A stretch of DNA of 64,000 nt from assembly GCF_030684035.1 (NCBI RefSeq), contig NZ_JAUXPI010000058.1, positions 1-64,000 of the forward strand, given 5' to 3'. Both the position numbers and the translations under genes were made by a program. Below, piece after piece: positions 1-64,000 of this stretch. The notes below the pieces were generated by a model. The model was not told the DNA's origin. It searched no databases and was given only the letters and a program-made list of their open reading frames with translations. Source of the DNA: Phaeovulum sp. GTDB lineage: Bacteria > Pseudomonadota > Alphaproteobacteria > Rhodobacterales > Rhodobacteraceae. Position 1 is the first letter of the stretch. The number at the start of each line of letters is the position of its first letter.

Positions 1-112
1 GGCGCGGCGCTACATGGGGCTGGAATCCCTCGCCCGCATCACGGATACTCCCAACCATAGGCTGCCCGCCGTGGCCGCCTGATCGAGACCGAGCCTCTCC
101 GAGGGTTGGCGC

Positions 113-274
113 TCATACACCACCAAATGGGGCACTACCCCACTGCTTGATCTGGTTCGGATGAATGTCGAAATCCTGCGCCAACTCGATCAGCGTCTTC
201 CCGCCCTTGATCGCGGCCACCGCCACCTTCGCCTTGAATGCCGGGCAGTGGTTCCGCCGTGGTCGTCTTGCCAA
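113..274 (-). pseudogene. IS3-family transposase OrfA remnant
   Basis: The 53-codon frame reads like the N-terminus of IS3-family OrfA, the helix-turn-helix subunit that binds the element ends: RRPRRNHCPAFKAKVAVAA followed by TLIELAQDFDIHPNQIKQW. I place the start at a TTG (274) because AAGGAG lies six bases upstream. After IKQW the frame runs into eight unrelated residues and stops, so about half of OrfA, including its leucine zipper, and all of OrfB are missing. It is an insertion-sequence scar, not a working element. Neither inverted end could be identified. Confidence 0.75.
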
Positions 275-451
275 GGTCTTCTCCTTGCTCGCCGCAACAT
301 GCCGCTGTTGCACGGAAAATCCAGCTATCCCGGCTGTTCCGATTTCCGGAACCAGCTCACAAGCGCCAACGCGACTGTGAGTGCACAATGCGCGCTCAGT
401 TGCTGCCTGCCTGCGCGAGATTTACCTTGAGGAAGCGCGCAAGGCGGCGAT

Positions 452-1192
452 CTAAAGCCCGCTTGCCGCCAGCACCCGCTCCAGAACCGGTGCCAGCCGC
501 TCGGCCCAGGCGATCTGGCCATCCTCATGCGCGATCAGGTCGTTGCGCAGCTCGATCAGCACGTTGGGGCGGCCTGGGGCCAGCGCGTGGCGGTCGATCG
601 CGTCGCCGTCGAGATGGCCGCTGTAGGGTTCGTTGTCGCCCACGTTCAGCCCCTCGGCGGCGAGTGCCGCTATCAGCGGCAGCGCAAGGCGCGTGTCGCG
701 GTGCGAATAGAGGATGCCGACCGGCCAGGGCCGACGCGCGCGTCCGCGCAGGCAGGGGGTAAAGCTGTGCACTGCACAGATCACCGTGTCGGGCCGCCGC
801 GCGGCCAGTTCGGCATAGGCGGCGTGATAGGGGCGGTAAAGTGCCGCCATCCGCTTTTCAAGCTCTGCCGCGTCGGCGTGCCGGTTGGCCGGAATGATCG
901 TGCCATCGTAAAGCCGCATCAGCAGGGTCGGGTCGCCCTCGCCCCGGTTCGGGTCGATCACCAGGCGCGAAAAATCCGAGAGAATTGCGGGTGCATCAAG
1001 CCTTTCGGCGAGCCGCCGCGTCACTCCCGCTGCGCCAACGTCATAGGCGATGTGGCGGGCCATGTCTTCGGGCGCGATGCCAAGGCTGCCGCCGCCCAAC
1101 CAGTCCGGCACCCGGTTCGAGGCATGATCGCAGCTTACCAGCCAGCGCCCCGGGCGCTCTTCCCCGAGAATGTGGTAGGCGGTTTCAGTCAT
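452..1192 (-). CDS. N-formylglutamate amidohydrolase family protein
   Basis: A 246-residue cytoplasmic enzyme of the N-formylglutamate amidohydrolase (HutG-like) family, which hydrolyses N-formylglutamate to formate and glutamate and is related to zinc carboxypeptidases. Family landmarks are SCDHASNRVP near residue 20, HIAYDVGAAG near residue 47, SRLVIDPNR near residue 75, AVHSFTP in the middle and VLIELRNDL near the C-terminus. The start chosen is MTETAYH; a further upstream ATG adds a non-conserved tail. It is transcribed divergently from pyruvate kinase and no other histidine-degradation genes are visible, so the physiological substrate may differ. Confidence 0.85.
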   Translation of the reverse strand: MTETAYHILGEERPGRWLVSCDHASNRVPDWLGGGSLGIAPEDMARHIAYDVGAAGVTRRLAERLDAPAILSDFSRLVIDPNRGEGDPTLLMRLYDGTIIPANRHADAAELEKRMAALYRPYHAAYAELAARRPDTVICAVHSFTPCLRGRARRPWPVGILYSHRDTRLALPLIAALAAEGLNVGDNEPYSGHLDGDAIDRHALAPGRPNVLIELRNDLIAHEDGQIAWAERLAPVLERVLAASGL

Positions 1193-1325
1193 GCGCCGTT
1201 TGCCTTTTTGCCCGATACTTACAAGTGGTAGCGCAAACACCAGCCCTGTTGCCTTGTCGCGCGAATTGCGCCATTACCACCGCCGACCCCAAGAGTGAAC
1301 CCCAAAGCCCGGAGACCGAGGCAGC

Positions 1326-2771
1326 ATGAGACGCCTTCGCAATGTGAAGATCGTGGCCACGCTCGGCCCCGCATCCAGTGACTATGCCACGATCCGCGCA
1401 TTGTTCGAGGCCGGGGCCGATGTGTTCCGGCTGAACATGAGCCACGGCAGCCAGGCTGATCAACGCGCGCGGCGCGATATCATCCGCCAGATCGAAGCCG
1501 ATACCGGCCGCCCGATCGCCATTCTGGCCGACCTTCAGGGGCCAAAGCTGCGCGTTGGCGTGTTTGCCAATGGCGCGGTCGATCTGGAGGAGGGCAACCC
1601 CTTCCGCTTTGATCTCGACCCTGCCGAGGGCGATGGCCACAGGGTAAGCCTGCCCCACCCCGAGATCTTCGCAGCCCTCACCCCCGGCGCGCGCCTGTTG
1701 GTGAACGATGGCAAGATCCGCCTGCGGGTGAATGCCTGCGGCCCCGATTTTGCCGATTGTACCGTGACCACCGGCGGCACGATTTCCAACCGCAAGGGCG
1801 TGAACGTGCCCGACGTGGTGCTGCCGGTAGCGGCGCTTTCCGAGAAAGACCGCTCCGATCTCGAATTCGCCTGCGAGATGGGGGTGGACTGGCTGGCGCT
1901 TTCCTTCGTGCAGCGCCCAGAAGACGTTATCGAGGCGCGCGCGCTGGCGCGTGGCCGCGCCGCGATCCTCTCGAAGATCGAAAAGCCTTCCGCGGTCGCG
2001 GCCTTCACCGAGATCCTCGCGGTTTCCGATGGCATCATGGTTGCACGCGGCGATCTTGGGGTCGAGTTGCCGGTGCATTCCGTGCCGCCGATCCAGAAGC
2101 GGCTGGTACGCGCCTGCCGGACCGTCGCCAAGCCGGTGATCGTCGCAACGCAGATGCTTGAGAGCATGATCGAAAGCCCGATGCCGACGCGCGCCGAGGT
2201 TTCCGACGTTGCAACCGCGATTTACGAGGGTGCCGACGCGGTGATGCTTTCCGCCGAAAGCGCTGCCGGGCGCTACCCTGTCGAGGCGGTGGCAACGATG
2301 AACGCGGTGGCGATATCGGTTGAAAGCGATCCGACATACCGCGAGGTGATCGAGGCGAGCCGCAAGGCCGACCGCCGCACCGTTGCCGACGCGATCGTGG
2401 CGGCGGCGCGCGAAATTGCCGAAACCACCGACATCAAGGCAATCTGCTGCTACACGCAGTCGGGCAAGACCGTGGCGCTGGTTGCGCGCGAACGCCCGCG
2501 CGTGCCGATTGTGGCGCTGTCACCGGTACCGGCCACGCTTGGGGTGCTTTGCCTGACCTGGGGTGTGCACACGGTGCGCTGCGACAAGGTCGAGCGCTTC
2601 AAGATGGCGGTGGTAAACGCCGCCCGCGCCGCGCGCGATTTCGGCTTTGCCGACGAAACCGGCAAGATCGTGGTCATCGCGGGCGTGCCCTTCAACGTGC
2701 AGGGTACCACCAACATCCTGCGGGTCGCGCCTTGCGACGAAAGATTGATTTTCAGCGCCGATCCGGAGTAG
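1326..2771 (+). CDS. pyk: pyruvate kinase
   Basis: A 481-residue cytosolic enzyme that converts phosphoenolpyruvate and ADP to pyruvate and ATP in the last step of glycolysis. Visible signatures are the N-terminal KIVATLGPASSD, the active-site lysine segment SKIEKPSAV near residue 217, and MVARGDLGVELP near residues 237-248, followed by PVIVATQMLESM and AEVSDVATAIYEGADAVMLS. Length matches bacterial single-domain-set enzymes with a C-terminal regulatory domain. A small membrane protein gene follows 30 bases downstream in the same direction. Confidence 0.97.
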   Translation: MRRLRNVKIVATLGPASSDYATIRALFEAGADVFRLNMSHGSQADQRARRDIIRQIEADTGRPIAILADLQGPKLRVGVFANGAVDLEEGNPFRFDLDPAEGDGHRVSLPHPEIFAALTPGARLLVNDGKIRLRVNACGPDFADCTVTTGGTISNRKGVNVPDVVLPVAALSEKDRSDLEFACEMGVDWLALSFVQRPEDVIEARALARGRAAILSKIEKPSAVAAFTEILAVSDGIMVARGDLGVELPVHSVPPIQKRLVRACRTVAKPVIVATQMLESMIESPMPTRAEVSDVATAIYEGADAVMLSAESAAGRYPVEAVATMNAVAISVESDPTYREVIEASRKADRRTVADAIVAAAREIAETTDIKAICCYTQSGKTVALVARERPRVPIVALSPVPATLGVLCLTWGVHTVRCDKVERFKMAVVNAARAARDFGFADETGKIVVIAGVPFNVQGTTNILRVAPCDERLIFSADPE

Positions 2772-2801
2772 GTTTGCCCATTGCTTGCAGGGGTGCGGCA
2801 C

Positions 2802-3026
2802 ATGGACAGTGATCTGCTTCTGGTAATCGGGCTGATGATTGCCGCCCTTTCGATCCCGTCGATCGTTGCCGCCTTCAGCGACAGCCGCGCGCCCCGCGCC
2901 GCCGCCGTGGGGCTGGTGCTTGGCGGGGCGCTGGTGTTGGTGGCGATCGTGACCAAACCCGGCGGCTACACCGCCTCGCAGATCCCCAATGTTTTCGCGC
3001 AGGTTTTTGCAAGGCTTCTGAACTAG
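2802..3026 (+). CDS. small two-helix membrane protein
   Basis: A 74-residue hypothetical protein with two predicted transmembrane helices (roughly residues 4-24 and 32-52) and a short C-terminal tail. I start at MDSDLLL; a GTG/TTG-type extension of seven codons is possible. It sits between pyk and rpmI in the same direction. It resembles short membrane proteins of that size in Rhodobacterales, but I recognise no named family and assign no function. Confidence 0.6.
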   Translation: MDSDLLLVIGLMIAALSIPSIVAAFSDSRAPRAAAVGLVLGGALVLVAIVTKPGGYTASQIPNVFAQVFARLLN

Positions 3027-3138
3027 CCCCCCTTGCCAAGCGCCGCCCGCCCGCGTATAGGCCCCACTTCAATCCCGCGCGTCCGGCCCAAGTGGCATGC
3101 CGAGTCGCGTGTTCACACACTCGCAAGAGGAGATGAAA

Positions 3139-3339
3139 ATGCCCAAGATGAAGACCAAATCCGCTGCCAAGAAGCGGTTCAGCATGACTGCCTCGGGGCG
3201 CGTCAAGGCTGGCGTCGCCGGTAAGCGTCACGGCATGATCAAACGCTCGACGGACTTCATTCGCAACGCGACCGGCACCATGCTGCTGTGCGCTGCCGAT
3301 GCGAAGATCGTCAAGAAATACATGCCCTACGACCGCTGA
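3139..3339 (+). CDS. rpmI: 50S ribosomal protein L35
   Basis: A 66-residue basic protein with the classic L35 beginning [14 protein letters not shown] and the conserved HGMIKRS and KYMPY segments. The start is fixed by the preceding AGAGGAG. It lies directly upstream of rplT with a 12-base gap. The usual infC partner is not in this window, which is common in this order. The product is a structural component of the large ribosomal subunit. Confidence 0.97.
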
Positions 3340-3351
3340 GGAGAATGCACC

Positions 3352-3717
3352 ATGTCTCGCGTTAAATCCGGCGTCGTCACGCACGCCCGCCACAAGAAAG
3401 TCATCAAGGCCGCCGCCGGCTACTACAGCGCCCGCTCGCGCAACTTCAAAACCGCGACCCAGGCGGTTGACAAGGCGATGCAATACGCCACCCGCGACCG
3501 CAAGGCCCGCAAGCGCAGTTTCCGCGCGCTGTGGATTCAGCGGATCAACGCCGGGGTGCGCGCCTTCGATGCCGAAATGACCTATTCGCGCTTCATCAAC
3601 GCGCTGGAAAAGGCGGGCATCGCGGTTGACCGCAAGGTGCTGGCCGATCTGGCCGTGCACGAACCCGAGGCTTTTGGCACCATCGTCACGCAAGCGAAAG
3701 CCGCGCTGGCCGCGTAA
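3352..3717 (+). CDS. rplT: 50S ribosomal protein L20
   Basis: A 121-residue ribosomal protein that binds 23S rRNA early in large-subunit assembly and in many bacteria represses its own operon. It begins [19 protein letters not shown] and carries the diagnostic [35 protein letters not shown] and SRFINAL segments. It shares a short operon with rpmI, and a strong hairpin terminator follows the stop by about 24 bases. Confidence 0.97.
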
Positions 3718-3740
3718 TTCCCGTTTCGGAACGAATAGAA

Positions 3741-3774
3741 CCCCGCGCTGGCCAATGGCCCGGCGCGGGGTTTT
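3741..3774 (+). terminator. rho-independent terminator after rplT
   Basis: An eight-base-pair GC stem (CCCCGCGC paired with GCGCGGGG) around a 14-base loop is followed by TTTT. It sits between rplT and pheS and should end the rpmI-rplT transcript. Confidence 0.8.
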
Positions 3775-3842
3775 CATTTGGGTGCGCTTGCATTCACGCC
3801 GCCCCGCCGCTAGCACGAAGGCGCGAAATCTAGGAGAGTATC

Positions 3843-4922
3843 ATGTCCGATCTTCAGGCGCTGAAGGGCAAGTATCTGGCTGGCATCGCGGCGGCGGCGG
3901 ATGAGGGCGCGCTCGAGGAGCTTCGGCTGGCGGCGCTGGGCAAGAAAGGCGAGATCAGCCTTCTGATGCGCGAACTTGGCGGCATGGCACCCGAGGCGCG
4001 GCAGGCGGCGGGGGCGCGGCTCAATGTGCTCAAGGACGAGATCGACGCAGCGCTGCGCGCCCGCAAGGCGGGGCTGGCCGATGCGGCGCTTGATGCGCGG
4101 CTCAGCGCCGAATGGCTCGATGTCACCTTGCCCGCGCGGCCACGCCGCACCGGCACCATCCACCCGGTTTCACAGGTGATGGAGGAAGTCACCGCGATCT
4201 TCGCCGACATGGGCTTTGCGGTGGCCGAGGGGCCGCAGGTGGAATCCGATTTCTTCAACTTCGACGCGCTCAACATCGCGCCCGAGCACCCGGCGCGGCA
4301 GGAACACGACACCTTCTTCATGGCGCGCGCGGCGGATGATCCGCGCCCGCCGCATGTGCTGCGCACCCACACCAGCCCGGTGCAGATCCGCGCCATGCAG
4401 GCGCAGGGCGCGCCGATCCGGGTGATCGCGCCGGGCCGCGTCTACCGCATGGACATGGACCAGACCCACGCGCCGATGTTCCACCAGATCGAGGGGCTGG
4501 CGATAGGCCGCGACATTTCGATGGCCAACCTCAAATGGACGCTGGAAGAGTTCTTCAGCGCCTTTTTCGAGACCAAGGTGCGCACCCGCTTCCGCGCCTC
4601 GCACTTCCCCTTCACCGAACCTTCGGCCGAGGTCGACATCCAGTGCAGCTGGGTGAATGGCCAGTTGCGCATCGGCGAGGGGTCGGGCTGGCTGGAGGTG
4701 CTGGGGTCGGGCATGGTCCACCCCAAGGTGCTGACCGCCGCCGGGGTCGACCCGACTGAGTGGCAGGGCTTTGCCTTTGGCATGGGGATAGACCGGCTGG
4801 CAATGCTGAAATACGGCATCCCCGACTTGCGGGCTTTCTTTGAGAGCGACCTGCGGTGGCTAAGGCATTATGGGTTTGCCGCAGGGGATGTGCCGACGGT
4901 GCATGGGGGGTTGAGCAGGTGA
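3843..4922 (+). CDS. pheS: phenylalanyl-tRNA synthetase alpha subunit
   Basis: A 359-residue catalytic subunit of the alpha2-beta2 class II synthetase that charges tRNA-Phe. An N-terminal coiled coil (about residues 1-90) precedes the class II core: [22 protein letters not shown], the motif 2 region [11 protein letters not shown] and motif 3 [14 protein letters not shown]. The start has GGAG seven bases upstream. pheT, normally the next gene, is displaced by about 1 kb: its place is taken by two low-GC genes, the first starting inside the pheS stop codon. The last few codons of pheS also look slightly unlike the family end, so the insertion may have rewritten them. Confidence 0.97.
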
Positions 4923-5287
4923 AACGGGATGATGATCTTATTCGCAAACTTCTATTCGAGTTCGAGAGTTCTGACGAATGGCAGTTTCCAATTTCGAAAA
5001 TTTCCGGTGAGCCGCCCGAAAGAAACTCCCGTCAATATCATATCCATTTACTTTGCGATTTAGGCTACTTGGTATGCTTCACTGGCGGCATTGCCGAGGC
5101 AGGTGTATTTCGCATGACATCGCAGGGTCATGATTTTCTTGATGCAGTCAGGGATGACGGTATCTGGTCGAGGACCAAGGATGCGGTGCGTGACACCGGC
5201 GGAAGCGCAACTGTCGAGATTGTAAAGGCCTTGGCGATGGGATTCTTAAAAAAGAAGATATCTCAGCACACAGGGATCGAGTTATGA
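4919..5287 (+). CDS. DUF2513 family protein (low-GC insert in pheST)
   Basis: A 122-residue protein matching the DUF2513 pattern: [15 protein letters not shown] at the start, [14 protein letters not shown], then [21 protein letters not shown] and [14 protein letters not shown] at the end. Family members are small soluble proteins, often found in mobile DNA or phages; their function is unknown. The GTG start overlaps the pheS TGA (GTGA), so it is translationally coupled to pheS. Base composition is clearly more A+T-rich than the neighbours, with codons such as CTT, TTA and AAA, pointing to recent acquisition. It has no promoter of its own that I can see. Confidence 0.75.
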
Positions 5288-5363
5288 GAATGCTGCGCTT
5301 CTGGCTACAACATTATTGGTTTGCGGTCGACGATCTGTCGTCTGGGCCTGTAGGGTCAAGTCG

Positions 5364-5666
5364 ATGAGCGATTTCTCGAAATCATTAGAAATAGCCCGGC
5401 AAGTACTAAAGAAAGAAAATCCGGAATTAGCCTCGTTCGAAGGCGCCAATGCAGTTACGTCTGCAATGCTGACCGCAGGTTTTACGACGATCGCGGTGAT
5501 TGTTGCGGGCTTCTTGTTCAATGTCTATGTTAACGATTGGAGAGGAGTATTCATTGTTATTTCAGTCGCGGCTGCCCGCTATTGGTATCTAAACAGAAAA
5601 ACGGAGGCGTACCAGAAACGTCTCTTCGAAATTGCCAATTTGTTAGAGGGTCAGGAAGAACAATGA
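5364..5666 (+). CDS. small two-TM membrane protein (low-GC insert in pheST)
   Basis: A 100-residue protein with a helical N-terminus (SDFSKSLEIARQVLKKE) and two predicted membrane helices near residues 34-54 and 58-73, ending in a charged tail. I start at MSDFSKS; the ribosome-binding site is weak. It follows the DUF2513 gene by about 76 bases and has the same low-GC character, so the two look like one acquired unit. No family recognised. A soluble DUF2513 protein plus a small membrane protein is a layout also seen in some toxin-antitoxin and defence pairs, but nothing in the sequence proves that. Confidence 0.6.
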   Translation: MSDFSKSLEIARQVLKKENPELASFEGANAVTSAMLTAGFTTIAVIVAGFLFNVYVNDWRGVFIVISVAAARYWYLNRKTEAYQKRLFEIANLLEGQEEQ

Positions 5667-5742
5667 GACCCAGAACTATATTAAATAGCGCGCCGATGTC
5701 ACGCCTGGGCGAGGCGAGAAGCCCGATGACCCCCCGCACCCC

Positions 5743-5832
5743 CCTTCCGCCCGGTCGCCAGACCGGGCAGCGCCCGAACCGCCCCCACGGGGCGGGCGCT
5801 TCACGCCCACCCCTCGGTTCGGGCGCTGCCCT
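5743..5832. repeat. 90-bp structured palindromic repeat, copy 1
   Basis: Near-identical to 36047-36136. It contains hairpin A (CCCGGTC-GCCA-GACCGGG), then a 17-bp outer stem GGGCAGCGCCCGAACCG paired with CGGTTCGGGCGCTGCCC that encloses two smaller hairpins, one around CACGG and one of GGGCG-CTTCA-CGCCC. It lies between the low-GC pair of genes and pheT. As RNA or single-stranded DNA it would fold into a compact multi-stem structure. Confidence 0.9.
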
Positions 5833-5898
5833 CATTTCCGAGCCATGCGATGCGACTTATTCTTCCCCCCGGCACCCCGTGCCGTTGGAGTGCCTGAC

Positions 5899-8307
5899 AT
5901 GAAACTCACCCTCTCCTGGCTGCGCGATCACCTCGAAACCGAGGCCACGCTCGACGAAATCACCTATGCCCTGACCGATCTTGGCCTTGAGGTCGAGGCG
6001 GTCACGAACCCCGCCGCGAAGCTCGCCCCCTTCACCCTCGCGCGTGTCCAGTCGGCCATCCAGCACCCCGAGGCGGACAGGCTGCGGGTCTGCATCGTGG
6101 AAACCGACGAGGGGCTGAAGCAGATCGTCTGCGGCGCGCCCAATGCACGGGCGGGCATTACCGTGGTGCTCTGCAAACCCGGCGACTATGTGCCGGGCAT
6201 CGACGTGACCTTGGGCGTCGGCAAGATAAGGGGCGTCGAAAGCCACGGCATGATGGCCTCGGAACGCGAGCTTGAGCTTTCCGACGAGCACACCGGCATC
6301 ATCGAGCTGGAAGGCGGCCACATCGGGCAGAAATTCACCGACTGGCTGGCCGAACACCGCCCCGAGGTGGTGGACCCGGTGATCGACATCAAGATTACCC
6401 CCAACCGCCCCGATGCGCTTGGCATTCGCGGCATCGCGCGCGATCTGGCAGCGCGCGGCCTCGGGCTGCTGAAACCGCTCGAAATCGAACCCGTGCCGGG
6501 CGGCTTTCCTTGCCCGATTTCGGTTACCATCGACCCCGCGCTGAAGGCCAAGGGCTGCCCGCTGTTCACCGGCCGCCTTATCCGCGGTGTCAGCAACGGC
6601 CCCAGCCCGCAATGGCTGCAACAGCGGCTGCTGGCAATCGGCCTGCGCCCGATCTCGGCGCTGGTCGATATCACCAACTTCTTCACCTATGACCTGAACC
6701 GGCCCCTGCATGTGTTCGACGCCGCCAAGGTGAAGGGCGGCCTGCACATTGCCCCCGCCAAGGGCGGCGAGGAGCTGCTGGCGCTTGATGGCAGGGCCTA
6801 CACGCTCCGCCCCGGCATGATGCTGATTTCCGATGACGAACAGCCCGAAAGCCTTGCCGGGATCATGGGGGGCGAGCATTCTGGCTGCACCGAGGCCACG
6901 CGCGATGTGTTCGTTGAGTCCGCCTATTGGGACCCGATCACCATTGCCGCCACCGGTCGCGCGTTGAAGATCAGCTCTGATGCGCGCTACCGTTTCGAGC
7001 GCGGCGTGGACCCCGCCTTCACCCTGCCGGGGCTGGAACTGGCAACGCAAATGGTGCTCGAGCTTTGCGGCGGCGAGGCCAGCGACATTGCCATGGATGG
7101 TGCGGTGCCCGATACCCGCCGCGCCTACAAGCTTGACCCCGCGCGGGTGCAAAGCCTTGTGGGGATGGAAATTCCCGAGGCAACACAGCGCGCCACGCTG
7201 GAGGCGCTGGGCTTTGTCATCGAAGGCAACATGGTCACGCCCCCAAGCTGGCGCCCGGATGTGCTGGGCGAGGCCGATCTGGTCGAGGAAGTGGCGCGCA
7301 TCGCCTCGCTGACCAAGCTCAAGGGGCGTCCGCTGGCGCGCGAAACCACCGGCGTGCCAAAGCCGATCCTGACCCCGATGCAGATGCGCGAAAAGGCGGC
7401 GCGGCGGATGCTGGCGGCCCTGGGCTACAACGAATGCGTCAGCTACAGCTTCATTGATGCGGCCTCTGCGCGGCTCTTTGGCGGCGGGCAGGATGCCTGC
7501 CTGATCGAAAACCCGATCTCGTCGGAAATGACCCATCTGCGCCCCGACCTGCTGCCGGGCCTGCTGGCCGCCGCCGCCCGCAATCAGGCGCGCGGTTTTG
7601 CCGATCTCGCGCTGTTCGAGGTCGGTCCCGCCTTCAGCGGCGGCGAGCCGGGCGAGCAACAGTTGCAGGCCACCGCGCTTCTGGTCGGTGCCTCGGCCCC
7701 GCGCGATGCCTTCGGTTCGCGCCGCCCGGTTGATCTTTACGATGCCAAGGCCGATGCCGAGGCGGTGCTGGCGGCGGTTGGCGCGCCGACCCGCATGCAG
7801 ATCACCCGCAAGCTGCCCGTCTGGTGGCACCCTGGCCGCTCGGGCGCGATGGCACTCGGGCCAAACACCCTTTGTGCCTTTGGCGAGGTACACCCGCGCG
7901 TGTTGCGCGACATGGGGGTAAAGGGGCCTGCGGTCGCCTTCACGCTTTACGCTGAAAAGGTGCCTTTCCCGAAACTCAAAACCCCCACCCGCCCTGCGTT
8001 GGAGCTTTCCGATCTGCAAGCTGTCGAACGCGATTTTGCCTTTGTCGTCGATGCGCGCGTGGAAGCGCTGGTGGCGGTCAACGCCGCCGCCGGAGCCGAC
8101 AAGGGCTTGATCGAATCGGTACGGGTGTTCGACCAGTTCACCGGCGACAAGGCCGAGGCGCAGATGGGCGCGGGCAAGAAATCGATCGCACTTTCGGTGC
8201 GCTTGCAACCCCGCGACAAGACCCTGACCGAGGCCGAGATCGAGGCGGTTTCGGCGCGCATTATCGAAAAGGTCACAAAAGCCACAGGTGGCGCGCTGCG
8301 CAGCTAG
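5899..8307 (+). CDS. pheT: phenylalanyl-tRNA synthetase beta subunit
   Basis: An 802-residue partner of PheS, responsible for tRNA binding and editing of mischarged Tyr. Order of parts: N-terminal MKLTLSWLRDHLE, a tRNA-binding OB domain (about 40-150, with CGAPNARAGITVVLCKPG), B3/B4 editing region (about 210-380), B5 (about 400-470), a catalytic-like core, and a C-terminal FDX-ACB anticodon-binding domain ending in KTLTEAEIEAV. The start chosen has TTGGAG upstream; the family begins at exactly this Met-Lys-Leu/Phe. It is cut off from pheS by two foreign-looking genes and a 90-bp structured repeat, so its expression must pass through those. Confidence 0.97.
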   Translation: MKLTLSWLRDHLETEATLDEITYALTDLGLEVEAVTNPAAKLAPFTLARVQSAIQHPEADRLRVCIVETDEGLKQIVCGAPNARAGITVVLCKPGDYVPGIDVTLGVGKIRGVESHGMMASERELELSDEHTGIIELEGGHIGQKFTDWLAEHRPEVVDPVIDIKITPNRPDALGIRGIARDLAARGLGLLKPLEIEPVPGGFPCPISVTIDPALKAKGCPLFTGRLIRGVSNGPSPQWLQQRLLAIGLRPISALVDITNFFTYDLNRPLHVFDAAKVKGGLHIAPAKGGEELLALDGRAYTLRPGMMLISDDEQPESLAGIMGGEHSGCTEATRDVFVESAYWDPITIAATGRALKISSDARYRFERGVDPAFTLPGLELATQMVLELCGGEASDIAMDGAVPDTRRAYKLDPARVQSLVGMEIPEATQRATLEALGFVIEGNMVTPPSWRPDVLGEADLVEEVARIASLTKLKGRPLARETTGVPKPILTPMQMREKAARRMLAALGYNECVSYSFIDAASARLFGGGQDACLIENPISSEMTHLRPDLLPGLLAAAARNQARGFADLALFEVGPAFSGGEPGEQQLQATALLVGASAPRDAFGSRRPVDLYDAKADAEAVLAAVGAPTRMQITRKLPVWWHPGRSGAMALGPNTLCAFGEVHPRVLRDMGVKGPAVAFTLYAEKVPFPKLKTPTRPALELSDLQAVERDFAFVVDARVEALVAVNAAAGADKGLIESVRVFDQFTGDKAEAQMGAGKKSIALSVRLQPRDKTLTEAEIEAVSARIIEKVTKATGGALRS

Positions 8308-8375
8308 TGCGGCGCGCTGACGCTTGCCTTGATGCAACGAAAGCACGACGCTCCGCCCATACTGGGAGGGGGCCG

Positions 8376-9986
8376 GTGGTTTTTGATTACGTCATTGTCG
8401 GCGGCGGTTCGGCGGGGTCAGTGCTGGCGGCCCGCCTTTCGGAAGATTCAAGGGTTTCGGTCTGCCTGATCGAAGCGGGTGGCAAGGGGAACGACATCTT
8501 CGTGCGCGCCCCGGCGCTGGTGGCGGCAATGGTTGCGGGGCGGCCGCCGATTCACAACTGGGCATTTCGCACCATTCGGCAAGCTGGATTGAAAGGGCGG
8601 CGCGGGTTTCAGCCGCGCGGCAAGGCGCTCGGCGGTTCCTCGGCGATCAATGCCATGCTTTACACGCGCGGCCACCCGGCGGATTACGACGAATGGGCCG
8701 AGCTTGGCGCCGAGGGCTGGGATTGGGCCTCGTGCCTGCCCTATTTCCGCAAGGCCGAAGGCAACGCCTGGGGTGCCGATGCGCTGCATGGCGGCGACGG
8801 GCCTTTGCAGGTCGCCGATCAGAATGCGCCGCGCCGCATTTCCCGTGCCTTTGTCGATGCTTGCGAAGCCTCGCATGTGCCGCGCAACGAAGACTTCAAC
8901 GGTCCCCGGCAGGAGGGTGCCGGGCTTTATCAGGTGACCCAGTTTCACCACGGCGCGCGCAAGGGCGAACGCTGTTCAGCGGCGGCGGCGTACCTGCACC
9001 CCGTGATGCGACGGCCGAACTTGACCATCCTGACCCATGCGCGGGTGGAAAAGGTTCTGGTTGAAGGCGGGCGCGCGACTGGGGTGCTGGTGCGGCGGGC
9101 CTTTGTGCAGCGCCGCATCGCGGCGCGGCGCGAGGTGATCCTTTCGGCCGGAGCCTTTGGCTCGCCGCAACTGCTGCTGCTCTCGGGCATTGGCCCCGAG
9201 GACGAACTCAGGGCGCACCGCCTGCCGGTCACGCATGCGTTGCCCGGCGTCGGTGCCAACCTGCAGGACCATCTCGACTACATCATCAGCCACCGCTCGC
9301 TGCGCCCGGATGTGGTCGGGCTCAATCCGGCGGGACTGGCGCGGCTGGCGCGGGCAGCGTGGAAATGGCGCGGCTCGGGCGAGGGGCTCTTTGCCTCGCC
9401 GATGGCCGAGGGCGGGGCGTTCATCTGCTCCGAGCCGGGGCTGGCGCGCCCCGATCTGCAAATTCACTTCGTCATCGGCATTGTCGATCAGCACATGCGC
9501 CGCCTGCACCTGGCCGATGGCTATTCGGCGCATATCTGCGCGCTGCGCCCGTTCAGTCGCGGCACGGTCGGGCTACAGTCGGCCAACCCGGCGCGGGCGC
9601 CGCGCATCGACCCCGGCTATCTCAGCGACCCGCGCGACATGGCGCTGCTGCTGCGCGCCGCGCGCAAGCTGGAGCAAATTCTCGATGCCTCGCCCCTGGC
9701 ACCCTGGCGCGGCCCGAGGCTTTATCCGCACGACGGAAGCGAAGCGGCGCTGGAGGCCGACATCCGCGCGCGTTCCGATACCATCTACCATCCCGTCGGC
9801 ACCTGCCGCATCGGCGGCGACGAGATGGCCGTGGTTGACCCGGCGCTGCGCCTGCGCGGAATTGCGGGCCTTCGGGTGATCGACGCCTCGGTGATGCCGC
9901 GCGTTCCCGGCGGCAACACCAACGCGCCGACCATCATGATTGCCGAGAAGGCAGCAGAAATGCTGCGCAGCGAAGCGCAGCATTGA
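8376..9986 (+). CDS. GMC-family FAD oxidoreductase (choline dehydrogenase-like)
   Basis: A 536-residue flavoprotein of the glucose-methanol-choline family, which oxidises primary alcohols to aldehydes. The FAD-binding dinucleotide motif [16 protein letters not shown] is at residues 9-25, GMC signature 1 around [14 protein letters not shown], signature 2 around [16 protein letters not shown], and the C-terminal [11 protein letters not shown] (active-site His) and [16 protein letters not shown]. The GTG start at 8376 has GGGAGGG five bases upstream; starting earlier would add a non-conserved tail. No betaine genes are nearby, so the alcohol substrate is open. Confidence 0.88.
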
Positions 9987-10006
9987 CGCAGCATTGACGC
10001 AGCATT
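9976..10006. repeat. 11-bp tandem repeat across the GMC gene stop
   Basis: The unit CGCAGCATTGA occurs two and four-fifths times in a row. The first unit contains the TGA stop of the GMC oxidoreductase gene, and the array ends exactly where the convergent GST gene stops. Confidence 0.9.
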
Positions 10007-10702
10007 TCAGGGGCGCAGCGGCTGCACCAGCCCGCGCTGCACGGCGGGGCGGGCAAGGAACCGGTCAAGATAGGAGGGCACGTTCTTCAGCTTGTCCCAG
10101 CCGGTTATTTCGGTGGCCTTGTAGAAATCGCGCAGCGTACGAAGCCAGGGTGCAATGGAAACATCGGCAATGCTGTAGTCGCCCGCAATCCAGTCGCGCC
10201 CCGAAAGCGCACCGTCAAGCACCTTCAACAGCCGCTCGGTTTCGGCCCGATACCGTTCTTTCGGGCGCGGGTCCTCGATTTCCTTTCCCGCGAAGGTGTG
10301 GAAGTAGCCCAGCTGCCCGAACATCGGCCCGATGCCGCCCATCTGGAACATCAGCCATTGCAGCACCTCATACCGGTTCGCGGTGGGCATGAGCTTGCCC
10401 GACTTTTCGGCAAGATAAATCAGGATCGCACCGCTTTCAAACAGCGCGAGCGGCGCGCCATTTGGCCCTTCGGGGTCGATAATCGCCGGGATCTTGTTGT
10501 TGGGGTTGAGCGAGAGGAATTCCGGGCTCATCTGGTCGTTGGTGGCGAAGTTTACCAGATGCGCGTCATAGGGAAGGCCCATTTCCTCGAGCGCGATCGC
10601 CACCTTGACTCCGTTCGGCGTCGGCAGCGAATAAAGCTGTATCGCGCCTGGCGTGCGTGGCGACCAGCGGCGGGTGATGGCAAAGGCAGAAAGGTCAGTC
10701 AT
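10007..10702 (-). CDS. glutathione S-transferase, YghU/YfcG-like
   Basis: A 231-residue soluble protein with an N-terminal thioredoxin-like glutathione-binding domain (IQLYSLPTPNGVKVAIALEE near residue 22; NPNNKIPAIIDPEG; LFESGAILIYLAEKSGKL) and an all-helical C-terminal domain (DWIAGDYSIADVSIAPWLR). The TPNG motif and length place it with YghU/YfcG-type enzymes, which have disulfide-bond reductase activity with glutathione. It is transcribed towards the GMC oxidoreductase, with the two genes nearly touching at their 3' ends. Confidence 0.88.
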   Translation of the reverse strand: MTDLSAFAITRRWSPRTPGAIQLYSLPTPNGVKVAIALEEMGLPYDAHLVNFATNDQMSPEFLSLNPNNKIPAIIDPEGPNGAPLALFESGAILIYLAEKSGKLMPTANRYEVLQWLMFQMGGIGPMFGQLGYFHTFAGKEIEDPRPKERYRAETERLLKVLDGALSGRDWIAGDYSIADVSIAPWLRTLRDFYKATEITGWDKLKNVPSYLDRFLARPAVQRGLVQPLRP

Positions 10703-10831
10703 CGGGTGCTCCTGTTGTTCAGGGGGAAACTAGGCACGAATTCCCCGCTGTGAAAGGCTGGAAATCGCACATTGCTGTGGTAGCTTTGGCACAGCGCCCA
10801 CGAAGGGCGCGGCAACGGCTGGGGACAGTTC

Positions 10832-11254
10832 ATGATCAAGGAATTCAGAGACTTCATCGCCAAGGGCAATGTCATGGATATGGCCGTTGGTATCATCATC
10901 GGCGCGGCTCTCACCGCCATCGTCACGTCGCTCGTCGCCGATCTCATCAATCCGATCATCGGGCTGGTAACCGGCGGCATGGATTTTTCCAACCTGTTCG
11001 TGAACTTTGGCGAAGGTGAATTCAGCAGCCTTGCCGCCGCACGCGATGCCGGCGCGCCGGTCTTTGCCTATGGCGCGTTCCTTACCGCAGTGATCAATTT
11101 CCTGATCATCGCCTTCGTGGTGTTCCTGTTGGTGAAGATGGTCAACCGGGTGAAAGACGCGGCAATAAGGAAAGAGGCCGCGGCGGCGGCTGCGCCAAGC
11201 GGTCCGAGCCAGCTTGACGTGCTGATCGAAATCCGCGACGCGCTGCAAAAGTAG
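10832..11254 (+). CDS. mscL: large-conductance mechanosensitive channel
   Basis: A 140-residue inner-membrane protein forming the pentameric emergency valve that opens under hypo-osmotic shock. It begins [20 protein letters not shown], the conserved amphipathic N-helix and start of TM1, with TM2 around [21 protein letters not shown] and a charged cytoplasmic helix at the end ([13 protein letters not shown]). A hairpin terminator follows. Confidence 0.97.
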
Positions 11255-11267
11255 CGCCGAAGGAAAA

Positions 11268-11293
11268 GGCCCGGTCCTTGCGGCCGGGCCTTT
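11268..11293. terminator. bidirectional terminator between mscL and ald
   Basis: GGCCCGG and CCGGGCC pair around a nine-base loop, with AAAA before and TTT after. It serves the convergent mscL and ald genes. Confidence 0.75.
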
Positions 11294-11298
11294 CCGCG

Positions 11299-12417
11299 TC
11301 ACATCGCCAACGCGGCCTGCGGCGTGATGAAGGGCAGGCCCAGCGCTTCGCCGACAGCGGCATAGGTCAGCTTGCCCGCGTGCACGTTCAGCCCCGCCAG
11401 TAGATGCGCATCATCGGCGCAGGCTTGCTTCCAGCCCTTGTCGGCCAGTGCCAGCATGAAGGGCAGGGTCGCGTTGCCAAGCGCCAGCGTCGAGGTGCGC
11501 GCCACCGCGCCCGGCATGTTGGCGACGCAATAGTGCAGTACGCCGTCAACCTCGTAGATCGGGTCCTGGTGGGTGGTGGCGTGGCTGGTTTCAAAGCAGC
11601 CACCCTGATCGATGGCAACATCAACCAGCGCCGAACCCGGCTTCATGGTTTTCAACTGCGCCCGGCTGATCAGTTTCGGTGCCGCGGCCCCCGGTACCAG
11701 CACCGCGCCAATTACCATGTCGGCCTCGACGATAAGGTCGGCGATGTTCCCGGCGCTGGCATAGGCGGTCTTGAAATCGCGGCCGAACACGTCGTCAAGG
11801 TAGCGAAGCCGCGGCAGCGACCGGTCGAGCACGGTGACATCGGCACCCATTCCCGCCGCCACCCGCGCCGCGTGGGTTCCTACCACGCCGCCGCCGATCA
11901 CCACCACCTTTGCCGGTGCCACGCCGGGCACGCCACCCAAAAGCACGCCGCGCCCGCCATTGGCTTTTTGCAGCGTCCATGCGCCCACCTGCGGCGCAAG
12001 CCGCCCCGCCACTTCCGACATCGGTGCCAGAAGCGGCAACCCGCCCATGCGATCGGTGACCGTCTCATAGGCAATGCAGGTGGCCCCCGATTTCAGCAGA
12101 TCGGCGGTCTGCGCCGGATCGGGCGCAAGATGCAGATAGGTGAACAGCACCTGCCCCTGCCGGAGCCGCGCGCGTTCCGCCGGTTGCGGTTCCTTGACCT
12201 TCACGATCATCTCTGCGGCGGCAAAGACCGCCTCGGCACTCGCCGCGATCTTCGCGCCCGCCGCGACATAATCGGCATCGGCGAAGCCCGATCCCATTCC
12301 GGCACCGGTCTCGATCAGCACCTCGTGGCCGTGCAGCACCGCCTCGTGCGCCGCGTTCGGCGTGATGCCAACGCGAAACTCCTGCGGCTTGATTTCCTTG
12401 GGGCAACCGATCTTCAT
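11299..12417 (-). CDS. ald: alanine dehydrogenase
   Basis: A 372-residue NAD-dependent enzyme that interconverts L-alanine and pyruvate plus ammonia. The N-terminal domain has [17 protein letters not shown] and the catalytic KVKEPQ segment (Lys near residue 74) and YLHLAPD (His near 95); the NAD domain has [21 protein letters not shown] near residue 170, and VDVAIDQGG and [10 protein letters not shown] follow. The start at MKIG has GAGG upstream. It is divergent from an Lrp-type regulator, the normal arrangement for alanine-inducible control. The end of the protein is variable. Confidence 0.96.
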
Positions 12418-12463
12418 GGCAGAATCCTCATGTGACGCCTGCCGACATGATGGGCCAGAAGCG

Positions 12464-12507
12464 GCGCAATTGCTTTGCAAAAAACGGTGGTGCAAGCGCA
12501 GCAATTG
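12464..12507. promoter_or_regulatory. candidate Lrp-type operator between ald and its regulator
   Basis: An imperfect inverted repeat, TTGCTTTGCA at 12470 and TGCAAGCGCAGCAA at 12491, lies in the short divergent intergenic region; GCAATTG also occurs at each end. Lrp/AsnC regulators typically bind such degenerate A/T-centred repeats. Inferred from position and symmetry only. Confidence 0.5.
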
Positions 12508-12557
12508 AATGGTATCTTCGCCAAAATGCCATCCTGATCGAAGAAACCTGCGCCGAA

Positions 12558-13016
12558 ATGACAATTGACGCGACAGACCGCCGGATCCTCGCGGCCCTGC
12601 AGAGGCAAGGCCGGATGACCAATGCCGAGCTTTCGGAGCGGGTGAACCTCTCCGCCTCTGCCTGCCATCGCCGCGTGCAGCGGCTTGAGGCCGAGGGCTA
12701 CATTCGTGATTATGTGGCGCTGCTCGATGCCCGCCGCCTCGGCTTTCCGACCACGGTCTTCGTGGAAATCACCCTTTCCGGGCAGGCTGACGAGGTACTG
12801 GACGCTTTTGAGCGCGAGGTGCGCAAAATCCCCGATGTGCTCGAATGCCACCTGATGGCGGGCAGCGCCGACTACCTCTTGAAGGTGGTCGCGGAAGACA
12901 CCGAAGATTTCGCGCGCATCCACCGTGCCTATCTTGCCCGCCTGCCCGGCGTGGCGCAGATGCAATCCAGCTTTGCGTTGCGCACGGTGTTCAAGACCAC
13001 CGCGCTGCCGATCTGA
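12558..13016 (+). CDS. Lrp/AsnC family transcriptional regulator
   Basis: A 152-residue regulator with an N-terminal winged helix (TIDATDRRILAALQRQGRMT; the recognition helix around LSASACHRRVQRLE) and a C-terminal RAM ligand-binding domain (PDVLECHLMAGSADYLLKVV). It most likely senses L-alanine or another amino acid and activates the divergent alanine dehydrogenase gene; that inference rests on gene order, as in AldR/AldR-like pairs. The start at MTIDATD matches the family; the frame is open further upstream but that sequence overlaps the intergenic operator. Confidence 0.92.
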   Translation: MTIDATDRRILAALQRQGRMTNAELSERVNLSASACHRRVQRLEAEGYIRDYVALLDARRLGFPTTVFVEITLSGQADEVLDAFEREVRKIPDVLECHLMAGSADYLLKVVAEDTEDFARIHRAYLARLPGVAQMQSSFALRTVFKTTALPI

Positions 13017-13020
13017 TGCT

Positions 13021-13080
13021 GGCCTCCGGCGGGGATATTTGACCTGAAGCATCTGCTTCAGAAAGAAATATCCCCCGCGG
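13021..13080. repeat. dispersed intergenic repeat (GGATATTT/CTGAAGCA family), copy 1
   Basis: GGCCTCCGGCGGGGATATTT runs into a perfect inverted repeat CTGAAGCA-TC-TGCTTCAG and ends in AAATATCCCCCGCGG, the inverse of the opening. Partial relatives occur at 20408, 33407, 43090 and 63247. This is a long palindrome between convergent genes. Confidence 0.8.
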
Positions 13081-13101
13081 AGCGCGCCCAAGCGGGCAAA
13101 G

Positions 13102-13124
13102 AAAAACCCCCGCCGGAGCGGGGG
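13102..13124 (-). terminator. rho-independent terminator of rpsU
   Basis: On the minus strand GCCCCCGC-type stem CCCCCGC/GCGGGGG closes a four-base loop and is followed by five T residues. It lies about 40 bases after the rpsU stop. Confidence 0.85.
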
Positions 13125-13163
13125 CTGATCGTTGCGGGTTGCCCCGCCAGCTGTTCCAGGTGC

Positions 13164-13370
13164 CTAGAGACCGCCTTCACGCTGGGCCTTCTTGCGCGCC
13201 AGTTTGCGTGCACGCCGAATCGCTTCGGCTTGCTCGCGGGCACGCTTGACCGAGGGCTTCTCGAAATGTTGCTTGAGCTTCATTTCCCGAAAAACCCCCT
13301 CGCGCTGAAGTTTCTTCTTCAGAGCACGAAGCGCCTGTTCGACGTTGTTGTCGCGAACGCTGACCTGCAT
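13164..13370 (-). CDS. rpsU: 30S ribosomal protein S21
   Basis: A 68-residue basic protein starting [20 protein letters not shown], with [18 protein letters not shown] and an arginine/lysine-rich tail, all standard for alphaproteobacterial S21. It acts in the small subunit near the anti-Shine-Dalgarno region of 16S rRNA. It is a single-gene unit with its own terminator. Confidence 0.96.
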
Positions 13371-13477
13371 GTGGTTGTCACCACCTTCCTAGGTTTGAGT
13401 TGCATGCATTTGCAGGAAGCGGTCCTATAGCAGCGGGCGCGCGGTTTGTCCACCGCCGGGGCGCAACGGGGAATGCG

Positions 13478-14125
13478 ATGAAGAACTCTGCCCTTGATGT
13501 GGGTGCGGCAACCGCCGAGCTTCTGGCGGCGATCCTGCCCTATGTGCCGTTTGACGGCTGGTCAGCGCCGGCGTTCAAGGCCGCGGTGGAAGCGGTCGGG
13601 TTTGACCCGGCTTTGGCGCGGCTGATCTGCCCGCGCGGCGCGGTCGATCTGGCGGTTGCCTACCACCGCGCCGGCGATGCCGCGATGCTGGCGCGGCTGG
13701 CCGAAACCGATCTTGCCGCGCGGCGCTACCGCGACCGGGTGGCACTTGCGCTCCGGCTTCGGCTTGAGGTCGCCGATCCCGAGAATGTGCGCCGCGCCGC
13801 GGCGGTCTTTGCGCTGCCACAGAACGCCGCCACCGGGGCGGCGCTGATCTGGGGCACCGCCGACGCGATCTGGCGGGCGCTGGGCGATGCCAGCGACGAT
13901 TTCAACTGGTATTCCAAGCGAATGACACTTTCGGGCGTGTATTCCGCCACCGTGCTTTACTGGATGGGCGACACCTCGGAGGGCAAGCGCGACACGTTCG
14001 AGTTCATCGAGAGGCGAATCGAGGGCATCTTGCGGTTTGAAAAGATCAAGGGCCGCGTGATCGAGTTGCCGGGAATGAAAGACTTGCTTGCGGGCATCCA
14101 TGCGCCGCAAAGGCAGCGGCCATGA
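13478..14125 (+). CDS. COQ9 family ubiquinone biosynthesis protein
   Basis: A 215-residue protein of the COQ9 family, a TetR-fold lipid-binding protein that presents ubiquinone intermediates to the hydroxylation complex at the membrane. Typical segments are LPYVPFDGWS near residue 22, FPRGAVDL-like CPRGAVDLAVAYH, and the C-terminal DDFNWYSKRMTLSGVYSATVLYWMGD. The start MKNSALD is chosen by family length. It forms a tight operon with a quinone reductase-like gene (ATGATG overlap), which fits a role around quinones. Confidence 0.9.
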   Translation: MKNSALDVGAATAELLAAILPYVPFDGWSAPAFKAAVEAVGFDPALARLICPRGAVDLAVAYHRAGDAAMLARLAETDLAARRYRDRVALALRLRLEVADPENVRRAAAVFALPQNAATGAALIWGTADAIWRALGDASDDFNWYSKRMTLSGVYSATVLYWMGDTSEGKRDTFEFIERRIEGILRFEKIKGRVIELPGMKDLLAGIHAPQRQRP

Positions 14126-15093
14126 TGCGCGCCGTCGAAATCGCCTCGCCGGGCGGGCCCGAGGTGTTGCGGCTCTGCCAGCGCCCAACACCCGTGCCGG
14201 GGCACGGCGAGATTGTCATCAAGCTCGCCTATGCCGGGGTGAACCGCCCCGACGTCTTGCAGCGCGCCGGTGCCTATGCGCCGCCGCCAGGTGCCTCGAC
14301 CCTGCCGGGGCTTGAAGGCGCGGGCCATGTGGCGGCGGTCGGGCCGGGGGTTGCCGGTTGGGCCGAGGGCGATGCGCTCTGCGCCCTTCTGCCCGGCGGT
14401 GGCTACGCGGAATATGCAGTCTGCCCCGCCGCGCACGCGTTGCCGGTGCCGCGCGGCACCTCGCTCCGCGATGCCGCCTGCCTGCCGGAAACCGCCTTCA
14501 CCGTCTGGTCGAATGTAGTGATGCGCGGTCGCTTGCGCGCGGGCGAGCGGTTCCTGGTGCACGGTGGCAGCTCCGGCATTGGCACAATGGCGATCCAGGT
14601 GGCGCGGGCACTGGGCGCGCGGGTGTTCGCCACCGCCGGATCGCCCGAGAAATGCGCGGCCTGCGAGGCGCTCGGTGCCACCGCCATCAACTACCGCGAT
14701 GCGGATTTTGGGAGCGTTCTGCGTGGGCAGGGTGGTGCCAACCTCATTCTCGATATGGTGGGCGGCAGCTACATTGACCGGAACATCAAGGCCTTGGCTG
14801 ACGAAGGGCGGCTGGTGAACATCGCCTTTCTGCAAGGCCCCAAGGCCGAGATCAACTTTTCGCAAATCATGCTGCGCCGCCTGACACTGACCGGCTCGAC
14901 GCTGCGGCCCCAAAGCGATGCCGCCAAGGCCGAGATCGCGCGCGCGCTGCGCACTCACCTCTGGCCCCTGATCGAAGCGGGCGCGGTGCGGGTGGTGCAC
15001 GATTCGGAGTTCCCGCTTGCCGAGGCAGCGCTGGCGCATGCGCGGATGGAAAGCGGCGCGCATATCGGCAAGATCGTGCTGAAGGTCGGATGA
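14122..15093 (+). CDS. NAD(P)H quinone oxidoreductase, PIG3/zinc-free MDR family
   Basis: A 323-residue medium-chain reductase of the PIG3/QOR type. The GroES-like N-terminal half carries YAGVNRPDVLQRAGAYPPP-like sequence and PGLEGAGHVAAVG; the Rossmann half has HGGSSGIGTMAIQVARALGA near residue 151. There are no zinc-ligand cysteines in the usual places, as expected for quinone reductases. It overlaps COQ9 by ATGA and the following YjbR gene also by ATGA, so three products are co-translated. Confidence 0.9.
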   Translation: MMRAVEIASPGGPEVLRLCQRPTPVPGHGEIVIKLAYAGVNRPDVLQRAGAYAPPPGASTLPGLEGAGHVAAVGPGVAGWAEGDALCALLPGGGYAEYAVCPAAHALPVPRGTSLRDAACLPETAFTVWSNVVMRGRLRAGERFLVHGGSSGIGTMAIQVARALGARVFATAGSPEKCAACEALGATAINYRDADFGSVLRGQGGANLILDMVGGSYIDRNIKALADEGRLVNIAFLQGPKAEINFSQIMLRRLTLTGSTLRPQSDAAKAEIARALRTHLWPLIEAGAVRVVHDSEFPLAEAALAHARMESGAHIGKIVLKVG

Positions 15094-15392
15094 CGCCCGC
15101 GGCGTTCCGCCAGATGGCTCTGGCGCTGCCCGGCGTTGTCGAGCGGGCGCACATGGATCGGCACGCCTTTCGGGTGCGGATCATTTTCGCTACTTTGGCG
15201 GCTGACGGGTGCAGCGCAAATCTCAAGCTCACGCGAGACGAACAGGAATTGCATTCAGAAAGGCTCGAAAGCGTCGTCGCGCCGGTTTCTGGCGGCTGGG
15301 GCCGCATGGGGTGGACGACGGTCATGCTCGACCGGATCGGAGATGACGACATGGCGATCCTTCTCGCCGGGGCCCACCGCGAAGGCAGCTAG
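15090..15392 (+). CDS. MmcQ/YjbR family protein
   Basis: A 100-residue member of the MmcQ/YjbR family, small cytoplasmic proteins with a double-wing DNA-binding-like fold whose role is not settled. It begins FRQMALALPGVVERAHMDRHAFRVR and contains NLKLTRDEQ and a GWGRMGWTTVML core. It overlaps the upstream reductase gene and converges on the RNase T2 gene, whose stop overlaps its own by four bases. Confidence 0.8.
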   Translation: MTPAAFRQMALALPGVVERAHMDRHAFRVRIIFATLAADGCSANLKLTRDEQELHSERLESVVAPVSGGWGRMGWTTVMLDRIGDDDMAILLAGAHREGS

Positions 15393-16024
15393 CGCACCGC
15401 TTCCATCAGCGCGTTCGGCATCCGGCAATCGCGCGCGGTATCGGCGACGCAGGGGCGGGGTGTCAGATCTTTCGTCAGGCAGATGCGCGCTTCCTGAATT
15501 GCCCCCCGGTCGCAGGTGATGGTGATCATGTTGCGTTCCAGCTTCGGGTTCGCCTCCAGAAACGCCTCCTCCACCGCCAGCGCGGGCAGTCGCACATCGC
15601 GGTTCAGATTGCGGAACACCTCCGGAATTACCATGCTTTCATAGGCTTGCCGCGCCACAGCATAAAATTGCTGCGCAGAAAAACCTGCGCAGCGGCCATG
15701 CTTTTGCCACTGGTACCACGCCAGGCCGCTGCCCCCCATGATGTCGGCCATTGCTGCGGTTTCGCTGCGCGTCGGGTCGCGTTCCACGCTGCGGCACCAG
15801 CTTGGCCAGCCGGTTTCAAATTGCGGCCAGAGCCCGTGCAGCGTGAAGCTGAAATCGTGCCGCGCATCGCATTGGTCATCGCCTCGCGCATCGCCCTCGA
15901 GCGCGCACCAGTTGGGTGACCAGGAAAGCGAGAGCACATAATAGTCAAAATCGCCCGCCCGCTCGCCTTCGGCAAGGCCAGGGGTAGCAGCCAGCAGGGC
16001 CAGAAGGGCAATCGCGTAGCGCAT
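15389..16024 (-). CDS. ribonuclease T2 family protein, exported
   Basis: A 211-residue endoribonuclease with a cleavable signal peptide (MRYAIALLALLAATPGLAEG). The two family catalytic boxes are present: FTLHGLWPQ (CAS I) and WQKHGRCAG (CAS II, with the catalytic His; the Thr/Ser usual after Gly is Arg). Six or more cysteines fit periplasmic disulfides. Function would be periplasmic RNA cleavage for nutrient recovery, like E. coli RNase I. The start is set at MRYAIAL, the only one giving a normal signal peptide. Confidence 0.88.
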   Translation of the reverse strand: MRYAIALLALLAATPGLAEGERAGDFDYYVLSLSWSPNWCALEGDARGDDQCDARHDFSFTLHGLWPQFETGWPSWCRSVERDPTRSETAAMADIMGGSGLAWYQWQKHGRCAGFSAQQFYAVARQAYESMVIPEVFRNLNRDVRLPALAVEEAFLEANPKLERNMITITCDRGAIQEARICLTKDLTPRPCVADTARDCRMPNALMEAVR

Positions 16025-16146
16025 TTCTTGCTTTTCTCGCGTCAGGATCGGGGGTATAGGGGCGTCAATTCCCCCGAAGAATGGAATGGCGGCCAAGGCC
16101 GCAGCCGTTTTCCCGGCCCGGGAAAGATTTGTAAAGGAGAGATCCG

Positions 16147-16914
16147 ATGACACGGCCCCTGATGAGCAAGGCAACCGCCGTCTGGCTGGTGGACAATACC
16201 ACGCTCACCTTCAAGCAGATCGCCGATTTCTGCGGCATGCACGAACTGGAGGTGCAAGGCATCGCCGATGGCGATGTGGCAACCGGCGTCAAGGGCTTTG
16301 ACCCGGTCTCTTCAAGCCAGCTTGATGCCGCGGAAATCGCCAGGGGCGAAGCCGACCCCGCGCATGTGCTGAAACTGAAATTCAACGCCTCGGCCGTGGG
16401 CGAAGAAAAGCGCCGTGGGCCCCGCTACACGCCGCTTTCCAAAAGGCAAGACCGCCCTGCGGCAATCTATTGGCTGGTGAAATTCCACCCGGAACTGGCT
16501 GACGCGCAGATCGCGCGGCTGGTCGGGACCACCAAGCCGACGATCGCTTCCATCCGCGACCGCTCGCACTGGAACATCGGCAACATCACCCCGATCGACC
16601 CGGTGGCGCTGGGACTTTGCCGCCAGACCGAGCTTGACGCCGAAGTGCAGAAAGCGGCGAAAAAGAAAGCCGCCGAGGGTGGCCTCATGTCCGATGACGA
16701 GCGGCGCAAGCTTGTCTCCACCGAAACCTCGCTGAACATGGGCACCAGCGCCCGCCTTGCGGGGATCGAGGCGGTGACGCGTGTCGTCGAAGATGAATAC
16801 GCCGCACCGCGCGATTTCTCGAACGCCGACAGTTTCTTCAACCTGCCCGACGCCGAAACCGACGCCGAGGACGACGAGGAAAAGGGCGGCAAGAAGGGCG
16901 GCAAACGCCGCTGA
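16147..16914 (+). CDS. TrcR-type cell-cycle transcriptional regulator (DUF1013)
   Basis: A 255-residue DUF1013 protein, the family whose Caulobacter member is named TrcR. It begins MTRPLMSKATAVWLVDNTT and contains the family core FKQIADFCGMHELEVQ, GFDPVSSSQLDAAEI, RQDRPAAIYWLVKFHPEL and IRDRSHWN, suggestive of two helix-turn-helix-like units. The tail is acidic then ends in Lys/Gly/Arg. AAGGAG stands upstream of the ATG. It converges on gabD with a strong hairpin between. Confidence 0.9.
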   Translation: MTRPLMSKATAVWLVDNTTLTFKQIADFCGMHELEVQGIADGDVATGVKGFDPVSSSQLDAAEIARGEADPAHVLKLKFNASAVGEEKRRGPRYTPLSKRQDRPAAIYWLVKFHPELADAQIARLVGTTKPTIASIRDRSHWNIGNITPIDPVALGLCRQTELDAEVQKAAKKKAAEGGLMSDDERRKLVSTETSLNMGTSARLAGIEAVTRVVEDEYAAPRDFSNADSFFNLPDAETDAEDDEEKGGKKGGKRR

Positions 16915-16935
16915 GGCGAAGCAAGGAATGCAAGA

Positions 16936-16957
16936 GGCCCGGGCCATCGCCCGGGCC
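16936..16957. terminator. hairpin between trcR and the aldehyde dehydrogenase
   Basis: A perfect nine-base-pair stem GGCCCGGGC/GCCCGGGCC with a four-base loop in the convergent gap. It lacks a T-run, so termination efficiency is uncertain. Confidence 0.6.
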
Positions 16958-16992
16958 ATTCGGTTCAGGCACTGTCGCGAAGACGTGCCCTA

Positions 16993-18471
16993 TCAGATGC
17001 TCAGGCAGATGTATTTCATTTCAAGGTAGTCTTCCATGCCGTGGCGGCTGCCCTCGCGCCCGAGGCCCGATTGCTTGACCCCGCCGAACGGCGCAACCTC
17101 GGTCGAGATGATCCCGGTGTTGACCCCGACGATGCCGTATTCCAGCGCCTCCTGCACCCGCGTTACCCGCCCGATGTCGCGGGCATAGAAGTAGGAGGCA
17201 AGGCCGAAGATGGTGGCATTCGCCTTGGCGATCACTTCCTCTTCGGTGTCGAAGCGGAACAAGGGGGCCAGCGGGCCAAAGGTTTCTTCGTTGGTCACTA
17301 TCATCTGGTCGGTGACGCCGGTCAGAATCGTCGGCTCGAAGAAATTGCCGCCCAGCGCGTGCCGGTGCCCGCCAAGCTCAACCTGCGCACCCTTGGCCAT
17401 CGCATCGGCGATGTGTTCCTCGACCTTTTCCACCGCCGCCATGTTCACCAGCGGGCCGAAATCGACGGTATCGCGCAGCCCGTCGCCAACGCGCGTTTTA
17501 GCCACCGCCGCGCGCAGCTTTGCCGCGAAGGCGTCATAGACGCCTGCCTGCACATAGATGCGGTTGGCGCAGACGCAAGTCTGGCCGTTGTTGCGAAACT
17601 TCGACGCCATCGCACCCAGCACCGCCGCATCCAGATCGGCATCATCGAACACGATGAAGGGCGCGTTGCCGCCAAGCTCCATCGAGCATTTCATCACCTG
17701 ATCGGCGGCCTGGCGCAGCAGGATCCGCCCGACTTCGGTGGAACCGGTAAAGGTCAGCTTGCGCACCAGCGGATTTTCGCAGAATTCCTTGCCAATGTCC
17801 GAGGAGCGCTTCGAGGTGATGACCGCGAAGATGCCCTTTGGCAGCCCGGCCCGCTCGCCCAGAACCGCCAATGCCAGCGCCGACAGCGGCGTTTCCGCTG
17901 CGGGCCGGGCGACAAAGCCACAGCCCACCGCCAGCGCGGGGCCGCATTTGCGGGTGATCATCGCGTTCGGAAAGTTCCAGGGCGTGATCGAACCGACCAC
18001 CCCGATCGGCTGCTTGATGACGGTGATGCGCTTGTCGCGCAGATGCCCGGGAATGGTCTCGCCGTAAACCCGCTTCGCCTCCTCGCCGAACCATTCGATG
18101 AAGCCCGCGCCATAGGCAACCTCGCCCTTCGCCTCGGCCAGCGGCTTGCCCATTTCGGCAGTCAGGATCAGCCCAAGGTCGTTCTGGTTCGCCATCATCA
18201 GATCGAACCACTTGCGCATCACTCCGGCGCGCTCCTTGCCGGTGCGCGCCGCCCATTCCTTCATTGCCAGATTGGCGGCGGCAATGGCGCGGGCGGTCTC
18301 GGTGCGCCCCAGATTCGGCACATGGCAAATGACATCGCCGCGCGCCGGGTTGGTAACCGGAAATGTCGTGCCGTCGTCTGCATCGATCCACTCGCCTGCG
18401 ACAAAGGCGCGGGTGGCGAGCAAGCTCGGGTCTTGCAAGAGGCTCTTGAGGTCGGTGGCGGTGTCGAGCAT
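16993..18471 (-). CDS. gabD: NAD(P)-dependent succinate-semialdehyde dehydrogenase-type aldehyde dehydrogenase
   Basis: A 492-residue aldehyde dehydrogenase of the GabD class, which oxidises succinate semialdehyde to succinate. Motifs: ITPWNFPNAMITRKCGPALA near residue 160, catalytic Glu in MELGGNAPFIVF near 258, nucleophile Cys in GQTCVCANR near 292, and ENATIFGLAS-like and GLGREGSRHGMEDYLEMKYIC at the end, characteristic of GabD. The start MLDTATDLKSLL has GGGAGG upstream. No gabT is beside it, so the source of semialdehyde is not shown here. Confidence 0.9.
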   Translation of the reverse strand: MLDTATDLKSLLQDPSLLATRAFVAGEWIDADDGTTFPVTNPARGDVICHVPNLGRTETARAIAAANLAMKEWAARTGKERAGVMRKWFDLMMANQNDLGLILTAEMGKPLAEAKGEVAYGAGFIEWFGEEAKRVYGETIPGHLRDKRITVIKQPIGVVGSITPWNFPNAMITRKCGPALAVGCGFVARPAAETPLSALALAVLGERAGLPKGIFAVITSKRSSDIGKEFCENPLVRKLTFTGSTEVGRILLRQAADQVMKCSMELGGNAPFIVFDDADLDAAVLGAMASKFRNNGQTCVCANRIYVQAGVYDAFAAKLRAAVAKTRVGDGLRDTVDFGPLVNMAAVEKVEEHIADAMAKGAQVELGGHRHALGGNFFEPTILTGVTDQMIVTNEETFGPLAPLFRFDTEEEVIAKANATIFGLASYFYARDIGRVTRVQEALEYGIVGVNTGIISTEVAPFGGVKQSGLGREGSRHGMEDYLEMKYICLSI

Positions 18472-18564
18472 GGTTTCCTCCCGGGGCGGTGGCTTGCCAG
18501 AGCAAAAGCACGGGCAAGCGCGGTTGTCCAGCAAACGGGCGACCCGACAGCAGGGGAAAGCGGC

Positions 18565-19338
18565 ATGGATATGGATACTGCCTACACGAATTCCGCCTTC
18601 ATTCCGGGTGGCGATGCCTATGCGCCGCGCTGGGCCGCCAAAGCCGCCGCCTTCCGCGCGGTGCATCCGCCCGAAAGGCTGGCCTATGGCCGGGGCGCGC
18701 GAAACTGGGCCGATCTCTACCGGCCCAAAGGCACTCCGCGCGGCCTCGTGGTCTTTGTGCACGGTGGCTACTGGCTGCGTTTTGGCCCCGAAGATTTCTC
18801 GCACCTCGCCGCCGGGGCGCTCGCGGCAGGCTTTGCCTGCGCGCTTCCTGCCTACACGCTTGCCCCCGAAGCCCGGATTGCGGCGATCACCGCCGAGGTG
18901 GCACAGGCGGTGGCGATGCTCGCGGCACGGGTTGCCGGACCAATTCACCTCGCGGGCCATTCGGCGGGTGGCCACCTTGCCGCGCGCATGGCTTGCGAAG
19001 GGGTGTTGCCCGCACCCCTCGCCGCGCGCCTTGCCCGCGTGGTGCCGGTCTCGCCCGTGGCCGACCTTGCGCCCTTGATGCTGACCGCCATGCAGGCCGA
19101 GCTGCGGCTCGATGCCGCCGAGGTTGCCGCCGAAAGCCCGGTCTATCTGCCGCGCCGCGCAAACACCGATGTGCGGATCTGGGTCGGCGGTGCCGAACGC
19201 CCGGCATTTCTGGCGCAGGCCGGGGCGCTCGCTGCTGCCTGGGCCTGCCCGCTGCGGGTGGAACCCGCGCGCCACCACTTCGACGTGATCGAGGGGCTCG
19301 AAGGCACCTCGCCGCTGCTCGGCGCGCTGATCGGCTGA
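18565..19338 (+). CDS. alpha/beta hydrolase, arylformamidase-like
   Basis: A 257-residue alpha/beta hydrolase with the features of arylformamidases that open N-formylkynurenine: oxyanion loop HGGYW near residue 70, nucleophile Ser in GHSAGGHLAAR near residue 133, and the catalytic His in ARHHFDVIEGL near residue 233. The N-terminal YTNSAFIPGG segment also matches the family. Substrate assignment is inference; related carboxylesterases share the motifs. It is divergent from gabD. Confidence 0.78.
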   Translation: MDMDTAYTNSAFIPGGDAYAPRWAAKAAAFRAVHPPERLAYGRGARNWADLYRPKGTPRGLVVFVHGGYWLRFGPEDFSHLAAGALAAGFACALPAYTLAPEARIAAITAEVAQAVAMLAARVAGPIHLAGHSAGGHLAARMACEGVLPAPLAARLARVVPVSPVADLAPLMLTAMQAELRLDAAEVAAESPVYLPRRANTDVRIWVGGAERPAFLAQAGALAAAWACPLRVEPARHHFDVIEGLEGTSPLLGALIG

Positions 19339-19358
19339 GGCCGGGGGGCTGCGCCTCT

Positions 19359-19378
19359 CTGAGGCCTTTCGGCCTCAG
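19359..19378. terminator. hairpin between hydrolase and P1 peptidase
   Basis: A perfect eight-base-pair stem CTGAGGCC/GGCCTCAG around TTTC lies in the convergent gap. Likely bidirectional, but without a clear T-run. Confidence 0.6.
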
Positions 19379-19405
19379 CCTCCGGTCTGTTCGGGCAATG
19401 AAGTT

Positions 19406-20398
19406 TCAGTGCGCGAAGCGGGATTTCCACGCAGGCTGCAAATCTCCCGGCATCGGGCGCGCCTCGTAAACCGCCCGCGCAATCGCCCGCGCAAGGCAGG
19501 TTGCGGCCGCGTGGCCAAGCACGAAGGGTTGCACCATCGGATCGGTCAGCGGCCTCGCGCCGGTCGCCACTGCAAAGACCAGATCGCCATCAAACGGGGT
19601 GTGGCTTGGCACGATCGCCCGCGCCATGCCGTCGTGCGCCGCTGTTGCCATGCGCTGTGCCTGGGCCTGGGTAAGCGCCGCATCGGTGGCAACAATGGCA
19701 ATCGTGGTGGCCTCGCCCATCCGTTTCAGCGGGCTCGGCTCATGGCCCGGATCGAACCGCTGGGCCTGCCCCCGCCCGCCAAACTCCGCGCCCATCTCCC
19801 AGGGTGCCGCCCAGAACTCCGGCCCCTCGCCCACGGTCACGCTGCCCAGCGCGTTCACCGCGACCAGCGCGCCCACGGTGATGCCGCAGTCGAGCACCAG
19901 CGAGGCGGACCCCAGGCCGCCTTTCCAGCTTCCCGTCATCGCGCCAGACCCGGCCCCCGCCGAACCAAGGGCAAACTCCTCTGCCGCCGCCGCCAAAGCC
20001 TCGCGCCCCAGCCGCTTGTAGGGGTTTTCGTCCCAGGCCTTGTCGCCGCCATTGAGCAAGTCGAACAAGATCGCCCCCGGCACGATCGGCACGCGCATGC
20101 CGCCCACCTCGAACCCGCGCCCCACCGCGCGCAGCCCGTCGGCCACCCCCGAGGCAGCATCAAGCCCAAAGGCCGAGCCGCCTGAAAGCACCAGCGCATC
20201 GACCTCCTGCACCAGCTTGTCGGGTGCCAGAAGGTCGGTCTCCCGGGTTCCCGGCGCGCCGCCCATCACCTGCACCGCCGCCACGAAAGACCGCGCGCCC
20301 AAAAGCACCGTAGCCCCGGTCCGCACCTGGGTGTTTTCGGCATTGCCCACCAGCAGCCCCTCGACATCGGTGATCAGATTGCGCTTGCCCGGTTTCAT
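19406..20398 (-). CDS. P1 (S58) family peptidase
   Basis: A 330-residue member of peptidase family S58 (DmpA/BapA and nylon-oligomer hydrolase NylC relatives), which self-cleave to expose an N-terminal Thr/Ser nucleophile and act as aminopeptidases or amidases. Conserved parts: N-terminal ITDVEGLLVGNAE, LSGGSAFGLDAASGVADGL near residue 72, the likely processing region MGEATTIAIVATDAALT near 228-244, and SHTPFDGDLVFA near 272. In NylC the residue before the nucleophilic Thr is Asn; here it is Ala, which could alter processing. Cytoplasmic, no signal peptide. Confidence 0.82.
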   Translation of the reverse strand: MKPGKRNLITDVEGLLVGNAENTQVRTGATVLLGARSFVAAVQVMGGAPGTRETDLLAPDKLVQEVDALVLSGGSAFGLDAASGVADGLRAVGRGFEVGGMRVPIVPGAILFDLLNGGDKAWDENPYKRLGREALAAAAEEFALGSAGAGSGAMTGSWKGGLGSASLVLDCGITVGALVAVNALGSVTVGEGPEFWAAPWEMGAEFGGRGQAQRFDPGHEPSPLKRMGEATTIAIVATDAALTQAQAQRMATAAHDGMARAIVPSHTPFDGDLVFAVATGARPLTDPMVQPFVLGHAAATCLARAIARAVYEARPMPGDLQPAWKSRFAH

Positions 20399-20407
20399 GT
20401 TACCCGT

Positions 20408-20460
20408 CCCTGCTTCAGAGAAAAATATCCCGCGGGGTCCGGGGGCGCGCAGCCCCCGGC
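20408..20460. repeat. dispersed intergenic repeat family, copy 2 (partial)
   Basis: CCTGCTTCAGAG AAAAATATCCCGCGGGG matches the inner half of the element at 13021, followed by a CCGGGGGC/GCCCCCGG hairpin. It lies between two minus-strand genes and may terminate the upstream SDR transcript. Confidence 0.7.
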
Positions 20461-20464
20461 TGCC

Positions 20465-21205
20465 TCAGATGCAGCGCCCGCCATCCACTTCCATCGCCAC
20501 CCCGGTCACCATGCTCGCCTCGTCCGAACAAAGGTAAAGCGCCGCATTGGCCATATCCTCGGGCGTCGAAAACCGCCCCAAGGGGATTGTCGCCAGAAAC
20601 TTCGCCCTGATCTGGGGCGTATCCTCGCCCATGAAGCTTTTCAGCAGCGGCGTCTCGCCGGCTACCGGGTTGATCGCATTCACCCGCACACCAAAGGGTG
20701 CCAGTTCCACCGCCATCGCCTTGGTCGCGGTAATCATCCAGCCCTTCGAGGCGTTGTACCAGCTCAGCCTCGGGCGCGGCGAAACCCCTGCGGTGGATGC
20801 AACATTGAGAATGCACCCCGCCCGCGCCGCCTTCATCGCCGGCACGATATGGCGCGCGGTGAGGTAAACCGATTTGGCGTTGACCGCCAGTATCCGGTCG
20901 AACTCGGCCTCGGCCACCGCCTCCATCGGCTGCGGCAAATGGGTAATCCCGGCGTTGTTCACCAGAATGTCGATCTTTCCCCAGGCTGCCATTGCGGCCT
21001 GCGCCATTGCGGCCACGCTCGCATCAAGGCTCACGTCCACCGCCTGTGCCCGCCCGCCGCATTCTGCCGCCACCGTCTCGGCAGCGGCAAGGTTGATATC
21101 GGCCAGCATCACCCGCGCGCCCTCGGCGGCAAAGCGCCGCGCGATGCCCGCGCCAAAACCCGAGCCTGCCCCGGTCACGATCGCCGTCTTGCCTGAAAGC
21201 CGCAT
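20465..21205 (-). CDS. SDR family oxidoreductase (FabG-like)
   Basis: A 246-residue classical short-chain dehydrogenase. Cofactor motif TGAGSGFGAGIARRFAAEG (residues 12-30), NNAG near residue 88, catalytic Ser in NVASTAG near 137, and catalytic YNASK near 151. The acidic residue after beta-strand 2 (DINLA) suggests NAD(H) rather than NADP(H). It stands divergent to a second, atypical SDR gene. Substrate not recognisable. Confidence 0.9.
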   Translation of the reverse strand: MRLSGKTAIVTGAGSGFGAGIARRFAAEGARVMLADINLAAAETVAAECGGRAQAVDVSLDASVAAMAQAAMAAWGKIDILVNNAGITHLPQPMEAVAEAEFDRILAVNAKSVYLTARHIVPAMKAARAGCILNVASTAGVSPRPRLSWYNASKGWMITATKAMAVELAPFGVRVNAINPVAGETPLLKSFMGEDTPQIRAKFLATIPLGRFSTPEDMANAALYLCSDEASMVTGVAMEVDGGRCI

Positions 21206-21325
21206 GGTTCCTCCGCTCACTGCTGCTGCCCCAGCCTGCCCAGTGGCGCGGCAAGCGCAAGCGCGATGTTGCACCCGCCCGCCCGGGCTGCCATCAATGC
21301 CAGAGGTTTGCAGCAGGAGCGGGCG

Positions 21326-22024
21326 ATGGACAAGGTAGCACTGATCACGGCGGGCGGCAGCGGCATGGGCGCGGCGGCGGCACGTCGCCTTGCGGCAGAC
21401 GGCTTCAGGGTCGCGATCCTGTCTTCGTCGGGCAAGGGCGAGGCGCTGGCAACCGCGCTTGGCGGCGTTGGCGTGACCGGTTCCAACCAGTCGGCCGAAG
21501 ATGTTGCCCGCGTGGTCGATGCCGCAATGGCAAAATGGGGCCGTATCGATGTGCTGGTGAACAGCGCGGGCCACGGGCCGAAAGCCCCGATACTCGATCT
21601 TACCGATGCCGACTGGCACCGGGGGATAGAGGTCTATTTCCTTTCCGCCGTGCGCCCGATCCGGCTGGTCACCCCGATCATGCAGGCGCAAAAGGGCGGG
21701 GTCATCATCAACATTTCCACCTTCGCGGCGTTTGAGCCCGACCCGCTTTTCCCCACATCCGGGGTGGCGCGCGCCGGGCTTGCAGCTTTTGCCAAACTTT
21801 TCGCCGACCGTTACGCGGCCGAAAACATCCGCATCAACAACGTGCTGCCGGGCTATATCGACAGCCTGCCGGAAAAGCCCGAAAGGCGCGCGCAAATCCC
21901 GATGGGCCGCTATGGCACCACGGCGGAAATCGCCGGCGTCATCAGCTTTCTCGCATCCGACGCAGCGGGCTACATCACCGGGCAGAACCTGCGGGTGGAT
22001 GGCGGAATTACCCGCTCCGTGTGA
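21326..22024 (+). CDS. SDR-fold protein lacking the catalytic Tyr and Lys
   Basis: A 232-residue short-chain dehydrogenase-like protein. The cofactor loop ITAGGSGMGAAAARRLA (residues 6-22), VNSAG near residue 80, and INISTFAAF near 130 are intact. Where active members have P-x-Y-G-A-S-K-A-G-L it reads PTSGVARAGL, so Tyr is Ser and Lys is Arg. Such proteins may bind NAD(P)H without normal catalysis or use another chemistry. The C-terminus GQNLRVDGGITRSV is normal. The start has AGGAG upstream. It faces the classical SDR gene. Confidence 0.85.
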   Translation: MDKVALITAGGSGMGAAAARRLAADGFRVAILSSSGKGEALATALGGVGVTGSNQSAEDVARVVDAAMAKWGRIDVLVNSAGHGPKAPILDLTDADWHRGIEVYFLSAVRPIRLVTPIMQAQKGGVIINISTFAAFEPDPLFPTSGVARAGLAAFAKLFADRYAAENIRINNVLPGYIDSLPEKPERRAQIPMGRYGTTAEIAGVISFLASDAAGYITGQNLRVDGGITRSV

Positions 22025-22148
22025 TCGCGGCGCATGGCGGGCAACGGGCTAGCCTCTCGGCTTTCGGCGAGATTGTTCTTGCCCGATCTGGCAGCACCCT
22101 GAGCCGACGGATAACCCCTTGCCTACCGGCTTGCGCCGTCAGGCAATC

Positions 22149-22189
22149 GGGCCGGGCGAGGCTCCACCGGAGCCTCGCTTCCCCGGCCC
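22149..22189. terminator. long hairpin between SDR-like gene and aldehyde dehydrogenase
   Basis: An inner stem GAGGCTCC/GGAGCCTC nests in an outer stem GGGCCGGG/CCCCGGCC. It occupies the convergent gap of about 180 bases and is the only structure seen there. Confidence 0.6.
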
Positions 22190-22202
22190 TCGGTCCCGGC
22201 CC

Positions 22203-23651
22203 CTAGCCGTGGCTCGCCGCAACCGTTTTCAGCACCGAAAACCCGTAGAGCGCCTCGAAGCCCTTCTCGCGGCCATGCCCCGATTTGCCGACCCCGCCGA
22301 ACGGCAGTTCTACCCCGCCCCCGGCCCCGTAATTGTTGAGGAAAACCTGCCCGGCGCGCAGACCCTTGGCCAGCCGCATCTGCCGCGCGCCGTTCTCACT
22401 CCAGACGCTCGCCACCAGCCCGAATTCGGTGCCATTGGCAATCGCCAGCGCTTCGGCCTCGTCGTCGAAGGCAATCACCACCTGCGCCGGGCCGAATATT
22501 TCCTCCTGTGCCAGCCGGTGGCCGGGGCGCACATCGGCCAGAAGCCGCGGCGCTACATAATGCCCGCCCGCCGGTGCCTCCGCCACAATCCGCCCCTCGG
22601 CGGCTACGGTAAGGTCTGACCCCGCTGCGAAATAACCCTCGACCACCGCCTTTTGCCGCGCCGAAATCAGCGGCCCGAGGTCGTGGTCGGCCATTGCCGG
22701 GCCAACGCGCAAGGCCCGGTAGCGCGCCGCCATCGCCTCGACCACTTCGGCGTAGCGCGACCGTTCCACCAGTATCCGCGAGGCGGCCGAACAGGTCTGC
22801 CCGGCGTTCTGGATGCCCGCGTTCACGAGGAAGGGCAGCGCCTTTTCCAGATCGGCATCGGCAAACACCAGTTGCGGAGACTTGCCCCCCAGCTCCAGCG
22901 TCACCGGCACGATGTTGCGCGCCGCCGCCGCCTGTACCAGCGAACCGACCCCCACCGAACCGGTAAACGAAAGGTGCCGCACCCGAGGATGCGCGGTCAG
23001 CGCCGCCCCCGCCTCTTCGCCAAGGCCCGGCACCACGTTCAGCGCGCCGGCGGGCAACCCCGCCTCCATCGCGATCCGCGCAAAAGCCAGCGCGGTCAGG
23101 CTCGCCTCTTCGGCAGGTTTCAACACCGCCGCGTTGCCCATCGCCAGCGCCGCCCCGACCGAGCGCCCGATGATCTGCATCGGGTAGTTCCAGGGCACGA
23201 TATGCCCGGTTACCCCATGCGGCTCGCGCAGGGTATAAACCGTGTAGCCGGGCAGATAGGGGATGGTTTCGCCCATAACCTTGTCGGCGGCACCGGCGTA
23301 AAATTCCATGTAGCGCGCCAGTGCCACCGCATCGGCGCGCGCCTGCTTGAGCGGCTTGCCCACGTCCTGCGCCTCGATTTCGGCCAGGGCGTCGGCGCGT
23401 GACAGCACCATCTGCCCGATCCGCGCCAGAATGCGCCCCCGCTCGGTCGCGCTCAGCCGCCCCCAGTCGCCCGCCAGCGCCGCCTCGGCGGCGGCCACCG
23501 CCGCGTCGATCTCCCAATCGCCGCCGCGCGCGATCTCGGCCACCAGTTCGCCGGTCGAAGGGTTCTCCACCGGCAAATGCGCCGCCGGTTTCAGCCACCT
23601 GCCGCCGATCAGCATCTCGGTCGGGTCGAACCAGAGGGCGGTCACGGTCAT
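22203..23651 (-). CDS. aldehyde dehydrogenase, distal gene of the peptide ABC operon
   Basis: A 482-residue NAD(P)-dependent aldehyde dehydrogenase. Motifs: VPWNYPMQIIGRSVGAALAMGN near residue 140, catalytic Glu in TLELGGKSPQLVF near 248, nucleophile in NAGQTCSAASR near 283, and GGVGKSGHGREKG at the end. The ATG overlaps the stop of the upstream ABC ATPase gene (ATGA), so it is translationally coupled to a transporter operon. This suggests that the imported compound yields an aldehyde (for example via an amine), but the substrate is not known. Closest general type is betaine/aminoaldehyde dehydrogenase-like. Confidence 0.88.
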   Translation of the reverse strand: MTVTALWFDPTEMLIGGRWLKPAAHLPVENPSTGELVAEIARGGDWEIDAAVAAAEAALAGDWGRLSATERGRILARIGQMVLSRADALAEIEAQDVGKPLKQARADAVALARYMEFYAGAADKVMGETIPYLPGYTVYTLREPHGVTGHIVPWNYPMQIIGRSVGAALAMGNAAVLKPAEEASLTALAFARIAMEAGLPAGALNVVPGLGEEAGAALTAHPRVRHLSFTGSVGVGSLVQAAAARNIVPVTLELGGKSPQLVFADADLEKALPFLVNAGIQNAGQTCSAASRILVERSRYAEVVEAMAARYRALRVGPAMADHDLGPLISARQKAVVEGYFAAGSDLTVAAEGRIVAEAPAGGHYVAPRLLADVRPGHRLAQEEIFGPAQVVIAFDDEAEALAIANGTEFGLVASVWSENGARQMRLAKGLRAGQVFLNNYGAGGGVELPFGGVGKSGHGREKGFEALYGFSVLKTVAASHG

Positions 23652-25237
23652 GTCTGCGGCTCCATCCATGCGGCGGGTATTTGCGGCGTCGCCGCGACAA
23701 GGCGGCGGGTTACCTCGTGCTGCGGCGCGGCAAAAAGCGCCTCTGTCGGACCTTCCTCGACAATCCGGCCCGCCTCCATCACCAGCACCCGGTCGGTAAT
23801 GGCGCGCACCACGCTCAGATCGTGGCTGATGAACAGATAGGCAAGCCCGTGGCTTCTGCGCAAACTGGCCAGAAGGTCAAGCACCTGCGCCCGGATCCGC
23901 ACATCCAGTGCGCTCACCGCCTCGTCGAGCACAATCAGATCGGGTCGGGTAATCAGCGCGCGGGCAATGGCAATGCGCTGGCGCTGGCCGCCGGAGAACT
24001 CGTGAATATACTTGCGCCGGTCGTCGGGGTGCAGGCCAACCTCGACCAAAGCCTCCGCCACCCGCTCGCGCCAGTCGGCGGGGGCCTTTGGCAGCAGATG
24101 GAATGGCTCGGCGACCAGCCGGTCCACCCGCCAGCGCGGGTTGAAACTGCCATAGGGGTCTTGAAACACCACCTGCATCCCGGCGCGCAGCGCGTTCGGC
24201 AGCTTTGGCCCGACGCGGGTGCCAGAAAGCCTGATCTCGCCGCCCTGGAGGCTGTCGAGCCCCAGTATCGCCCGGGTCAGCGTCGATTTTCCGCAACCCG
24301 ATGAACCCACCAGCCCAAGGCTCTCGCGCTGGTGCAGGGTGAAGGAAACCCCATCGACTGCGTGCAGCACCGGGCGCGGCGCAAAGGCCGAGGGCCGCGC
24401 GAGCGTATAGGCGCGCAGGGCGCGATCCACCTCCAGAAGCGGCACCGACAGGCCGATGTCAATCCGCGTGGGCTGATGCGCCGAGGCGGCAAAAAGTGCT
24501 GCGGTATAGGGGTGTTTGCGGGCGCGGAACAGCGCTTCGGTCGGCCCCTGTTCGACAATCCGCCCGGTCTGCATGACCGATGTGGTGTTTGCCAGGCCCG
24601 CAACCACGGCCAGATCGTGGGTGATGAGCAACAAGCCCATGCCCTCATCCTCGACCAGACCGCGCAGCAGCGCCAAAATCTGCGCCTGCGTCATGACATC
24701 AAGTGCCGTGGTCGGCTCGTCGGCAATCAACAGCGCGGGCTTCAGCGCGATGGCAAGCGCAATTGCCACCCGTTGCCGCTGCCCGCCCGAAAGCTCGTGC
24801 GGGAAAAGCCCCAAGCCAAAACGCGGCTCGGGCAGACCTACGCGGTCAAGCTTTTCGCGCGCAATCGCCAGTGCCTCGGCGCGGGGCAGGGCACGGTGCA
24901 CCATCAGCGTTTCCGCCACCTGGTCGCCGATCGTCATCAGCGGGTTGAGCGCCGTCATCGGTTCCTGAAAGATCATGCCGATGCGGTTGCCGCGCAGGCC
25001 GCACATCGCCCTTTCGGTCTGGTTGAGCAGGTCCAGCCCTTCCAGCTCGGCGTGCCCTGTGGTCACTGCCCCCTCCGGTAGCAGCCCCATCAACGCCAGC
25101 GCGGTCAGCGACTTGCCCGAACCGCTTTCGCCCACCAGCCCGAAAATCTCGCCAGGTTGCAGCGCAAAGCTCACCTTTTCCAAAAGCGGCGTGCCGTTGA
25201 TCGAAACCGAAAGGTCGGTGACCGAAAGCAAGCTCAT
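23648..25237 (-). CDS. dipeptide/oligopeptide ABC transporter ATP-binding protein, two ABC domains fused
   Basis: A 529-residue fusion of two ABC ATPases equivalent to DppD plus DppF. Domain 1: Walker A GESGSGKSLTAL near residue 36, signature HELSGGQRQRV near 148, Walker B LLIADEPTTALD near 170. Domain 2: Walker A GSSGCGKSTL near 312, signature EFSGGQRQRIAIARAL near 417, Walker B LIVLDEAVSALD near 440. It energises uptake through the two permease genes upstream, which overlap each other and this gene by ATGA. Confidence 0.94.
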   Translation of the reverse strand: MSLLSVTDLSVSINGTPLLEKVSFALQPGEIFGLVGESGSGKSLTALALMGLLPEGAVTTGHAELEGLDLLNQTERAMCGLRGNRIGMIFQEPMTALNPLMTIGDQVAETLMVHRALPRAEALAIAREKLDRVGLPEPRFGLGLFPHELSGGQRQRVAIALAIALKPALLIADEPTTALDVMTQAQILALLRGLVEDEGMGLLLITHDLAVVAGLANTTSVMQTGRIVEQGPTEALFRARKHPYTAALFAASAHQPTRIDIGLSVPLLEVDRALRAYTLARPSAFAPRPVLHAVDGVSFTLHQRESLGLVGSSGCGKSTLTRAILGLDSLQGGEIRLSGTRVGPKLPNALRAGMQVVFQDPYGSFNPRWRVDRLVAEPFHLLPKAPADWRERVAEALVEVGLHPDDRRKYIHEFSGGQRQRIAIARALITRPDLIVLDEAVSALDVRIRAQVLDLLASLRRSHGLAYLFISHDLSVVRAITDRVLVMEAGRIVEEGPTEALFAAPQHEVTRRLVAATPQIPAAWMEPQT

Positions 25238-26043
25238 CTCGCGTGCCTCAGCCTTGGGTCGAGCGCGTCGCGCAGCCCGTCGCCCAGAAGGTTGAGGCCC
25301 AGCACCGTGGCGACAATGGCAAGGCCGGGGAATATGGCAACATGCGGGGCCAGCGTCACCATCGTCTGCGCTTCGGCCAGCATCCGCCCCCAGCTTGGCA
25401 ACGGCGGCTGCGCGCCAAGGCCAACGTAGCTCAAGCCCGCTTCCGCCAGAATCCCCAGCGAAAACTGGATCGTGCCCTGCACGATCAACAGGTTGGCGAT
25501 GTTGGGCAGAACATGTTCCAGCGAAATCCGCGCCCGCCCCTTGCCCGCGACCTGCGCCGAGCGGATGTAATCGAGCGTCCAGAGGCTGAGCGCGCCGCCA
25601 CGGGTGACGCGGGCAAATACCGGAATGTTGAAAATGCCGATGGCGATGATGGCGTTGACCGCCGAGGGGCCGAAAACGGCGGTAATGAGAATCGCGATGA
25701 CCAGAGAAGGGAAGGCAAAGATCAGATCATTGCCGCGCATCGTCAGCTCATCCGCCCAACCGGGCTTCGACGCCGCCAGCAGCCCCAGCGGCACGCCAAT
25801 TCCCATGCCGATGCCCACCGCCACCAGCGCCACCGCCAGCGAAGTGCGCGCCCCCACCATCAGCATCGCCGCAATGTCGCGGCCGAAATGGTCGGTGCCA
25901 AGCCAATGCAAGGCAGACGGTGCCTGCAGCTTTTGCGAGATCACAAGCTCGGTCACGTCATAGGGCGTCCAGACCAGCGAGGTCAGCGCAGCGGCCAGTG
26001 CGACGCCCGCCAGAACGATGCCGATGGCAAGCCCCGGCCTCAT
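25234..26043 (-). CDS. peptide ABC transporter permease, DppC-like
   Basis: A 269-residue inner-membrane permease with about six helices. After the first helix it has the typical WLGTDHFGRDIAAMLMVGARTSL segment, and the EAA-loop region around SAQVAGKGRARISLEHVLPN. It pairs with the DppB-like permease directly upstream (ATGA overlap) and the fused ATPase downstream. Confidence 0.93.
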   Translation of the reverse strand: MRPGLAIGIVLAGVALAAALTSLVWTPYDVTELVISQKLQAPSALHWLGTDHFGRDIAAMLMVGARTSLAVALVAVGIGMGIGVPLGLLAASKPGWADELTMRGNDLIFAFPSLVIAILITAVFGPSAVNAIIAIGIFNIPVFARVTRGGALSLWTLDYIRSAQVAGKGRARISLEHVLPNIANLLIVQGTIQFSLGILAEAGLSYVGLGAQPPLPSWGRMLAEAQTMVTLAPHVAIFPGLAIVATVLGLNLLGDGLRDALDPRLRHAR

Positions 26044-26984
26044 CCGCGCGTCCTCAGCCTTGGGTCCACGGCGGCATAGGCAAGATCGGTCAGAAAGGTC
26101 ACAAGAATCACCGCGAAAACAAGAATCATCACCACCGATTCCACCACGATCAGGTCGCGCTGGGTAATCGCCTGAAAGATCAGCCGCCCGAGGCCGGGAA
26201 TGTAGAACACGTTCTCGATGATGATCGCCCCCGCCAGCAGGAAGGAAAACTGCATCCCCAGAATCGTCAGCACCGGGATCATCGCATTGCGCAGCGCGTG
26301 GCGGGTCAGCGCCTGCGCGCCGGTCAGCCCCTTGGCGCGCGCGGTGCGGATATAATCCTGCCCCAGCGTCTCGATCAGCGCCGAACGCAGCACCCGCGCC
26401 AATATTGCCGCTTGCGGCAGCGCCAGCGCCACAGCGGGAAGGGCAAGGGCGCGCAGCGCCATCAGCGGTGCATCCCAGCCGGGAAAGCCGCCTGCCGGAA
26501 AAATCCGCCAATGCAGCGCGAAGGCGAGCACCAGCAGCATCGCGAACCAGAAGTTCGGCACCGCGATTCCCAGCTGCGTGCCGCCCATCACCGCGTAATC
26601 TGGCCAGCGCCCGCGCCGCGCCGCCGCCAGAAGGCCGATCGGCAGCGCGATTGCGGTGGAAAGCACGAGCGCCAGCCCCGCCAGCGGCAATGAGATCAGC
26701 AGCCGGTCCGCCACCAGATCGGCCACCGGCACCTTGTAGGTGTAGGAAATGCCGAAATCGCCCACCAGCATGCCGCCCAGCCAGTTTGCATAGCGCGCCG
26801 GCAGCGACACGTTCAGCCCAAGGCTTTCGCGCAGCGCCGCCACCGTATCGGGGGCGGCGTTCATGCCTAGCATGTAGGCGGCGGGGTCACCCGGCACCAC
26901 CTCGATGACCGCGAAAATAACCAGGCTCGCTGCAACCAGACTGGCCGCAAGCGAAAGCAGTCGCCGGAGCAGGTATCGCGCCAT
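26040..26984 (-). CDS. peptide ABC transporter permease, DppB-like
   Basis: A 314-residue inner-membrane permease. The N-terminal helix MARYLLRRLLSLAASLV, the periplasmic VVPGDPAAYMLG segment, the GDFGISYTYKVPV region and the EAA loop DYIRTARAKGLTGAQALTRHALRN are family features. First gene of the permease-ATPase-aldehyde dehydrogenase operon. The L,D-transpeptidase gene lies upstream in the opposite direction, between it and the binding protein. Confidence 0.93.
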   Translation of the reverse strand: MARYLLRRLLSLAASLVAASLVIFAVIEVVPGDPAAYMLGMNAAPDTVAALRESLGLNVSLPARYANWLGGMLVGDFGISYTYKVPVADLVADRLLISLPLAGLALVLSTAIALPIGLLAAARRGRWPDYAVMGGTQLGIAVPNFWFAMLLVLAFALHWRIFPAGGFPGWDAPLMALRALALPAVALALPQAAILARVLRSALIETLGQDYIRTARAKGLTGAQALTRHALRNAMIPVLTILGMQFSFLLAGAIIIENVFYIPGLGRLIFQAITQRDLIVVESVVMILVFAVILVTFLTDLAYAAVDPRLRTRG

Positions 26985-27244
26985 CTTCCCTCCCGTTTAC
27001 CGCAGGCTAGCCCTTGCGCCCGCCGGGGTCCAGAGCCGCTCCGGGCCTTCGGCGTGGCGCAAAGCTGCAACAGTTGCCAGCGCATGCGCATTCCGTACCC
27101 CGGTTGCAGGCTGAATCCGGCGTTTCGCCCCGACGTTGCCACGCAGGGGGGCTTGACGTGATCACGACCGACAGGCCCAGATGCGCGCACGGCCTCGGCA
27201 AGGGGCAGGATTCGTGTGCAATTCCCGCAATCGCAGGAGCCAGT

Positions 27245-28069
27245 GTGTTCTACCCTGAAAATATCTCCCGGCGCGGCGCGCTTTCGCTTTGCCTTGGCTT
27301 TGCTGTCGCCGCCTGTGCCGGGCAGGAAACCGCTTTCGCGCCTTTGGTGCCGCCCGAATACGCCCCCCGGCAAGATGGTGAACGGGTCATTCCGGCGGTC
27401 AATCCCGGCTATCTGAACCAGCGCAACCGCCGCCAGTGGGTCGATTATACAGGCACCGAGCCGGTCGGCTCGCTTGTCGTCGATCCCTATGCGCGGTTTC
27501 TCTACCACATTTATGAACCGGGCAGGGCGATGCGCTTCGGCATTGCCGTGGGCCGCGAAGGGCGCGGTTTTCGCGGCAGCGCAACCGTGCTGCGGCGCGA
27601 GGAATACCCTTCCTGGACCCCCACCGCCAACATGGTCCGCCAGGAACCTGAAACCTACGCGGCGCTTGCGGGCGGCCTGCCCGGCGGGCTCGACAACCCG
27701 CTGGGCGCGCGCGCCCTCTACCTCTACCGCGACGGCAAGGATACGATGTATCGCATCCACGGCACCATGGACCCTTCGTCAATCGGCAAGGCCACTTCGG
27801 CGGGCTGCATCCGGCTGTTCAATCAGGACATCATTGACCTCTTCGACGAATCGCAGCTGGGCATGCGGGTGAAGGTGCGCACACCCGCGGAAAGCCTTGC
27901 GATGGAAGGTCCGGTGGTCGAGCTTTCCACCGGCTATCTGGTCGCTGCCTCCGACACTGCGGCAATCGAGGCCGACGCTGAAATGGTTGCCGCCAATGCG
28001 GCCGCAGAGGCTGCGGCCCTTGCCGCCGCCGCGGCTACCCCGGCACCGACCCCGGCAACCAGCGGCTGA
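27245..28069 (+). CDS. L,D-transpeptidase, probable Tat lipoprotein
   Basis: A 274-residue YkuD-domain peptidoglycan enzyme that forms or trims cross-links using a Cys nucleophile. The GTG start at 27245 has AGGAG five bases upstream and gives a signal with twin arginine (SRRGALSL) and lipobox VAAC near residue 24. The catalytic motif IHGTMDPSSIGKATSAGCIR lies near residues 176-195. A long Ala-rich tail of about 30 residues ends in Pro/Thr repeats. It is transcribed against, and between, the permease and binding-protein genes of the ABC system, so it is probably an unrelated insertion into that gene order. Confidence 0.88.
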   Translation: MFYPENISRRGALSLCLGFAVAACAGQETAFAPLVPPEYAPRQDGERVIPAVNPGYLNQRNRRQWVDYTGTEPVGSLVVDPYARFLYHIYEPGRAMRFGIAVGREGRGFRGSATVLRREEYPSWTPTANMVRQEPETYAALAGGLPGGLDNPLGARALYLYRDGKDTMYRIHGTMDPSSIGKATSAGCIRLFNQDIIDLFDESQLGMRVKVRTPAESLAMEGPVVELSTGYLVAASDTAAIEADAEMVAANAAAEAAALAAAAATPAPTPATSG

Positions 28070-28087
28070 AACCACCGCGATTGAAAA

Positions 28088-28113
28088 CGCCGCCCCCCGC
28101 GTGGGGAGCGGCG
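28088..28113. terminator. bidirectional hairpin between L,D-transpeptidase and binding protein
   Basis: CGCCGCCCCCC pairs imperfectly with GGGGAGCGGCG around a GCGT loop, with AAAA on one side and TTT on the other. It separates the convergent genes. Confidence 0.65.
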
Positions 28114-28135
28114 CATTTCGTTCCGAAGCCGGGGC

Positions 28136-29608
28136 TCAATCGACCCAGTGCACGGCGGTCAGATCATTCGCCTGGGTCGGCGAATTCTCCCAAAGCCCGA
28201 CGAGCTTGGCATTGGCGACGCCGGTCTTGGCCAACTGGAACAGATAGCCGTTGACATAGTCCTTGGCGATCATCTCCTGCGCCTGACGCAGCAATTCCGA
28301 ACGCGCAGTGGCGTCAGTGGTGCCTTTGAGCTTGTCGATGAGCGCCACGAATTCGGGCCGCGCGTATTGGAAATAATAGTCAGGCCGCGAATAGATATCG
28401 ATATCCATCGGCTCGGTATGGCTGACGATGGTCAGGTCAAAGTCCTTGCCACGGAACACCTGTTCCAGCCACTGCGCCCATTCGAGGTTGCTGATCTCGG
28501 TCTCGATCCCCACGGCGCGCAACTGCGCCGCGATGATTTCGCCACCGCGCCGCGCATAGGTGGGCGGCGGCAGCGCCAGCCGCAACTTGATGCCGCTCAG
28601 GCCTGCGTCGGCGAGGATCTTTTTCGCCATTTCCTGGTTATAGGCCGAAAGTCCGGTCAGATCGACATAGTCGGGGTTGTGCGGGGCAAAATGCGTGCCA
28701 ATCGGCGTGCCATAGCCGAACATCGCGCCGTCGATGATGTCTTGCCGGTTGATCGCATGGGCAATCGCCTCGCGCAGCTTCACATTGTCGAGCGGCGCGA
28801 CCTTGTTGTTCATCGCCAGAATGGTTTCGCCCTCGGTCGAGCCGACGATCACCTTGAAGCGCGGATCGGCGGCCAGAAGCGGCAGCGTTTCCGGCGCGGG
28901 GAAGTTCGGGAAGGCATCGACATCGCCCGCCATCATCGCGGCAAATGCCGCCGTCGGGTCCGAGATGAACCGGAATGTGGCGCGCGCAAGGGCCGGCTTG
29001 CCCCCCCAGTAGTCTTCGTTGGCGGTCAAGGTCACATGATCGCCCTGCACCCATTCGGAAAACACGAAGGGCCCGGTGCCGACCGGATTGGTGGCCAGCG
29101 TCGCGGCACTTTCGGGTGCCACGATCACCGCATCGCCCCAGGCCATTTTCCACGGGAAAGCACCATCCGGCTCTTTCAGGGTAATCACGATGTTGCCCAG
29201 CTCGAACACTTCAACCAGGTCAATTCCGGCGAACAGCGGCTTTTGCGCGTTGGTGCTGTCTTCGGCGCGGGCGCGGTTGAGACTGAACTCTACGTCATAG
29301 GCATCAAACGTGGTGCCGTCGTGGAATTTCACGTCCGAACGCAGAAAGAAGGTCCAGATCCTGCCATCCGCCGAAACTTCCCAGGCCTCGGCCAGCCCTG
29401 GAAGCACCGCGCCGTCAGCCCCAAATCGGGTCAGGCCTTCGAACACGTTTGCATAGACCACCTCATCAATCGCCGCTGCGGCCCCCGCAGTCGGGTCGAG
29501 GTTTGGCGGCTCCAGCACCATGCCCACGGTAATCGCATCGGGCGCGGCCCAAGCCATTCCGGTGCTCACAAGCAGCGCCGCAAACGCCGGTTTGAACAAG
29601 CTCTTCAT
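28136..29608 (-). CDS. peptide ABC transporter substrate-binding protein
   Basis: A 490-residue periplasmic binding protein of the SBP_bac_5 (DppA/OppA) family. Signal peptide MKSLFKPAFAALLVSTGMAWA is followed by the typical VGMVLEPPNLDPTAGAAAAI and VYANVFEGLTRF. The interior has KFHDGTTFDAYDVEFSLNRA and the lobe-closing REAIAHAINRQDIIDG. It captures the substrate delivered to the DppB/C-like permeases, and the M20 peptidase gene precedes it on the same strand. Substrate unknown; the neighbouring peptidase suggests a peptide or acylated amino acid. Confidence 0.93.
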   Translation of the reverse strand: MKSLFKPAFAALLVSTGMAWAAPDAITVGMVLEPPNLDPTAGAAAAIDEVVYANVFEGLTRFGADGAVLPGLAEAWEVSADGRIWTFFLRSDVKFHDGTTFDAYDVEFSLNRARAEDSTNAQKPLFAGIDLVEVFELGNIVITLKEPDGAFPWKMAWGDAVIVAPESAATLATNPVGTGPFVFSEWVQGDHVTLTANEDYWGGKPALARATFRFISDPTAAFAAMMAGDVDAFPNFPAPETLPLLAADPRFKVIVGSTEGETILAMNNKVAPLDNVKLREAIAHAINRQDIIDGAMFGYGTPIGTHFAPHNPDYVDLTGLSAYNQEMAKKILADAGLSGIKLRLALPPPTYARRGGEIIAAQLRAVGIETEISNLEWAQWLEQVFRGKDFDLTIVSHTEPMDIDIYSRPDYYFQYARPEFVALIDKLKGTTDATARSELLRQAQEMIAKDYVNGYLFQLAKTGVANAKLVGLWENSPTQANDLTAVHWVD

Positions 29609-29753
29609 GTATGTCTCCTTGTCTGACCCGAGTGCGCAGGCGCGTCTTCGGTCGGCCGCATGATTGCCCCGAACCCCCCGCCAATCAAGCCCAATGCACC
29701 AAGGGCCCGCCTTCGAAAAGAAATTTCCACCTGCGGAACGGCAGTTGCTGCAC

Positions 29754-31034
29754 TCACTGCGCCAACAACTCCGCCAGCACCAGCGCCATCACCCGCGCGC
29801 TGTCGGCCATGTCATCCACCCCCACCCATTCGTCGGGCTGATGCGCAAGGTCGAGCACGCCCGGCCCATAGGCGATGCAGTTTTTCAGCCGCCCGATGCG
29901 GTCGATGTGTTTCTGGTCATAGGTGCCGGGGGAAACCACATATTGCGCCTCGCGCCCCAGCACGCGCGCGATTGCCGCGGCGGTGCTGCGCACAATCGGC
30001 GCTTCGCGGTCGGTCATGCTCGGCTGCACCTCGAACATGTCGCGCACCTCATAGGCGAATGTCGGCCGCGCCGCCTTGACCCGCTCCAGCAGTGCCGTCA
30101 CCTCGCGCTTCACCTCGGCCACGTCCTCCTCGATCAGAAAGCGGCGGTCGATGATGATCCGGCAGCGGTCTGCAACGCAAGGCGCGGGCAGCCCGGTATT
30201 GCCTGCGGGCGGCTCTGCCTGCCCGCCGTGTATCGAGTTGATGTTGAGCGTCGATTGCCTGGCACCTTCGGGGATCACCGGCATTGCCGTGTGCTTGCCC
30301 GCCAGAAGCGGGTAAAGCGTCGCCTCGATCTCTTCCAGCACCGCGCCCATGTGGCGAATGGCCGAATCACCCAGGAATGGCATCGAGCCATGCGCGATCC
30401 GCCCCTTGGTCTCGATCTCGGCCCACCAGACGCCGCGATGGCCAAGGCAGATGCGGTCCTTGTGCAGGGGCTCGGGAATGATGACATGCTGCACCCGCTC
30501 GGGCGCGAACCAGCCCCGCTCGGCCAGATAGGCGACGCCGCCAAAGCCGCCCGATTCCTCATCCGCCGTGGCCGATATCTCGATTGCACCGCGAAAGCCG
30601 GGGCAGGCGGCAAGGAACGCCTCGGCGGCGATGATGCTGGCGGCAAGCCCGCCCTTCATGTCGCAGGCACCGCGGCCGTAAATGCGCCCGCCGTCCAGCT
30701 CGCCGCCAAACGGGTCGCGGCTCCAGCCGTGGCCCACTTCGACCACATCATGATGGCTGTTGAAATGCACGCAATCGCCCGGCCCGCCGCCCTCACGCCG
30801 CGCGATCAGGTTCCAGCGGGGAAATTGTTCGCTGTCGCCCGGTGCCCCCTCCGCGCGCACCATCGAAACGGCAAAGCCCTGCGGCTCCAGCCTTGCGGCG
30901 AGGTAGTCGCAAATCTCGCGGTAGTGCTGCCCCGGCGGATTGAGTGTCGGGATCCGGATCAGTTCTTGCGTCAGCGCGATCAGGCTTTCGCGGCGCGCGG
31001 CGATTTCGGCGTAAATGGCGGCAGTTTGGTCCAT
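29754..31034 (-). CDS. M20 family metallopeptidase (ArgE/DapE type)
   Basis: A 426-residue dinuclear-zinc hydrolase. Metal and catalytic motifs are present: FNSHHDVV (first His and Asp ligand region, near residue 92), GRGACDMKGGLAA (bridging Asp near 125), and catalytic Glu in ADEESGGFGG near 160; a distal His ligand lies in LAHQPDEW. The family removes acyl or peptide bonds from amino acids. It sits just upstream of the ABC binding-protein gene on the same strand (about 145 bases apart) and likely processes the imported substrate. Confidence 0.9.
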   Translation of the reverse strand: MDQTAAIYAEIAARRESLIALTQELIRIPTLNPPGQHYREICDYLAARLEPQGFAVSMVRAEGAPGDSEQFPRWNLIARREGGGPGDCVHFNSHHDVVEVGHGWSRDPFGGELDGGRIYGRGACDMKGGLAASIIAAEAFLAACPGFRGAIEISATADEESGGFGGVAYLAERGWFAPERVQHVIIPEPLHKDRICLGHRGVWWAEIETKGRIAHGSMPFLGDSAIRHMGAVLEEIEATLYPLLAGKHTAMPVIPEGARQSTLNINSIHGGQAEPPAGNTGLPAPCVADRCRIIIDRRFLIEEDVAEVKREVTALLERVKAARPTFAYEVRDMFEVQPSMTDREAPIVRSTAAAIARVLGREAQYVVSPGTYDQKHIDRIGRLKNCIAYGPGVLDLAHQPDEWVGVDDMADSARVMALVLAELLAQ

Positions 31035-31180
31035 GTTGAAACGCTAGCGCCGCTGCCCGCCCCCCGCAACCGAAAGCGGTAGCGGGCGGGGCCGGATTTC
31101 GCTAGCTTTTCACCGGGCAGATCTGGAAATGCGATGCGACGCGCACCAGATTGTGAAGGTCGTTAACATTGGAGGCACCG

Positions 31181-32257
31181 ATGCCGAGTTTTGAGGCGCA
31201 GATCGAGGAAAGCCAGAAGCAGGTGGCCGAAACCCAGGCCCGCATGGCCGCGCTGACCGCGCGGATCGAGGCGGCAAGGGTCAAGGCCGAGGCCGGGCAG
31301 GACATCACGCTTGACATCGAAAACGCCACGCTGACCGATGTGCAGGCGCATGCCGACCTGATGAACGCCAATATCGCCGAGCTTATCATGGGCCTTGACG
31401 ATGTGACCGCCGGGTTTTCGCGCGATTTCGACCAGATGCGCACCAAGACCGGTTGGGAAAGCTTCGTTGGCGTCTTCGCGCGTGGAAAATCGGAAGCGAT
31501 GCGGCAAGAGCGGCTGCGCACCGCCAGCATCGACGCCAAACTGCAAGACCTGATCGGCAAATCCGATGTGATCGTGCGGCTGCTGGAAGGCCAGCTTGCG
31601 GAACTGAACACCCAAAAGGCACGCGTCGAAACCAACCTGACCGACACGCTTGCCGATCGCGAGGCCACCGTGGCGGCGCTGGAATCGGTGCGCGCCGAGA
31701 TTGAGGCGCTCGACCCGAAGATCATCGAATTGGAAAACAAGATCGCGGTGGAACAGGACGCGGCGGCGCGCACGCGGTTGGAGAGCGAACTGGCCGACCT
31801 CAACGTGCGCCACAACGCCTTGGTGCAGGACGAGCAGGTGAAGCTCGCCAAAAGCCAGACGCTGGAGCGCTACATCGAAAAGGGCAAGACCTGGGTGGAT
31901 AGCCTGCAAAATCAGGCCGCGACGCAAATGGTGCTGATCAACAAGCTCGCCACCGATACCAAGCAGCGCGTGGTGCTCTATGACGCGCTGACCAAATCGC
32001 TGAAAACCGCGCAGCAGCAGGACGTGGCACACCGCATCAACGAAATCGGCGTGCAGACCGACCAGGAGGCGCAGACCGCGATGGCGGGCATTGGCGCCGC
32101 CACCAACCAGCGTATGGCCGAAATGCTGGAAGCCCACGAAGGCCACATGGTCTTCGCCCGCAAGGTGCTGGAGCAAAAGGCGAAAGCCGACGAACGCTTT
32201 GCCCGCCGCTTCGCCGCGATCGTCGAAAAACACGACAAGAACCTTTATGGTGGCTGA
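31181..32257 (+). CDS. long coiled-coil protein of the AAA+ operon
   Basis: A 358-residue protein that is almost all helical, with heptad-rich coiled coil from about residue 3 to 55 and again from about 130 to 230, and a final helical region. No membrane segment or signal peptide. The ATG has GGAGGC five bases upstream; a TTG ten bases earlier is less likely. Its overall layout is reminiscent of TelA-type helical proteins, but I see no diagnostic motif. It overlaps the next gene and heads the operon that contains a AAA+ ATPase and two membrane proteins. Function unknown. Confidence 0.75.
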   Translation: MPSFEAQIEESQKQVAETQARMAALTARIEAARVKAEAGQDITLDIENATLTDVQAHADLMNANIAELIMGLDDVTAGFSRDFDQMRTKTGWESFVGVFARGKSEAMRQERLRTASIDAKLQDLIGKSDVIVRLLEGQLAELNTQKARVETNLTDTLADREATVAALESVRAEIEALDPKIIELENKIAVEQDAAARTRLESELADLNVRHNALVQDEQVKLAKSQTLERYIEKGKTWVDSLQNQAATQMVLINKLATDTKQRVVLYDALTKSLKTAQQQDVAHRINEIGVQTDQEAQTAMAGIGAATNQRMAEMLEAHEGHMVFARKVLEQKAKADERFARRFAAIVEKHDKNLYGG

Positions 32258-33377
32258 AGCAAACCTGACCCGCGACCACAAGCGGCTGGATGATGACCTT
32301 GCCGCGCGGCGCTACTTTGCCAAGTTCGACCGCATCACCCGGCTCTTGGTGTCGGTGGCCGGTGCGATGGAGGCTGACCGATCCCTGAGCCGCCGCGATA
32401 CCGGCGTGCTCGCGGGCTATGTGAACGCAATATCGGCCAGCTTCCGGGCGCTATCGCTCAAATACCTGGTTTCGGGGCGTGTCGACGGGCTTCTGGCCAA
32501 GCACCTGACGATCGATCTGCACGAAAGCGGTTTTCCGATTTATCAGGAACTGGCGAGCATGGCGAATGACGCGGCGCAGGCGGCGCTGCATCTGCGCGGC
32601 ATTGCGGCGGTGGCCGAGATCAAGGACGAGATGATCCGCCAGATTGTCGGTGCCCGCGAAATACCCACCAGGCTGCAATATGCATTGAGCCAGCGGCTTT
32701 ATTACGAGACGCTGGCCAAGGGCGGGCTCTACTGGCCGCAAATGCACCCGACCGCGCAATGGCTGGCCGACCTGCCGAAAGGGCGGCGCAGCTACCTTCT
32801 GCACTGGGCGGTTTATGACAGCCAGCTCAACGTGCCGGTGGTCTATCTGCTGGAAGCCGAAGACAGCGGCAGGCGTGCGCTGCCGCTCGATCAGGGGCGC
32901 TGGCCGCAGGTGCAGGCACATCTTCTGGCGCAATCGCTGGGCGGGCTGAAGCTGGTCACCATCGCGGGCGGGTTCGATGCAGACTTTGACGACCTGCACC
33001 CCAAACGCCTGCGCCGCATCCACCTTGGCCCGATGTATTCGAGCGTCTACACCCTGCAAACCGGCCCGATCCGCGAGGTGCTGGAAGAGGCGCATGCGCC
33101 CGAAGGCGAAGACTGGGCGCTGGCCTGGGCGGTGGAAGAGCTTGAGAGCGAGCGGGTAGAATGGGAAAAGGGATGGTTCAGCCAGACCGAGCGCCAGGTA
33201 TTCCGGCTTGACCCGTTTTCCGGGCGCGGTGCCGACCTCGGGGCAACCCGGCTGGCGCGGTCGATCATTCTGCCGCAGCGCCCGTTTCAGGTGCTGGCCG
33301 AAAAGGACCCCGAAGGGTTCCGCGAGGTGCGCAAGTTCGTGGTCGGGCGCGAGGGGCGGGTGCTGGTTTACAACTAG
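32247..33377 (+). CDS. uncharacterised protein of the AAA+ operon
   Basis: A 376-residue soluble protein that begins inside the preceding coding region (ATGG, out of frame, overlapping by 11 bases). The first 150 residues are helical (RDHKRLDDDLAARRYFAKFD, then KYLVSGRVDGLLAKHL); the second half has mixed character with HWAVYDSQLNVPVVYLLEAE and RRIHLGPMYSSVYTLQ. I recognise no family. Translational coupling to the coiled-coil protein argues that the two act together. Confidence 0.72.
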   Translation: MVAEANLTRDHKRLDDDLAARRYFAKFDRITRLLVSVAGAMEADRSLSRRDTGVLAGYVNAISASFRALSLKYLVSGRVDGLLAKHLTIDLHESGFPIYQELASMANDAAQAALHLRGIAAVAEIKDEMIRQIVGAREIPTRLQYALSQRLYYETLAKGGLYWPQMHPTAQWLADLPKGRRSYLLHWAVYDSQLNVPVVYLLEAEDSGRRALPLDQGRWPQVQAHLLAQSLGGLKLVTIAGGFDADFDDLHPKRLRRIHLGPMYSSVYTLQTGPIREVLEEAHAPEGEDWALAWAVEELESERVEWEKGWFSQTERQVFRLDPFSGRGADLGATRLARSIILPQRPFQVLAEKDPEGFREVRKFVVGREGRVLVYN

Positions 33378-33389
33378 GCCGGGGCAAGG

Positions 33390-33450
33390 CCGGGGGTTTT
33401 CCACCCCCGGACCCCCGGAGGATATTTCTGCTGAAGCAATTGCAGGGAAT
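33390..33450. repeat. dispersed intergenic repeat family, copy 3
   Basis: A hairpin CCGGGGGT/ACCCCCGG is followed by CCCGGAGGATATTTCTGCTG and AAGCA, matching the GGATATTT...CTGAAGCA family. It lies inside the operon, between the second gene and the AAA+ gene, so it may reduce but evidently does not block downstream transcription. Confidence 0.75.
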
Positions 33451-33455
33451 TCGAG

Positions 33456-35390
33456 ATGAGCATGCCGCGCGACGAGATGGAGCTGAAGGAAGAGGCGATC
33501 CGGGCACATTATGCCGCGGCGGCGGCACTGCTCGCCGGGCTTGACCACGCGCCGCGGCTGGCGAAGGCGATAGCGATAGAGCCGGTGGCGGAACGCTCGC
33601 CCGGCATCGGCGCGCGGCCGCGGTTCCGCTCGACCACGCCGGGGCTGGTGACGCGTTCCGTGGCGCGCGCCGAAGGGGTGCGGCTGGCCGAGCGGGTGCT
33701 GGCGGTGGGCGGCGACGATCTGCCGGGGCCGATGCGCGCCGCGGTGGTGCAAGGGCTGCGCCGGGCGTTGGCGATTGCGCTGGCGGTGGGCGAGGAATTT
33801 GCAACGGCGACGGGCCTCGCGGAACTGAAAAAGGCCAATCTGGAAGCGCGGCTGCCGGGCGCGAAGGCGGGCGAGTTTGGCGAGTTGCTGAGTGCCGAGG
33901 CGCTGGCGGTGCTCTCGGTTTTCGCCAATGCCACGGCGTTTCTGCTGGCACCGCAGGCTAGCGAGGTGACGGTCGAGGTTGGGGCGGTCGAGGAGATATT
34001 GACCGACAACGCCAGCCTCGCGCTGCACGGCGCGCTTTGGGAGCTGGATCAGGACATCGCCGCCTTCTCCAGCGACGAGGCGCGGTTGGTGGCGGTGGTG
34101 CTGGCCTATGCCGAGCAGTTGATGGAAAAGCTGCGGCTGCGCGCCGAAAGTGCGCCACGGCTCGGGGCGTTCACCGGTGCCAACTGGCGGGTGGCGGCAG
34201 ATGATTTTCCGATCGCGGGGTTTGCCCCGGCGCGCAAGGCCAAGGGCACGACGCTCAGCATGGCGTTCAAGAAGCCCAATGAGGTGGTCGGGAACCACAT
34301 CGCCAAATACCAGTCGATGCGGCTGGCGAAGATGCTGATGGCCTATGATTTCGACCGCCGCCTGAACCCTTTTGCCGAAATGGGCGGCTTCATCTTCACC
34401 TTCATGGGCGACGGCAAGCCGGGCACCGGCAAGACCACGCTCATTCAGATGATGGCGGGATTGCTGAACGATTACTGCAAGGTGGCGGGCTACCCGTTCC
34501 GCTACCAGAACCTGAGCATCGACAATGTCGACAGCTATCAGGGCAAGTCGGGGCAGAACGCCAAGGCCTTCATCACCTCGGTGATGGACCCGGCGGTGAT
34601 CGGCTTTGGCACGGTCGATGACATCGATCAGGTGGCGGGCAAGCGCGGTGATCGGCAAAGCTCCACCGGCCAGCAGGAAATAACCGCGGTGCTGATGGAG
34701 GCCTTTGCCGGGGCCAACACCGTGGTGCGCGGCAATTGCACGTTCGGGATGTTCTCGAACTACCCCGAGAATGTCGACGATGCCTTGCGCCAGCGGGCCG
34801 GGGCGCGGTTTCTGGTCGACGGGCCGCAAAGCCGCGAGGATTACATCGACATTCTGGCGCTGCTGCTGGGGCGCAACCACACCATCCCCTTGGGCGAGCA
34901 CGATCTTTACGGCGCTCAGGAGATCCGGCGTGCGGTGGCGGAAAGCTTCGAGCGGCACGGGCGGCCGCAAGAGGCGGGGCTGGTGACGGTGTGGCAGGCG
35001 GTGGAAGGGCGGCTGGGGCGGCTTGATACGCTGGCCAAATTGGGGGCGTATCTGAAGGCCATTCAGGAGGCCGACCCGCGCTTTACCGGCCGCGCGGTCA
35101 AGAACATCACCGATGCGGTCAAGGTGCGGGCGATGGATTTCGAGTTGCCCGATCTCTGGATGGAAGACCCCGAGCTGTTCCTGTTTCGAGATTACGACGC
35201 CAAACGCGCGATGATCGCCGATCTGCGCACGCCGATCACGGTGGAAATGGTGGTGCAGGAAATCAACCGCTACGCCGACAGCGAGTTCCGCTATGCCGAC
35301 AAGTCGGACGAGGCGGCGATTGAAGGGGCGGTGCGGGACATGCGGCGGATGGAAGAGGCGAAGCGAAGGTATCTGGAGGGGCGGGGGTGA
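33456..35390 (+). CDS. AAA+ ATPase, uncharacterised
   Basis: A 644-residue ATPase. A helical N-terminal part (about 1-240) precedes the AAA+ module: Walker A GDGKPGTGKTTL at about 318-329, Walker B GFGTVDDID at about 383-391 (D-D-I-D variant of the DE box), and the sensor/arginine-finger region NVDDALRQRAGARF at about 437-450. The C-terminal helical part ends in a charged coiled coil (RRMEEAKRRYLEGRG). The central protein of a seven-gene unit with coiled-coil and membrane proteins. It is soluble. The 3' end abuts a low-GC gene that starts on the stop codon. Probable role: remodelling motor acting on a membrane-associated partner. Confidence 0.82.
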   Translation: MSMPRDEMELKEEAIRAHYAAAAALLAGLDHAPRLAKAIAIEPVAERSPGIGARPRFRSTTPGLVTRSVARAEGVRLAERVLAVGGDDLPGPMRAAVVQGLRRALAIALAVGEEFATATGLAELKKANLEARLPGAKAGEFGELLSAEALAVLSVFANATAFLLAPQASEVTVEVGAVEEILTDNASLALHGALWELDQDIAAFSSDEARLVAVVLAYAEQLMEKLRLRAESAPRLGAFTGANWRVAADDFPIAGFAPARKAKGTTLSMAFKKPNEVVGNHIAKYQSMRLAKMLMAYDFDRRLNPFAEMGGFIFTFMGDGKPGTGKTTLIQMMAGLLNDYCKVAGYPFRYQNLSIDNVDSYQGKSGQNAKAFITSVMDPAVIGFGTVDDIDQVAGKRGDRQSSTGQQEITAVLMEAFAGANTVVRGNCTFGMFSNYPENVDDALRQRAGARFLVDGPQSREDYIDILALLLGRNHTIPLGEHDLYGAQEIRRAVAESFERHGRPQEAGLVTVWQAVEGRLGRLDTLAKLGAYLKAIQEADPRFTGRAVKNITDAVKVRAMDFELPDLWMEDPELFLFRDYDAKRAMIADLRTPITVEMVVQEINRYADSEFRYADKSDEAAIEGAVRDMRRMEEAKRRYLEGRG

Positions 35391-35992
35391 TGTGTGCAAT
35401 TTGGAGTGTCATTGCGGATTGGGTTGTAGCTATTGCTGCATTACTTGGTGCCATAGCGGCGTGTCTGGGTGTCAATACTTGGAAAAAACAGAATGAATGG
35501 CAGGCAAACAGGGACTTGGTTCAAAGGCTCGTTATTGCGCTTGGTGTCTATCGAAGCGCCGTCCTGTCGGCGCGTAGGCCCGTAACGGATCGGGAAACTA
35601 GCGTCGGCGATTTGGATTCTGATACCGTTCCGGATGACGTAAGCGATAAGGGGCTCTACGCCGCATTCGTGACTCGACTCAAACAGATCAGAGAGGCGCG
35701 CAACGAACTGGATGGCCTGTTTCTTGAGACAGATGCGTTCTGGAAACCTGCCATAAGGTCAAAGTTTGAGGCGATTACCAAACAAGAAATCGACCTCACG
35801 CTCGGCGTCGACAACTTGCTCAACAGTCTGCGTGAAGATGACCCCGACACCGCGCGTGGATTTGCAGAGTTGATTGATGAGAGGGTGCTTTACGATAAGC
35901 TTTCCGATAGCGACGAGTTTCGCGCCAAGTTTGATAAGACACTGAGCGACGTGCATTCCTATTTGGCGGCGAAGGTGGGGAAATTGAAATGA
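35390..35992 (+). CDS. low-GC membrane-anchored protein inserted in the AAA+ operon
   Basis: A 200-residue protein with one N-terminal membrane helix (about residues 4-28, IWSVIADWVVAIAALLGAI region) and a long helical cytoplasmic body ending AAKVGKLK. The ATG overlaps the stop of the ATPase gene (TGATG). The base composition is clearly A+T-richer than the operon on either side, and a 90-bp structured repeat follows 54 bases after the stop, as behind the DUF2513 pair in pheST. No family recognised. It is probably a recent passenger in the operon rather than a core component. Confidence 0.7.
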   Translation: MCAIWSVIADWVVAIAALLGAIAACLGVNTWKKQNEWQANRDLVQRLVIALGVYRSAVLSARRPVTDRETSVGDLDSDTVPDDVSDKGLYAAFVTRLKQIREARNELDGLFLETDAFWKPAIRSKFEAITKQEIDLTLGVDNLLNSLREDDPDTARGFAELIDERVLYDKLSDSDEFRAKFDKTLSDVHSYLAAKVGKLK

Positions 35993-36046
35993 GTCGGTTG
36001 GGAAAGGCGGCTCGCAATTGTCGCGCAGGTGCGCAATCCGAATCAT

Positions 36047-36136
36047 CCTTCCGCCCGTGCGCCAGCACGGGCAGCGCCCGAACCGCCCCCACGGGGCGGG
36101 CGCTTTACGCCCACCCCTCGGTTCGGGCGCTGCCCT
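36047..36136. repeat. 90-bp structured palindromic repeat, copy 2
   Basis: Matches 5743-5832 over its whole length with five substitutions. Hairpin A is CCCGTGC-GCCA-GCACGGG here, differing from copy 1 at two positions on each arm so that both pairs are kept. The fifth change is in a loop (CTTTA versus CTTCA). The 17-bp outer stem is unchanged. It lies between the low-GC gene and the next operon gene. Confidence 0.9.
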
Positions 36137-36166
36137 TCGCACTTTGCGGCACCGTAAGGTAACCCC

Positions 36167-37522
36167 ATGAAACGCCTCATCACCCGCGGCCTGATGTACG
36201 GCAACCTGATCCGCATCGACGCGCCTGCCTTGGTCGAGCGCTACAACCGCGCCTTGAAGCAACTCTCCGGCCGCACCACCACCCTCACCGAATTCCACAT
36301 CGACCTTGCCGGCTTTTCCCCCGAGATCGCCGATGAATTGGGCGATGAGCTTTATCTCAACCCCAAGGGCTGCAACCGGCAGTTCATCCTGCTTTCGACC
36401 GAGCAAAAGGACGCCCCCCTGCTCAACGCGCAGTTTTCCAACTGGCGCTCCATCCTGACCCGCTTCATCGAGGCCAACGAGGCGCAGCTATTCTCGCTCA
36501 CCGCGCGCGATGCGGTGGCGGGGGAACTGGAGGATTCGGTCTACGAGGTTGATACCCCCGCCCGGCTATTCGATTTCAACCGCATCAGCGTGGTGGCCGA
36601 TACCACCGGCGCGCATGTGGCCGAGGCGGCGAAGCTTGCCACCCTGATCGAGCGGTTCCGCAAGGAACCGGACGCCTGGTGGGATGACGTGCTGATCGCG
36701 CAAATGATTGGTCTCGCCAAGAAAACCGGCGATGTGACACGCCAGCCGGTGCTGCTTGGCTCTACCAGTTTCGAGACGCCGGATTTCTGGACCGCGCATT
36801 TCGGCGGGCTATACCTCTTTCGCTCGGTCGAACACCCGGCGGCGATTTCGGTGGGGCCGCGCGAGGCGCTGGGCAGCCTGCCGATCAAGAACCTTTATGA
36901 CCTCAGCCAGCGCAACGAGGTGGCGAAGTTTCTGGAAATCAACGGCCTCGCCGAACCCATCGTGCGTGCGCGCGGCACCGATTCGGGCGCGATCTTGCGG
37001 CAGAAGATGGATTTCATTCTGGTCGAGGCGGCAACCCGGCTTGGCCTTGTCACCGGCGAAGGCACCACGCGCGCCGCCTTGCGCGCGGTGGCGCAATCCC
37101 TGGGCGCGCGGCTTCCCGATGAATTCCAGGGCCTTGCCGCGCTTCTGCGCTGGGTCGAGGCGGGCGGGCCATGGCCGCAGATGGATAGCCGCCACGCTGC
37201 CTATTTCTACACAATGCGCGCCACGCAGGGGCCCAACCGCGACCTGGTGAACATGCTCTTGGCCGAACTCGCGCCGCTGGATGTGCGCCAGCTTTTCATC
37301 TGCCACAAGGAACTGTTCTACCGCCTCTACGCCACCTGGCCCGAACCCAAGCGCGCCTATGTGGCAGATTTTCTGGGGCGCGAATATCAGCTAGACAAGG
37401 CTGGCGCGCGGGCAGAGCTGTTCGGCCCCGAACCCGACATGGCCAATGCCGCGCCCGCGCCGCAGCGTGATCTGGTGGAAATGGTCGGGCCCTGGGGCTC
37501 GGTGAAAGGCGGGCGAAAATGA
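36167..37522 (+). CDS. DUF6638-like protein of the AAA+ operon
   Basis: A 451-residue soluble protein starting MKRLITRGLMYGNLIRIDAP, with LSGRTTTLTEFHIDLAGFSPEIADELGD, a central WDDVLIAQMIGLAKKTGDV and a C-terminal DVRQLFICHKELFYRLY. I recall proteins like this being annotated DUF6638 in Rhodobacterales, but cannot verify it. No known catalytic motif. The ATG stands about 30 bases after the structured repeat. It overlaps the next, small membrane-protein gene by ATGA. Confidence 0.72.
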   Translation: MKRLITRGLMYGNLIRIDAPALVERYNRALKQLSGRTTTLTEFHIDLAGFSPEIADELGDELYLNPKGCNRQFILLSTEQKDAPLLNAQFSNWRSILTRFIEANEAQLFSLTARDAVAGELEDSVYEVDTPARLFDFNRISVVADTTGAHVAEAAKLATLIERFRKEPDAWWDDVLIAQMIGLAKKTGDVTRQPVLLGSTSFETPDFWTAHFGGLYLFRSVEHPAAISVGPREALGSLPIKNLYDLSQRNEVAKFLEINGLAEPIVRARGTDSGAILRQKMDFILVEAATRLGLVTGEGTTRAALRAVAQSLGARLPDEFQGLAALLRWVEAGGPWPQMDSRHAAYFYTMRATQGPNRDLVNMLLAELAPLDVRQLFICHKELFYRLYATWPEPKRAYVADFLGREYQLDKAGARAELFGPEPDMANAAPAPQRDLVEMVGPWGSVKGGRK

Positions 37523-37791
37523 TCGGATTTCTGCGGGTGGCATTCTTCGCGCTCATCGGCCTGTCGGTGCTCTACTGGCTGCTGTCGCTCTATTCCCGCT
37601 CGACCGAGCGCGAGCGGCTGGAAAAGAAATGGGATGCCGCCCCGCCCGAAGATGCACCCGACCGCGAGGCCTACATTGAGGCGGGCATGGCGAAATACGA
37701 AAAGAGCCTTCGGCACAAGCTGATCTGGCTGGTCTACATCGTTCCGATGGCGGTGGTGGCGGTCATCATCTACATCGTGAACGCGCAATAG
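37519..37791 (+). CDS. two-TM small membrane protein of the AAA+ operon
   Basis: A 90-residue protein with two membrane helices (about residues 3-24 and 69-88) separated by a highly charged 44-residue stretch (STERERLEKKWDAAPPED). ATG overlaps the previous stop. Probably inner membrane with the charged loop in the cytoplasm, where it could be a docking point for the soluble ATPase complex. That is inference. No family known. Confidence 0.72.
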   Translation: MIGFLRVAFFALIGLSVLYWLLSLYSRSTERERLEKKWDAAPPEDAPDREAYIEAGMAKYEKSLRHKLIWLVYIVPMAVVAVIIYIVNAQ

Positions 37792-37800
37792 GAGGTGCCG

Positions 37801-38478
37801 ATGTGGCGCTATGTCAAATGGGGTTTCCGCCTCTCGGTGGTGCTCACGCTGTTCCTGTTCCTGCATTACACGCTGCCGCAGCATGATATCGTGCGCATTA
37901 CCGAAACCTACAACCGCATCACCACGGTCGGCGCGAATGCGCTGTTCTACGCCTCGCCCGATGCCGGCACCGCCGAGGGCACCAATACCCGCGACATCCG
38001 CTTTATCGCCACGGCGCGCCCGAACGACAAGGTGATCGTCTATCGCAACGAGGATACCGGGCTGATCTGGCCGCCCTATTTCAAATACGACAGTTCCAAC
38101 CTTCAGGCAGAAGCCAGCAACCTGCGCTCCGACAAGATCAACCCGCAGTGGGTTTCGGTCACCCATTACGGCTGGCGGATACCGTTCTTCTCGATTTATC
38201 CGAATGCGGTGGCGGTAAAGGCGGTGGCAGGCCCCGATGTGCGGATCATCCCTTGGGTCAATATCGTCGTGCTGACCGTGCTCTTGCTCGTTGCGCTGAT
38301 GTTGCGCCGGATGTGGCTGCAATTTCGCGAGCGCATGCTCGACCCGGTGGCACAGGACGTGGCCGAGGCCTGGGATGGGGTTGAAGACCGTGGCGAGGCG
38401 GCGGCGAAAAAGGCGCGCGGCATCTGGGGCCGGTTCGTCGATTGGCTTGGCACCTTTCGCGGCAGACCGCGCCGCTAG
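37801..38478 (+). CDS. DUF1523 family membrane protein
   Basis: A 225-residue protein of the DUF1523 family: MWRYVKWGFRLSVVLTLFLF is the first helix, followed by the family signature HYTLPQHDIVRITETYNR, MVYRNEDTG-like IVYRNEDTGLIWPPYFKYDS, NLQAEASNLRS and VSVTHYGWRIPFFSIYPNAV. A second helix lies near residues 161-181 and the C-terminal tail is basic. A large domain between helices is probably periplasmic. GGAGG precedes the ATG. Last gene of the AAA+ operon; it converges on a minus-strand gene with no gap. Confidence 0.8.
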   Translation: MWRYVKWGFRLSVVLTLFLFLHYTLPQHDIVRITETYNRITTVGANALFYASPDAGTAEGTNTRDIRFIATARPNDKVIVYRNEDTGLIWPPYFKYDSSNLQAEASNLRSDKINPQWVSVTHYGWRIPFFSIYPNAVAVKAVAGPDVRIIPWVNIVVLTVLLLVALMLRRMWLQFRERMLDPVAQDVAEAWDGVEDRGEAAAKKARGIWGRFVDWLGTFRGRPRR

Positions 38479-38814
38479 TCAAAGTCGCAGGAAATAGCCG
38501 TCGATCTGCCAATAGGCAGCGAGATCCGCGGCCCTGCCGCAACGCATCCCGAGCCGGTTCATGGCGTGAATGTCGAGCGACAAAAGCGCGGCGCAGCGGT
38601 AGCCATGCACCGCGCCTTCCTGCGCATGGCTGCCGGGGGCAAACATCCGCTCGATCGCGGCAGCGGCATCAACCAGCGCCATTACCAGATCAAGCGGGTC
38701 TGCCTCGGGCCAGCGCGCGGCCAGATCGCGCACCAGCGCGCGCCAGCCCTCGCCCTGGGCCAGCAGCCGCCCGACCGCGAACTCGGTAGGTTCGTGCTCA
38801 GAACCGCGCGCCAT
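38479..38814 (-). CDS. hypothetical protein
   Basis: A 111-residue mostly helical protein beginning MARGSEHEPTEFAVGRLLAQ; AGGGGT precedes the ATG. It ends exactly where the DUF1523 gene ends, so the two genes converge with no intergenic space. No family recognised, no membrane helix. Conserved-looking composition and normal GC argue that it is real. Confidence 0.55.
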   Translation of the reverse strand: MARGSEHEPTEFAVGRLLAQGEGWRALVRDLAARWPEADPLDLVMALVDAAAAIERMFAPGSHAQEGAVHGYRCAALLSLDIHAMNRLGMRCGRAADLAAYWQIDGYFLRL

Positions 38815-39043
38815 ACCCCTGCCACCCGCACCCCACCCGACCAAGGGGATAGCGGGCCGGGCGGGCAATGCAATCCTGATGCGTCGCATTCTATCTAAAT
38901 TGGTCTCGCTCGCGCCCGGCGCGGTCGTGGCGCAACCCCCGGCTCCGATTTTGCGCACAATGCGTTGAAGCGGCGGCATCAAGGCGCTAGCCTTGGTGGA
39001 TGGCCAGCCGAAAGCGGCCGCAGCAACAGGAACCTGCCCGCCC

Positions 39044-40012
39044 ATGACCCCGGATGCCAAGACCCCGCAGTTTCCGCGCAACCCGGGCCACGCCTTCGCA
39101 GCCGACTGGTTCGAGCGCGTCGCGGTAAACACCCCCGCGGCAGGGCGCCGCAGCGAAAGCCTTGCCGGGCGGCGCAGCCTGAAGAAGGAATGGCAGGCCG
39201 CATGGCTTGTCAACGCGATCCGCTGCATGGACCTGACCACGCTGGCGGGTGACGACACGCCCGACCGCGTAGCCCGGCTTTGCGCCAAGGCGCGCCGACC
39301 GCTGGCCGATCACATTCTCGCCGGGCTCGGCCTTGAGGCGGTGCAGACCGGCGCGGTCTGCGTCTATCCGACCATGGTCGCCCCGGCGGTAAAGGCGCTT
39401 GCCGGGTCCGGCATTCCGGTCGCCTCGGTCGCCACCGGCTTTCCGGCTGGCCTGATGCCGCTGAAACTCCGCCTCGCCGAGATACACTACTCGGTCGAAG
39501 AAGGCGCGGCCGAGATTGACATCGTGATTTCGCGCGGCCTCGCGCTCGGCGGCGAATGGGCCGCGCTTCACGACGAAATCGCCGCCATGCGCGAGGCAGC
39601 GGGGGCGGCGCATATGAAGGCGATCCTCGCCACCGGCGAATTGCGCACCCTGCGCAACGTCTACAAGGCCAGCGTGGTGGCAATGCAGGCAGGTGCCGAT
39701 TTCATCAAGACCTCGACCGGCAAGGAGGGTGTCAACGCCACCCTGCCGGTCAGCCTGATCATGGCCCGCGCGCTGCGCGATTATGGCGCGCGCACCGGCT
39801 TCAAGATCGGCTTCAAGCCCGCAGGGGGCATGAAAACCGCAAAGGACGCGCTTGCGTGGCAGGTGCTGATGATGGAGGAACTGGGGCGCGACTGGCTGCG
39901 CCCCGACCTGTTCCGCCTCGGTGCCTCGTCAATGCTGGGCGACATCGAGCGGCAGCTCGAACATTTCGTCACCGGGCGCTATGCGTCCTCGTCGCGCCAC
40001 GCGCTTGCCTGA
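39044..40012 (+). CDS. deoC: deoxyribose-phosphate aldolase
   Basis: A 322-residue class I aldolase that splits 2-deoxyribose 5-phosphate into acetaldehyde and glyceraldehyde 3-phosphate. Schiff-base Lys lies in ADFIKTSTGK near residue 227, the proton-relay Lys in GFKPAGGMKTAKDA near 264, and the first Asp in CMDLTTLAGDDTP near 65. It is longer than E. coli DeoC because of an N-terminal extension, like eukaryotic and alphaproteobacterial forms. MTPDAKT is chosen as start, but a GTG/TTG earlier is possible. It stands directly before an ALDH16-type gene, which can oxidise the acetaldehyde. Confidence 0.93.
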   Translation: MTPDAKTPQFPRNPGHAFAADWFERVAVNTPAAGRRSESLAGRRSLKKEWQAAWLVNAIRCMDLTTLAGDDTPDRVARLCAKARRPLADHILAGLGLEAVQTGAVCVYPTMVAPAVKALAGSGIPVASVATGFPAGLMPLKLRLAEIHYSVEEGAAEIDIVISRGLALGGEWAALHDEIAAMREAAGAAHMKAILATGELRTLRNVYKASVVAMQAGADFIKTSTGKEGVNATLPVSLIMARALRDYGARTGFKIGFKPAGGMKTAKDALAWQVLMMEELGRDWLRPDLFRLGASSMLGDIERQLEHFVTGRYASSSRHALA

Positions 40013-40020
40013 GGGATGAC

Positions 40021-42366
40021 ATGGCTTTGGTAAAAGATATCCTCGAAACAATGGAATACGGCCCAGCCCCCGAGGCGGCAGCCGAGGTACTGGCATGGCT
40101 CAAGGCGCGCCGCCGGTTCGGCCATTTCATCGATGGCGGCTTCACCGCAGCGGGCAAGACCTTTGCGATCGACAACCCCGCCACTGGCGAAAACCTGGCC
40201 GAGGTAACCCAAGGCACCGCAGCAGATGTCGCCGCAGCCGTCGCCGCCGCGCGCGCGGCGCAGCCCGCTTGGGCCGCCCTGCCGGGGCACGAACGGGCGA
40301 AGTGGCTGTATGCGCTCGCCCGCCATGTGCAGAAACGGGATCGATTTCTGGCTGTGCTGGAAGTTCTGGATAACGGAAAACCAATCCGCGAAGCCCGCGA
40401 TATCGACGTGCCGCTGGTGTCGCGGCATTTCTACCACCACGCAGGATGGGCCGAAATGCTGGCCGATGAATTTCCCGATGCGGTGCCCGTGGGTGTCTGC
40501 GGCCAGATCATCCCGTGGAACTTCCCGCTGCTCATGCTCGCCTGGAAAATCGCCCCCGCGCTTGCCGCCGGCAATACCGTGGTGCTCAAACCCGCCGAAT
40601 ACACCCCGCTTTCCGCCCTCGCCTTCGCCGAAATCTGTGCCGAAGTCGGGCTGCCTCCCGGCGTGGTCAACATCGTCACCGGCGATGGCGAAACCGGCGC
40701 GGCGCTGGTGGCAGCCCCCGTCGACAAGATCGCCTTCACCGGTTCAACCGAGGTTGGCCGCATCATCCGCCGCGCCACCGCAGGCACGGGCAAGAAACTC
40801 ACGCTTGAACTTGGCGGCAAATCGCCCTTCATCGTCTTTGCCGACGCCGATCTTGACGCCGCCGTTGAAGGCGTGGTCGATGCGATCTGGTTCAATCAGG
40901 GCCAGGTCTGTTGCGCCGGCAGCCGCATATTGGTGGCCGAGGCGGCCGAGGCCGATTTTACCGCCCGCCTCACCGCGCGGCTCGGCAAACTCCGCCTCGG
41001 CGACCCCTTGGACAAATGCACCGACATCGGCGCCATCGTGCACCCGGTGCAACTCGCCCGCATTCGCGATCTGGTGGCGCAAGGCCAGGCGGCGGGCGCG
41101 CAGCTTGTCCAGGCCGAATGCCAACTGCCTGCCAAGGGCAGCTTCTTCGCCCCCGGTTTCATGACCGGGGTGCACCCCGCCAACCCCGTCGCGGTCGAGG
41201 AAATCTTTGGCCCCGTGGCCACGCTCACCTCGTTCCGCACGCTTGATGAGGCGGTGGAACTGGCCAACAACACCCGCTACGGCCTCGCCGCCTCGATCTG
41301 GACCGAGAATATTTCGCTGGCGCTCGATATCGCCGCACGGGTCAAGGCGGGAGTGATCTGGGTCAACGCCACCAACCTCTTTGACGCGGGCGCAGGCTTT
41401 GGCGGCATGCGCGAAAGCGGCTTTGGCCGCGAGGGCGGGCGCGAGGGGATGGCCGAATACCTAAAGCTTCCCGAACCGAAACCGCAGCCCGAGGCGGCAC
41501 CGACCCGGCTCGATGCCGCGCCGCTGCCGGGCACCCCTGCTGCCCCGGGCATCGACCGCACCGCGAAAATCTACATCGGCGGCGCGCAGAAGCGCCCCGA
41601 TGGTGGCTATTCCTACGCGGTCAACGCAGGCAGCACGCATCTGGGCCTCGCCCCTTTGGGGAACCGCAAGGATATCCGCAACGCGGTCGAGGCGGCGCAC
41701 AAGGCCGCAGGCTGGGGCAAGGCCACCGGCCACAACCGCGCCCAGGTGCTCTATTTCATCGCCGAAAACCTTTCGGCCCGCGCCGCGGAGTTTGCCGCGC
41801 GCCTTGCAAGCGCCGGGGGCGACGCTGCCGAGGTCGAGGCCTCGATCCGCCGCCTCTTCTACTACGCCGCCCAGGCCGACAAATTTGATGGCGCGGTGCA
41901 TGCGACCAAGTCGGCGCATGTCACCCTTGCCATGCCGGAACCCTTCGGCGTGATGGGCATCGCCTGCCCCAACGCAGCGCCCCTTCTCGGTTTTGTCAGC
42001 CTCGTTGCCCCGGCCATCGCCATGGGCAACCGGGTGGTGGCAATTCCCGCCCAGTCGATGCCCTTCGCGGCTACCGACCTCTATCAGGTCTTCGATACCT
42101 CGGACCTGCCCGGCGGTGTCGTCAACATCATCACCGGCGCGCGCGACGAACTGGCCAAGACCCTTGCCCAGCATGATGACGTGGCGGCGATGTGGTATTG
42201 CGGCAGCGCTGAAGGCGGTGCCATGGTCGAGGCTGAAAGTGCCGGAAACCTCAAAGCCACATGGACCCTGCGCAACCGTGATTGGCAGGGACCGGGCGCG
42301 CAGGGCCCAAGGTTCCTTGCCCGGGCGACGCAGGTTAAGAATATCTGGGTGCCCTACGGCGAGTGA
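40021..42366 (+). CDS. two-domain aldehyde dehydrogenase, ALDH16 type
   Basis: A 781-residue fusion. The first domain (about 1-490) is a full aldehyde dehydrogenase with IIPWNFPLLMLAWKIAPALAAGN, catalytic Glu in LELGGKSPFIVF near 262 and nucleophile in GQVCCAGSR near 296. The second (about 515-780) resembles the NAD and oligomer parts of an aldehyde dehydrogenase but has no Cys nucleophile in the expected place. This layout is that of bacterial ALDH16, known from Loktanella. It starts nine bases after deoC and can turn its acetaldehyde into acetate, giving a deoxyribose-salvage pair. Confidence 0.9.
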   Translation: MALVKDILETMEYGPAPEAAAEVLAWLKARRRFGHFIDGGFTAAGKTFAIDNPATGENLAEVTQGTAADVAAAVAAARAAQPAWAALPGHERAKWLYALARHVQKRDRFLAVLEVLDNGKPIREARDIDVPLVSRHFYHHAGWAEMLADEFPDAVPVGVCGQIIPWNFPLLMLAWKIAPALAAGNTVVLKPAEYTPLSALAFAEICAEVGLPPGVVNIVTGDGETGAALVAAPVDKIAFTGSTEVGRIIRRATAGTGKKLTLELGGKSPFIVFADADLDAAVEGVVDAIWFNQGQVCCAGSRILVAEAAEADFTARLTARLGKLRLGDPLDKCTDIGAIVHPVQLARIRDLVAQGQAAGAQLVQAECQLPAKGSFFAPGFMTGVHPANPVAVEEIFGPVATLTSFRTLDEAVELANNTRYGLAASIWTENISLALDIAARVKAGVIWVNATNLFDAGAGFGGMRESGFGREGGREGMAEYLKLPEPKPQPEAAPTRLDAAPLPGTPAAPGIDRTAKIYIGGAQKRPDGGYSYAVNAGSTHLGLAPLGNRKDIRNAVEAAHKAAGWGKATGHNRAQVLYFIAENLSARAAEFAARLASAGGDAAEVEASIRRLFYYAAQADKFDGAVHATKSAHVTLAMPEPFGVMGIACPNAAPLLGFVSLVAPAIAMGNRVVAIPAQSMPFAATDLYQVFDTSDLPGGVVNIITGARDELAKTLAQHDDVAAMWYCGSAEGGAMVEAESAGNLKATWTLRNRDWQGPGAQGPRFLARATQVKNIWVPYGE

Positions 42367-42380
42367 CCCGGCCGCGCCAC

Positions 42381-42743
42381 TCAGCCGTTGGCTTCGCGGA
42401 TCTTCGCGGCGGCGTCCTTGCTGTAGGCAATGCCCTTGGCGTCAAACAGCGCGTCAAGCTCGCCCGAAAGCGTCATCTCGGTAACGATGTCGCAGCCGCC
42501 GACAAATTCGCCCTTGACGTATAGCTGCGGAATCGTCGGCCATTCGGAAAAGTCCTTGATCCCCTGCCGCACCTCGGCATCCGCCAGCACGTCCACATCC
42601 TTGAAGCTGACGCCCATGAAATTGAGCACCCCGGCAATGCGGCTCGAAAACCCGCATTTCGGCATTTCCTTGGTGCCCTTCATGTAAAGCACCACATCAT
42701 TCATTGCGACAGTCTCGCGGATCGTGGTCAGCGCGTCGGTCAT
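42381..42743 (-). CDS. grxD: monothiol glutaredoxin, CGFS type
   Basis: A 120-residue monothiol glutaredoxin that holds and transfers [2Fe-2S] clusters together with BolA. It contains the CGFS active site in [14 protein letters not shown] near residue 29, preceded by [11 protein letters not shown], followed by [20 protein letters not shown]. The start MTDALTT has a reasonable RBS. bolA is upstream on the same strand (22 bases), the classic functional pair. Confidence 0.96.
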
Positions 42744-42765
42744 CTTGGTTCCTTTGCGAAAAATT

Positions 42766-43008
42766 CTACTCAAGCGCCTTGGTGGTCAGCGCCAGCGCGT
42801 GCAACTCGCCATGCGCACCGTCCATCTGCGATTTCAACGCGGCATACACCGCGCGCTGCTGCTCGACGCGGTTCATCCCCTTGAAGCTGGCGTCCACCAC
42901 TTCGGCAGACCAGTGCCGCCCGTCGCCCGCCAGATCGGTGATGGTAATCCGCGCTTCGGGAAAGCGGGCGCGGATGAGGGTCTCGATGTCGTGGGCTTCG
43001 ATGGCCAT
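42766..43008 (-). CDS. bolA: BolA family protein
   Basis: An 80-residue BolA protein with [22 protein letters not shown] at the N-terminus and the conserved [21 protein letters not shown] and HALALTTKA segments. It partners CGFS glutaredoxin in [2Fe-2S] cluster handling. AAGGAG stands upstream of the ATG. First gene of the bolA-grxD pair. Confidence 0.95.
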
Positions 43009-43089
43009 GCGCGGCTCCTTGCTGTTGCGACCAGATTTAAGGCGACCCACGCCGCGCTGCAAGTGCCGCCGCGCACCCGCCTGCCGCGC

Positions 43090-43171
43090 TGGCCTCCGGC
43101 GGGGGTATTTGGGCGTTAAAGACGCCGATCTTCTTCAACGTTCAAATACCCTCGGGGGGAACGGGGGGCGG
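43090..43171. repeat. dispersed intergenic repeat family, copy 4, with terminator hairpin
   Basis: GGCCTCCGGCGGGGGTATTT and an inverse CAAATACCCTCGGGGGG flank a central GGCGTTAAAGACGCC hairpin. A further CGGGGGGC/GCCCCCCG hairpin is at the purL end and may act as its terminator, though without a T-run. Confidence 0.75.
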
Positions 43172-43188
43172 AAAGCCCCCCGCCGCTT

Positions 43189-45348
43189 TCAGGCCACCGC
43201 TTCGGCGAAAGCCGAGCGATAGAGCGCTGAAAGCCCGGCGAGCGGGGCCGCATCACCGCCAAGGCTGACCGTAGCCCCGCTAAATTGCCCGACCCGCGCC
43301 AGCGGCACCCCGGCTTGCGCCGCCGCCGCCGCCAGTGCTTCGGCATTGGCCGGGGTGCAGGCAACCAGATAGCGCGCCTGATCCTCGCCAAAAAGCTGGC
43401 CGATATCGCCGCTCTCCAGGCTGACGCCAATTCCGGCGGCCTCGGCCATTTCGAACGCCGCAAGCGCCAGCCCGCCATCGGCAAGGTCACTGGCCGCCGA
43501 GACCAGTTTGCGGCTAGCAAGCAGGAATTCGCCGTGCTTGCGCTCGGCCACAAGGTCCACATGCGGCGCATCGCCTGCCTCGATCCCGAAGGCCTCGGCC
43601 AAAAGCGCCGTTTGCCCGAGGTGGCCTTCGGTGCGGCCAATCACCAGCGCCAGATCGCCTGCACCGGGCAGCCCCGAAATCAGATCGTCAAGCGAGGCGA
43701 GCAGGCCGACGCCGCCAATCGTCGGGGTCGGCAATATCCCGGCACCGTCGGTTTCGTTGTAAAGCGAGACATTGCCCGAAACGATCGGGAAATCGAGCGC
43801 CCGGCAGGCCGCGCCGATGCCCTTCACCGCGCCCACCAGCTGCCCCATGATCGCGGGCTTTTCCGGGTTGCCGAAGTTGAGGTTGTCGGTCGCGGCCAGC
43901 GGCAGCGCGCCGACCGCGACGAGGTTGCGCCAGGCCTCGGCCACCGCCTGCGCGCCGCCCTGAAAGGGGTTTGCCTTGACGTAGCGCGGCGTCACGTCCG
44001 AGGTGAAGGCCAGCGCCTTGGTGGAGCCATGCACCCGCACCACGCCCGCGCCCATGCCTGGGCGGCGCAGGGTATCGGCCCCCACCTGGCAATCGTATTG
44101 TTCCCAGACCCAGGCCTTGTGGGCGTAGTTCGGGCTGCCGATCAGCGCGCGGAGCGCGGCAATCGGTGCAATCGCGGGCACCTCGCCCAAAGCTGCGGAG
44201 GCGGGCGTTTCGACCCAGGGCCGGTCGTATTCCGGGGCGCTGGAGGACAGTTTCGACAACGGCAGATCGGCCTTCACCTCGTTACCATGCAAAATCAGGA
44301 ACCTGTCCTCGGCAATGGTTTCGCCGACAATGGCGAAATCCAGATCCCATTTCTCGAAGATCGCCCGCGCCATTGCCTCTCGCTCGGGCTTCAGCACCAT
44401 CAGCATGCGTTCCTGTGACTCCGACAGCATCATTTCGTAGGCGGTCATGCCGACCTCGCGCACTGGCACCCGGTCGAGGTCGAGCCTGATGCCAAGCCCG
44501 CCCTTGTCGCCCATTTCCACCGCCGAGCAGGTCAGCCCCGCCGCGCCCATGTCCTGAATCGATATGACCGCTCCCGAGGCCATCAGCTCGAGGCAGGCTT
44601 CGAGCAGGCATTTTTCGGTGAAGGGGTCGCCGACCTGCACCGTCGGGCGCTTTTCCTCGATCGTGTCGTCGAACTCGGCGCTGGCCATGGTGGCACCACC
44701 CACCCCGTCGCGCCCGGTCTTGGCCCCGAGATAGACCACCGGCATGCCGACCCCCGAGGCGGCGGAATAGAATATCTTGTCGGCATCGGCCAGCCCTGCG
44801 GCGAAGGCATTGACCAGACAGTTGCCATTGTAGCTGCGGTGAAAGCGCACCTCGCCACCGACATTGGGCACGCCGAAAGCGTTGCCATAGGCACCGATGC
44901 CCTCAACCACGCCCTTCACCAGATGCGCGGTTTTCGGGTGGCTCGGCAGGCCAAAGCTGAGGCTGTCCATCGCCGCGATCGGCCGCGCCCCCATGGTGAA
45001 CACATCGCGCAGAATGCCGCCGATGCCGGTGGCCGCACCCTGATGTGGCTCGATGTAGCTCGGGTGGTTGTGGCTCTCCATCTTGAAGATCACCGCCTGG
45101 CCGTCGCCGATATCGACCACACCGGCGTTTTCGCCCGGCCCGCAAATCACCTGCGGCCCGGTCGTGGGCAGCGTGCGCAGCCATTTCTTCGAGGATTTGT
45201 AGCTGCAATGTTCGTTCCACATCGCCGAAAAGATGCCAAGCTCGGTGAATGTCGGCACCCGCTCGATGATCTCCAGCAGGCGCGCGTATTCATCGGGTTT
45301 CATCCCGTGCGCGGCAATCAGCTCAGGCGTGATCTTCGGCTCGTCCAT
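43189..45348 (-). CDS. purL: phosphoribosylformylglycinamidine synthase subunit II
   Basis: A 719-residue small-type PurL that makes FGAM in the fourth step of purine synthesis, in complex with PurS and PurQ (not in this window). Key landmarks: [19 protein letters not shown] near residue 46, [55 protein letters not shown], and [14 protein letters not shown] in the second half. Length and organisation match Bacillus-type PurL rather than the 1,300-residue E. coli form. Confidence 0.97.
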
Positions 45349-45447
45349 CTTGGCCCCCTCGGCATGCTGCCCGCGTCATAAATGAGCGCCCGGCATCGGG
45401 AAAGCGCAGAATCGCATGGCCGCAACGCCCGCCAGCGCCCGGCACGA

Positions 45448-45474
45448 AAAAAAGGCCGAGCAAAAGCTCGGCCC
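45448..45474 (-). terminator. strong rho-independent terminator, minus strand
   Basis: On the minus strand GGCCGAGC-TTTT-GCTCGGCC is followed by TTTTTTT. It lies about 145 bases beyond the stop of the LysR gene and in front of purL, so it either ends the LysR transcript or a short RNA starting between. The upstream CTACCTCCC stretch on this strand and the clean fold leave a small RNA possible. The rest of the 271-base gap contains nothing else I can identify. Confidence 0.85.
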
Positions 45475-45619
45475 AAGTCCAACAGGGAGGTAGAAGCCGA
45501 TGAGAGTTTCCTCAAACCACCGTCTTCATCGCCCGATTTATGGGCACGGTGCGAAGGGTTCAAGTCACAAATTGCTGCGAGTGCAACATGGCGGCCATGC
45601 GTTGCCAACATGCCTCACC

Positions 45620-46531
45620 TCAATCGGCAGTTGTGATCACGTCGCTCTGGCGGCGGCGATAGGCGATGACCTCTTCCTGCACGAAGTCGCGGAACGCCGC
45701 GACCCGGCGCGATTGGCGCAATTCCTCCGGGTAGGCAAGGAACACCGGCACATCGACCGACTCGATTTCGGGCAGCACCCGCACCAGAAACGGGAAATCG
45801 GCGGTCAGATAATCGGGTAGCACGCCGATGCCGATATGGTTCAGCACCGCCTGCAACACGCCAAAGTAGTTGTTGACCGTCAACGACGAGGGAATGTCGT
45901 AGGACAGGAGCTTGTTGGAAAGCTCGGCCCCGGCGGACACCTGCGGTGTCGCCGGGTTCTGGCAGATCAGCCGATGTCCCGAAAGCTCCTCCAGCCGCGT
46001 CGGCGTGCCCGACCGCTCGAGGTATTCCGGCGAGGCGTAAAGCCGCATGCGGATGTTCATCAATCGCTTGCGGATCAGGTCTGCCTGGCTCGGCTCTTTC
46101 ATCCGGATCGCCACGTCAGCTTCCCGCATCGGCAGGTCCAGCACCCGTTCCTCCAGCATCAGGTCGATCTTCAGGTCCGGGTAGCGGTCATAGAGCTTGA
46201 TCAGCCTTGGTGCCAGCCAGAGCGTGCCAAAGCCCATGGTCGTGGTCACCTTGAGCTCGCCGAACACCTCCGATTCGCTGTCGCGTATGCGTGCCGCCGC
46301 GCTCTCCAGCTTGCGCGCCATGGTCGAGGTGGCATCAAACAGCAACTCGCCCTGCTCGGTGAGAATCAGCCCCCGCGCGTGGCGGTGAAACAGGGTGGTC
46401 CCGAGGCTCTCTTCCAGCGCCCGGATCTGTCGGCTGACCGCCGATTGCGAAAGCCGCAGCGTGTCGCCCGCATGGGTCAGCGACCCGGCATCGGCCACCG
46501 CGTGAAAGATTCTGAGCTTGTCCCAATCCAT
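45620..46531 (-). CDS. LysR-family transcriptional regulator
   Basis: A 303-residue LysR regulator. N-terminal HTH (WDKLRIFHAVADAGSLTHAG, then RLSQSAVSRQIRALEESLGTTLFHRHARG) and the effector domain starting near residue 90 (GELKVTTTMGFGTLWLAPRL). It is divergent from the large indolepyruvate oxidoreductase gene, so it probably controls that gene; a symmetric T-N11-A site lies in the shared intergenic region. The effector is unknown. Confidence 0.93.
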   Translation of the reverse strand: MDWDKLRIFHAVADAGSLTHAGDTLRLSQSAVSRQIRALEESLGTTLFHRHARGLILTEQGELLFDATSTMARKLESAAARIRDSESEVFGELKVTTTMGFGTLWLAPRLIKLYDRYPDLKIDLMLEERVLDLPMREADVAIRMKEPSQADLIRKRLMNIRMRLYASPEYLERSGTPTRLEELSGHRLICQNPATPQVSAGAELSNKLLSYDIPSSLTVNNYFGVLQAVLNHIGIGVLPDYLTADFPFLVRVLPEIESVDVPVFLAYPEELRQSRRVAAFRDFVQEEVIAYRRRQSDVITTAD

Positions 46532-46625
46532 TCCGGTCACTTTCTGCTATCAGGTGCCACCATAGCGCAGCATTGCTTACTTATCTTCGCCAATCTTCAC
46601 AAACAGGTATCAATCCGTTTTCCGC

Positions 46626-46654
46626 TTTGTAGGTCAGCAATTTTGACCTATAAT
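46626..46654 (+). promoter_or_regulatory. promoter and LysR-type operator of the indolepyruvate oxidoreductase gene
   Basis: A perfect -10 (TATAAT at 46649) has a weak -35 (TTTGTA at 46626) at 17-base spacing. Between them lies AGGTCA-N7-TGACCT, a perfect inverted repeat that also fits the LysR motif T-N11-A. It sits 36 bases upstream of the ATG. Confidence 0.75.
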
Positions 46655-46689
46655 GTGGCATACGCAGGCTTCCTGGGAGGGGGTGCCCG

Positions 46690-49600
46690 ATGGGCAGGCA
46701 GGAAATAACTCTGGCCGACAGGTTCGATCTGACCAAATCGCCGGTGCTCTTGAATGGCACACAGGCGCTGGTGCGCCTCATGCTGGCACAGTCGGCCCGC
46801 GACCGCGCGGCCGGGCTTAATACCGCAGGCTATGTCACCGGCTACCGCGGCTCGCCGCTGGGCGCGGTCGATATCCAGATGGCGCGGGCGGTGCGCGAAC
46901 TCACCGCAGCCAAGGTGCGCTTTCAGCCGGGGCTGAACGAAGACCTTGCCGCCACCGCGATCTGGGGCACCCAGCAGGCGGAACTGCGCGGCGAGGGGCG
47001 GCATCAGGGCGTGTTCGCGCTCTGGTATGGCAAGGGTCCGGGGGTTGACCGTTCGGGCGATGTCATGCGCCACGCCAACATGGCCGGCACCTCGGCCTTT
47101 GGCGGCGTGCTGATGGCGATGGGCGATGATCACACCGGCGAATCCTCGACCGTGCTGCACCAGTCCGACTGGGCGCTGGTCGATGCCTACATGCCGGTGC
47201 TTTCCCCCGCCGGGGTGCAGGAAATTCTTGACCTTGGCCATTACGGCTACGCGCTTTCCCGTTATGCCGGGGTCTGGGTCGGCCTCAAGACCATGAAGGA
47301 TACCGTCGAAGCGACCGCCGTGGTCGATGGCAACCCCCACCGCACCAGCTTTACCGCGCCCGATTTCCCGCTGCCAGAGGGTGGCCTCAACATCCGGCTT
47401 GGCGATACGCCGGTGGCGCAAGAAGCCCGGATGATCGACCAGAAACGCTTCGCCGCCGAGGCCTTCGCCCGCGCCAACCGCATCGACAAGCGGATGCACG
47501 GGGCACCCGGCGCGAAAATCGGCTTTGTCGCGGCGGGCAAGAACTGGCTAGACCTCGTGCATGCCTTCGACCTTCTGGGGCTTGACCCGGACGAACTCAC
47601 CCGCCTTGGCGTCACCACATGGAAGGTCGCGCAGACCTTCCCGATGGACATGAAAAGCTTTGCCGAATGGGCCGAGGGGCTGGAGCTGATCGTCGTTGTC
47701 GAGGAAAAGCGCAAGCTGATCGAGGTGCAGGTCAAGGAAGCCATTTTCGACAACCGCCGCGGACGCCGCGTTTACGGCTGGAAACATGCACTGACCGGCG
47801 AGGAACTGTTTCCCACCCGCTACGCGCTCGATCCGGTGATGATCGCCGAAAAGATCGGTCAGGTGCTGACCGAGGAAGGCCGCGCCACAGCCGATGTGCA
47901 GGCAGGCCTTGCCCGCATCGCCGAGGTACGCCGCGCCGACAACGCCCCCGAAATCGCCACCCGCACGCCCTGGTTCTGTTCGGGCTGCCCGCACAACACC
48001 TCGACCCGCCTGCCCGAAGGCGCGCGCGCCTATGCGGGCATCGGCTGCCATTACATGGTGCAATGGATGGGCCGCGATACCGAGGGCTTTACCCATATGG
48101 GCGGCGAGGGCGCGAACTGGATCGGCGAAGCGCCGTTTTCTACCCGGCCCCACATCTTCCAGAACCTTGGTGACGGCACCTACAACCACTCCGGCGTGCA
48201 GGCGATCCGCGCGGCGCTGGCTGCGAAAACCACCATCACCTACAAGATCCTGTTCAATGATGCGGTGGCCATGACCGGCGGGCAGGCCAATGAAGGCGGG
48301 CTGACAGCGCAGCAGATCACCCGCGAAATTCAGGCAATGGGCGTGGCCCCCATCGTCGTCGTCTATGACGAAAAGGAAGAGCTCGACCTTTCCCGCTTTT
48401 CCCCGGACATCGAAATGGTGGAACGTGCGGGCCTCATGTCGGTGCAGGAACGCCTCGCCAGAACCCCCGGCGTCTCGGCAATCGTCTATGTGCAAACCTG
48501 CGCCGCCGAAAAGCGCCGCCGCCGCAAGCGCGGCCAGTTTCCCGACCCCGACCGCCGGGTGTTCATCAACACCGACATTTGCGAAGGCTGTGGCGATTGC
48601 GGGGTGCAATCAAACTGTGTCTCCATCGTGCCGGTCGAAACCCCCTTTGGCACCAAGCGCGCCATCGACCAGTCAAGCTGCAACAAGGACTTCTCCTGCC
48701 TCAAGGGCTTCTGCCCCTCGTTCGTCACGGTTTCGGGGGCTAGGTTGCGCAAAGCCGCCACCGCTGCGGTGGCGCTGCCGGATCTGCCGCAACCGCAGCT
48801 TCCCGCCATCAACGGCACCCATAACGTGGTCATCACCGGCGTCGGCGGCACCGGCGTTGTCACCGTTGGCGCGGTGCTCGCCATGGCCGCGCATGTCGAT
48901 GGCATGGGTGCCGGAATGATGGAAATGGCCGGCCTCGCGCAAAAGGGCGGTGCCGTGCATATCCACCTGCGCCTTGCCGCGCGCCCCGAAGATATCTCCG
49001 CCATCCGCGTGGCGGTGGGCGAGGCCGATTGCGTGATCGGCGGCGATCTGGTGGTCACCGCCGGGTCGAAAACCCTTGGCCTGATGCAGACCGGGCGCAC
49101 CGGCGCGGTGGTCAACAGCCACGAGATCGTCACCGGCGAATTCACCCGCAACCGCGATTTCCGCCTGCCCGCCGACCGCCTGCGGCTTTCGCTTGAGGCA
49201 CGGTTGGGCGCGGCGGTGGCCTTTTTCGACGCCTCCGAGCTGACCCGCGCCGCACTTGGCGATTCGATCTATTCCAACATGGCGGTGCTCGGTGCCGCCT
49301 GGCAGCAGGGCCTCATCCCGCTCAGCCATCAGGCCATTTCGCGCGCCATCGTGCTCAACGGTGCTGGCCCCGAGGCCAACCAGAAGGCTTTCGAGCTTGG
49401 CCGCTGGGCGGTTGCTTTCCCCGATCAGGCCGCGCGCCTCATCGCCCCCGCAGCGGCAGCGCCCGAACCAGACCCGGTCGAGGCCCGTGCCGCCCATCTC
49501 GTCGCCTATCAGAACCAGGCACTGGCCGGCCGCTTCCGCGCCCTTGTCGCCCGCGCCCCCGACGGCCTGCGGGTCTCGGTTGCCAAGGGCTATCACAAGT

Positions 49601-50085
49601 GCCTCGCCTACAAGGACGAATACGAGGTTGCCCGGCTCCATCTCGCCAGCGCTGCCAGGGCCGCCGCCGAATTCGAGGGCGATCTTCGCCTCAGCTACCA
49701 CCTCGCCCCGCCGCTCCTCGCGCGCCAAGGCCCCGATGGCCGCCCGCTGAAGCGCCGCTTCGGCGCGTGGATAGGCACCGCCTTCCGCCTTCTCGCCCGC
49801 CTAAAGCCCCTGCGCGGCACCCCCTTCGACCCCTTCGGCCGTTTCCCCGAACGGCGCATGGAACGCGCGCTGATCGCCCAATACGAATCCGACATGGCCG
49901 AGGTGCTGCCTTCGCTCACCCCCGCCACCCTCGCCATCGCCCGCGAACTGGCGGAACTGCCGCTTTCGATCCGCGGTTTCGGCCCGGTAAAGGCAGCCGC
50001 CGCCAAGGCTGCCGCTGCCCGCCGCGTGGCACTTCTGGCGGCCTTCCGCGCGGGCGGCACGCCGCAACAACGCGCTGCCGAATAG
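46690..50085 (+). CDS. indolepyruvate:ferredoxin oxidoreductase family protein, single-chain
   Basis: A 1,131-residue fused 2-oxoacid:ferredoxin oxidoreductase: pyrimidine domain with [15 protein letters not shown] near residue 48, TPP-binding domain with [25 protein letters not shown] near 440-465 and GDGTYNHSG near 490, and a [4Fe-4S]-binding part with [13 protein letters not shown] near 632 and [14 protein letters not shown] near 664. The gamma domain begins near [19 protein letters not shown]. It converts aryl or branched pyruvates to acyl-CoA with reduced ferredoxin, and is a typical gene for aromatic amino acid breakdown in this order. Divergent LysR gene upstream. Confidence 0.93.
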
Positions 50086-50158
50086 CGCATGGATTTTCGC
50101 CGCGCCGCGGCCTAGAAAGGGCCAAAGGCCCGCAGCTTGCCGGGCCAGAGGGGGCAGC

Positions 50159-50971
50159 ATGGCGGTTGGTGTTTTCGATAGTGGCCTCGGCGGCCTCACG
50201 GTGCTCGATGCGGTGCAAAAGCGCCTGCCCGATGTCGCCTTCGTCTATTACGGCGACAACGCCCATACCCCCTACGGCGTGCGCGACGCCGAGGACATCT
50301 TTCAGCTCACCTGTCGCGGTGTCGAGCGGCTCTGGGCCGAGGGCTGCGATCTGGTCATCGTCGCCTGCAATACCGCCTCTGCGGTTGCTCTCAAACGCAT
50401 GCAGGAAACCTGGCTGCCGCCCGACAAACGCGCGCTTGGCGTGTTCGTGCCGCTGATCGAGGCGCTGACCGAAAGGCAATGGGGCGATAATTCCCCGCCC
50501 CGCGAGGTCGCGGTAAAACACGTTGCGCTTTTCGCCACCCCCGCCACCGTCTCCTCGCGCGCCTTCCAGCGCGAACTGGCGTTTCGCGCGATCGGGGTCG
50601 ATGTCGAGGCGCAGCCCTGCGGCGGCGTGGTTGATGCGATCGAACAGGGCGACGAGATTCTTGCCGAGGCGCTGGTGCGCAGCCATGTCGAAGCGCTGAA
50701 ACGCCGGATGCCCCACCCCGAGGCCGCAATTTTGGGCTGTACCCACTACCCGCTGATGGAACACACGTTCCAGGAGGCGCTGGGGCCGCAGGTGCGGGTT
50801 TACAGCCAGGCCAACCTCGTCGCCGAAAGCCTCGCCGACTACCTCACCCGCCGCCCCGAAATGCTGGGCAGCGGCAGCCGCAGCGTGAACCTGACCACCG
50901 GCGACCCGGCGCAGGTCTCGGCGCGCGCCACGCAGTTCCTGCGCCGGGGGGTGGCGTTCGAGGCGGCATAA
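50159..50971 (+). CDS. murI: glutamate racemase
   Basis: A 270-residue cofactor-independent racemase that supplies D-glutamate for peptidoglycan. Signature pieces: [16 protein letters not shown] near residue 4, [11 protein letters not shown] near 30, first catalytic Cys in [10 protein letters not shown] near 71, second in [11 protein letters not shown] near 193. It follows the indolepyruvate oxidoreductase gene by 73 bases with a probable own start (GGGGGCAGC upstream). Confidence 0.95.
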
Positions 50972-51068
50972 CCGCCGCCACCGCGCCCGCCACCTGAAAG
51001 CGCCAGCCACCCGATCCCCCCCCGCCGGGCGCGCCCCAGCCCCGTCAGCCACCGCAAAACCGGTGCTG

Positions 51069-51117
51069 TTGACAGATCGCTTTGCATCGCGTTAGTCTTA
51101 ATCAAGCGCATGATTAA
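51069..51117 (+). promoter_or_regulatory. promoter and palindromic operator of the tetR gene
   Basis: A consensus -35 TTGACA (51069) with a weak -10 TTAGTC (51092) at 17 bases is followed immediately by TTAATCAAGCGCATGATTAA, a near-perfect 20-bp palindrome. It lies 22 bases before the start of the TetR gene, the standard position for autorepression. Confidence 0.8.
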
Positions 51118-51138
51118 ACTTTTGCCCAAAGGCCCCGC

Positions 51139-51807
51139 ATGCCAACTACCGCTGCCGTCCTCGATACGCCGCAAGACGCCGCCGAAAGCCTGCTTGACGC
51201 GGCCGAGGCGCAGTTTTCCGAGAATGGTTTTCATGGCACCACAACCCGCGGCATCGCGGCTGCGGCCGGGGTGAACGCGGCGCTTCTGCACTATTACTTC
51301 GGCAGCAAGGAGCAGCTTTTCGCGACCGTGGTCGAACGCCGCGCCGCCGAGATAAACGGCCGCCGCCGCGCCCTTCTGGCGGCACTTCTCGCCGAAACCC
51401 CGACCCCGTCGCTTGCGGCTCTGCTGGCGGCCTTCCTGCGTCCGACCATCGAATTCGGCCATGACACCACCCGCGACGGGCAGCGCTATGCGCGGCTGCT
51501 GGTGCATGTGGCGGCGGGCACCGATGAACGCTCGCGCCGCCTGACGGCGCAAAACTACAACGGCATCGCGCAGGAGTTCATCACGCTCTTTTGTGCCGCG
51601 GTGCCGGGGCTGGCGCGCAAGGATGCGGTGCGCGGATACCTTTTCGCCGTCTCCATCGCGCTTTCGCTGATGGGGCGCACCGGCCGTGCCGGAGATCTTT
51701 CCGAGGGTGCCTGCCACGACGAAGATGTGGACGCGGCCATTGAGGAGGCAACGGTTTTTGCGGCGGCGGGCATTCGTGCCCTGGCCGCACATCGAAAAGA
51801 CAACTGA
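51139..51807 (+). CDS. TetR-family transcriptional regulator
   Basis: A 222-residue regulator. The HTH is SLLDAAEAQFSENGFHGTTTRGIAAAAGVN... with recognition helix around ALLHYYFGSKEQLF (residues 16-60); the ligand domain makes up the rest. It is the first gene of a co-directional run of TRAP transporter and catabolic enzymes, so it most likely represses those in the absence of their substrate. The palindrome upstream is a good candidate operator. Confidence 0.93.
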   Translation: MPTTAAVLDTPQDAAESLLDAAEAQFSENGFHGTTTRGIAAAAGVNAALLHYYFGSKEQLFATVVERRAAEINGRRRALLAALLAETPTPSLAALLAAFLRPTIEFGHDTTRDGQRYARLLVHVAAGTDERSRRLTAQNYNGIAQEFITLFCAAVPGLARKDAVRGYLFAVSIALSLMGRTGRAGDLSEGACHDEDVDAAIEEATVFAAAGIRALAAHRKDN

Positions 51808-51851
51808 AGAAACGGGGCGAGGAGGCCCCGCATCACCAACGGGAGGTTACC

Positions 51852-52919
51852 ATGAAGTACCAACTGACCCTTGCGGCGGGGGCTTTCGCCGTGGCGCTTG
51901 CGCTGCCGGTATCGTCGCAGGCGCAAACCATCAACGTGACCCTGATCAACGGCCATCCGCCGATTTTCCTCTGGGTCAAGCACCTGACCGAAACCTACAT
52001 TCCCACCGTGAACGCGGCGCTTCAAGGTTCCGGCTACACGATCAACTGGACCGAGGCCTATGGCGGCACGCTTGCCGCCGTCGGTGGCGAGCTTGAGGCG
52101 CTGGAAGATGGTCTGGCCGAGGTCGGCGTGGTGCCGACGGTGTTTGAACCAACCTCGCTGCCGCTGCAAAACGTCACCTACTACACCCCCTTCGGCCCCT
52201 CCGACCCGAACCTCATCATGCAGGTCATGGACGATCTGCACGGCTCGGTACCCGGAATGATCGGATCTTGGGAAAAATTCGGGCTGGAATATCTCGGCGG
52301 CGGATTCGCACTCGACAATTATGTGCTGATGACCAACTTCCCGGTCGCCACGCTCGATGACCTCAAGAGCCATCGCATCGCCGCCCCGGGCGCTGCGGTG
52401 AACTGGCTTGAAGGCACCGGTGCGGTCGGCGTGGCGGGCAACCTGACCACCTATTACAACGACATGCAGACCGGCGTGTTTGACGGGCTGATCGTGTTCC
52501 CCACCGCCGCGGCCCCTGCCAAGCTGCAAGAGGTGGCCCCCTATGTGACCATTACCGATTTCGGCGCGCAATATGCCGGGTCGCTGGTGGCCAACAAGGA
52601 TTGGTTCGCCGCGCAACCCGCTGTGGTGCAAGATGCCCTGCGCAAGGGTGCCGCAGCCTACACTACCGCCTATCTTGCCGAACAGGGCGCACGGGTGGCC
52701 GCGGCGATGACCACGCTCGCAGGCACCGACCCGTCGAAAACGACCCACCTGAGCGATGCTGAAAAAGCCCGCTGGGCGGCGGCACTGCCCGATGTTGCCG
52801 GTGGCTGGGCGAAAGATGCCGATGCCCAGGGTCTCGCCGGAACCGAGGTGCTCAACGCCTATGTCGCGGCGCTCAAGGCCGCCGGTGTCGTGCTGCCGCG
52901 CGACTGGTCGCAACGCTGA
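51852..52919 (+). CDS. TRAP transporter substrate-binding protein (DctP)
   Basis: A 355-residue periplasmic binding protein of TRAP class. Signal peptide MKYQLTLAAGAFAVALALPVSSQA (residues 1-24) precedes the mature protein; it has LEALEDGLAEVGVVPTVFEP, a canonical region GHRIAAPGAAVNWLEG-type, and YNDMQTGVFDGLIVF. GGGAGG stands upstream. Partner of the DctQ and DctM genes immediately following. The substrate is unknown; the downstream cyclase and BKACE suggest a cyclic or keto-acid compound. Confidence 0.93.
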   Translation: MKYQLTLAAGAFAVALALPVSSQAQTINVTLINGHPPIFLWVKHLTETYIPTVNAALQGSGYTINWTEAYGGTLAAVGGELEALEDGLAEVGVVPTVFEPTSLPLQNVTYYTPFGPSDPNLIMQVMDDLHGSVPGMIGSWEKFGLEYLGGGFALDNYVLMTNFPVATLDDLKSHRIAAPGAAVNWLEGTGAVGVAGNLTTYYNDMQTGVFDGLIVFPTAAAPAKLQEVAPYVTITDFGAQYAGSLVANKDWFAAQPAVVQDALRKGAAAYTTAYLAEQGARVAAAMTTLAGTDPSKTTHLSDAEKARWAAALPDVAGGWAKDADAQGLAGTEVLNAYVAALKAAGVVLPRDWSQR

Positions 52920-52974
52920 GCCGACCGCCGGGGCGAGCAAGCGCCCGCCCCGGCGCATCCGCGGGGGTAAATCC

Positions 52975-53532
52975 ATGTCGAGACTCGTTGATCTGCGAAC
53001 GGGCGTTCGCGCCTTTGACCTTGCCGCTTCGGTTCTGGACAAGCTGACCATGCTGGCAAGCGCGCTTGGCACCCTCTGCATTCTCGGGATCATGGCATTG
53101 ATCAGCGCCGATATCGTTGGCCGGTTCGGCTTTGGCCGTCCGATTGCGGGGGTTCCCGAAATCGTCGCGATGTCGATTCTGGCGATTGTGTTCCTGCAAA
53201 TTGCCAACACGCTTTCACATGACAAGCTGACCCGGTCGGATGCGCTGCTCAGCCTGCTCCGCCGGTACCGTCCGCGCCTTGCCGATGCGCTGGATGCGGC
53301 GCTGCACAGTGCCGGGGCGTTTCTGATCGGGGTGCTGATCAGCGCCTTCCTGCCGCTGTTTCAGCGCAGCTATGGCCGCCGCGAAATGGTCGGGGCGGTC
53401 GGGCAATTCCTCGCGCCGATCTGGCCAGTGCATCTGATCGTGCTGCTGGGGGCCGGGTTGCTGTTTGCGGTGTTCGTGATGCGCGCCCTGGCGCTTGCCT
53501 ACCGCGCCGCAAACCCGTGGTCCGCGCAATGA
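52975..53532 (+). CDS. TRAP transporter small permease (DctQ)
   Basis: A 185-residue four-helix inner-membrane subunit. Helices lie near residues 22-44, 56-78, 99-122 and 140-166 and GRFGFGRPIAGVPEIVAMSILAI carries the small-subunit signature. It overlaps the large permease gene by ATGA. The gene is between DctP and DctM, the normal order. Confidence 0.93.
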   Translation: MSRLVDLRTGVRAFDLAASVLDKLTMLASALGTLCILGIMALISADIVGRFGFGRPIAGVPEIVAMSILAIVFLQIANTLSHDKLTRSDALLSLLRRYRPRLADALDAALHSAGAFLIGVLISAFLPLFQRSYGRREMVGAVGQFLAPIWPVHLIVLLGAGLLFAVFVMRALALAYRAANPWSAQ

Positions 53533-54845
53533 CAGGCGTTGAAATCGGCCTTGTCTCGCTCGTCGGCATCCTTTTACTGATCTGGACCGGCATGCATGTC
53601 GCCATCGCGCTGGCGCTGGTCAGCTTTTTCGGCGTCTGGATGCTGCGCGACAATGCGCAGATCGCGGCGCGGGTGCTGTCGCTCGCGGCACGCGAAGGCA
53701 TATCGAGCTACCTTTTCGGCGTGGTGCCGCTCTTTGTGCTGATGGGGCTGGTGGTCAGCCGTGCCGATATCGCTCGCGACACCTTCGAGGTAGCCAACCG
53801 CGCCTTCGGCAAGTTGCAGGGCGGGCTAGGCATTGCCACTGTCGGTGCCAACGCGATCTTCGCCGCAATAACCGGCATCTCGATAGCCTCGGCGGCGGTC
53901 TTCGCCCGGGTCGCCGTTCCCGAAATGGTGCGCGCTGGCCATACCGCGCGTTTCGCCACCGGCGTGGTCGCAGGCTCGTCGGTGCTCGGAATGCTGATCC
54001 CGCCCAGCCTGCTGATGATCCTTTACGGAATATTGTCAGAGCAATCCGTCGGCCTGCTGTTCATTGCCGGTATTGGCCCCGGTCTGCTTCTGGCGCTGGC
54101 TTACTGCCTTGGCATCTACGCGATGGTGCGGCTGTTCCCCGGCTTCACCGGTCGCGCCACGCCGCCGCCGGTGCAACCGCGCAGCCTCGCTGCCGCGATC
54201 GGCGATACCAGCGCCAAATTGCTGCCGATCGTGGCGCTGATAGCGCTTGTGCTCGGCGGCATCTACGGCGGCGTCTTCACCCCGACCGAGGCAGGCGCGA
54301 TTGGCGCGCTCGGGGCGATTGTCATCGCTTTCGCCAAGCGGCGGATGAACCTCGGCGCGCTCTGGCGCGTGACACTTGAAGCCGGGCACATCACCGCCTC
54401 GATCTGTTTTCTCATCATCGCCGCGACGATGTATAGCCGCATGCTCTCGCTCTCGGGCCTGCCTGCATTTCTGACCCAGTGGATCATCGGACTCGATCTC
54501 GGGATCTACGGCTTTATCGCGGTGTTCGTGCTGGTGCTGATCGTGCTCGGCACCATCCTCGATTCATCCTCGATCATGCTAATCACCCTGCCGCTGGTGC
54601 TGCCGATCGCGCAGCAACTCGGCATCGACCTGATCTGGTTCGGGGTGATCACCGTGCTGGCGGTGGAAATCGGCCTGCTGACGCCGCCGCTCGGGATTTC
54701 GGTCTACGTCATCAAAAGCTCGCTCGACGATCCGCGGATCTCGCTTGGCGATGTGTTCATCGGTGCCGCCCCCTTCGCGCTCATCATGCTTGCCTGCCTG
54801 ATGCTGGTCGTCGCCTTCCCCGTCATTGCTGTTGGAATTCTGTAG
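53529..54845 (+). CDS. TRAP transporter large permease (DctM)
   Basis: A 438-residue twelve-helix transport subunit. Signature segments are PLFVLMGLVVSRADI near residue 68, GVVAGSSVLGMLIPPSLLMILYG near 143, and GGIYGGVFTPTEAGAIGA near 245. The C-terminal part has LGTILDSSSIMLITLPLVLPI and LTPPLGISVYVIKS. It completes the tripartite transporter with DctP and DctQ. Confidence 0.95.
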   Translation: MTGVEIGLVSLVGILLLIWTGMHVAIALALVSFFGVWMLRDNAQIAARVLSLAAREGISSYLFGVVPLFVLMGLVVSRADIARDTFEVANRAFGKLQGGLGIATVGANAIFAAITGISIASAAVFARVAVPEMVRAGHTARFATGVVAGSSVLGMLIPPSLLMILYGILSEQSVGLLFIAGIGPGLLLALAYCLGIYAMVRLFPGFTGRATPPPVQPRSLAAAIGDTSAKLLPIVALIALVLGGIYGGVFTPTEAGAIGALGAIVIAFAKRRMNLGALWRVTLEAGHITASICFLIIAATMYSRMLSLSGLPAFLTQWIIGLDLGIYGFIAVFVLVLIVLGTILDSSSIMLITLPLVLPIAQQLGIDLIWFGVITVLAVEIGLLTPPLGISVYVIKSSLDDPRISLGDVFIGAAPFALIMLACLMLVVAFPVIAVGIL

Positions 54846-54858
54846 GAAAGGTTCATCC

Positions 54859-55629
54859 ATGCGCATCATCGACCTGTCGGTGCCGCTCGAATCCGGCATC
54901 GCCTCGGACCCGCCGGGCTATGAGCCGAAAATCACCTATCTCGGCCACAAGGACACGCCGGGGCAGGTGCTTCAGTTCTTCCCCGGACTGACCGCCGACG
55001 AGCTTCCCGGCGGCGAGGGCTGGGCGATCGAGCTTCTGCAGATGCAAACCCACAACGGCACCCATCTTGACGCGCCCTATCACCACCATTCCACGATGAA
55101 CCACGGCGAGCGCGCCATCACCATTGATGAAGTGCCGCTGGAATGGTGCTTTCAGCCCGGCGTCAAGCTCGATTTCCGGCATCTGCCCGATGGTCATGTC
55201 GTCACCGCCGCCGAGGTCGAGGCAGAGCTGGACCGCATCGGGCATACACTTTCGCCGCTCGAAATCGTCGTGGTCAACACCGCCGCGGGCGATGCTTACG
55301 GTCAGCCCGATTACCTCAACCGTGGCTGTGGCATGGGCCGCGCCGCAACGCTCTGGCTGCTGGAGCGCGGCGTGCGGGTGACCGGCACCGATGGCTGGAG
55401 CTGGGATGCGCCGTTCTTTCACACCCGCCAGCGCTGGGCGCAAAACCCCGATCCGGCGATTGTCTGGGAAGGCCACCGCGCCAGCATCGAGATCGGCTAT
55501 TGCCACCTTGAAAAGCTGACCAACCTCGACCGACTTCCCGCCACCGGTTTTCGCATTTCGTGTTTCCCTTTCAAGATCAAGGCGGCCTCGGCAGGCTTCG
55601 TGCGCGCCGTGGCCATTCTCGACGACTGA
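54859..55629 (+). CDS. cyclase/kynurenine formamidase-type metal hydrolase
   Basis: A 256-residue member of the cyclase family (kynurenine formamidase KynB-type), zinc-dependent hydrolases that open or form small amide or lactone rings. The metal motif HNGTHLDAPYHHHS lies near residues 75-88, plus the N-terminal RIIDLSVPLESGIASDP and the acid patch GWSWDAPFF. It directly follows DctM in the operon and probably attacks the imported compound. Substrate unknown. Confidence 0.88.
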   Translation: MRIIDLSVPLESGIASDPPGYEPKITYLGHKDTPGQVLQFFPGLTADELPGGEGWAIELLQMQTHNGTHLDAPYHHHSTMNHGERAITIDEVPLEWCFQPGVKLDFRHLPDGHVVTAAEVEAELDRIGHTLSPLEIVVVNTAAGDAYGQPDYLNRGCGMGRAATLWLLERGVRVTGTDGWSWDAPFFHTRQRWAQNPDPAIVWEGHRASIEIGYCHLEKLTNLDRLPATGFRISCFPFKIKAASAGFVRAVAILDD

Positions 55630-55693
55630 TCCCGTTCCATGCACCCCTGCCGCGCCCGCCAAGCCCCGGTGCGGTTCCGAGAGGAGACTGAAA

Positions 55694-56632
55694 ATGGCGA
55701 AATCGCCCCGCAAGATCATCATCACCTGCGCCATCACCGGCGGCATTCACACCCCCACCATGTCGGACGCGCTGCCCTACAAACCCGCCGACATCGCCGC
55801 ACAGGCGATTGCCGCGGCAAAAGCCGGTGCGGCGATCCTGCACCTGCACGCGCGCGATCCCGAAGTTGGCCGCCCCACCGCTGACCCCGAAGTGTTCATG
55901 CAGTTTCTGCCGGAGATTCGCCGCGCCACCAACGCCGTGGTCAACATCACCACCGGCGGCGGGCTTGGCATGACGATCGAACAGCGCCTTGCCGCGCCGC
56001 TGCGCGCCAGCCCGGAAATGTGCTCGCTCAACATGGGCTCGATGAACTTCGCGCTGCACCCGATGGCCGACAAATACACCAAGTGGAAATTCGACTGGGA
56101 AGAACCCTTCCTGCGCGCCAGCGATGATTTCATCTTCCGCAACACCTTCCGCGATATCGAGCGGGTGGCAAAGCTCTTGGGCGAGGGCCACGGCACCCGC
56201 TTCGAGCTGGAATGTTACGATGTCGGCCACCTCTACAACCTCGCGCATCTTGCCGACCGCGGCATTCTCAAGCCGCCCTTCTTCATCCAGACCATCTTCG
56301 GCATTCTCGGCGGCATCGGCCCGGACCCGCAGAATGTCGGCATCATGAAAGCCACCGCCGACAGGCTTTTCGGCACCGATTATCTTTGGTCGGTGCTGGC
56401 GGCAGGGCGGCACCAGATGCGGTTTCTGACACAGGCGCTGGTGCAGGGTGCCAATGTTCGGGTCGGGCTGGAGGACAATCTTTATATTGGCCCCGGTCGG
56501 CTCGCGGTCAGCAATGCAGAACAGGTCACCAAGATTCGCGGCATCATCGAGGCGCTCGATTTTCAGATCGCCACGCCCGACGAGGCGCGCCAGATGCTTG
56601 CGCTCAAGGGTGCCGACAAGGTGAGTTTCTGA
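55694..56632 (+). CDS. BKACE family beta-keto acid cleavage enzyme
   Basis: A 312-residue member of the beta-keto acid cleavage family (3-keto-5-aminohexanoate cleavage enzyme type), which use acetyl-CoA and zinc to split a beta-keto acid. Motifs: IITCAITGGIHTPTMSDALPY near residue 8, LHLHARDPEVGRPTADPEVF near 48, NITTGGG near 83 and the zinc/substrate region GHLYNLAHLADRGIL near 178 and VRVGLEDNLY near 258. It fits ring opening by the cyclase followed by C-C cleavage. The end overlaps the OsmC gene (TGATG). Confidence 0.9.
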   Translation: MAKSPRKIIITCAITGGIHTPTMSDALPYKPADIAAQAIAAAKAGAAILHLHARDPEVGRPTADPEVFMQFLPEIRRATNAVVNITTGGGLGMTIEQRLAAPLRASPEMCSLNMGSMNFALHPMADKYTKWKFDWEEPFLRASDDFIFRNTFRDIERVAKLLGEGHGTRFELECYDVGHLYNLAHLADRGILKPPFFIQTIFGILGGIGPDPQNVGIMKATADRLFGTDYLWSVLAAGRHQMRFLTQALVQGANVRVGLEDNLYIGPGRLAVSNAEQVTKIRGIIEALDFQIATPDEARQMLALKGADKVSF

Positions 56633-57138
56633 TGAGCGAGCAACCTGCGGGCAAACCGGCGCAGCGCGCGGTGGTACAGTTCGATTGCCACGGCACCGCC
56701 AGCGGCAAGATGCGCAACGACCTGAGCGTGCAGATGCGGCAGCCGTTTGCCGAAGGCCCGTTCGAGTTGGCCACCGACGAAGGTGCCTTTCACGGCGGCG
56801 AAGGCACCGCGCCGCCACCCTTGGCGCTGTTCGTGGCCGGGTTGACCGGCTGCATCATGACCCAGATCCGCGCCTTCGCGAAGCGCATGGGGGTAACCCT
56901 GACCGGCCTCACCGTCGATGCCCGCGTTGAATGGGACTGGGAGGCAAAGGGCCGGATCTATGAAACCGGGCCGCGCAGTTTCGAGGTTGATGTGGCAATC
57001 GAAAGCCCCGATGCGGAAGACAAGGTGGCGGCCCTTATCAATGCCGCGCGCAAGGGCTGTTTCATCGAGCAAACCTTGGGCCGCCAAAACACCATTCGCC
57101 ACCGGATGAAAACGCCTGATGGATGGAAAGAGCTATGA
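56632..57138 (+). CDS. OsmC family protein
   Basis: A 168-residue OsmC/Ohr-like protein. It contains PPPLALFVAGLTGCIMTQIRAFAKRMG near residue 60, with one Cys of the usual peroxidatic pair at residue 74 and another in KGCFIEQTLG near 143. The family reduces organic hydroperoxides or acts in thiol chemistry. Coupled to BKACE (start inside its stop) and to the SMP-30 gene (ATGA), it is part of the catabolic operon; the substrate link is unclear. Confidence 0.85.
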   Translation: MSEQPAGKPAQRAVVQFDCHGTASGKMRNDLSVQMRQPFAEGPFELATDEGAFHGGEGTAPPPLALFVAGLTGCIMTQIRAFAKRMGVTLTGLTVDARVEWDWEAKGRIYETGPRSFEVDVAIESPDAEDKVAALINAARKGCFIEQTLGRQNTIRHRMKTPDGWKEL

Positions 57139-58148
57139 CCAACCCGCTCGACGGCTTCACCGTCACCGAAGCAGACATTTCCTATGTCGGGCAAGGCTTG
57201 CAGCGGCCCGAATGCATATTGGCTGAGCGTGATGGTTCGCTCTGGTCGGCCGATGCGCGCGGCGGTGTCGTGCACATTCGCCCCGACGGCAGCCAGGAAC
57301 TGATCTCGCAAATGCACGATGATCGCTTTGCCGCAACCGCCGATGCCGCCGCCCGGTTCACCCAAGGCACGCTGCCCAACGGCCTTGCCTTTGATGCCGA
57401 TGGCTCGATCCTGATCTCCAACTTCGGCACCGACAGGCTGGAGCGGATGACCCGCAGAGGGCAAAGCGAGGTGCTGCTCGACAGCATCGACGGCACCCCG
57501 ATCGGCAAGGTCAACTTCGTGCTGCGCGACAGCAAGGGCCGCATCTGGCTGACCGTCTCGACCCGCATCAAGAACTGGATGCAGGCGATCAGCCCCAATA
57601 TCGCCGATGGCTATGTGGCCGTGCTCGACGAACGTGGCGCGCGCATTGTCGCCGATGGCTTCCGTTTCACCAACGAGATCCGCTTCGATGCCGCCGAGGA
57701 ATGGCTTTATGTGGTCGAAACCTCCGGCCGCCGCATCACCCGCCTGCGTATTGGTGCCGACACCTCGGTAACCGCGCGCGAGGTCTTCGGCCCCGCCGAT
57801 ACCGGCGGCTTTATCGACGGCATCGCCTTTGATGCCTTCGGCAATCTCTGGGGCACGCATGTAATGTCGGACCGGATCTTTGCGATCACCCCCAAGGGCG
57901 ATTTCCGGGTGATCCTCGATGACGACGTGCCCGGCCCCTCTGCCGCGCTTTACGATGCCTTCGCCCGCGATGCGGTGACGCCAGAGCTGATGCTGGCCTG
58001 CGGCGGGCGCATTGCGCCATGGTTCGCGTCGGTCACCTTCGGAGGCCCTGACCTGCGCAATGTCTACATCGGCTCGCTGCGCGGCACCCGGATTCCGCTG
58101 TTCCGCAGCCCGGTTCCCGGCATGCCGATGGAGCATTGGCACCGCTAG
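57135..58148 (+). CDS. SMP-30/gluconolactonase/LRE family protein
   Basis: A 337-residue six-bladed beta-propeller hydrolase of the SMP-30/gluconolactonase family, which uses a divalent metal to hydrolyse lactones. PECILAERDGSLWSADARGGVV (near residue 23) is the first blade, with LPNGLAFDADGSILISN, VNFVLRDSKGRIWLTVS, FTNEIRFDAAEEWLYVVETSGRR and DGIAFDAFGNLWGTHVMSD forming the others. It overlaps OsmC by ATGA and ends the operon. It may hydrolyse a lactone intermediate of the same pathway. Confidence 0.88.
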   Translation: MTNPLDGFTVTEADISYVGQGLQRPECILAERDGSLWSADARGGVVHIRPDGSQELISQMHDDRFAATADAAARFTQGTLPNGLAFDADGSILISNFGTDRLERMTRRGQSEVLLDSIDGTPIGKVNFVLRDSKGRIWLTVSTRIKNWMQAISPNIADGYVAVLDERGARIVADGFRFTNEIRFDAAEEWLYVVETSGRRITRLRIGADTSVTAREVFGPADTGGFIDGIAFDAFGNLWGTHVMSDRIFAITPKGDFRVILDDDVPGPSAALYDAFARDAVTPELMLACGGRIAPWFASVTFGGPDLRNVYIGSLRGTRIPLFRSPVPGMPMEHWHR

Positions 58149-58205
58149 AGCGCACCGGGGCAGCGCCACTAAGGCTTCCGGTCCCCGCCGGGGGGGATTA
58201 CCAGA

Positions 58206-59063
58206 CTATGCGCGGCGTATCGGGATGGCCTCAGAGACTTTCTGAACCACATCATCCCTGCTGACTTCCGTTGTCCTGACCGTCTCGGCCGCCGCATGTG
58301 CAACCGTGATACGCACATTATTCAGTTCGTTCTGGATCCCGCCAAAGCAACGGTTGAGCGCATCGAGGAAACCCACATTGCCGATTGGCTGCGGGGTCGG
58401 ACTGGCGTTGTTTCGCGGGCTCGGGACGGTCGAAGGAAAGAGATAGATGCACGGGGGCGGCAGTCGATATGGGCCGACGTCTGTGAAGCGCTGTGCGCTG
58501 CCAAGCACTTTCGGGCATGGCCGAGCGATCGTCCCGCAGATCCAGTCCCAGACGATCAGCCCATCGACGCGCTGATTTCTAGAAATGATTTCGGCCGATA
58601 GCCGGGTGTGAATGCCAGACCAAACGTTGTGGCGCGGATCGGCCCCTGGGTTTGAACACACGCTCCAGAGAATGAATTCATCCGCGTGAGGAGGGCGTTC
58701 AAAAATGTTGGTGTTGTTCCCGTCAAGGCACCCCTTCAACTCGACAACAGATCTACGGCCGTCGTTCAGCGTAATGCTGTAGTCATGTCGATTTTCACCA
58801 CCGGCAGAAATCCAGTCTTCAATCAAAGCCTGGTCTTGCATGTGATTGAGGATGGCCGCGACAAAGTCGCGCTTCGGCTGCATCGTCGCGGAGAACTGAC
58901 CGCGAACGCGTTCGATGCTACCGCGAAACAGCCCGGACAGGTAAAAATCGTGTTCATCCAGACCATGAGTCCCGAGTGTGTGCGACTGAGTTTTCAAGAC
59001 CTCGGCAAACTCGACGATCAGGTCCCGAAGCGCCTCATTTTTCTCGCACGGAATCACACTCAT
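58206..59063 (-). CDS. putative type II restriction endonuclease, PD-(D/E)xK
   Basis: A 285-residue protein with a likely nuclease core HDYSITLNDGRRSVVELKG (Asp near residue 92, E-x-K near 107-109), the PD-(D/E)xK pattern. An N-terminal helical region precedes it and the C-terminal third has a Pro-rich segment. The start chosen is MSVIPCE (59063), because AGAGAG lies upstream; MKKERLM 18 bases earlier is possible. The 5' end overlaps the 3' end of the DNA methyltransferase gene on the same strand, a normal restriction-modification arrangement. The region has distinctly lower GC than the flanks, a sign of horizontal transfer. Target sequence unknown. Confidence 0.72.
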   Translation of the reverse strand: MSVIPCEKNEALRDLIVEFAEVLKTQSHTLGTHGLDEHDFYLSGLFRGSIERVRGQFSATMQPKRDFVAAILNHMQDQALIEDWISAGGENRHDYSITLNDGRRSVVELKGCLDGNNTNIFERPPHADEFILWSVCSNPGADPRHNVWSGIHTRLSAEIISRNQRVDGLIVWDWICGTIARPCPKVLGSAQRFTDVGPYRLPPPCIYLFPSTVPSPRNNASPTPQPIGNVGFLDALNRCFGGIQNELNNVRITVAHAAAETVRTTEVSRDDVVQKVSEAIPIRRA

Positions 59064-60195
59064 CAGTCTCTCTTTCTTCATAAATCTGCCGAGAGACTAT
59101 CGGTTCGATGATGTGTTTTGCGATATGCCGAACCACTGGCACAGCAACCCCATCGCCGGTCAGATGGTAGGCTTCATTGTAGGCCTCTGGCAGCATGTAA
59201 GCATCTGGCAGCCCCATCAGCCGCGCGGTTTCCCGCGTGGAAATGAGGCGCGAACGGATCAGGTCGCCCTCAACCACCAAAATGGATTGCCGCGATGATC
59301 CGCCACCGGGCGTGCGCAGACAGCCCGCAATGTCATCAAAGCGAACTTCGGCACGCTGAACCTTGACCCCCTGTTGAAAACGGGTTCGTTTGTAAACGCC
59401 ACCAACCATCCGAATCCCAGACGCTTGTGCGGTTTTGACTTTCGCGAGATTGACCTCCGACATCATCGACAAGAGCTGGCGCGTTTCTGTCTTGGTGTGC
59501 CAGCGCACTGAAGTGGGCGCTTCTTCAATAACGTCGGCGAAGCGCATTTCTCGGCGATCTGGCTTTGGCATCCTCCACCAGATCCAGTTCCTCTGAAGTT
59601 CTTCGGGGAGTGCGCAGTACGAACGGCGGAGGGCAGTCGTATGCCAAGGCTGCGATGGCCCGTCTGACGTGCCATGGACCGCCACGTCATCGCGTGTTGC
59701 AATGACAAAAAGTCTGGGCCTCGACTGCGGGACAAAGAGTTCAGCGTCTAGAACGATGGCTCCATACCTGTAGCCCAGACCGTCAAGGGCTTCACAGATG
59801 GCGGTAAAGTCCTTTCCTGCATGGCTTGTCAGGGTGCCGACAACATTTTCGAGGACCACGACCTTTGGTGCGCGCCCTTCGTCCTTCAACGACTGAATCT
59901 GGGAGATAAACGGCCAGAAGGTGCCTGACCTATCGCCGCGAAGACCTGCTCCACCGCCAGCAAGGGAGAGATCCTGGCAAGGAAACGACCCCCAAACCAA
60001 GTCTGCAACGCCTGGGAGGTCTTCAGGTGCTATGTTGCGAATATCATCGACAACCAGTTCGCCGTGCCCCCAGTTGCGCTTGTAGGTCTCGCCCTTCTTC
60101 CGGTCAAAATCATTAGCGAACAAGCACTTCCAACCTGTGCCGAGCCCAGCTCTTGCCATGCCCGCGCCAGCAAAAAATTCGTAAAAGCTAGGCAT
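59035..60195 (-). CDS. C5-cytosine DNA methyltransferase
   Basis: A 386-residue C5-cytosine DNA methyltransferase. Motif I FFAGAGMARAGLGTGW near residue 7, motif IV GSFPCQDLSLAG near 68 with catalytic Cys, motif VI VVLENVVG near 113, motif VIII FVPQSRPRLFVIA near 157, motif IX/X RLISTRETARLMGLPDAYMLP and the closing GDGVAVPVV near 348. It protects host DNA from the endonuclease encoded just downstream. GGGAG precedes the ATG. Low-GC neighbourhood supports recent acquisition. Confidence 0.92.
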   Translation of the reverse strand: MPSFYEFFAGAGMARAGLGTGWKCLFANDFDRKKGETYKRNWGHGELVVDDIRNIAPEDLPGVADLVWGSFPCQDLSLAGGGAGLRGDRSGTFWPFISQIQSLKDEGRAPKVVVLENVVGTLTSHAGKDFTAICEALDGLGYRYGAIVLDAELFVPQSRPRLFVIATRDDVAVHGTSDGPSQPWHTTALRRSYCALPEELQRNWIWWRMPKPDRREMRFADVIEEAPTSVRWHTKTETRQLLSMMSEVNLAKVKTAQASGIRMVGGVYKRTRFQQGVKVQRAEVRFDDIAGCLRTPGGGSSRQSILVVEGDLIRSRLISTRETARLMGLPDAYMLPEAYNEAYHLTGDGVAVPVVRHIAKHIIEPIVSRQIYEERETDECDSVREK

Positions 60196-60439
60196 TTGCC
60201 ACTCCCGGTTCGTTTCTGTTGTGCCCTAGTCAGGAGAACATTTCAAGATTCTTGGGTCCAAAATCCCGTGTCGTGATTGACATAAGGTTGACGTATCAAG
60301 ATGCGGGAAGAGAAGCACCTGTCATTGGTTCGCCTGGGTAGAAGAAACTCCGCATCGCCGGTGTAGTCTCGTTTGCGGGCAAGTTGGCGTTGCCGATTGA
60401 ATCTTCGAATTCGGCATCAAGAACTTCCATCCCAACCGC

Positions 60440-60455
60440 TTAACAACTCCTTAAC
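60440..60455 (+). promoter_or_regulatory. full CtrA-binding box
   Basis: TTAA-CAACTCC-TTAAC matches the alphaproteobacterial CtrA consensus TTAA-N7-TTAAC exactly. It lies in the 412-base gap between the methyltransferase gene and argC, 153 bases before argC, in an A+T-rich stretch. The remainder of this gap holds scattered A/T-rich sequence and no further gene that I can support. Confidence 0.75.
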
Positions 60456-60607
60456 ATACCCCTGCAAACTCTCGCAAAAACAATGTCTTACCTCTCATAA
60501 CGCGCGTGTTATCTAGGTGCCGCCGCCGCCCCGGCGTCACCTGAAAGGGCTTGCATCTGCTGCCCCCTTCCGGCATCCCATTCCCGACCCACGTCAGGAC
60601 GCCCGCC

Positions 60608-61636
60608 ATGATCCACAATATCGCCATTCTCGGTGCCTCCGGCTACACCGGGGCGGAACTCGTGAGGCTGATCGCCACCCATCCCACGATGCGGATCGTC
60701 GCACTTTCCGGCGACCGCAAGGCCGGGCTTTCGATGGGCGAGGTTTTTCCCCACCTGCGCCACCTGCCGCTGCCCGCCCTCTGCAAGATCGAAGAGATCG
60801 ATTTCTCCGCCGTCGACCTCGCTTTCTGCGCGCTTCCCCACGCCACCTCGCAGGCGGTGATCGCGGCCCTGCCGCTTGGGCTGAAGATCGTCGATCTCTC
60901 CGCCGATTTCCGCCTGCGCGACCCTGCCGATTATGAGAAATGGTACGGCAAACCCCACGCCGCCCCCGATCTCCAGAAGGAAGCCGTCTACGGCCTGACC
61001 GAGTTTTACCGCAACGAAATCCGTGCCGCCCGCCTCGTCGCCGGCACCGGCTGCAACGCCGCCGCCGGCCAGTTCGCGCTCCGGCCGCTGATTTCGGCAG
61101 GCGTGATCGACCTTGACGAGATCGTGATCGACCTCAAGGCGGGGGTCTCCGGCGCGGGCCGCGCCTTGAAGGAAAACCTGCTGTACGCCGAGCTTTCCGG
61201 TGGCACCTACCCCTATTCGGCGGGCGGCAGCCACCGCCACCTCGGCGAGTTCGATCAGGAATTCAGCCTGTTGGCGGGCCGCCCCGTGCGGGTCCAGTTC
61301 ACGCCGCACCTGATGCCCTTCAACCGCGGCATCCTCGCCACCGTCTATCTGCGCGGCAACCCGGCGGAAATTCATGCCACGCTGGCTGCCGCCTACGCTC
61401 CCGAGCCGTTTCTCGAGGTGCTGCCTTTTGGCGCACTCCCCTCGACACGCTCGATTGCAGGCTCCAATTATGTGCATGTCGGCGTGATCGGCGACCGCCT
61501 TCCCGGCCGGGCGGTGGTGATGGTCGCGCTTGATAACCTGAACAAGGGCTCGTCTGGGCAAGCGATCCAGAACGCCAACCTGATGCTTGGCATTGACGAG
61601 ACCGCGGGCCTGCTGCTCGCCCCGGTCTTCCCCTGA
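60608..61636 (+). CDS. argC: N-acetyl-gamma-glutamyl-phosphate reductase
   Basis: A 342-residue reductase that converts N-acetylglutamyl phosphate to the semialdehyde in arginine biosynthesis. NADP motif [15 protein letters not shown] is at residue 6; the active-site Cys lies in [18 protein letters not shown] near residue 148, the form usual in alphaproteobacteria; [13 protein letters not shown]-like [14 protein letters not shown] is near 209 and [15 protein letters not shown] near 236. Followed by ccmE after 10 bases. Confidence 0.95.
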
Positions 61637-61646
61637 AGGAGCGACG

Positions 61647-62090
61647 ATGAAAAGTCTGAAGAAGAAACGCCGCGTCCAGGTACTGCTGCTGACGGCCTTC
61701 GCCCTCGTGTTGGCGACCGCACTCATCGGCTATTCGATGCGCGACGGCATCAACTTCTTCCGCTCGCCCAGTCAGGTTCTGTCAGAGCCGCCGAAACCGG
61801 GCGAAACCTTTCGCATCGGCGGATTGGTGGAAACCGGCAGCCTGGTGCGCGGCGCCTCGGAAACCGTCACCTTCAGCGTCACCGATGGCGCGGCCACGGT
61901 TCCGGTCAGCTTCACCGGCGTGCTTCCGGACCTCTTCAACGAGGGTCAGGGCATGATCGGCACCGGCAAGATGGAAGGCGAGGTCTTCATCGCCAGCGAA
62001 ATCCTTGCCAAGCACGATGAAAGCTACATGCCCAAGGAAGTGATCGACGCGCTGAAGGAACAGGGCGTCTATCAGGCACCCGGCAGCTAG
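61647..62090 (+). CDS. ccmE: cytochrome c maturation heme chaperone CcmE
   Basis: A 147-residue periplasmic heme chaperone anchored by one N-terminal helix (residues 9-30), KKKRRVQVLLLTAFALVLATA. The OB-fold domain has FRIGGLVETGSLVRG and VPVSFTGVLPDLFNEGQGMIG, and the heme-attaching His lies in ILAKHDESYMPKE near residue 124. GGAGCG precedes the start. ccmF, its usual successor, is separated here by a lysis module. Confidence 0.95.
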   Translation: MKSLKKKRRVQVLLLTAFALVLATALIGYSMRDGINFFRSPSQVLSEPPKPGETFRIGGLVETGSLVRGASETVTFSVTDGAATVPVSFTGVLPDLFNEGQGMIGTGKMEGEVFIASEILAKHDESYMPKEVIDALKEQGVYQAPGS

Positions 62091-62112
62091 CGCGCGCTCG
62101 GGTCGGGCCGCC

Positions 62113-62117
62113 TTAAC
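62113..62117 (+). promoter_or_regulatory. CtrA half-site upstream of endolysin gene
   Basis: TTAAC in the sequence CCTTAACCTG lies 43 bases before the endolysin GTG, followed by a small AAGCC-ATGA-GGCTT hairpin. Half-sites of this type bind CtrA in some promoters, but a five-base match alone is weak. Confidence 0.35.
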
Positions 62118-62159
62118 CTGAAGCCATGAGGCTTCCCCCCAGCCAAAGGGGGATAGCCC

Positions 62160-62774
62160 GTGAAGACCATTGCCGAGATTGCCCGCGAAATCGTCGCCCG
62201 CGAGGGTGGCTATACCGATGACCCCGACGACCCCGGCGGTGCCACCAAGCATGGCGTCACCATCGGCACGCTGCGCCGCCTCGGGCTTGATCTTGACGGC
62301 GACGGGCGGGTGGACGCGGCGGATGTGCGCGCCGTGACAGCTGCCGAGGCCGAGGACATCTTCATCCGGCACTATTTCGAGGCGGCCAACCTTGCGGCCC
62401 TGCCGGAGCCGCTGCAAGCGAGCGTGTTCGACATGTATGTGAACGCGGGCGGCGGCGCGGTTCGCATTCTGCAGCGGTTGCTGAACCAGATGGGGCAGGA
62501 TGTGGCTGTCGATGGTGTGCTCGGGCCACAGACCGCTGCCGCCACGCAAGCCGCCTTTGCCGCAGCACCCGGGCATCTTGTCGATGCCTACGGCGTCGCC
62601 CGACGCAATTTCTACTACGCGCTCGGCGATGGCCGCCCGCAAAGCCGGAAATATGCGCGGCGCGAAAGCGATGGCGGCAAGGGCGGCTGGATCAAACGCG
62701 CCGAAGAATTCATTTCGCCGCGCTTTCATCTGAGCGATGCCGAACATCGCGCCCGGGTGGCAGCATGGGGCTGA
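62160..62774 (+). CDS. GH108 endolysin (peptidoglycan hydrolase)
   Basis: A 204-residue cell-wall hydrolase. The GH108 domain carries catalytic Glu in VAREGGYTDDPDDPGGATKHG near residues 13-31, FIRHYFEAANLAALPEPLQASVFDMYVNAG near 64-94, and a PG-binding domain with AVDGVLGPQTAAATQAAF near 115-132. GTG start has GGGGG upstream. It overlaps the holin gene by ten bases. In Rhodobacter capsulatus a pair of an endolysin and a holin of this kind, away from the main gene-transfer-agent cluster, releases the particles; this pair may do the same. Confidence 0.9.
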   Translation: MKTIAEIAREIVAREGGYTDDPDDPGGATKHGVTIGTLRRLGLDLDGDGRVDAADVRAVTAAEAEDIFIRHYFEAANLAALPEPLQASVFDMYVNAGGGAVRILQRLLNQMGQDVAVDGVLGPQTAAATQAAFAAAPGHLVDAYGVARRNFYYALGDGRPQSRKYARRESDGGKGGWIKRAEEFISPRFHLSDAEHRARVAAWG

Positions 62775-63238
62775 TCGATCGCGTCATTGGCGGCTCGGCA
62801 GCGGCAACCGCGCTTGGCAACGCCGCGGTTGGCGTGGCCGAGGTCTTTACCGCCAACGCCACCAAACAGATGGAGGCCTCGCAAGCGGCCTATATCGCGG
62901 CGCTTGATGAGCACGGGACCGAGTTCCAGTATCTGCGCCCCGGCCGTTTCGACCGTTTCGTGAACGGGCTGAACCGGATGCCTCGACCGATGCTGGCGCT
63001 CGGCACTCTGTCGCTTTTCATCTACGCGATGGCCGACCCTGTCGGTTTTGCCGAGCGCATGGTGGGCCTTGCCTATGTGCCCGAGCCGCTCTGGTGGCTT
63101 CTGGGGGCAATCGTCAGCTTTTATTTCGGGGCGCGCGAGGCCTATTACTTCCGCAATCGCGCCGCCCCGGTTTCGCCGCCGCTGCAGCAAGACGAAAATC
63201 TGGCGCTGCGCGAATGGCGCGGGGCTGGCAGCAGCTGA
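62765..63238 (+). CDS. three-TM holin family protein
   Basis: A 157-residue membrane protein resembling three-TM holins of tailed phages and gene-transfer agents. The N-terminal region (1-55) is amphipathic and Ala-rich; a Pro-rich turn (GLNRMPRPM) precedes two or three close helices (about 76-94, 103-121 and possibly 121-134). It begins inside the endolysin gene, so lysis proteins are made together. A strong terminator follows, separating it from ccmF. Confidence 0.85.
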   Translation: MGLIDRVIGGSAAATALGNAAVGVAEVFTANATKQMEASQAAYIAALDEHGTEFQYLRPGRFDRFVNGLNRMPRPMLALGTLSLFIYAMADPVGFAERMVGLAYVPEPLWWLLGAIVSFYFGAREAYYFRNRAAPVSPPLQQDENLALREWRGAGSS

Positions 63239-63246
63239 TCCCGCGC

Positions 63247-63290
63247 CTGCTTCAGCCAAATATCCTCGGGGGGTGAATGCGCGGGAACCG
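63247..63290. repeat. dispersed intergenic repeat family, copy 5
   Basis: CTGCTTCAGCCAAATATCCT and CGGGGGG match the element at 13021 and 20408. It begins just after the holin stop. Confidence 0.75.
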
Positions 63291-63297
63291 CGCAGAG

Positions 63298-63318
63298 GGG
63301 GGCGGAAAGCCCCCTTTT
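63298..63318 (+). terminator. rho-independent terminator after the holin gene
   Basis: GGGGGC-GGAAA-GCCCCC is followed by TTTT, so transcription from the argC/ccmE/lysis unit likely stops before ccmF. Confidence 0.8.
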
Positions 63319-63414
63319 CTTGCTCACCTCCGCGTCATCTAAGCGCTTGCCCATTGGCCTTGCCCGCGCATCCCCCTATGATCGCGTCTCGCGCCCATGG
63401 GGAGAATGAATCCG

Positions 63415-64000
63415 ATGCTGAACGAACTTGGCCATTTCGCGCTGATCCTCGCCTTCGCGGTGGCGCTCGTTCAATCAAGCGTGCCGCTTATCGGGGCGCA
63501 AAAAGGCTGGGCGGGCTGGATGGCGGTGGGCGAGCCCGCGGCCTCGGCGCAGTTCCTGCTGATCGCGTTTTCCTTCGGCGCGCTGACCTGGGCTTTCGTG
63601 ACCTCGGATTTCTCGCTGCAACTGGTCTTTTCCAATTCGCATACCGACAAGCCGATGCTCTACAAGATCTCGGGCGTCTGGGGCAACCACGAGGGGTCGA
63701 TGCTGCTCTGGGTGCTGATCCTCGCGGCCTTCGGGGCCTCCGCCGCCTGGTTCGGCTCGGCGCTGCCGCCACGGCTCCGGGCGCGGGTGCTTTCGGTGCA
63801 GGCGATGATCGGCGCGGCGTTTCTTGGCTTCATCATCTTCACCTCGAACCCGTTCCTGCGGCTGGTCTCGCCGCCGTTCAACGGGCAAGACCTGAACCCG
63901 CTGCTGCAAGACCCCGGTCTCGCCTTCCATCCGCCGTTCCTCTATCTCGGCTATGTCGGCCTGAGCATGGCGTTCAGCTTTGCTGTCGCGGCGCTGATCG
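63415..64000 (+). CDS. ccmF: heme lyase CcmF, N-terminal part
   Basis: The first 195 residues of the multi-TM subunit that ligates heme to apocytochrome c. The N-terminus MLNELGHFALILAFAVALVQS is diagnostic; a WGNHEGSMLLWVLILAAFG segment (near residue 90) is the conserved W-G-x-H-E-G-S region, and GLAFHPPFLYLGYVG near 170 is the next conserved part. It continues beyond the right edge. MLNEL is favoured over an ATG nine bases earlier, which is too close to GGGGAG. Confidence 0.93.
   Translation, partial: MLNELGHFALILAFAVALVQSSVPLIGAQKGWAGWMAVGEPAASAQFLLIAFSFGALTWAFVTSDFSLQLVFSNSHTDKPMLYKISGVWGNHEGSMLLWVLILAAFGASAAWFGSALPPRLRARVLSVQAMIGAAFLGFIIFTSNPFLRLVSPPFNGQDLNPLLQDPGLAFHPPFLYLGYVGLSMAFSFAVAALI

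Follow-up and report, generated by a model that had tools for sequence, protein, structure and literature searches.

Seven genes on the forward strand make up the locus, which lies in a window of 64,000 nucleotides (the whole stretch of DNA that was analysed) from Phaeovulum sp. The source assembly is a draft genome of 2.96 Mb in 65 contigs, and the closest named relatives by AAA ATPase sequence are Paracoccaceae, including Defluviimonas. A preliminary description had placed six core genes here, all on one strand, and their open reading frames (ORFs) are found where it put them. The features, with the main basis for each, are as follows.

31181 to 32257, forward strand: g1, core, an all-helical coiled-coil protein of 358 aa (ATG start, GGAGG upstream)
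32247 to 33377, forward strand: g2, core, a soluble alpha+beta protein of 375-376 aa (conserved order in all clades)
33383 to 33438, no strand: dispersed genomic repeat of ~55 bp in the gap between g2 and the AAA gene (genome matches)
33456 to 35390, forward strand: g3, core, an AAA ATPase of 644 aa (PF00004 and invariant key residues)
35387 to 36166, forward strand: exchange slot, from the AAA stop to the DUF6638 start (gap sizes, empty relatives, shuffle control)
35387 to 35992, forward strand: g4, slot cargo, a low-GC gene for a protein of 201 aa with an N-terminal transmembrane (TM) segment (relatives in slots)
36040 to 36160, no strand: GC-rich palindromic remnant at the right edge of the slot (similar palindromes in near-empty slots)
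36167 to 37522, forward strand: g5, core, a DUF6638 protein of 451 aa (PF20343; same genomes as the AAA gene)
37519 to 37791, forward strand: g6, a Rhodobacterales accessory, a two-TM protein of 90 aa with a charged loop
37801 to 38478, forward strand: g7, accessory, a DUF1523 protein of 225 aa (PF07509, conserved motifs)

The junctions between these genes differ in kind. The ATG of g2, at 32247, lies within the 3' end of g1, and g5 and g6 overlap by 4 nt; at these two places the tight overlaps of the preliminary description are borne out. They do not extend to the junction of g2 and the AAA gene, which measures 78 bp and contains the dispersed repeat, or to that of g4 and DUF6638, which measures 174 bp. 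The GTG of g4 overlaps the AAA stop by 4 nt, and the next ATG is at 35390. The repeat occurs as one copy in the window and has ~20 more matches elsewhere in the genome. Searches for promoters, terminators and Rfam RNAs within the operon gave nothing above chance. The most informative feature of the locus is the exchange slot between the AAA and DUF6638 genes.

Core proteins and their distribution

The six proteins of the proposed core show no sequence relations when compared with each other. The ATPase passes the PF00004 cut-off (5.6e-12) and carries a Walker A motif (PGTGKTT), the DDID Walker B noted earlier (residues 388-391), a pore-loop-1 segment (SYQGKS, with Y361) and the arginines R445, R447 and R451. 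Walker A, SYQGKS, the Walker B aspartates and the three arginines are invariant across Rhodobacterales, Rhizobiaceae-type loci and the outgroup. Pore loop 1 is of the aromatic-x-Gly type, its position being taken from the alignment with an i-AAA protease. The nearest sequences in the PDB are those of an i-AAA protease, fidgetin-like 1, katanin and Vps4, and the best alignments therefore place g3 near the classic AAA clade. From what is established about these ATPases, g3 may thread or disassemble its substrates. PADLOC matches of g3 are weak and at the level of the AAA domain (TRIP13, 7.3e-5; IetA, 0.003), and no anti-phage system described in PADLOC matches the core proteins.

The DUF6638 and DUF1523 assignments hold firmly. 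The g5 protein is a clear member of PF20343 (4.5e-212; 705 bits against a cut-off of 27), and g7 is a clear member of PF07509 (1.1e-67; 227 bits against a cut-off of 23); neither family has a known function, and DUF6638 is not named in the literature searched. In g7, an N-terminal and a second hydrophobic segment flank an extracytoplasmic domain, and the motifs WPPYFK, YRNEDT and HYGWR are conserved. The remaining proteins, g1, g2, g4 and g6, match no curated Pfam family above its cut-off. The g2 protein has no recurrent Pfam match among 21 relatives; its model has a pLDDT of 88. No fold is assigned to it because the structural matches are not significant (Foldseek E of at least 0.16; best Z in VIA 4.8, to T-fold enzymes, below VIA's own background).

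The coiled-coil protein g1 is well conserved, with a mean column identity of 83% over 21 relatives and homologues in Rhizobiaceae and Vibrio. It is predicted to form a long antiparallel hairpin (helices 103-190 and 194-279) with further helices, in a model whose mean pLDDT is only 57. This hairpin, together with the resemblance of g3 to classic-clade ATPases such as Vps4, raises the possibility of an ESCRT-III/PspA-like system for membrane remodelling, in which g1 would be a remote PspA/Snf7-type hairpin polymer, g3 a Vps4-like disassembly ATPase, and the function inner-membrane repair under stress; bacterial PspA/Snf7 neighbourhoods with classic AAA ATPases have been described (PMC11237479). 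Such a system is unlikely, however, given that no g1 member (21 examined) has PspA_IM30 or Snf7 among its listed Pfam matches at E<=1, that g3 has no MIT match in Pfam at E<=1, and that the PDB matches of the low-confidence g1 model are generic coiled coils, with Vipp1 one among many such rows. As regards PspA/ESCRT-III membership of g1 itself, the sequence gives no support and the fold model is weak.

A further possibility is that the operon is one of the toxic-anion (tellurite) resistance group, with g1 as a divergent TelA. Both g1 and TelA are long helical proteins, g1 being all-helical and soluble, and residues ~79-133 of g1, a short stretch, can be aligned with the corresponding part of TelA. 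This local profile alignment is weak and not significant, at a probability of only 1.6-1.8%, and a separate, true TelA is encoded on contig 28 of the same genome; the toxic-anion reading is accordingly very improbable. Membership of g1 in TelA is rejected as unsupported, with no PF05816 match in any of the 21 members and no profile support.

Co-occurrence of the genes in other genomes was named beforehand as the test of the claim that they form an operon, and the survey leaves that claim standing. All six genes keep the same order and strand in 20/20 further family genomes and in 71/80 named Rhodobacterales loci, which span Defluviimonas, Rhodobacter, Tabrizicola, Shimia, Ruegeria, Leisingera, Marivita, Sulfitobacter and others. 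Of the nine exceptions, six run into a contig end and the remaining three have no downstream half in the stretch examined. Among 61 family genomes, g1 and the AAA gene occur in the same 28, and DUF6638 in those 28 plus one with a match at a contig start. The ATPase is present in 113/197 genomes of the order; in a class-wide sample, the AAA and DUF6638 genes occur in the same 4/240 genomes, and a phylum-wide sample places the ATPase in a second alphaproteobacterial family as well. Chance is excluded because the arrangement is kept in dozens of genera.

The size of the core needs revision. Rhizobiaceae-type loci carry g1, g2, the AAA gene and DUF6638 in the same order and lack g6 and g7. Named records show this four-gene arrangement in Sinorhizobium (S. 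meliloti pSymB among others), in related replicons and in Vibrio replicons of 0.9 Mb; profiles recover all four proteins from both S. meliloti and Vibrio, with E values of 3e-82 or better. Since g6 and g7 are missing from the Rhizobiaceae and Vibrio versions, the co-inherited core consists of four genes rather than the six first proposed. The g6-g7 membrane pair is an accessory of Rhodobacterales and some relatives, g7 being present also in an outgroup locus (L165). The broader claim, of one co-inherited operon around an ATPase with coiled-coil and membrane components, holds, as does the statement that no annotated system in PADLOC, Pfam or NCBIfam fits the gene set.

The AAA tree clusters congeners, and therefore the core looks largely vertically inherited, despite the several unrelated gene contexts that flank it across genomes. 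The operon was not found in phages or in IMG/VR viral contigs, and all ten plasmid-collection records with the ATPase are typed as non-mobilizable. No recognisable defence genes lie near the core in the window.

A hypervariable slot between the AAA and DUF6638 genes

The gap between the AAA and DUF6638 genes exceeds 250 bp in 87/106 loci. Gaps of this size are also present between g1 and g2 in 34/108 loci, and were found at neither of the two downstream junctions (0/95 at each). Roughly one locus in five has a nearly empty slot, which makes the cargo dispensable. In several empty-slot loci the AAA stop overlaps or abuts the DUF6638 start, an arrangement that looks like the ancestral state.

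Occupied slots hold one to three ORFs, all on the forward strand. Dinucleotide shuffles of the same slots (n=87) provide a control for their fit to the flanking genes. ORFs cover 93% of slot sequence against 47% of shuffled sequence, and ORFs reaching 150 aa number 54 against 6.6. In 51/87 slots an ORF starts at -8, -4 or -1, counted from the AAA stop (12.6 shuffled, sd 2.7), and in 54/87 an ORF end shares 4 nt with the DUF6638 start (8.0, sd 1.9); both overlaps occur in 32 slots, against 2.6 (sd 1.3) in the shuffles. The stop positions in these counts are unambiguous and the exact start codons are predicted. The reverse strand of the slots resembles shuffled sequence, except for 20 start overlaps. 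The junction is a hypervariable slot into which co-oriented genes fit almost seamlessly between both reading frames.

The contents of the slot turn over rapidly. Among 50 pairs of loci with AAA proteins at least 90% identical, cargo differs in 43: it is unrelated in 36 pairs, present in one locus and absent from the other in seven, and homologous in the remaining seven. Near-identical cores in the Ruegeria clade carry different cargo, and the slot that holds a cargo gene in the window holds 130 bp of palindromic DNA in a close relative (L039). From one species of a genus to another, slot genes are replaced and the core remains in place. GC palindromes like the remnant in the window lie in the near-empty slots of L039, L047, L152 and L172, and the slot on S. 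meliloti pSymB contains an IS element.

In the preliminary description, the inserted low-GC gene was set aside as probably not a core part; g4 is instead one occupant of a conserved exchange slot. Its GC3 is 0.56 against 0.79-0.84 in the core genes, and cargo is lower in GC than the AAA gene, the median difference being 8 points. Among the loci compared, relatives of g4 (34-35%) occur only in the same slot of two others (L088 and L148), and searches of 61 family genomes, of plasmids and of viral contigs gave no other copy.

Membrane proteins are over-represented in cargo. A simple hydropathy count finds a TM segment in 69/103 cargo proteins, compared with 139/514 neighbouring genes, the latter picked by codon-position GC. 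Most cargo proteins have no Pfam family match. The recognised domains include HATPase, DUF559 and, of conflict type, Mrr restriction endonuclease, DEDDh exonuclease with BRCT, Schlafen (SLFN) AlbA_2, DUF433 with PIN, AbiJ_NTD4 and PDC-S31. PADLOC matched 28 families in 103 cargo proteins and 26 in 105 flank ORFs, a control that includes some spurious ORFs, and a few single matches in cargo are strong. Enrichment of defence genes is not claimed because the flank ORFs matched a comparable number of families.

One cargo family, A16, is conserved in a membrane motif at the N-terminus (PNEVGDTLAGFAG) and very divergent in its remainder. Its profile, which was built from slot members and so favours slot relatives, has 22 matches in 197 genomes, 16 of them within 520 bp of the AAA gene; these include all 14 matches with E<1e-20. 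The other six matches are weak (E 1e-17 or higher) and lie mainly over the motif. A16 is a polymorphic membrane family almost confined to the slot. In contrast to A16 and g4, the HATPase cargo family has relatives on unrelated plasmids, and cargo is therefore a mix of slot-dedicated and promiscuous genes.

Two interpretations of the operon and its slot

The best reading, held tentatively, is that of a conserved remodelling machine of the AAA type whose operon contains a slot where partner genes can be exchanged. As a hexameric ring, the AAA protein would act through its pore loop (Y361) on g1, the long coiled-coil protein, either threading it or taking it apart; g2 and the DUF6638 protein would be adaptors or subunits. 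This biochemical function is inferred. The membrane pair g6-g7 would hold the machine at the inner membrane. Slot genes would be made in step with the ATPase through translational coupling, and their products may be interchangeable membrane modules (effectors, sensors or immunity proteins) that are controlled by the machine or feed it. The membrane bias of cargo and the slot-restricted families favour this reading.

The chief rival, itself a serious possibility, sees in the locus a housekeeping operon that happens to contain a permissive site. The machine would then serve the upkeep of the envelope or of protein complexes, and the junction would tolerate promoterless inserts, much like integron cassettes, that are expressed from the operon and functionally unlinked to it. 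Points in its favour are the empty slots, the diversity of cargo and the PADLOC control: many lineages keep the core although their slot is empty, the types of cargo are not related to one another, some are promiscuous, and the slot has hosted an IS element and palindromic remnants. It fits less well with the strong bias towards membrane proteins, with the near-confinement of g4 and A16 to the slot, and with the lack of large inserts at the downstream junctions of the operon.

Under the preferred reading of a machine with exchangeable partners, the most plausible role would be a conflict or envelope-integrity response, for example anti-phage defence. A more specific form of it is a modular conflict system, in which the AAA/coiled-coil membrane machine would act as common sensor or trigger and the translationally coupled slot would supply exchanged, lineage-specific, polymorphic membrane effectors; this form is rather doubtful. 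Envelope maintenance or stress response, the role suggested in the preliminary description, may likewise apply to the operon.

If the slot genes do work with the ATPase, the locus represents a widespread uncharacterised system with interchangeable parts, present in more than half of the sampled genomes of the order and reaching Rhizobiaceae and Vibrio. The slot itself offers a ready list of uncharacterised, rapidly exchanged membrane proteins, some in a slot-confined family, as candidate defence or envelope-response effectors.

Comparison with known systems

The closest functional analogy is with the bacterial operons that combine PspA/Snf7 proteins with classic AAA ATPases (PMC11237479). Like PspA/Snf7 (ESCRT-III superfamily)/Vps4 systems, the locus has a single operon that encodes a helical coiled-coil protein, membrane proteins and an AAA ATPase of the classic clade. 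It differs from them in that g1 has no PspA/Snf7 signature and g3 no detectable MIT domain, and in that neither g2 nor DUF6638 is related to the partners described for them. A different parallel concerns the slot. Type I restriction operons carry embedded variable genes, such as the rlo genes of Campylobacter, and thus share with the present locus exchangeable, sometimes defence-type genes within a conserved operon. In contrast to those operons, the core here is an AAA/coiled-coil set with no restriction enzyme, and cargo consists mostly of membrane proteins. To what is recorded for DUF6638 and DUF1523, the analysis adds an operon with a four-gene core and a slot, and both families, together with two unnamed ones, gain a genetic context and a testable set of partners.

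Second exchange site and further inserts upstream of the AAA gene

The junction between the coiled-coil gene (g1) and g2 exceeds 250 bp in 34 of 108 loci and, among the relatives, is a second exchange site, smaller than the slot that lies between the AAA stop and the DUF6638 start. Its inserts mostly contain a small ORF that encodes a hydrophobic product and overlaps the g1 stop, as exemplified by the following loci.

L040, L051, L116, L138, L162: inserts at the g1-g2 junction

At the next junction, the g2-AAA gap of two loci from two genera (L102 and L107) holds an insert of ∼1.6 kb, each with a single large, membrane-protein-like ORF.

Versions outside the family and the separate TelA gene

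The slot is occupied in Sinorhizobium meliloti, an example of the Rhizobiaceae version, and empty in two Vibrio loci (L190 and L192), in which the annotated genes on either side of it are 48 bp apart and mfd immediately follows the four-gene core. A true TelA gene is found apart from the operon in the genome of the window (G000) and in most family genomes tested.

L191 (pSymB), 11016-12761: endonuclease-domain (DUF559-like) gene and ISRm16 transposase in the slot
G000 contig 28, 13560-14546: true TelA gene

Repeats within the operon

The following GC-rich elements are present in the window.

33383-33438: dispersed repeat of ∼55 bp, core GGGGGTTTTCCACCCCCGGACCCCCGGAGGATATTT
36040-36160: palindromic element

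The dispersed repeat, with ∼20 further matches across the genome, includes the GGAGG upstream of the AAA start. GC-rich palindromic elements are also present in the slots of L039, L047, L152, and L172, where a cargo gene is absent; these and the window palindrome are similar to REP-like repeats.
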